Virus record (IMG/VR): IMGVR_UViG_3300008012_000212
Location: 1-23,122 of that record
Direction: 5' to 3' (one strand)
From: a virus
DNA length: 23,122 bases
Part shown: piece after piece, positions 1 to 23,122 of the stretch
Numbering within the stretch: position 1 is the stretch's first letter
Layout of the letters: each line of letters begins with the position of its first letter
Notes under the pieces: model-generated
What the model was told of the DNA's origin: nothing
What the model saw: the letters and a program-made list of their open reading frames with translations, nothing else
Databases searched by the model: none
Position numbers and translations under genes: made by a program

Positions 1-2447
1 ACTATCCAACCTAAAGGAACGGAAGACATAAAGTCGTTTAGTTTTTGACTTATTGGTCCTAGTTCAGTTGTAAACGTACTTTCGTGTGCTGATCTTAAAT
101 TAGGTTCTACCCATTGTTCAGCGAAACGAGCTAACGCACCTTCATCGTCCCCAGCTAACCCTAAATCTCTAGCTCTTTTTAAGTTATCAGCACGAGCTTG
201 TTCAACATGGTTAAACATAAACTCTTCCCTAGCTACACGGTCATCTGCGAAGTCTAGTTTTTTAGCAGCATCTTCCGCATCTCTTAACAGTGAAGCTTCA
301 GAAAAATGTCTACCTGATGTAGTCACTAGCGTCTCTATTCCATTTGAAATGAATTTAGCTATATCTTCAGGTTGCGTGAGTCCTTTCTTTTCTGTGGCTT
401 CAATCCAAAGCTGTGCCATAGCTCTTCTCCTGAACTCTAAATCTTTATACATAGAGTCCATTGAAGTCATCAATCGTGTTGGTAGCCTTAGTATATTGCC
501 GAAGTAATCTATAGCTGTTTTTATGCCATCAGCTTCTTTTAGTATATCAGGATCACCCCTAAGCTCTCTTAATGCACTTGCAAAGTTCTCACCAGAAATA
601 GCGTCAACAGCAGCTTCATTACCCACATCTCCACGCCATCCTGTGTTTGTATCTAATAAACCGTCTTTAGCTTTCCACGCTTTACCCATGATCTGCCATA
701 ACTCGCCTGATAAATGACCATAAGACCAAGCAGAAACAACTCCTCTTCTGACTTCAGGTTCAGCAGTTAACCAACCGCCTATATATCTTTCAAACTGTTT
801 TATAGTGGCTGATATACTATTACCAATGACATTGACTACGTTAGTCCGTGGTCCCCACAGTAATGAATTGATATAATACTCTCTAACCATTTTAGTCAGC
901 TTGCCTCCGTTGCTTCCTCTGACTTGTTTGTTTATAGCAGTAATAGCATTCCAAAAATCATCTCCCGCACCTTCTTTTGATAGACGTATTGAATTAACAA
1001 TATCATCTATTTTCATGCCACCACGTCTTCTTAAATATTCTTGTCGTAGTTTGGTATTCTGTATTTCCTTCTGAGACAATCCAATCTTAGCTTTAAACTG
1101 AGTAGAACGTAAACCACGACCGAAACCACTAGCAATTTCAGAAACCCTAGCTTGTAAGTTAAGCTGTACATCTAAAGCACTTTTAATTTGTGCCTCTAAC
1201 AATTCATCTTCTAAACCACCTTTTTTCTTTTTAGCATACTGTTCTGACAATTCTACTAACTGTATTCCGTTTTCGGTCATAAACCTACGCAAAGCCAACA
1301 TCTTTCCAGCAGCCCTATCCAACGCAACGGGATCACTTTCAGTCGCTCTAAGTAACCCCTCTAAGGTATTACCATCAGCACCCGTAGCGTCAGCCATTTC
1401 TTCAATAGCTATCTGATTCATTTTTCCTTCAGATACAAACTGCTTTTTTCCTTCTTTTATTAAAGTTTCACCACTTTTTTCTAAACTGGTATTTAACTCC
1501 GATTGCCTAAGACCACCTTCAATTGTAGGTACAAATACTTTCTTTTTGTTACCAGCTTCGTCAGTGATTGTTTTTAACATTCTACCTGAAGCGGTGCGTT
1601 GTAAAGATTGTAACCCTCCTGTAAATAATTTATCGTCTGAAAATACTTTAGCCTCTGTTTGTAATCGTACTTTTTCTTGTTTCGTTGGTTTAGGTTCTGC
1701 TTTGGGTTTGGCGAGTTCTACTGGTTTAACCTGCTCCTTAATCTCTTTAGTGAACTGCTCAGTAGATTTCTGTATAGCTTCTTCTTGTTGTCCTCCCTCT
1801 GCTAATATTTTATTCTTTCTTTTTATAGCTCTTAAACCAGCAACAAACGGAGCAACTAACGCACCTACCCCTAACTCCAAAAGCACACCTTCTAAAACAT
1901 TTTTAGCCCTTCCCTCTAGTTCATTGTCGTCAGGATCAGCCGCTAAAAACTCGGTAACTGGATCACGAAGGTCTGTGTGTTGTCTTATTAAATTAGATAA
2001 TCTTTCCTCTTGTCCGTCAAATGCGATGAAATCTGTAGTAGCAGAAGCAGCAGCGTATCCCTTCCAACTTAGATCAGTAAACGCTCCTGCCTTTGGTCCT
2101 TGTTTAGTTAACGCTTTAGCTGCTTTACCGCTTATACCTGTTATCTTTCCTGCTTTAGCAGCTTTACCCGCAACACTTATTCCTTTACCAATAACACCAA
2201 ACGGCAACGCAAATTGAGCAATACCTTCTATTAACGTACCGGGTAATGTTTTTGATTCACCTAGTAATCGCTCTTCGTCTAAATCGGGTAATAAATCAAA
2301 TGATAAAAAGTCTCCTAAATTATAAACACCACGAGCTAAAGATTCTATACCCCTAAAAGGAGCAGCAAAAGCATCTAAAGCATAATCACCAAAACTAAGG
2401 TCCTCCTGTAATGGTTGTTGTTGTTTTTCTTGAAGATTTAATTTCAT
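1..2447 (-). CDS. Large internal virion protein, T7 gp16-like (3' part missing)
   Basis: An open frame of 815 codons starts at an ATG sharing an ATGA overlap with the gp15-like gene and runs off the low-coordinate edge without a stop. It is the last gene of the gp13-14-15-16 series, so by position it is the giant ejection protein that in T7 helps form the trans-envelope conduit for DNA. The N-terminus (MKLNLQEKQQQPLQED) leads into a Pro/Gly-rich hydrophobic stretch and a Lys/Ala-rich segment. No lytic transglycosylase domain is seen where T7 gp16 carries one. Around residues 520-555 there is a segment reading LLWGPRTNVVNVIGNSIS, a pattern (LxGPxTxxxNxxxN) I know from large phage ejection and polyvalent proteins. 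Much of the rest looks helical and charged. T7 gp16 has 1318 residues, so roughly 500 may be missing. No Shine-Dalgarno is visible, so translation is probably coupled to the upstream gene. The role is inferred mainly from position and size. Confidence 0.75.
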   Translation of the reverse strand, partial: MKLNLQEKQQQPLQEDLSFGDYALDAFAAPFRGIESLARGVYNLGDFLSFDLLPDLDEERLLGESKTLPGTLIEGIAQFALPFGVIGKGISVAGKAAKAGKITGISGKAAKALTKQGPKAGAFTDLSWKGYAAASATTDFIAFDGQEERLSNLIRQHTDLRDPVTEFLAADPDDNELEGRAKNVLEGVLLELGVGALVAPFVAGLRAIKRKNKILAEGGQQEEAIQKSTEQFTKEIKEQVKPVELAKPKAEPKPTKQEKVRLQTEAKVFSDDKLFTGGLQSLQRTASGRMLKTITDEAGNKKKVFVPTIEGGLRQSELNTSLEKSGETLIKEGKKQFVSEGKMNQIAIEEMADATGADGNTLEGLLRATESDPVALDRAAGKMLALRRFMTENGIQLVELSEQYAKKKKGGLEDELLEAQIKSALDVQLNLQARVSEIASGFGRGLRSTQFKAKIGLSQKEIQNTKLRQEYLRRRGGMKIDDIVNSIRLSKEGAGDDFWNAITAINKQVRGSNGGKLTKMVREYYINSLLWGPRTNVVNVIGNSISATIKQFERYIGGWLTAEPEVRRGVVSAWSYGHLSGELWQIMGKAWKAKDGLLDTNTGWRGDVGNEAAVDAISGENFASALRELRGDPDILKEADGIKTAIDYFGNILRLPTRLMTSMDSMYKDLEFRRRAMAQLWIEATEKKGLTQPEDIAKFISNGIETLVTTSGRHFSEASLLRDAEDAAKKLDFADDRVAREEFMFNHVEQARADNLKRARDLGLAGDDEGALARFAEQWVEPNLRSAHESTFTTELGPISQKLNDFMSSVPLGWI

Positions 2448-4594
2448 TGTTCAAATAGCTGTTCTTGTACTTCGATAAACTTCTCTACAGTTTCCTGTGG
2501 TATTGTTTGTGTTTCGTAAATTAATTTAAGTAATTCTTCAACATCATCCACATTACTATCAATACCTGATTCACTTTCTCTTCTTAATTGTTCGTAACGT
2601 TCTTTAGGAAAGAAAGCATAAAACGGAACTAAATCTTTTAAAGCTTCTTTATTAGTGATGGGAATATTAAGAACCTTACCCTGTTTTCTCTTAATTTCTA
2701 TTTGTCCTTGACGGATGCTGTCTAAATTCAAACGACTACTACCCATCAAATAAACCATTAATTTTCGTTCCGCTGTTTTTCTTTGTTTATCGTTTTTAGT
2801 GTTGTCTTGAATTATATCGTACTGATCTTCTAAGCTATCGAATAAACTTAAATCAAAATGACGAGCTATGACTTTGGCTTTTTTAGTATCTTTACTTCTC
2901 AGTGCTTTTTCTAAATCAAAATAATTATAGGTAGGTGAAAAGAAATAACTCTGACCCTGACCTAATTTTACTTCAGGATCAATGAAAGATTTTTTATCAT
3001 CTATATTTTTAGGGGATTCAGCTTCAACTTCACTAACCTGTTTACTGGCTCTGTACTTTTTGAATATATCTTTAGCACCTTGATTAAATTCTTCTTGAAA
3101 CTTCTTTTCAAAATCTAGTAAGTCCAAAACACCTTGACCCTGTAAATCGCTAGTTCTAACAAGTTCGTCGTTTACATTCTTATACTGCCCTGTCGATATT
3201 TCGTTTCTTTTTACTAACAACTTTCTCTTTAAATCAGTTTCCAACTCAGCAATTTCATCCGATAAAACTTTTGGCATATTTATTGAGATTCGAGTGCCTT
3301 CTCTTTTAGCGAATCCCTCTGATAGTAGTAAAGAGTTTTTGTCGTCTTCTAAGTTTTTACTGAAGTCTATTTGAGGAAACATATTTCTCCTCATATTTAA
3401 AAAGAAAACACCACGCTCTTCTCCTATCTCTAAAGCACCTAATGTAGTTTGTATAGCCTTAACGCCTTCAGTTATAACAATAGGATTGCCAGTCTCTAAT
3501 AATTTCTGACGGAAAGCGTTCTCAAGTTCATCCTGACTTCTTATAGGAGCATCAACTCCCTCTATAGTAGCTTGTCCGTTTGATTTGAAAGCCATACCAG
3601 CAGCCACTAATTCAGCTTGTATGTTATATAAAATGTCAGTGGCTTCTTTTTTATCGCTAAGTATATTCTGTTCTTCAATCTTATCAATCTCCTCCATCAA
3701 TACAGCTTTACGATTAGTATAAGCACCGTATATCGGGTCCTCCCCTTTTCGTTTAGCACCTACTCCAAATCTTGCTGTGCCTACTTTAAAATGCCCTGAT
3801 GCGTGTTCTAAAAAGTTTTTAGCTGCTTGTGGGTTTTTTACTGCTAATTGCCGTGTAACACGTTCAATCATTTCTACCTGTTTATCAGCAGTCATCCAGT
3901 TTGTTTCTGCCCACACTTCGTCTAGTCTTGTAGCGTATCTAGGATCATCTAAATCTAAAGTACCGTCACTAAATAAACGGGCTTCTATATCAGCTTGTAC
4001 TTGTTTTTCTGCCTCTTTGTTTTTACGTGTATCGTACTCTAAAACATATTTATCTATTGTTGGTCTAACTACTTCGTCAAAGCCTTCTTTAACAAATACA
4101 TCTGTAGCTAACTGCCCGTATTGTCCTTCAAAATCTTGTCTTATTATACCTGCTATAGCTTCCGTGCTAACATCTTCGTCTCCGGCTTCTGGATTATTTA
4201 AACGAAAATGTAGTTGCTTTTGGTACTCATCGTGCAGACGTGCTCCTAAAGCTCTCTTCTTTCTTTTCCAATTTAATGGCGAAGCTAGAAACGGTATACT
4301 GCCTTTACGTACTTGTTTGTCTAATTCAGCTTCTGTTTTATTTAAATCTGCTTTTAATTGTTCAGGCGACATCCGAGCAACTTCTTCTTGGAACTGCTCA
4401 AACTCTATATCAGCTACTCGTGTGTACTGCTGTAACACTGGATTAACTTGACCCAACGCATCAGCTAAGTCCATCAACTTGTTACGTCCTGCTCGTTGAA
4501 CTTGTATCCCGTACTGACCAGCCCGTTGAATGGTGGGTGATATACCGGGAACAGCGTCCCCTAATCCTTGTACTTGTACTCGTTCTCTAGCCAT
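2444..4594 (-). CDS. Internal virion protein, T7 gp15-like
   Basis: The 716-residue product is close in length to T7 gp15 (747) and sits exactly where gp15 belongs, between the gp14-like and gp16-like genes. In T7, gp15 is an inner-core protein ejected into the cell, where it forms part of the periplasmic tunnel. The sequence is strongly charged and mostly helical, with no signal peptide or membrane segment. The N-terminal 60 residues (MARERVQVQGLGDAVPGISP, then repeated QRAG units) look like a flexible arm. An AAGAAG sequence lies about six bases before the ATG, which follows the gp14-like stop by one base. The stop overlaps the gp16-like ATG (ATGA). Assignment rests on synteny, length and composition, as I see no catalytic motif. 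Confidence 0.8.
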   Translation of the reverse strand: MARERVQVQGLGDAVPGISPTIQRAGQYGIQVQRAGRNKLMDLADALGQVNPVLQQYTRVADIEFEQFQEEVARMSPEQLKADLNKTEAELDKQVRKGSIPFLASPLNWKRKKRALGARLHDEYQKQLHFRLNNPEAGDEDVSTEAIAGIIRQDFEGQYGQLATDVFVKEGFDEVVRPTIDKYVLEYDTRKNKEAEKQVQADIEARLFSDGTLDLDDPRYATRLDEVWAETNWMTADKQVEMIERVTRQLAVKNPQAAKNFLEHASGHFKVGTARFGVGAKRKGEDPIYGAYTNRKAVLMEEIDKIEEQNILSDKKEATDILYNIQAELVAAGMAFKSNGQATIEGVDAPIRSQDELENAFRQKLLETGNPIVITEGVKAIQTTLGALEIGEERGVFFLNMRRNMFPQIDFSKNLEDDKNSLLLSEGFAKREGTRISINMPKVLSDEIAELETDLKRKLLVKRNEISTGQYKNVNDELVRTSDLQGQGVLDLLDFEKKFQEEFNQGAKDIFKKYRASKQVSEVEAESPKNIDDKKSFIDPEVKLGQGQSYFFSPTYNYFDLEKALRSKDTKKAKVIARHFDLSLFDSLEDQYDIIQDNTKNDKQRKTAERKLMVYLMGSSRLNLDSIRQGQIEIKRKQGKVLNIPITNKEALKDLVPFYAFFPKERYEQLRRESESGIDSNVDDVEELLKLIYETQTIPQETVEKFIEVQEQLFEQ

Positions 4595-4595
4595 A

Positions 4596-5189
4596 TTAAC
4601 TTCTTGTTAAAACTGTAGATGTAGGCTCAAAGCTACCACCTGTACCTGCCCCACCGAAACCACCGCCCATCTGTTGCATCTGCAATCCAGTACCATACGC
4701 ACCCACTGCACTTGTGGCAGTCTGTAACAATGCAGTCAAAGCACTAGGTCTGTTGATAGGTTGATTGATTCCGATCTGACGTTGAGTCGTCGCAAACCCT
4801 GCTTGTTCAAGACCCATACCTGTTGCTACTTGTCCTAGTTCTTGCTGTCTTAAAAGTGCTGACCTGTACGCTCCTTCTTGTCGTGTGTAGTCATCCATCA
4901 ACGCTTGTACACTAGCTCCGGCAACACCTGCCTCTCCAGCAGATACTCTAGCTCGTGCTAATGCTTGTTGTGATTTACGACTAACTTGTTCCAACTCACG
5001 ACCCACAGCTTCCTGCTCTTGTGCTTGACGCATACGAATGGAAGTTTGTTCTTGTAGGAAACGTTGACGTTCAGCTGCTGAGGCTTGTGCTTGGTACGCT
5101 GCTTGCTGTTTAGCTTGTCGCCTAGCACCCATATACTGAGCACCACCCGCTGCAACTGCAAGACCTGCTAATAACGCTGGATAACACAT
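4596..5189 (-). CDS. Internal virion protein, T7 gp14-like
   Basis: The 197-residue product starts MCYPALLAGLAVAAGGAQ, a short hydrophobic N-terminal segment, and continues as a long Gln/Ala/Glu/Arg-rich helix (about residues 25-110), then a Gly-rich C-terminus. This matches the T7 gp14 type of ejection protein (196 residues), which inserts into the outer membrane during DNA entry. The frame is open further upstream to 5240, but the start at 5189 is preferred: GAGAGGAAG precedes it at normal spacing and the MC start suits the family, whereas the longer version would overlap the preceding gene. The spacing to the gp13-like gene upstream is five bases. Identification is by position, size and composition. 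Confidence 0.8.
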   Translation of the reverse strand: MCYPALLAGLAVAAGGAQYMGARRQAKQQAAYQAQASAAERQRFLQEQTSIRMRQAQEQEAVGRELEQVSRKSQQALARARVSAGEAGVAGASVQALMDDYTRQEGAYRSALLRQQELGQVATGMGLEQAGFATTQRQIGINQPINRPSALTALLQTATSAVGAYGTGLQMQQMGGGFGGAGTGGSFEPTSTVLTRS

Positions 5190-5194
5190 ATCAA

Positions 5195-5632
5195 TTACTT
5201 CCTCTCTAATATAAATGACATATACCCGTCGTACTGGCAATCGCTAAACTCTGCACCCAACCACTGCAACCACCTGTAACTCAACGTGTTAGTCTCCATT
5301 ACGATGTTTGTTAAATAGTCAAAACCGATCATCATCTCGTCCACCCACTGCTTTGAATGTTTAAGAAAGTACTTCTTAGCGGTGGCCAATCGTCGTGTTC
5401 CTAATAACCAAACAACACCAACGTTCTCGTGAGGAGTGACACCAAAGCTGCAATACAAACCATCGTTACCTCGTAGTGAATAACACTTACTGCTTGTTTC
5501 AAACGATAGGTTAACTGCGTCCTTTGGGTGGTGCATTAGACCGATACATTCCATCATGTCCTCTTCTCTCATGTCGTCGTACAATTCGAACGCATCCATA
5601 TCCGGCATAGCTTCCTCGACCCTAAGACCCAT
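5195..5632 (-). CDS. T7 gp13-like protein (DUF2833, GNAT-like fold)
   Basis: The start is set at 5632 (MGLRVEEAMPD) because AGGAG lies eight bases upstream; the frame is open to 5665, but that start has no better signal. The 145-residue product is the size of T7 gp13 (138). It shows the same layout: an N-terminal RxxxxxD segment, a central GxxPxENVGVVWLLGT strand-turn corresponding to the DQVWRLSG region of gp13, a helix with KKYFLKHSKQWVDEM, and a C-terminal WLQWLGAEF motif resembling FLKTIGAVF of gp13. In T7, gp13 is needed for correct assembly of internal core proteins, though it is not abundant in virions. The fold resembles acetyltransferases, and I have no evidence that it is catalytic. 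It overlaps the tail tube B gene by 11 bases. Confidence 0.8.
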   Translation of the reverse strand: MGLRVEEAMPDMDAFELYDDMREEDMMECIGLMHHPKDAVNLSFETSSKCYSLRGNDGLYCSFGVTPHENVGVVWLLGTRRLATAKKYFLKHSKQWVDEMMIGFDYLTNIVMETNTLSYRWLQWLGAEFSDCQYDGYMSFILERK

Positions 5633-8600
5633 ATCGTTTACTCCTTGGTATAACCATCGATTCAAACTCAGCAGCTAACAACTTACACGGCAACGCACTA
5701 TCACTCTTTACTTCGATAGTCACCTTGTCGGGTTGTCCTTGTACTGCAAATCTGAAGTGACCGTCTTGTGGTTCGAACTCGTTTAATAAAAGATTAGCTC
5801 CCGTGATGTCAGGATTGAACACATACTTATAGGTGTCACGATACTCAGGGGTTACTTCCACAACAAAGTGTCCAGTGTCTGCGTAGTTGATACTACCGTT
5901 ACGGATCGTTTGGAATGTATAATCAGAAGCACTACGTCCTCCTCGTTCCGTTGGTTGTTTTATTGCTTGGTTAGAGAACCTGTACAACATATTGTACGGC
6001 TTACCTATAACAAAGTACGTATCGTCGTTGTAAGTCTTACCTAGTGCCCACGCTGTTGCAGAACTAAAATCTGTACTAACAACCCAGTAATCTGTCCAAT
6101 CAGCACCTGTACCCGGTTCAGTAGCAGCTGTAGAAGTGTGTACTTGAGTATCAGGATCAGTATGTACGCACTTATAAACTGTACCACCATTACTCACATA
6201 ACTAGCTAACGCACCTGTTACATCCACCGTAGTGTTGTCCACCATAGTAATAGCTCGTTGCGTTCCTATCTTAGTATAAATCTCTATATCAGTACCAAGA
6301 CTGACATTGTATGGTATGCCGCTTATACGTGTCTTCTTAGTCGAAGCGTTATACAAAGATACAGTAACATCGTTACCGTCTACCCTACTATCTAACAACA
6401 ACGGATAACCTAGTCCTTCGTCCGTCAGTCCGTCTTCCAATGTCAAGAACTCTAGGTGTAACCCTTCGTCGTCCTTGGTTATCATGTACAACTTACTGTC
6501 TATGAAATCAAAACCAACAACGTCACGATCAAAGGTGAACTTCATCCAAGCACTTTGTATCTTCTCCTTGTTGCTCCAAAAGTATTTATATACGTACAAC
6601 GTCTTCAGGTCGCTGTCTACACCGATACACAATGTATTCTCTGCTTGGCTACCTGCTATCTTACGTACATCTTTTGGTATGTACTTGGGTACTTGTTGTG
6701 TAACTTCCTCTGCATCAAACAGTTCTGTATTGTTATCAACAAAGTATTCATACATTCCTTCGAAGTCGTTACGTTTAAATGTAAAGTATATATAGTTACC
6801 GAGAGCTACGGGTTCTACGCTGTCTGATATATCGTACTCAGTAACAGGAGAGATAGCTACTGTCTTAGGACTTAGTACATCAGCACCACGCAATACGAAC
6901 TGGGACTGCTTACTGAACAGCATCAGCTTCTCTTGGAACGGTATAGCGTGTTGTAGGATAGCTACCTTGGTGTGACTGAGTCCGACGTCTATCGGTGCGC
7001 TGTCTAACAGCTGCTGTGTGGTAGTCCTGAAGAAGTTAAAATAGTTGTCTGCTTCGCTAAAGATAACAGATGTATCAGTAACAAACCCTAAGCGGTTCTT
7101 GAAGAAGAAGACGTCGTTGATAGTTTGGTCTACAAAAGATGGAAATGGATTGGTGATGTCGTCACCTGCTTGCCTTTGGATGTACGAAGTAGCTCGTTCA
7201 AAATATTGTATATCAGATTTCCATGGAGCAGCTGAATTAACTGCCGTCGTCACTACCCAATATCTTTTCCAATCAGCAACTCCGTCTCCGTCGTCATCTA
7301 CCGTACCTCCGGGTTCGTTACTACTATTAGATACGTGAGGTTCTACTAAGTTATAAAATACACCGTTGTGTTTAACAACATTACTTCGTTCGTTTGGTGT
7401 TTGAAGCGTAAAACTGTTTACTTTCCCCGTTATTGTGTCGTATGAATCAATAACAAGAACGACAGGCATAGTAGTTACATTTAAAGATGTATTTATTCCT
7501 TTGTATTCTTTACTTGATTCTAAACCTCTTACCCATCCAACCGTTTCTACCCAACTGCCTTCTCCAAAATCTTCCCCGTCTTTAGTTTTAAATATAACAT
7601 AGTAGTCGTCTTGGTCTATGTCTGCATCTCCTCTTATCTTTACTCTAAATCTATTGAAGCAGTGCTTGGGCAGGTCAGTAATACTATCAACTTCTTTGTA
7701 AGCAACTTTCAGTGCTTGGTCAGCTAGACCGTCTTCTGTACGAATAGTAAAATCAGTATCTGCGGAAATCTTAATTACCGAACCTTTTCTAGTTACTTGA
7801 AAGTTTGAGTTCGTCAACGATACAGAATTAATCGCAGGTAATACATACCCCGGAGTGCTGTTATCTATATCTTCATATTCAGACCACTCCAATGCGTCAC
7901 CACCGCCAAAACCGCCAAACTGACTTGCTGTTATTTTTCTAATTATTAACTTATATGTATTAGTCGCTAAAGTGCTATCGTAGTTAATACCTCTGTGAGT
8001 CAATATGTAACTAGCTAACGAACCCCCACTAAATACACACGTACCTTTCGTTCCTGTTGCTAGTTTTGTAGTGTGCGTAGCATCTGTGTATTGATCTATG
8101 AAGAACTCATATTTAACAGTTGTTACCGGCTTCGCAAAAACTAAAACACCGCTGGGCTTATGTGTACCACTATCCTCAAAACCGCTGCCTCCTCCTATTT
8201 CTAAATCAACTACACCGAGTCCTTGTTGACCCGCCAAATAATCCTCTAATATGAGTTCTAAATCTTCAGCGATAACAGCTGTATCTGAATATTCTCCACC
8301 TTTACTTCCTTGAGCATCTCCACTTTCGTAAGTATGTCCAGCACTCGGCGGAAACTGATCGCTTTGTAGACCTGTTGGTGAACTGCTTACTGTAACTAAT
8401 TGATTGTCTAAGTATATATCGTAGTTCTTTTCGTAGTCGCCAAGATTAACAGTAATTATAGCATCGTACTCTAAGTCTTTGCTTTTTAAAGCGTCACTAT
8501 CGTCTACTTGTACCGTCTTCCTCTTATTAACAAGAAACGTATAGTCAGCTACAGTCAACGCTCTCAGATCGTTCAACGGATCAGTAACAGAAGTACCAAG

Positions 8601-8948
8601 ACTAAGATAGCTGTTAGCAATAGATGTAACGGTAACAGGTATAGATGTACCTAACGATACGTCGTAAGCACTAACACCAGCAGGAATACCTAACGATACA
8701 TTACCTAACGATACGACTATAGCGTACTGGTTGGTTTCGTCCCGTTTAACAAAGTGTGTGAATATATTAGCTGTACCGTCTGTGTCTAAATTCTTTACGT
8801 AGTTGGTATTAGGACGTTTCTTTAGTCCCTCAACAACAGTAGCCCAAGCATTGATCTGTTCGTCGCACTGACCGGGATAACGCAGATTGTCAGGCTGCTG
8901 CGATACACCTTGGGCTAAGTTAGGTACGCTATTTACTAACAGAGGCAT
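5622..8948 (-). CDS. Tail tubular protein B (nozzle), T7 gp12-like, enlarged
   Basis: The 1108-residue product begins with the gp12 signature (NLAQGVSQQPDNLRYPGQCDE; T7 has GGISQQPDILRYPDQ) followed by VEGLKKRP, and later NDLRALTVADYTFLVN, also as in gp12. Gp12 forms the tail nozzle through which DNA leaves. At 1108 residues it is about 300 longer than T7 gp12 (794). Part of the extra length lies in two regions, about residues 528-590 and 922-985, that share a pattern: an aromatic strand, a Glu/Pro/Gly-rich turn, ADW..YWV, then a short Ala/Trp segment. This resembles chitin- or cellulose-binding modules of the CBM5/12 type. Residues about 79-120 carry four copies of a short SLG motif. The start forms a TAATG overlap with tail tube A, with AGG just upstream. 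The stop overlaps the gp13-like gene. Confidence 0.93.
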   Translation of the reverse strand: MPLLVNSVPNLAQGVSQQPDNLRYPGQCDEQINAWATVVEGLKKRPNTNYVKNLDTDGTANIFTHFVKRDETNQYAIVVSLGNVSLGIPAGVSAYDVSLGTSIPVTVTSIANSYLSLGTSVTDPLNDLRALTVADYTFLVNKRKTVQVDDSDALKSKDLEYDAIITVNLGDYEKNYDIYLDNQLVTVSSSPTGLQSDQFPPSAGHTYESGDAQGSKGGEYSDTAVIAEDLELILEDYLAGQQGLGVVDLEIGGGSGFEDSGTHKPSGVLVFAKPVTTVKYEFFIDQYTDATHTTKLATGTKGTCVFSGGSLASYILTHRGINYDSTLATNTYKLIIRKITASQFGGFGGGDALEWSEYEDIDNSTPGYVLPAINSVSLTNSNFQVTRKGSVIKISADTDFTIRTEDGLADQALKVAYKEVDSITDLPKHCFNRFRVKIRGDADIDQDDYYVIFKTKDGEDFGEGSWVETVGWVRGLESSKEYKGINTSLNVTTMPVVLVIDSYDTITGKVNSFTLQTPNERSNVVKHNGVFYNLVEPHVSNSSNEPGGTVDDDGDGVADWKRYWVVTTAVNSAAPWKSDIQYFERATSYIQRQAGDDITNPFPSFVDQTINDVFFFKNRLGFVTDTSVIFSEADNYFNFFRTTTQQLLDSAPIDVGLSHTKVAILQHAIPFQEKLMLFSKQSQFVLRGADVLSPKTVAISPVTEYDISDSVEPVALGNYIYFTFKRNDFEGMYEYFVDNNTELFDAEEVTQQVPKYIPKDVRKIAGSQAENTLCIGVDSDLKTLYVYKYFWSNKEKIQSAWMKFTFDRDVVGFDFIDSKLYMITKDDEGLHLEFLTLEDGLTDEGLGYPLLLDSRVDGNDVTVSLYNASTKKTRISGIPYNVSLGTDIEIYTKIGTQRAITMVDNTTVDVTGALASYVSNGGTVYKCVHTDPDTQVHTSTAATEPGTGADWTDYWVVSTDFSSATAWALGKTYNDDTYFVIGKPYNMLYRFSNQAIKQPTERGGRSASDYTFQTIRNGSINYADTGHFVVEVTPEYRDTYKYVFNPDITGANLLLNEFEPQDGHFRFAVQGQPDKVTIEVKSDSALPCKLLAAEFESMVIPRSKRYGS

Positions 8949-9526
8949 TACCTGTCAAGCACACGCATTACGCTGTAGTTATCAAAGATAGTACGGTCTG
9001 CATTCTCGGAGTCACTATCAATAGCCCGTGCTTTCGCTTCCACTTCGTCCCGTAGTGCAAATCCTTCGATCTCACGACTACCAAGAAAACGATTACTGAA
9101 TATACGGGCAGCTTTAATAGTGATGTAGTTTCTAAATTGTTCAGGTATCTCTGTAAAGTCTAACTGAAAAGTAACAGAGGCTTTTACCTCTTTTGTCCAG
9201 ACGTCTGTGTGATTCTTCCTGTCGTATAAAGTATTACCACGTTGTACAGGATCGACGTCTGTATATATCTGTGGGTCTAAGTCTATGGTTAACACGTTGC
9301 TAGGTAAAGTAATCTTACTGTTAGTCGCATCGGGAGTGAATGGATATTCGTGCTCCGTGTTAAAGTGCCAACCTTCTGACTGTACGGCTCTACTCGTTTC
9401 GTCTAACACATTCTCTGCTTGAACCACAGTGATCGGGACAGCAGTGCCTCCTAACGTGTTAACGGGTGCTTCGCCTATAACGGCAATCATTGTGTTTACC
9501 GCTTCGAGTTTAGTTGTAAGAGCCAT
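8948..9526 (-). CDS. Tail tubular protein A (gatekeeper), T7 gp11-like
   Basis: The 192-residue product matches T7 gp11 (196) in length and order. It begins MALTTKLEAVNTMIAVIGEAPVNTL, the typical gp11 opening in which an N-terminal helix is followed by a GE(A/S)PVNTL turn. It also has the family segments VLDETSRAVQSEGWHFN, FTEIPEQFRNYITIKAARIF and the C-terminal DNYSVMRVLDR. Gp11 forms the ring between portal and nozzle. The ATG lacks a Shine-Dalgarno; upstream are an AT-rich leader and the hairpin proposed as a terminator. Its stop overlaps the nozzle gene start as TAATG. Confidence 0.92.
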   Translation of the reverse strand: MALTTKLEAVNTMIAVIGEAPVNTLGGTAVPITVVQAENVLDETSRAVQSEGWHFNTEHEYPFTPDATNSKITLPSNVLTIDLDPQIYTDVDPVQRGNTLYDRKNHTDVWTKEVKASVTFQLDFTEIPEQFRNYITIKAARIFSNRFLGSREIEGFALRDEVEAKARAIDSDSENADRTIFDNYSVMRVLDR

Positions 9527-9539
9527 TGTAATAAAGGTT

Positions 9540-9583
9540 TCGGTAGAAGGGAGCGGAACGAATCACAGACCTCCCAACACCGA
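9540..9583 (-). terminator. Candidate hairpin terminator after the capsid gene
   Basis: The 65-base gap between the capsid stop and tail tube A holds two nested complementary arms: TCGGT (9540-9544) with ACCGA (9579-9583), and inside it GGGAG (9549-9553) with CTCCC (9571-9575). They are separated by a 3/4-base internal loop and a 17-base apical loop. On the minus strand the hairpin is followed by the T-containing stretch AACCTTTATT. T7 has its T-phi terminator at exactly this place, after gene 10. The large loop and weak U-tract keep confidence moderate. Confidence 0.45.
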
Positions 9584-9591
9584 GAGAGTGG

Positions 9592-10668
9592 TTACTTCTG
9601 AAGTTCGATAGCACACTCAGGACGGAGAACTCCGTGACCCATAGCATACTTCGCAACGAAAAGCGTACCTTGACGCTCAATTTGGTACTCAGATTCAGTA
9701 GCCAAGTCGAGCAGTTTAACTGTTCCAACAGCAGCGGAATGAGAAACAATACCAAGCGTGTTAGTAAAGTTTCCGTTGTATCCTACACCACTAGCACCGA
9801 ACACATCGTTGTCAGCAGCGCCGTCACCAGTAGAAGTACCGCTGAGGTCAGTTGATGGAATGTGGTTGGACTTGTAGATAGTGATACCTGCAATCTGTGG
9901 GATTGATCCAGAAGCGATGCTTCCTAAACCTCCGACGTCTTTATTGACAGCAGAAGTAGAGATAGCGAGCGTTCCTGCACCACCAGTGATTAACTTGTAG
10001 TACTCTTGAGGACGAAGAACGCAGAAACGACCGTCACTAGGAACATCGTTTTCGTCGAGCTTCTGAGCAGCAGTAAACAGAGCAGCTGTTAATTCAGCAC
10101 CTGTAGGATCAGTGTTGTCTGCATCATCAAGTGAGTCAGCACCTGTACCCATTGCGTTAGCAGAAACATCGAGAATACCACCAGTCTTACCGCCTGTTAC
10201 GACAGCAGCGGAACGAGCAGCAGCGATGAATACTTTAGCAAGAGCAGTATCGAAACGAACAGCAAGAGCTTTACCCAACTCGTTAGCATATACTGAACGA
10301 ATGTCGTAGTGGTTCTTTACGTCGTCGATGTTAGCCAAGAAAGTAGAAGCAACAAGCATCTTATCGATGTTAATTACTCGCTCAGACTTTCTGATGTCAC
10401 TAAGGTAGCTGTTACCACCGTCAGCGATGTTTTCACCGGGTGTGTGGTAAGAAGCACTAGCGATTCCTGTTACAGGGAACTGAGCAGACTTTCCGCTTTC
10501 GATGGTTCTGATTGTGTGTAGAGGCTTGAAGATGTTGCTTTCTTCGAAGGTTTGCAAAATCTCTCCGCTGAACTTTTTAAGGAACAACGCATTGTCTTGA
10601 GCAAAACTTCCATCAGAAGTAGCATCATTAAAACCTACACGTGAGGGGGATGTATTTCCATTAGCCAT
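9592..10668 (-). CDS. Major capsid protein, T7 gp10-like
   Basis: The 358-residue product fits T7 gp10A (345). Shared family segments in order are: LFLKKFSGEILQTFEES near the N-terminus, IESGKSAQFPVTG (T7: ISSGKSAQFPVLG), YHTPGENIADG (T7: YLAPGENLDD), RVINIDKMLVAS, NIDDVKNHYDIRSVYANELG (T7: IEDAMNHYDVRSEYTSQLG) and a C-terminal GHGVLRPECAIEL. It has the HK97 fold and forms the icosahedral shell. A strong ribosome site (AGGAG, about ten bases before ATG) and a leader of about 120 bases, the largest gap in the structural region, suit the most abundant virion protein. I see no extended second frame of the gp10B type. Confidence 0.96.
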   Translation of the reverse strand: MANGNTSPSRVGFNDATSDGSFAQDNALFLKKFSGEILQTFEESNIFKPLHTIRTIESGKSAQFPVTGIASASYHTPGENIADGGNSYLSDIRKSERVINIDKMLVASTFLANIDDVKNHYDIRSVYANELGKALAVRFDTALAKVFIAAARSAAVVTGGKTGGILDVSANAMGTGADSLDDADNTDPTGAELTAALFTAAQKLDENDVPSDGRFCVLRPQEYYKLITGGAGTLAISTSAVNKDVGGLGSIASGSIPQIAGITIYKSNHIPSTDLSGTSTGDGAADNDVFGASGVGYNGNFTNTLGIVSHSAAVGTVKLLDLATESEYQIERQGTLFVAKYAMGHGVLRPECAIELQK

Positions 10669-10788
10669 GATTTATAATCTCCTATATTACGTATGTTATT
10701 ATTGTATTTGTTATGATGACTTTCACTTCGTTCGTTCGCACAGGATTGTCCTCCGCAGAGGGTCGAGGGACTAGTAGTCGCTAGTTGT
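10669..10788 (-). promoter_or_regulatory. Capsid leader region with a possible phage promoter core
   Basis: This is the longest non-coding gap in the structural block. Read on the minus strand, it contains GCGACTACTAGTCCC (around 10766-10780), which resembles the CGACTCACTATAGGG core of T7-type promoters with one base deleted and GGG replaced by CCC. T7 has its strongest promoter, phi10, at this point. The same bases form a small hairpin (ACTAG and CTAGT around a 6-base loop, 10770-10785). A second CCTC/GAGG hairpin follows at about 10751-10762. An AT-rich stretch and AGGAG then lead into the capsid ATG. Because the match is partial and I found no second copy in the window, the promoter reading is tentative. 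Confidence 0.25.
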
Positions 10789-10911
10789 CTAATTAAATAT
10801 GTTACCGATTACTATAAGACCAACAAATGCACCAATTGTCAACACTAGGACTTTCTGACGCTGTGGTAGATCGTTGTAGATTCTAAGTAATCTTTCTATT
10901 TGATATTTCAT
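10789..10911 (-). CDS. 40-residue single-span membrane peptide (possible lysis accessory)
   Basis: A short frame encodes a basic amphipathic N-terminus (MKYQIERLLRIYNDLPQRQK) followed by one hydrophobic span of about 18 residues (VLVLTIGAFVGLIVIGNI) and a stop. It overlaps the end of the upstream lipoprotein-like gene by 29 bases in another frame. A weak purine-rich ribosome site (AAGAAAGCAAAAG) precedes the ATG. Basic residues flanking a clean transmembrane segment make a real peptide more likely than chance. Size and topology would suit a holin- or pinholin-like or other membrane peptide, but I recognise no family and the function is inferred. Confidence 0.5.
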   Translation of the reverse strand: MKYQIERLLRIYNDLPQRQKVLVLTIGAFVGLIVIGNIFN

Positions 10912-11329
10912 CTTTTGCTTTCTTGTGTACGTATCTCGTATATATGATTGGTATGACATTCCACAAGACTACACCGATAAGGCACAGCTTTAGCAAGCCA
11001 TAAATTTCGTTCAGCATACCGTCAAAAAACCCGTTATCCATTGACGCATCTAGTTGATTATTAACGAGTTGCTTAATATCTCCTTCACTTAACGCCTTGA
11101 CTTGTTCCGTTAAATGTTTGTTTTCTTCCATGTATTTGGCTGTTTCTCCCACACCCCAACCAAGTGCAGCAGCTCCCGCAGCAACGCCCGGTCCTCCTAA
11201 GCTACCTACTGCTGCTCCACCCGTAGCTCCGAGAGCCGGATAAAATGATGCCTTGGAACAACCCGCAAAACTCCCCATAACCGATAAAAGGAAGAAAACC
11301 AAAGCGAGTCGTCCAAGGCATCTGTTCAC
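10883..11329 (-). CDS. Lipoprotein with C-terminal membrane span, u-spanin-like candidate
   Basis: The 148-residue product starts with a signal peptide (charged MNRCLGR, hydrophobic core to residue 19) and a lipobox-like SFAG before Cys24, so it should be lipidated. Residues 32-61 are Gly/Ala-rich, like a glycine zipper. Residues 62-108 look helical and charged, and residues 112-130 (LLKLCLIGVVLWNVIPIIY) form a membrane span followed by a basic tail (RYVHKKAKDE). An outer-membrane lipid anchor plus an inner-membrane C-terminal span in about 130-150 residues is the topology of unimolecular spanins such as T1 gp11, which fuse the two membranes at the end of lysis. The glycine-rich part is atypical, and a superinfection-exclusion or other envelope protein is the alternative. 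The start is GTG, 21 bases after the scaffold stop, with only a poor AAGTAAG nearby. Confidence 0.6.
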   Translation of the reverse strand: MNRCLGRLALVFFLLSVMGSFAGCSKASFYPALGATGGAAVGSLGGPGVAAGAAALGWGVGETAKYMEENKHLTEQVKALSEGDIKQLVNNQLDASMDNGFFDGMLNEIYGLLKLCLIGVVLWNVIPIIYTRYVHKKAKDEISNRKIT

Positions 11330-11350
11330 CTTACTTATGAATGAAAGACA

Positions 11351-12124
11351 TTATATATTACTCACAGCCAGTCGTCTGTCAATCTCTTGATGATACGCTT
11401 TGTCACCACTACGATAACGTGGGTCTGACTGTGCACGTGCTAATTCTTGCATACTCTTAAACGGCATGGTTGATGTACCGCTTACTGAGCCTTGCACTAA
11501 AGTTTTTGGACGACTGCCTGTAGCATTCTGATAACGAGCGTATAGTCCTTGTACTGCTAACTTCGCTTGTTGTACTGACCCAGACGTAACGGCTTCGTCA
11601 AACGCATCGACCTCTTCGGATGGTAAGTGTTCGTTTGCCCATTCAGCCATCTGATCGTATTCACCACCTGCCACTCCTTTGATCTGGGCTTCTTCTGATT
11701 GTAATAAAGCTTGTTGACCAGCTGCGTAACTATCGACGAGATCACGTGGTAGTCCTACTTTTTCAAGCTTTTGATAAGTTTCTTCAGACAGTTGACCGTC
11801 ATTCTCAAAGAACTCCTGACTAGCTTCCACAACAGCTTCGTTATAATTACCAGCTTCTGGCTTGTCGTTTTCATTCTCGGTCTCTTCGGTTTGTTGTGGT
11901 TCTTCTTCTTGTTGCTCTTCGGAGGCGGGTTGTCCAAGTTTCTTCTCAAGCTCACTATAAGCGTTCGCCATGTCTTCCGCTGACTTGAACTTTTCAGGTA
12001 ACCATTCAGGACGTTCCGTTTGTTGTTCTTCCGTAGTCTCAGCAACTTCGTCAGTCTGAGCTTCTTCGGGTTCGATCTCATTCGGTGCTTTCTCGTTAAT
12101 CTCTACTCGGTGTAGTTCTGCCAT
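11351..12124 (-). CDS. Capsid assembly scaffold, T7 gp9-like
   Basis: The 257-residue product is very acidic (long Glu/Gln runs at residues 17-90). It shows the gp9-type segments RPEWLPEKFKSAEDMANAYSE near residues 38-58 and the basic C-terminal helix motif DPRYRSGDKAYHQEIDRRL, which in this family contacts the capsid protein. T7 gp9 has 307 residues. It directs procapsid assembly and leaves before DNA packaging. It lies between portal and capsid, as expected, and starts seven bases after the portal stop with a GAGG upstream. Confidence 0.92.
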   Translation of the reverse strand: MAELHRVEINEKAPNEIEPEEAQTDEVAETTEEQQTERPEWLPEKFKSAEDMANAYSELEKKLGQPASEEQQEEEPQQTEETENENDKPEAGNYNEAVVEASQEFFENDGQLSEETYQKLEKVGLPRDLVDSYAAGQQALLQSEEAQIKGVAGGEYDQMAEWANEHLPSEEVDAFDEAVTSGSVQQAKLAVQGLYARYQNATGSRPKTLVQGSVSGTSTMPFKSMQELARAQSDPRYRSGDKAYHQEIDRRLAVSNI

Positions 12125-12130
12125 AATTTA

Positions 12131-13696
12131 TTATTCCTCGGTAGGTTGTTGTTGTTGACTTGCCATGTACTGCTCCTGTGCAGCATTGATAGCGGGTGCT
12201 ACGGCAGGGCTTCCCAACTTCATCATCATCTCTTGTTGTTGTTGCATCTGCATAGCTTGTTGAATCTCTTCTTCCGTCTTAATCAGTCCCTCAGTTTCTA
12301 TACCAAGAGCAGTAGCACGACGCTTGAAGTAATCAGATACGTTAAGATATTGATTGACTGCTTGTGGTCCCACTACCTGATTAGCACCAGCAAGAAACAT
12401 ATCAAGACGATTAAGATCATTACCACGACCCAATGCTTCCACACCAGTGACGATGGTAGGTTTAACAATATCCTTGGGTAGCTTAGGTAGTCGTTTCTCT
12501 TTGGACATACGATCCATTAAACGAGTGACGATAGGCAGTTGCATCTCCTGAGCTAAGAGAGAGTAGAGACCACCGAGGGCAGCTTCAAGCTCTTGGCTTA
12601 ACATCCGTATCTCCTCGGCAGTCACTCTCTCGGCATCTCTAACAACCCCCGATGTCAGTAGAAAGGCTTGGCTCAATCGATCTGTTATACCAGCCATTGT
12701 AGTCTGTGCTGTCCGTAGATCGTTGAACTTATTAAGTTGTAAGACGGAGACGTCTCCTTCGCTGCCCTGCACAATCGCACCGTTAGGAGCTTCAGCCAGT
12801 GTTCTTGCCCGTGTCGTTCCGTTAGGATTGACCATAAACAATACCTTAGCTGCTGCTGCACTGGCTTCTACGATTGATTTAGTTAACGACTCCAACGAGC
12901 GGATGTCTCCGATATACTCTTCAACAAACCCACGTCCGTAGTCTTCTCCGTCTATTTGAGTGTAACGCAAGGGTAGCCACGGGGACTTTTCTAATGGATA
13001 ACGTCCTACGCTTTCCTCGATAAGCATTCCCTTTACGTCTTGATACACTTTAAATTCATCATCTTCACGCACGATAGCAGTGTACAAATCACACGTGTTT
13101 TCTTTCTCTTGTCTGTACACTTCTTCCCGTACCGACTCAGGTAACATCATAGGTGCTACTGTTTCTTTGACAGCTATGTGTGTAACGTTACCCATTGGAT
13201 CACGCTTAACAACGTAACGATCCAACTTAAACGTTCTCATACCTCCTTCATCCGGGAGATATAACAAAGCGTTACCCGTGATTAACAAGTTCTTGAGTGC
13301 TTGGAATATACCGTTCCTGAAGTTCTGTACTTCTACTTCCTGTGATACACTACGCTCTACATCAGCTAAAGCTTTCTCTAAGTCTGTACGTAGTTGCTCT
13401 GCGCCCTCTTGTCCCAGTTCAGCTTTGGCTTTGTCTAGTTCGTATCTATCTATAACAAGACGAAAGAACGGAGCGTTCGGTGGTAGTAAAGCTAACAATA
13501 ACTTAGACGATAGATTCAGAACACCACGTGCTCCGATGCCTTGATACGGTGTGTAGTATTTAGTGGCGTAGTTGTGCCCGTCAGGAGGCAGTACATAGGG
13601 TAGGGTTAACTCTGACGATTGACGTCCTCTGTCTAAAAACGACCACCGCTGATTTTCTAACGAATGGTATAACCCTTGTGCTGTCTCCTGTTCCAT
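12131..13696 (-). CDS. Portal (head-tail connector), T7 gp8-like
   Basis: The 521-residue product is the length of T7 gp8 (536). It carries the gp8-type N-terminus (QRWSFLDRGRQSSELTLPY), the GARGVLNLSSKLLLALLPPN segment, and later YGRGFVEEYIGDIRSLESL and the RVTAEEIRMLSQELE helix. These are well known in podovirus portals. The last 60 residues are rich in Gln and Met, probably a disordered crown end. The dodecameric portal is the vertex for packaging and tail attachment. No Shine-Dalgarno is evident; the ATG lies three bases after the 74-residue gene. The first codons, encoding ETAQGLYH, are repeated at 15184-15225 in a fossil copy. Confidence 0.96.
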   Translation of the reverse strand: MEQETAQGLYHSLENQRWSFLDRGRQSSELTLPYVLPPDGHNYATKYYTPYQGIGARGVLNLSSKLLLALLPPNAPFFRLVIDRYELDKAKAELGQEGAEQLRTDLEKALADVERSVSQEVEVQNFRNGIFQALKNLLITGNALLYLPDEGGMRTFKLDRYVVKRDPMGNVTHIAVKETVAPMMLPESVREEVYRQEKENTCDLYTAIVREDDEFKVYQDVKGMLIEESVGRYPLEKSPWLPLRYTQIDGEDYGRGFVEEYIGDIRSLESLTKSIVEASAAAAKVLFMVNPNGTTRARTLAEAPNGAIVQGSEGDVSVLQLNKFNDLRTAQTTMAGITDRLSQAFLLTSGVVRDAERVTAEEIRMLSQELEAALGGLYSLLAQEMQLPIVTRLMDRMSKEKRLPKLPKDIVKPTIVTGVEALGRGNDLNRLDMFLAGANQVVGPQAVNQYLNVSDYFKRRATALGIETEGLIKTEEEIQQAMQMQQQQEMMMKLGSPAVAPAINAAQEQYMASQQQQPTEE

Positions 13697-13699
13697 AAC

Positions 13700-13924
13700 T
13701 TAGATAGGATCGTCAGACCACTCTTCGTTAGCTAGTATAGTCAACATCTCAGAACGATCATAGGTAGTCTTACCTGCGAGAAAGCTAGGCGTGCCGCCTT
13801 CAAACTTAACAAAGGTCTGTGTACCAGCTAGATTGTATCTAAGCGTATCAGCACTTGTCTCAAGCACTTGGTTAAAATCTACGGAACTAACTTCCGAAGC
13901 GTCGATGATTACGTAGTTTCTCAT
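13700..13924 (-). CDS. 74-residue partner protein, copy 2
   Basis: The product (MRNYVIIDASEVSSVDFNQV...) is about two-thirds identical to the protein at 15228-15455, including IIDASEVSSVDF and ETSADTLRY. I know similar short proteins beside fibre genes of other marine phages, without an assigned function. The pattern looks like a small alpha/beta fold. The C-terminus (EMLTILANEEWSDD) is a helix ending in a Trp-acidic tail. It follows the LamG gene by six bases and precedes the portal by three. Pairing with a LamG gene in both copies suggests a fibre assembly partner or accessory virion protein; this is inference. No Shine-Dalgarno is seen. Confidence 0.8.
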   Translation of the reverse strand: MRNYVIIDASEVSSVDFNQVLETSADTLRYNLAGTQTFVKFEGGTPSFLAGKTTYDRSEMLTILANEEWSDDPI

Positions 13925-13930
13925 GATTTA

Positions 13931-14647
13931 TTAAGTTGGTACATCAGTTGAGAAGGTTGGCCCGTTAGTTAGTGTTCCGTTATTCCCTCCACTTCCTTGG
14001 TCAGTGATTGTTGTGCCTGTACCTCCGTCGTTATCTCCCATTCTCCACCAATGTACGGGACTGAGTGATGAAAGGTCAGCAGGCGCTCCGCTGTTGTAAA
14101 TAGCAGTTATATCCGTACTTGTTAACGCGCTAGACCAAAACGCTACTTCATCGGCTAGTCCGTTCATTTCGTAGCCTGAGAAAACTTGTGACGAACCGAC
14201 CCAAAAGTTTTGACCCGATGAAGATGGCATGGATGCGGAACGAGTACCCGTGTCAGAAAGACTTCCGTCGACGTATAGTGTGCAGTTATTTGTACCGTTT
14301 CCGTCCTTGATAACTGCGATGTGATAATATTGCCCCGTTGATAAAGTTGAACCGCTTGTCAAAACTTCGGGGGAACCTAAATACACTCCTAGCGACCCGC
14401 CTGACTTCAAGTAAAAAGAAAATCGATCCGCTGAGTCTATTCCCCCTGTTAAAAACAAAGTGTTATCTGCGTCAAATTTGAACCAACCTGAAAGCGTAAA
14501 AGAGTCTGTGCTATTCATTGCCGTGACAGTACCGCAATCTATATAATCATCTGAGCCATCAAGGTCTACAGAGTAGGTGTTACTGAATGGAGGTACAGTA
14601 GGACTAGCGATTATTCCGCTACCAATGCTAGGAAGTATAAGTGCCAT
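13931..14647 (-). CDS. LamG (concanavalin A-like) domain protein, copy 2
   Basis: The 238-residue product has a LamG/Laminin_G_3 type jelly roll at about residues 24-195. Its marks are VDLDGSDDYIDCG, SFTLSGWFKF, YYHIAVIKDG, CTLYVDGSL, NFWVGSSQVFSGYEMNGLADEVAFW and the closing HWWRMGD. Such domains bind sugars or proteins and are used as adhesion parts of phage virions. The C-terminus is Gly/Thr/Asn-rich. It is a paralogue of 15452-16285, most alike in the last third (VFSGY, DEVAxW, HWWRMGD, GGTGTT, GTLTNG), but lacks the 40-residue N-terminal extension found there. TAAGAG before the ATG comes from the end of the preceding gene. I infer a receptor-binding or decoration role. Confidence 0.85.
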   Translation of the reverse strand: MALILPSIGSGIIASPTVPPFSNTYSVDLDGSDDYIDCGTVTAMNSTDSFTLSGWFKFDADNTLFLTGGIDSADRFSFYLKSGGSLGVYLGSPEVLTSGSTLSTGQYYHIAVIKDGNGTNNCTLYVDGSLSDTGTRSASMPSSSGQNFWVGSSQVFSGYEMNGLADEVAFWSSALTSTDITAIYNSGAPADLSSLSPVHWWRMGDNDGGTGTTITDQGSGGNNGTLTNGPTFSTDVPT

Positions 14648-14650
14648 CTC

Positions 14651-15178
14651 TTAGGACGCTGTGTCCCCAGCTAGAACAAAGGTGTCAGCAGCATAAGCAA
14701 GTAAACTAGCAACGCCGTACTGAGCATTGATCTTAGTGTGCGACTGTCTGTTGTTAATAGTAGTCGAAGAAGCGCTAAAGCTTACTTGTCCTGCTCCCTT
14801 TTGTACGAACGAACAATTGAATCCTACTCCTAATCCACTCGGTACTGTGACTGTTACTGCACTAGCATTATCAAGTACTACGACCTTGCCATTGTCACTA
14901 GATAGAAGCGTGTATGTAGTTCCTGTCTGATCGTTGATGGATGCGTCAAATCCTAGTATCGCTTCTCCGTCGAAGTTGCCGTCTGTTAAATCTCCTGCTG
15001 ATACTGTCACCGCTCCCGTCTGTCCTGCCACCGATTGCACAGGTGCTAGGGTCATCAGGTTAGTAGCGGTTACTTTCTTAGTTGTGGGTGTGCCTGATAC
15101 GTCATCCACGATAGCCATTATATCGGCTCCGGCTGGACTCGGCAGGTCTGTAAGTTCTGTAATTTTTTTATTAGCCAT
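14651..15178 (-). CDS. Fibre-like virion protein
   Basis: The 175-residue product opens with MANKKITELTDLPSPAGADI, the KITELT start common in marine phage fibre and neck appendage proteins. This is followed by a VSGTPTTKKVTATNL segment and a QTGAVTVSAGDLTD repeat-like linker, as in collar or fibre adaptors. The C-terminal half (residues about 88-170) is a beta-rich domain with the pattern SSDNGKVVVLDNASAVTVTVP...CSFVQKGAGQVSF, known from many fibre tips. No enzyme motif is present. It sits between the two LamG/small-protein copies, with an AT-rich leader (AAAAATC) and no Shine-Dalgarno. The likely role is a virion appendage, possibly an adaptor; the receptor is unknown. Confidence 0.8.
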   Translation of the reverse strand: MANKKITELTDLPSPAGADIMAIVDDVSGTPTTKKVTATNLMTLAPVQSVAGQTGAVTVSAGDLTDGNFDGEAILGFDASINDQTGTTYTLLSSDNGKVVVLDNASAVTVTVPSGLGVGFNCSFVQKGAGQVSFSASSTTINNRQSHTKINAQYGVASLLAYAADTFVLAGDTAS

Positions 15179-15183
15179 GATTT

Positions 15184-15225
15184 TTAAATGTTAAGATGAT
15201 ATAACCCTTGTGCTGTTTCGTGCAT
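15184..15225 (-). pseudogene. Fossil of the portal gene start left by duplication
   Basis: This 13-codon frame reads MHETAQGLYHLNI then stop. The functional portal begins MEQETAQGLYHSLEN. Eight residues (ETAQGLYH) are identical, as are most of the underlying bases (ACAGCACAAGGGTTATA is shared). The bases just upstream are also alike at both places (GACGA, then ATCTAA and ATG). It lies directly after the first 75-residue gene, just as the true portal follows the second. It is too short to be functional and marks a duplication junction. Confidence 0.85.
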
Positions 15226-15227
15226 AT

Positions 15228-15455
15228 TTAGATAATTTCGTCGCTCGTCCACTCAGGCCCACTCAAGATGCTTAGTATCTCTTCTTGATCGTACTCCGTC
15301 TTGCCGAGCAGAAAGAATGGTTGTGTGCCTTCGTACTTAACGAAAGTCTTAGTGCCGTCCAATGAATAACGAAGTGTGTCGGCAGATGTTTCAGCTACTT
15401 GGTCGAAGTCTACCGAGCTAACTTCCGATGCGTCTATTATGCAGTATGTTCTCAT
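15228..15455 (-). CDS. 75-residue partner protein, copy 1
   Basis: The product (MRTYCIIDASEVSSVDFDQV...) is a paralogue of 13700-13924. By my count about 51 of 74 aligned positions are identical, with no internal gaps and one extra C-terminal residue. Its ATG overlaps the stop of the LamG gene (ATGA), a tight coupling that supports joint expression. The family is unassigned as far as I know. The conserved core is IIDASEVSSVDF, ETSADTLRY and TFVKxEG, and the C-terminus is acidic and ends with Trp and Ile. Function is not shown by the sequence. The context suggests a fibre chaperone or small virion component. Confidence 0.8.
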   Translation of the reverse strand: MRTYCIIDASEVSSVDFDQVAETSADTLRYSLDGTKTFVKYEGTQPFFLLGKTEYDQEEILSILSGPEWTSDEII

Positions 15456-16285
15456 GCTATATAAATGGAGTCAGGAGCTGTGCTTAAATCTTTAAAAGCT
15501 GCACCGTTGGTTAATGTACCGTTAACTAAAGTAGAAGCATTTCCATCGTCAGTAACGGTAGTACCAGTTCCACCATCTCCGTCACCCATTCTCCACCAGT
15601 GGTCAGGGTTTAATCCTGAAAGGTTAGCTGGTGTAGTGCCTGTATAAATACTTGATATATTACTTGATTGATCTGAACCCCAAATTGCAACTTCATCAAA
15701 CTCACCATCCGTATAATAACCTGAAAATATTTGTGTGCTACCTACTTTTAAATTTTTCCCCGCATTAGAGGATAAAGTAGAGGGGACTGTAGTGCTTGTA
15801 TCTTCTTGTAATCCGTTTATCCAAATAGAAGCATTAGTTCCGTCTTTAAAGATAGCTACATGATACCAAGTATCGTAAGACAAAGCGGTAGTTGAAGTAA
15901 GAACAGAAGACGCTCCCATATAAACATCTATGTTACGAGAATTATTTAAAAAAGGCATGAACCTATCACTCGAACTTGTACCTGAAGCTAAAATCATATC
16001 ATTAGACCCTGAGTGGATTTTGACCCAAAGAGTTACTGATAGAGCAGACGCACTTGACAACTCTGCTATATCTCCATTCACGCCAATGTCCAAATAATCG
16101 TTACTGCCGTCTAAAATTATTCCGTAATGGTTGGTTAATGTAGGATAAACAGTTATATCTTTATCGTAAACTTGCCAATTCGTTCCATCTGATACTTCGA
16201 TAGCTTTACTTGTGGTGTTAAATTTACAAAGCCCGATTGAGTGACTATCTCGACTAGCTGTTGTGTGTGTTGTAAGTGTACTCAT
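15452..16285 (-). CDS. LamG (concanavalin A-like) domain protein, copy 1
   Basis: The 277-residue product has an N-terminal segment (residues 1-44) ending in SDGTNWQVYDKD, a motif often found at junctions of phage tail proteins. A LamG jelly roll follows at about residues 50-235: IILDGSNDYLDIG, LSVTLWVKI, WYHVAIFKDG, ASIWINGLQED, NLKVGSTQIFSGYYTDGEFDEVAIWG and HWWRMGDGDGGTGTT. It is paralogous to 13931-14647, but the strands and loops in the middle have diverged much more than the small partner genes. It begins two bases after the 261-residue gene and ends in an ATGA overlap with its partner. I infer a carbohydrate- or surface-binding virion part. Confidence 0.85.
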   Translation of the reverse strand: MSTLTTHTTASRDSHSIGLCKFNTTSKAIEVSDGTNWQVYDKDITVYPTLTNHYGIILDGSNDYLDIGVNGDIAELSSASALSVTLWVKIHSGSNDMILASGTSSSDRFMPFLNNSRNIDVYMGASSVLTSTTALSYDTWYHVAIFKDGTNASIWINGLQEDTSTTVPSTLSSNAGKNLKVGSTQIFSGYYTDGEFDEVAIWGSDQSSNISSIYTGTTPANLSGLNPDHWWRMGDGDGGTGTTVTDDGNASTLVNGTLTNGAAFKDLSTAPDSIYIA

Positions 16286-16288
16286 AAA

Positions 16289-17074
16289 TTATACAGTTGA
16301 ATCGTTGTTATATAAAAACCATCTATCACCATCCCACACATACAACTTGTCGGTGTCTTTGGCGTGTACGATGGTGTAGTCGTCTGCTCCTGAGTCGGAG
16401 ATAAAGTCAGACTCGTTGTCAAATACTTGAGCGGTTGGGAATGTTAAGGTGCTGTCGTGAATTGTGTCTAATACAGTGCCACTGACATTCGCTTGATTAT
16501 GGTCATTAGCATCTAAAGTAGCAGTAACTCCTGATCCTAAAGTAGCTGAATTTTGAAGGTTGAAAGTTATAACAGTATCTGAGCCTGTGCTTAAAGTCTG
16601 ACCCGTAGCTACTGTAAGTACAAGTGTACCTGTTGACTGCGTCCAAGAACCAGCACTACCAAATACAGACGCTCCCGCCCCACTTAAAGTTAAGGAACCG
16701 TCTACTGTTTGTGAGCTTGTTAATCCAGCAAGTGTGATAGAACCGCCAGCAGAAATATCAATACCGGGCTGTACCGTAAATGTAATTGTATTCGTCCCGC
16801 TTGTTTGAGAATTAGAATCACTCAATGTTGCCGTCTCAAAAGAAGAAGGTGGTACAGCACCACTAGCTGGTTCAAATTGTAATATGTCTCCGTTCTCTGC
16901 TGTTAATGGTTCAGCTAGTTCTGTCGTTAACGCTCCGTCTATAGAGGGAGTAACACCGCTGTCTGCATCAGCATCAAAGCCGTACAACTCACCAAACGCA
17001 GGACGTAGGAATCTGTTAGGCAGAAGCTGTGTACCGCTAGGTGGACGTGCGTCCGATGTAAACGTCAGTCCCAT
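16289..17074 (-). CDS. Beta-sandwich virion protein of unknown role
   Basis: The 261-residue product has a Pro-rich N-terminus (MGLTFTSDARPPSGTQLLPN) and a Ser/Thr/Gly-rich middle (about residues 80-205) that looks like an Ig-like beta sandwich (NTITFTV, GGSITLAGLTSS, GSWTQSTGTLVLTVA, DTVITFNL). The C-terminal segment ends DTDKLYVWDGDRWFLYNND, a motif frequent at the ends of phage tail proteins and related to the SDGTNWQVYD segment in the neighbouring LamG protein. The start overlaps the previous stop by one base (TAATG). No signal peptide or enzyme motif is seen. I take it as a tail or fibre component, but no specific function can be given. Confidence 0.7.
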   Translation of the reverse strand: MGLTFTSDARPPSGTQLLPNRFLRPAFGELYGFDADADSGVTPSIDGALTTELAEPLTAENGDILQFEPASGAVPPSSFETATLSDSNSQTSGTNTITFTVQPGIDISAGGSITLAGLTSSQTVDGSLTLSGAGASVFGSAGSWTQSTGTLVLTVATGQTLSTGSDTVITFNLQNSATLGSGVTATLDANDHNQANVSGTVLDTIHDSTLTFPTAQVFDNESDFISDSGADDYTIVHAKDTDKLYVWDGDRWFLYNNDSTV

Positions 17075-17391
17075 TAAAGAGAATCAACTGTACCAGTAGA
17101 GAACACGCTGTGTGTACCGCTGGTGTAAGCTGTGATGTTAGCTCTGATCTTTTCGTAGTGACCGTGGTCATCTCTGATCATTACATCTCCGTCAGTGGTT
17201 ACGTCTTCAGAGTGGATCGTTCTCCATCCTCCTCCAATGTACGCCTGAATGGCTATGGTTGCTGTACCGCTGACTGTAGTAGAGATTACAAATGTATATC
17301 CCTTAGTACGCTCAGACCCGAACGAACTACCCGCCCCTGCTGATGTAGCATCTGAGAGTAGTGTCTTTTTATCTAGTGTGCGAAGGCTCAT
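17074..17391 (-). CDS. Small beta-rich structural protein
   Basis: The 105-residue product (MSLRTLDKKTLLSDATSAGAG...) is rich in Thr, Ser and Gly. It has alternating hydrophobic strands (YTFVISTTVSGTATIAIQAYIGGGW, then KIRANITAY), compatible with a single beta sandwich such as a decoration or tail accessory domain. I recognise no named family. It ends in a TAATG overlap with the 261-residue gene and starts 21 bases after the gp7.3-like stop, behind an AT-rich leader without a Shine-Dalgarno. Membership of the accessory virion block is inferred from its neighbours. Confidence 0.65.
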   Translation of the reverse strand: MSLRTLDKKTLLSDATSAGAGSSFGSERTKGYTFVISTTVSGTATIAIQAYIGGGWRTIHSEDVTTDGDVMIRDDHGHYEKIRANITAYTSGTHSVFSTGTVDSL

Positions 17392-17412
17392 GTGTTATAT
17401 TATTACTTTGTT

Positions 17413-17625
17413 TTATTGTGAAAGTTGTACGCCAGTCTGACCAGCAGCTGCTCCACCCATTGAAACACTAGGACGACGAACAGTCAATTGTTGTGTGCCT
17501 CGACGCTTCTTAGGTTCCGCTCTCATAGCTCGTTGAGTAACAGCACGTTCCGCAGTAGGTAGCGGGGGAGGAGGTGGTGCTGGTGGTGGTGGAGGAGCAG
17601 GTACGGATGGTGAGCTAAAGCACAT
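17413..17625 (-). CDS. Proline-rich protein, T7 gp7.3-like
   Basis: The 70-residue product starts MCFSSPSVP followed by two polyproline runs. It ends with a basic segment (RAEPKKRRGTQQLTVRRP) and a Gly-rich tail with GVQL. T7 gp7.3 (99 residues, a tail assembly and virion protein) has a similar close (RKKARAGGKKSLSVARSSGGGINI-type), and marine podoviruses have short MC-polyPro proteins with this basic/Gly tail at the same locus upstream of the portal. In T7, gp7.3 immediately precedes the portal; here seven accessory genes intervene. Similarity is limited to the tail motif and position, so the assignment is tentative. Confidence 0.55.
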   Translation of the reverse strand: MCFSSPSVPAPPPPPAPPPPPLPTAERAVTQRAMRAEPKKRRGTQQLTVRRPSVSMGGAAAGQTGVQLSQ

Positions 17626-17627
17626 GA

Positions 17628-17828
17628 CTATTGTTTGGTTACTATGTTATCTTGAAGTTGTTCGTCGTATATCTGTTGTAAATAATTAATTACACTACGT
17701 TGTCCTACTTTAAACCATACCAATCTATCGTCGTCTGTCAACAGCGGACATTTATCCGGGTACAGCTTGTCAAGCTTATCTATTAAATCTTTGCTAAGTG
17801 CTGGTAATACTATTTCTTCAGTTGTCAT
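17628..17828 (-). CDS. 66-residue hypothetical protein
   Basis: The product (MTTEEIVLPALSKDLIDKLDKLYPDKCPLLTDDDRLVWFKVGQRS...) is acidic and helical. It has a conserved-looking LYPDKCP turn and a WFKVGQRSVINYLQ helix. Short proteins of this kind occur at this spot, between exonuclease and structural genes, in marine podoviruses, but I know of no function. It overlaps the upstream dNTP-hydrolase-like gene by 11 bases and ends two bases before the gp7.3-like start. A weak AGAAAAAG precedes the ATG. It has no membrane segment or metal motif. Confidence 0.7.
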   Translation of the reverse strand: MTTEEIVLPALSKDLIDKLDKLYPDKCPLLTDDDRLVWFKVGQRSVINYLQQIYDEQLQDNIVTKQ

Positions 17829-18183
17829 CTTTTTCTATATCATCCAGTTCTATTGGTAAATTACCACGTTTTATTTGATCCTTTGTCCACAACCACGCTG
17901 ACGCATTCCACAAGATCGCACCTGCATGATCCTCCGTTTCGTCTCCTTCAGCCAACGCTAACAAGTGTCTGAACATACTGTCGTACAGTCTAGTTAACGG
18001 GAATCCTTTTCTCCAGTTGTTGTCTCCGTAAAGTTTGCCGCCATCTTCAAATCTTTTGGCGAGACTGCGTAAGGCGATTGGAGGAATAAGCGAGGGTCGT
18101 CCCCGTCCAATGTCCCCGTCACGTCTAGCACCTGTGGTGAAATCTTTAGTATATCCTTGGTTTGGTAGTTTCTCGGTGTCCAT
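17818..18183 (-). CDS. dATP/dGTP diphosphohydrolase-like protein (DUF5664 type)
   Basis: The 121-residue product has the family's run of motifs. First is GRGRPSLIPPIALRSLAKRFEDGG (residues 27-49), then KLYGDNNWRKGFPLTRLYDSMFRH (50-73), then the acidic EGDETEDHAGAILWNASAW (79-97). His73, Glu82, Glu84, Asp85 and His86 are candidate metal ligands. I know this family from phages, annotated as dATP/dGTP diphosphohydrolase N-terminal domain; it would act on nucleotide pools. The first 190 bases lie inside the exonuclease gene in another frame. The ATG follows a run of seven A residues and has no Shine-Dalgarno, so expression may depend on coupling or frameshifting. Conserved motifs lie in the overlap, so this frame is the constrained one there. 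Confidence 0.8.
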   Translation of the reverse strand: MDTEKLPNQGYTKDFTTGARRDGDIGRGRPSLIPPIALRSLAKRFEDGGKLYGDNNWRKGFPLTRLYDSMFRHLLALAEGDETEDHAGAILWNASAWLWTKDQIKRGNLPIELDDIEKDDN

Positions 18184-18908
18184 AGTTTTTTTATTGTGTT
18201 AGTTCTAAAGCAATAGTTATCCGCTTGCAGTAGTCGTGCCATCCACGCATTCATCAGTGCGTCGTTCTCGGTGAGTCCTACATCTTCGTAGCATTTCTTC
18301 ACCACATCCCAATCGTATCCTTCTTTTTCAAGTAGACGTTTAGCAGTGACAGCTCCCACTTTAGGTACACCGCTGTATCCATCTGTTGCGTCACCCGTAA
18401 GTGTTTGTATCAGGTGGTATCGGTCTGCTTCTTCCTGACTGACGTGATGCGTTTCGTCTTTGTTGAAGTCGTAGTAGATGCCCGGTACGCTTTTGAAGTC
18501 TTTGTCAATGGAGACGATAATCGTTTCCTCATCCATCTTTTTGTCCGTTGCCAGAATTGATATGATGTCATCAGCTTCTAAGTTCGGCCATAGTTGACCG
18601 TCCATTTCTTCTATTATCCACTTCTTTACTTGTTTTAATATGATAGGTAATCGACTCTTTGATCTGTTAGATTTGTAGTCGGGATTAAGAATACGACGAT
18701 AGTTAGCCCGATCAGTCAAAGCCATAACGATGTCGTCTGCTTGTAACTTCTCTTTGAACTCTTCGACGCGATTAACAATACGAGCTTTGGCTAGTGCCAT
18801 GTCTGCGTGTACTGTCCACATCTCCTCCTTCCACTCAATTGATTCCTCGGCTATTACTGATGCTTCAAACGCTAACACGTCAGCATCAATCAATAATGTT
18901 TTATTCAT
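17994..18908 (-). CDS. 5'-3' exonuclease, T7 gp6-like
   Basis: The product shows the FEN-type metal site: LLIDADVLAF (Asp8, Asp10), NLEADDI (Glu111, Asp113, Asp114), VSIDKDFKSVPG (Asp135, Asp137), and TGDATDGYSGVPKVG (Asp173, Asp176) leading into a helix-hairpin-helix. T7 gp6 (300 residues) has matching ISCDKDFKTIPN and KGDITDGYSGI. It removes RNA primers and degrades host DNA. The conserved body ends at about Trp243-Thr-Pro245, which aligns with the C-terminus of gp6 (YLWRP). The remaining ~60 residues are a tail encoded opposite the DUF5664-type frame. GGAG lies about ten bases before the ATG, which overlaps the PD-(D/E)XK gene by eight bases. Confidence 0.93.
   Translation of the reverse strand: MNKTLLIDADVLAFEASVIAEESIEWKEEMWTVHADMALAKARIVNRVEEFKEKLQADDIVMALTDRANYRRILNPDYKSNRSKSRLPIILKQVKKWIIEEMDGQLWPNLEADDIISILATDKKMDEETIIVSIDKDFKSVPGIYYDFNKDETHHVSQEEADRYHLIQTLTGDATDGYSGVPKVGAVTAKRLLEKEGYDWDVVKKCYEDVGLTENDALMNAWMARLLQADNYCFRTNTIKKLWTPRNYQTKDILKISPQVLDVTGTLDGDDPRLFLQSPYAVSPKDLKMAANFTETTTGEKDSR
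18186..18192 (-). other. A7 homopolymer, candidate -1 slippery site
   Basis: Seven consecutive A residues (minus strand) span the end of codon 239 and codons 240-241 of the exonuclease (ATA AAA AAA CTA). A slip of -1 here would read ACT ATG GAC, joining the exonuclease at residue 241 to the DUF5664-type frame, whose ATG is three bases downstream. A-rich heptamers are known bacterial slippery sites. I see no clear stimulatory stem-loop. Confidence 0.35.
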
Positions 18909-19380
18909 AATATAGGCTCCAGTTGTCCTGCCATTTCTTGTACTTCGATGTACTGTCAGGTGCTGGGTTTAGTTTTACGGTTTTAGATTGTATTTCATTT
19001 CTTGGTATCATCCACCACGTGTCTTCAGGCACAACATATATACCAACAACATCGATGTCGTGTGACATATAGTCTTTATTCTCACAACCAACGGATGTGA
19101 CACAGCTATAACAATTCTTAGCCGGAGTAGCCCGTGTGTTGGTTGCTTTGATTTGTACCTTTAGAATACCTGCTGGACACGTGACGATCATATCCCACGG
19201 CATTGGTGTTACAGGTAGGTGTGGTTCAAAGTTCCGTTCCAAACATTCAGTGATAAACTTTTGTTCAGCTATTGCTCCTGTTCGCTGGGATGATGAGGAC
19301 GGCATAGGTAGGTTGAGGTCAACAGTATCGTATAATTCTGCAACCTTCAAGTGCCAATCGTATTCAAGCTCAACCTCCAT
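18901..19380 (-). CDS. PD-(D/E)XK nuclease, probable Holliday junction/endonuclease I role
   Basis: The 159-residue product contains the nuclease core: RTGAIAEQKFITECLERNFEPHLP (Glu39 on the first helix), PMPWDMIV (Asp63) and LKVQIKAT (Gln76, Lys78). This matches the pattern of group PDDEXK_5 and archaeal-resolvase-like nucleases. The C-terminal part (IDVVGIYVVPEDTWWMIPRNEI) is also usual for that family. In T7 the endonuclease I (gp3) cuts branched DNA and host DNA, and this gene may fill that place although its order differs. A perfect AAGGAGG lies six bases before the ATG, within the end of the HNH gene (11-base overlap). The stop lies inside the exonuclease start region. Confidence 0.8.
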   Translation of the reverse strand: MEVELEYDWHLKVAELYDTVDLNLPMPSSSSQRTGAIAEQKFITECLERNFEPHLPVTPMPWDMIVTCPAGILKVQIKATNTRATPAKNCYSCVTSVGCENKDYMSHDIDVVGIYVVPEDTWWMIPRNEIQSKTVKLNPAPDSTSKYKKWQDNWSLYYE

Positions 19381-19816
19381 TGTAACCTCCTTGTGTTAAC
19401 CATTTATACATTGTCCTGAGAATCTCAGGATTGTCTTTTACTTTCCCCATCGCTGAATTACAAGGGTTACACAACAAACCTCTAACCTTTCCAGTTAAAT
19501 GGCAGTGATCTACATCTAGATTCCTACCGTTGGTTGTATAATCCTTCCCGCATATACCGCATTTGCTGTCTTGCTCCGAAAGCATTCTATCATAGTCTTC
19601 AGGCGTGATTTTATATCTTTGCCATAAATGAGATTTACGTTGGCGTCGCTTTTGAGCCGGGGGGTTTTTGTCTTTACTTTTGTAGTAACGCTTACGCTTA
19701 CATGGCATACAAGTGTGTCTTCTTCCATCGCCTCCGGCCTCTCTAGATTTCTTACACTTCTCCATCTCCTCTAGAGGATAGTATTTTCCACACTTTTTAC
19801 ATAACTTGGTTTCCAT
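19370..19816 (-). CDS. Endonuclease VII-like HNH nuclease
   Basis: The 148-residue product has a first zinc-like knuckle (Cys6, Cys9, Cys36, Cys39), a basic linker and then the recombination endonuclease VII core: WQRYKITPEDYDRMLSEQDSKCGICG (Cys86, Cys89), LDVDHCHLTGKVRGLLCNPCN (Asp103, His104, Cys116, Cys119, Asn120). The family includes the T4 gp49 Holliday resolvase, but many members are stand-alone homing nucleases in phage genomes. The start at 19816 (TGATG overlap with the polymerase stop) is preferred. A GTG at 19834 in the same frame has GGAGAG very close upstream and would add six residues. It sits between polymerase and PD-(D/E)XK genes, where T7 has none. Confidence 0.85.
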   Translation of the reverse strand: METKLCKKCGKYYPLEEMEKCKKSREAGGDGRRHTCMPCKRKRYYKSKDKNPPAQKRRQRKSHLWQRYKITPEDYDRMLSEQDSKCGICGKDYTTNGRNLDVDHCHLTGKVRGLLCNPCNSAMGKVKDNPEILRTMYKWLTQGGYNGG

Positions 19817-21816
19817 CAGTGTGTCTGTGCCCACGTCTCTCCGATCTTTGCTTCCCCGTCCAACATGACATTTAGTTTTAACTCTTTACCTGCTGCTCTT
19901 ATCGCATTGACTGCAAGCTCACAGAACACACTTGCTTTGTCAGGTTGTACCTCTGCTTGGATCTCGTCGTGGACGTTAGCAACAAAGCTGTACTCTCTAC
20001 CGTGTTGCCACTTCAAAGTGATTAGACGTTTAAACAATTCAATCAAAGCTACCTTCATACACACAGCACCTGCTGATTGTAACAACATATTCAACGCAGA
20101 GTGTGGCGAACGAACGGGAAGTATGCGATAATCTAACCCTATCAGCTTACCACCTTTTAAGACTTTGTATTCGATTGCTTCTTGTAGTTTAGCTAACGCA
20201 GGTATGTTTCTATAGAATCTTCTCTTTAACTCCTGTCCTTCCGCAGCTCCGCCCCCTACGATTTCCCCAATTAGTTGATCTCCGGCACCATACAAAAGAG
20301 CGTATATAAATGTCTTAGCTTGTGAACGTTCCGCTAATCCAGCAGCCTTTTGGTTCCTTGTATGAACATCTCCTTCGATAACTTCTCTAGCGTATTCACC
20401 GCCGTCATAGAAAGCTAGGTAATGTGCTAACATCCGTAGTTCTAAACCACTAGCATCACATCCAACTAACTTGTATCCATCTCCAGCCTTAAACAGATCA
20501 CGACACTCTTCTCCATAGTCCATGCCAACTGCTGGAACTTGTGCTAGGTTGGGAAAGCTGTGAGTACATCTACCTGTTACCGCACCATTAGTGTTTACTC
20601 TACCGTGTATTCGTCCGTTCTTCATCAGTTTTAACCACGCTACATTACCTTCAGCTAACTGACCAAGACGTTTCTGCACTGTCAGGTATTCAAGAAGTAA
20701 CGATGCAAACGGATGGTTTATTCTTTCGAGGGTAGCACCATCCATCTTTATCGTCTTACCGTCAGGTTGCACAGGTATCTCTATTCCTAAATCCTTAAAC
20801 CTTTGTTTTATTTCGTGGCGACTACCGGGATTAAACGGTACTATCTTAGTTTTGTTAGCTAACTTGACTGCATCTTTAACTAACGTCTGCTTCAAGTTAC
20901 GACTCTTTAGTTGCTTCTTTAGTTCCGTCTTGGTTGGTGCTGAGATTATTTCGAGTCCGTCGTTCCATTCAATCTCTAACGACCAACCACTCGGCGTCTT
21001 CATCTCCTCTTGCTTGGACGGAAACTCTTTCTGTAGTTTATCCAGAAGATCAGCACGAACACTAGCAAGTTTCATCTCCAACTTCTCTGCTTTCTCGATG
21101 TCGAACGCGAACCCTTGCTTCTCTTGTAGCCTCATCAGGTACGCAAACCAGTGCTCGTTCTCTAACATCTTAACATTAGGATTCTGCTGCATGAGATAGT
21201 CATATAGGATTTGTGTTACGATTGTGTCACGCTCGCAGTATTTCCTCATGTCCTCGTTGTAACTGTCAAACGCACCTTCTTCCTCACCGTAGGATAGCTT
21301 AGTTAGCTTGCTTAATCGTAATCCCCAAGCTCTCAACGATTGACTACCCGGACCAAAGTCTTCATTAAACTTCTTCTCAACTTTAGCGTACAGGTATTCT
21401 TTAACACATCTGTCGTAAGCGGTTGATCCTTTCTTAAATCCCTTTTGTTCCGCTAACATGTGCGCTGCTGGTCTATGTGGTTCACACAGTTTAGTTCTTT
21501 TGATTATATCTCTATCTCTAATGTCAGGGTGTATGCACTTAGCCATGACCATCGTGTCCAATACTTTAACAAGCGGTGGATGGAAGCTGTACAGTTTACC
21601 AAGAGCAGGTATGTCAAAACCAAGGACGTTGTGTCCGACGATATGATCTGCTTTAGCTAACTCATTTAGTCCGTTTCGTATGCCAGCACCGTGATATGTA
21701 ATCATCTTGGGTGTGGTAGGATCGTAGATAGATAGACAGTGAACCGTGTCAAGATCTGTCAAGTTCGACCAGTCCTCTATCTTATTCGTTTCTATATCAA
21801 AGAATAGTGTTTTCAT
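19816..21816 (-). CDS. DNA polymerase I family, T7 gp5-like
   Basis: The 666-residue product has a 3'-5' exonuclease (FFDIETN with Asp7 and Glu9; GHNVLGFD with Asp68; Tyr193...Asp197) and a family A polymerase domain. Motif A is VGCDASGLELRMLAH (Asp454), motif B is AKTFIYALLYGAG (Lys501, Tyr505) and motif C is NVHDEIQ (His616, Asp617). T7 gp5 has the same runs (NGAVTGR, SFPNLAQ, KTFIY, SPHAALNTLLQSAGA). It is 38 residues shorter than gp5, mostly in the region between residues 265 and 330, where T7 carries the thioredoxin-binding loop, so dependence on thioredoxin is uncertain. Tyr505 occupies the position of E. coli Phe762. The ATG overlaps the previous stop (ATGA), and an AGGAG lies 16 bases upstream. 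Confidence 0.97.
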   Translation of the reverse strand: MKTLFFDIETNKIEDWSNLTDLDTVHCLSIYDPTTPKMITYHGAGIRNGLNELAKADHIVGHNVLGFDIPALGKLYSFHPPLVKVLDTMVMAKCIHPDIRDRDIIKRTKLCEPHRPAAHMLAEQKGFKKGSTAYDRCVKEYLYAKVEKKFNEDFGPGSQSLRAWGLRLSKLTKLSYGEEEGAFDSYNEDMRKYCERDTIVTQILYDYLMQQNPNVKMLENEHWFAYLMRLQEKQGFAFDIEKAEKLEMKLASVRADLLDKLQKEFPSKQEEMKTPSGWSLEIEWNDGLEIISAPTKTELKKQLKSRNLKQTLVKDAVKLANKTKIVPFNPGSRHEIKQRFKDLGIEIPVQPDGKTIKMDGATLERINHPFASLLLEYLTVQKRLGQLAEGNVAWLKLMKNGRIHGRVNTNGAVTGRCTHSFPNLAQVPAVGMDYGEECRDLFKAGDGYKLVGCDASGLELRMLAHYLAFYDGGEYAREVIEGDVHTRNQKAAGLAERSQAKTFIYALLYGAGDQLIGEIVGGGAAEGQELKRRFYRNIPALAKLQEAIEYKVLKGGKLIGLDYRILPVRSPHSALNMLLQSAGAVCMKVALIELFKRLITLKWQHGREYSFVANVHDEIQAEVQPDKASVFCELAVNAIRAAGKELKLNVMLDGEAKIGETWAQTH

Positions 21817-22130
21817 GTCGCAACGTAATCAACTCCTCTAGCATCGTTAAATGCCTGTTCGATCTCAGACAATACCTTATCGTAATCATCTTTATAGTAG
21901 TCATGTACCTCTATATCTTTGATATGTTCTAAGTCGCTATCTTGTAAGGTTATAGCCATATCTATAAGTTCGTTTGGCTTCTCTTCACCATATACGTTCT
22001 CGCCCGGTCTTCCTCTGTCTATCCATCGCTTCTCTATAGCATCGTGTAAAGCATAGAAGTTCCTGAAATAATACTTTTCGTCATCGTGCTTCCCTTTGCC
22101 TTGTATAACTATTTGTTGATCTAGTCCCAT
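21813..22130 (-). CDS. MGLD-type small phage protein
   Basis: The 105-residue product starts MGLDQQIVIQGKGKHDD and continues EKYYFRNFYALHDAIEKRW, recalling the widespread phage family that begins MGLD and has an E..YWRKAN.IH.W motif. The function of that family is unknown to me; some members are annotated, probably wrongly, as kinases. The C-terminal half is acidic and helical (HIKDIEVHDYYKDDYDKVLSEIEQAF). A good AAGGAG sits about ten bases before the ATG. The stop overlaps the polymerase start, so the two are likely translated together. Corresponding T7 genes (4.3 to 4.7) are also short and of unknown role. Confidence 0.7.
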   Translation of the reverse strand: MGLDQQIVIQGKGKHDDEKYYFRNFYALHDAIEKRWIDRGRPGENVYGEEKPNELIDMAITLQDSDLEHIKDIEVHDYYKDDYDKVLSEIEQAFNDARGVDYVAT

Positions 22131-22147
22131 GTTAATTGTTCTCCTTT

Positions 22148-22184
22148 TTAGAATGGTTCATTGTTGGTTGTTGTTGTATCTTCG
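22148..22184 (-). repeat. Direct repeat of the helicase 3' end, copy 2
   Basis: This 37-base stretch at the end of the 67-residue gene repeats 22352-22382. The 23 bases starting at the stop codon are identical, then six extra bases (two Thr codons) are present, then eight bases match again. Both copies are in frame and encode a tail ending TTNNEPF followed by TAA. Confidence 0.85.
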
Positions 22185-22351
22185 TATGTCATTATTGCGT
22201 CTTTAGCTATATCCTCTATTGTCCCTGCCCAAAACTCTAAGTAATCTTGATCAGGTAGAGGTTCGTTTCTCGCTGCTTTGTACAGTAACTCAGAAGCGTG
22301 TAATACCATGTGAGCCAATTCAAAATCTAACTCGTATATTTCTTCGTTCAT
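22148..22351 (-). CDS. 67-residue protein with helicase-like C-terminal tail
   Basis: The product (MNEEIYELDFELAHMVLHASELLYKAARNEPLPDQ...) is acidic and largely helical, with no family I recognise. Its last residues, YEDTTTTNNEPF, repeat the C-terminus of the upstream helicase (FEDTTNNEPF), and the encoding DNA is a direct repeat. Acidic tails ending in Phe are protein-docking signals in replication: the ends of T7 gp4 and gp2.5 contact the polymerase, and bacterial SSB ends in a similar acidic-Pro-Phe tip. A replisome accessory role is therefore suggested, but not shown. The ATG directly follows the helicase TAA. No independent Shine-Dalgarno is seen, so coupling is likely. Confidence 0.7.
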   Translation of the reverse strand: MNEEIYELDFELAHMVLHASELLYKAARNEPLPDQDYLEFWAGTIEDIAKDAIMTYEDTTTTNNEPF

Positions 22352-22382
22352 TTAGAATGGTTCATTGTTGGTTGTATCTTCG
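22352..22382 (-). repeat. Direct repeat at the helicase 3' end, copy 1
   Basis: This 31-base stretch encodes the last residues and stop of the helicase (EDTTNNEPF) and is repeated at 22148-22184 at the end of the next gene. The two copies lie 204 bases apart, start to start, which is exactly one gene length. Confidence 0.85.
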
Positions 22383-23122
22383 AAGACGTTCTTGTCCTCT
22401 GTGTATCGTCCGGTTTCTGTGTCGTAATTAAGTGTGGTGCAATGTCCTGTCTGTCCGCTAAATCTATTCTTTAACACACGAACACGGGTCTCATTGCTTG
22501 TTGTCTCAGCTTGTTGATTCCGTTCCAAACCGATTACCATATCACTTAGCTGTGCTATAGCCTGTGACCCACGTAGATGGTGTAGACTTACTCGTCCTCC
22601 TTCTTCGTGACCACTATCCACTCGCTTCAAGTGACTGACCAACACCATGCCACACCCGGTCTCTTCAACAAGACTACGCAGTTTGGTCATCGTGTTATCA
22701 ATCAATCGTCGTTCGTCATCTCCTGCAATACCACTGATAACAATGCTTAGGTGATCTAGGAATATCCATTTACAATCGAATCCTTTTATCAGATAACGTA
22801 TCTTACCCAGCAAGTTGTCACTGTCCATACTTCCGAAGTGATCGTAGGTGTAGAACTTTCCGTTCCCTACTGTCTCTTCAAACGCAGGACGTAACGCTTC
22901 CGTGTCTAGTTGTTCGTCTTCTAGGTGTAATGGTTTGTTCAGATGGATGCCCATGATTCCAAGAGCTGTACGCCTGACGGATTCCTCCAGTGCTATATAA
23001 CCTACCGTCTCGCCAAGACCTAGCAGGTGATGAGCAACCTCACGACAGAACAGAGACTTTCCTATTCCACTACCCGCGCATACCGTAACTAATTCTCCTA
23101 GTCTCATGCCGTGGGTTAACTC
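22352..23122 (-). CDS. Replicative helicase, T7 gp4 helicase domain (5' end missing)
   Basis: The frame stays open to the window edge (reading ELTHG before MRLGEL), so the Met at 23107 is internal and the N-terminal part, including any primase, lies outside. The 256 visible residues form the RecA-like DnaB/gp4 helicase core: Walker A GSGIGKS (23054-23074), IALEESVRRTALG (T7: AMLEESVEETAED), Walker B WIFLDHLSIVIS, DERRLIDNTMTKLRSL, the H-motif HLKRVDSGHEEGGRVSLHHLRGS, LSDMVIGLERNQQ, and the Arg finger region RVLKNRFSGQTG. Each has a close counterpart in T7 gp4. The C-terminal tail is acidic and ends in Phe, as in gp4. It unwinds DNA at the fork and couples to the polymerase. Confidence 0.95.
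   Translation of the reverse strand, partial: ELTHGMRLGELVTVCAGSGIGKSLFCREVAHHLLGLGETVGYIALEESVRRTALGIMGIHLNKPLHLEDEQLDTEALRPAFEETVGNGKFYTYDHFGSMDSDNLLGKIRYLIKGFDCKWIFLDHLSIVISGIAGDDERRLIDNTMTKLRSLVEETGCGMVLVSHLKRVDSGHEEGGRVSLHHLRGSQAIAQLSDMVIGLERNQQAETTSNETRVRVLKNRFSGQTGHCTTLNYDTETGRYTEDKNVFEDTTNNEPF

Follow-up and report, generated by a model that had tools for sequence, protein, structure and literature searches.

The 13-codon frame at 15225-15184 on the minus strand of the window (the whole stretch of viral DNA analysed here, 23,122 nt) is most probably a recombination scar, formed at the right-hand end of a cassette of about 1.7 kb that came from another phage; we assign this interpretation a probability of roughly 0.83. 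Among other findings, it is supported by the empty site in close relatives and by the relationship of the imported part to a different lineage (L085, L034, L070). At least five further phage lineages likewise carry a remnant of the portal start at the end of an adhesin cassette. The exchange of adhesin modules is already known; what is new is a directional scar that recurs.

Gene order in the adhesin region

Among named records, Ayaqvirus S45C18 (AP013544) and roseophage CRP-403 (OR420752), both Autographiviridae, are closest to the window, which originates from a marine T7-like phage. In the direction of transcription the region comprises a gene fusing an anchor with an adhesin part (17074-16289), LamG1, the small gene small1, the scar, the MANKKITEL fibre gene, LamG2, the second small gene small2 and the portal gene, which is followed by scaffold-like and capsid genes. 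The features are as follows.

16866..17074, minus strand: resident anchor gene of about 70 codons, present as a complete gene of 68-71 aa in L008, L019, L017 and L020
16289..16865, minus strand: presumably imported part of the fused gene, 84-85% identical in nucleotides to stand-alone genes in L085 and L046
15452..16285, minus strand: LamG1, presumably imported adhesin with a Laminin_G_3 domain (PF13385, E=2.8e-18)
15228..15455, minus strand: small1, presumably imported copy of the 75-aa small gene, judged by its nucleotide identity of 89-91% to copies in L085, L052 and L070 and by the tree
15184..15225, minus strand: scar, fossil frame MHETAQGLYHLNI with its stop codon; 15225-15196 derived from a portal gene, 15195-15184 from a leader
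14651..15178, minus strand: MANKKITEL, resident fibre/anchor gene of 175 aa, 91% identical in nucleotides to L019
13931..14647, minus strand: LamG2, resident adhesin with a Laminin_G_3 domain (PF13385, E=2.1e-24)
13700..13924, minus strand: small2, resident small gene directly before the portal gene, 91% identical in nucleotides to L007 and grouping with its own lineage
12131..13696, minus strand: intact portal (head-tail connector) gene, product starting MEQETAQGLYH (PF12236, E=2.7e-86; phrog_449, E=4.8e-176)

The N-terminal part of the 261-aa product encoded by the fused gene (16289-17074) corresponds to the resident anchor gene, which in L008, L019, L017 and L020 ends with LQFEPA or LQFEPS before the stop codon. 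The remaining part (16289-16865) is absent in these relatives. Outside the adhesin region, a putative HNH endonuclease-type frame with Cys and His motifs was detected at 19370-19834, adjoining the polymerase gene.

Similarity of the 13-codon frame to the portal start

The DNA of the scar reads ATG CAC GAA ACA GCA CAA GGG TTA TAT CAT CTT AAC ATT TAA on the minus strand. In the comparison with the true portal start of the window (13690-13664) 24 of 27 bases match (89% identical), and the local score of 39 was not reached by any of 2000 shuffles, the maximum of which was 24. Chance similarity is therefore ruled out, and the frame can be regarded as a remnant of the 5' end of a portal gene, as the earlier note on this DNA had claimed. 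Its further claim that the likeness extends upstream of the ATG was confirmed by one local alignment that spans the whole small gene together with the portal start (score 75, about 265 bases); the similarity beyond the ETAQGLYH codons is hence well above chance.

The statement that the frame copies the true portal start of this genome holds for the match in DNA and protein in general, but not for the very first residues, since the scar begins with MHETAQG and the portal of the window with MEQETAQG. MHETAQG is the commonest portal start in the loci of the relatives, with 159 occurrences versus 11 of MEQETAQG. Matches of MHETAQG in L170, L179, L205 and L250 represent unrelated frames and were left out.

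The portal-derived part of the scar amounts to 30 bases, and its final codons (LNI and the stop) represent leader sequence rather than portal sequence. The corresponding sequence of the window, CTTAACATTTAAAAATC, resembles the leader ahead of an internal MANKKITEL fibre gene in L020, CTTAATATTTAAAAATC, and differs from the leader of the closest empty sites, ATAATACTC.

Two further contigs from this population, L005 (100% identical over 6333 nt) and L006 (99.9% over 5679 nt), likewise contain the scar, and thus it does not represent an error of one assembly. L176, in which the portal gene runs off the end of the contig, was not counted as carrying a scar.

Empty sites in close relatives

In the near relatives L008, L019 and L020, the portal regions of which are 93-96% identical to that of the window, and in L017 (91%), the MANKKITEL gene follows immediately on the position corresponding to 16866. 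In L008 the sequence passes from the base matching 16866 to the MANKKITEL gene region two bases further on (locus 2404 to 2406). L019 contains a single module consisting of MANKKITEL (175 aa), a LamG gene, the small gene and the portal gene, with the MANKKITEL gene following straight after the anchor gene. According to these empty sites the stretch 16865-15187 (about 1.68 kb) is extra in the window. The scar forms its right-hand end, and the left junction lies at 16866/16865, with GAACCAGC on one side and TAGTGG on the other.

L008 and L019 hence represent single-module near relatives devoid of the 13-codon frame, in agreement with the earlier suggestion that the frame marks the arrival of a second adhesin module. 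Such relatives are predicted by a duplication and by an insertion alike and do not discriminate between the two.

Import of the cassette versus tandem duplication

The frame had previously been explained by a tandem duplication of LamG, small gene and portal 5' end within one genome, followed by the decay of the second portal gene to 13 codons. Although the order of LamG, small gene and portal start does occur twice, with homologous LamG proteins (43% residue identity), small1 and small2 share only 64% identity in DNA. Small1 is considerably closer to portal-linked copies in other phages (89-91% in L085, L052 and L070), while small2 shares 91% with L007 and falls into a supported clade of its own lineage. 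A tree forcing the two small genes together was rejected by the AU test (delta lnL 143, p-AU 0.00045), and the two copies are thus not each other's closest relatives. Moreover, the insert holds a gene part (16865-16289) that is missing from the resident module and has homologous stand-alone genes in L085 and L046. If a duplication were old enough to account for small genes of 64% identity, neither a scar of 89% identity nor near relatives without the scar would be expected. Taking this together, a tandem duplication appears very improbable, and a full second portal gene, which the earlier note assumed to have been lost except for its start, need never have existed at this position.

An import of the cassette is indicated by L085 and L034, which combine the adhesin part and/or the start of LamG1, a small1-like gene and a portal gene starting with MHETAQG at 83-93% identity to the insert. 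The first 129 nt of LamG1 are 93% identical to L034, whereas the portal region of L034 is only about 77% identical to that of the window. Likewise, the closest relatives of small1 precede intact MHETAQG portal genes in phages that share only about 77% identity with the window in this region. In the LamG1 scan full-length relatives were found in the window's own population only and the exact donor genome was not among them; the detection of a donor would be supporting rather than strictly defining for an interpretation as a recombination scar.

In the marine T7-like group the adhesin genes sit between a fixed anchor gene and the portal gene, and their cassettes often finish with the same 75-aa small gene. 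The recipient would have possessed one resident module consisting of the anchor gene, the MANKKITEL fibre gene, LamG2, small2 and the portal gene. A co-infecting phage equipped with another cassette may have contributed about 1.7 kb, in which the adhesin part was followed by LamG1, small1 and 30 bases from the beginning of a portal gene. At 16866 the left end of this cassette would have extended the anchor gene in frame, and at the right end portal codon 10 would have been joined to the resident fibre leader without recognisable homology. Because the small gene abuts the portal gene, a cut just past the end of the small gene would take a few portal codons along, and the scar would thereby record the former place of the cassette before a portal gene. 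The same kind of event probably occurred independently in other lineages, including phages without a recognisable T7-type portal. Co-infection as the occasion of the transfer and illegitimate joining as the mechanism of the junction both seem plausible, and a change of the host range may be the benefit of the imported cassette.

The eight portal codons of the scar are too few to name the donor lineage. Its allele GAAACAGCACAAGGGTTATATCAT differs by one or two bases from the alleles of the own lineage and by two bases from the allele usually linked to small1, and these distances allow for a history in two steps. A small1 cassette would initially have displaced small2 before the portal gene of the lineage, and unequal recombination between sister phages would then have joined codon 10 of the lineage portal to the fibre leader of the other sister phage. 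The small distance to the lineage alleles, the presence of MHETAQG also in the close relatives L016-L020 and the similarity of the scar leader to the internal fibre leader in L020 are consistent with this order of events, but no member of the lineage with small1 directly before the portal gene was identified among the fetched loci. We therefore consider such a history rather unlikely. It represents a variant of the import from another phage, as the cassette is still foreign and only the source of the portal codons differs.

Recurrence of portal-start remnants in other lineages

Sorting the small-gene copies of the fetched loci by their downstream gene yielded 173 distinct copies with enough downstream DNA. 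The portal gene comes next in 85 of them and something else in the other 88, namely another adhesin gene, a small membrane-protein or lipoprotein gene, the gene of the terminase small subunit or others. A portal-start remnant of 20-68 bases was detected behind six of these 88 copies, with the window population counted once (window population 30 bases, L209 about 20, L105/L180 about 23, L218 about 22, L231 about 41 and L234 about 68). Each of the other scars rests on one or two metagenomic contigs, and, taken alone, those of L218 and L209 gave weak hits (E 0.21 and 0.45, respectively) in an unguided profile scan. The pattern of L105/L180 is matched by a second contig, L265; in L180 the cassette is located directly before the terminase small subunit gene (phrog_891).

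The small genes that accompany four of the five further scars have their nearest relatives before intact portal genes, with SH-aLRT values of 95-99 for the pairs L209-L042, L105-L051, L231-L103/L126 and L218-L076, while the placement of the L234 gene in the tree is weak. The clearest of these cases is L209, the small gene of which is 99.1% identical to the portal-linked copy of L042. The sequence adjoining its scar can be read as the final codons of a second small gene (compare L102). In L209 (1770-1997 and downstream) the start codon of the scar is ATA, compared with ATG in the near-identical L042. The frame of this scar is open into the next adhesin gene, and the loss of its start would avoid an N-terminal extension.

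Three of the six scar-bearing phages (L231, L218 and L234) do not look T7-like. The 58-kb record of L231 contains UvsX-like and DnaB-like genes, and no T7-type portal (PF12236) was detected in it. The contig of L218 carries a phrog_1328 capsid gene. L234 is collinear with L128, the record of which harbours a phrog_1328 capsid gene and no PF12236 portal. The contigs of L218 and L234 are short (14 and 9 kb), so that the absence of a portal gene is weaker evidence there.

Two functional explanations for the retained portal start were considered. It might represent an element acting at the DNA level, such as a recombination site, a promoter or a processing site, that is carried along for its function. 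The portal start indeed recurs behind small genes in six lineages, and each detected remnant stops within 68 bases of the portal ATG. However, the remnants vary in length and are lacking in 82 of the 88 cassettes away from the portal gene. The synonymous diversity of the first portal codons (observed/expected 0.66-0.67, versus 0.31-0.79 across the first 150 codons) did not reveal a depletion as would be expected for a conserved DNA site. A DNA-level function thus has very little probability.

The scar might alternatively be kept as a short translated frame bridging small1 to the next gene. Its stop codon is located 5 nt before the fibre ATG in the window, and in L105, L218 and L234 the stop lies within -8 to +11 nt of the next ATG. 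Other frames of the same DNA are often similarly spaced, however, so that this arrangement could not be distinguished from chance, and the scar in L209 has lost its start codon. We therefore regard a bridging role as improbable.

Direction of transfer

In portal-linked copies the gap between the small gene and the portal gene is 0-8 nt, with one exception, L330. In this locus (2901-3228) a truncated small gene of about 24 codons is followed by a complete small gene and the portal gene, which represents a second type of remnant at the same place.

No reverse scar, that is the remnant of the start of another gene before an intact portal gene, was seen among the portal-linked copies. This asymmetry is only suggestive of a direction, since homologous recombination inside the portal gene could erase remnants on entry. 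No remnant longer than 68 bases of the 1.56-kb portal gene was found. The apparently short portal gene of L212 was considered as a truncation and rejected, as it seems to be a full gene interrupted by a break in the frame; short portal frames not cut by a contig end were limited to a single contig with a broken frame. The limit of 68 bases would be accounted for equally well by selection for compactness and by a preference for certain breakpoints.

On a tentative note, the site before the portal gene of marine T7-like phages may act as a distribution hub that exports adhesin cassettes with terminal small genes to unrelated phages, with breakpoints favouring the first 70 bases of the portal gene and the scars serving as a general arrow of host-range gene flow. 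We hold this extension to be possible, with the balance of the evidence leaning against it.

Relation to known systems

Mosaic phage genomes reportedly arise via relaxed homologous recombination; illegitimate recombination also generates them. The case described here is similar in that new junctions are formed between the genomes of different phages. It differs in that one gene start is the recurrent leftover of the junction in six lineages and in that relatives with an empty site exist.

Ayaqvirus S45C18 and roseophage CRP-403 share with the window the T7-like order of structural genes and the presence of uncharacterised genes upstream of the portal gene (portal region about 69% identical in nucleotides). 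Unlike in the window, neither a small gene of this family nor a scar was detected in them.

The distantly related Alteromonas phages A5, V22 and P24 have host recognition modules in common (PMC10579305). As in those modules, an adhesin and its downstream partner gene move together between morphologically distinct marine phages; the partner described there is a fibre chaperone of 195-240 aa (PMC10579305), whereas the 75-aa partner in the present case could not be assigned to a known family. A boundary scar does not seem to be described in that study, while in the present case the scar records the earlier place of the cassette (PMC10579305).

Nothing direct was found in the literature on remnant genes at the boundaries of tail-fibre modules. 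The direction of adhesin exchange between phages usually cannot be read, and a gene-start scar at the end of a cassette distinguishes donor sites from recipients. The portal-start scar can furthermore be searched for in any metagenome as a tag of cassette origin.

The small-gene family

At least 526 relatives of the small gene were found in viral contigs in one scan, of which 80 were kept. Small1 and small2 have neither a Pfam nor a PHROG match, and none of the 107 members of the family matches a PHROG. The structure model of the small protein (107 sequences) reached a pLDDT of 91. No fold match in the PDB was obtained at E<=0.001, and the PDB sequence search gave a single hit at E 0.17, which does not count as a match. 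Ten fold matches at E<=0.001 were retrieved from BFVD, all of them uncharacterised viral proteins without a described function.

The small gene was detected behind fibre or structural genes in T7-like phages, in the 58-kb phage without a T7-type portal, in the group with the phrog_1328 capsid and in the cultured Flavobacterium phage immuto; in the cultured phage S-SKS1 it follows large uncharacterised genes. A unit of an adhesin and its partner is thus shared by unrelated phages, as is characteristic of an exchanged host recognition module. Tandem copies (two or more) of the small gene occur in 19 loci, indicating that stacked modules are common.

This widespread 75-aa protein travels with the adhesins of marine phages and may be their assembly partner. 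Its position behind the fibre genes would be consistent with a role in fibre assembly or as a chaperone, and neither a sequence nor a fold match to the known tail fibre chaperone family (A5 gp9 / V22 gp27 type) was obtained.

Further observations concern individual copies of the family. The small gene at L012:5484-5708 looks like a mosaic, with a start similar to the resident copy and an end similar to small1. Copies were also detected in L266 and L267, contigs binned as genomes of Gammaproteobacteria and Opitutaceae, respectively. In L266 the small gene is followed by the portal start MQYETAQSLY, suggesting that it is probably a phage contig.
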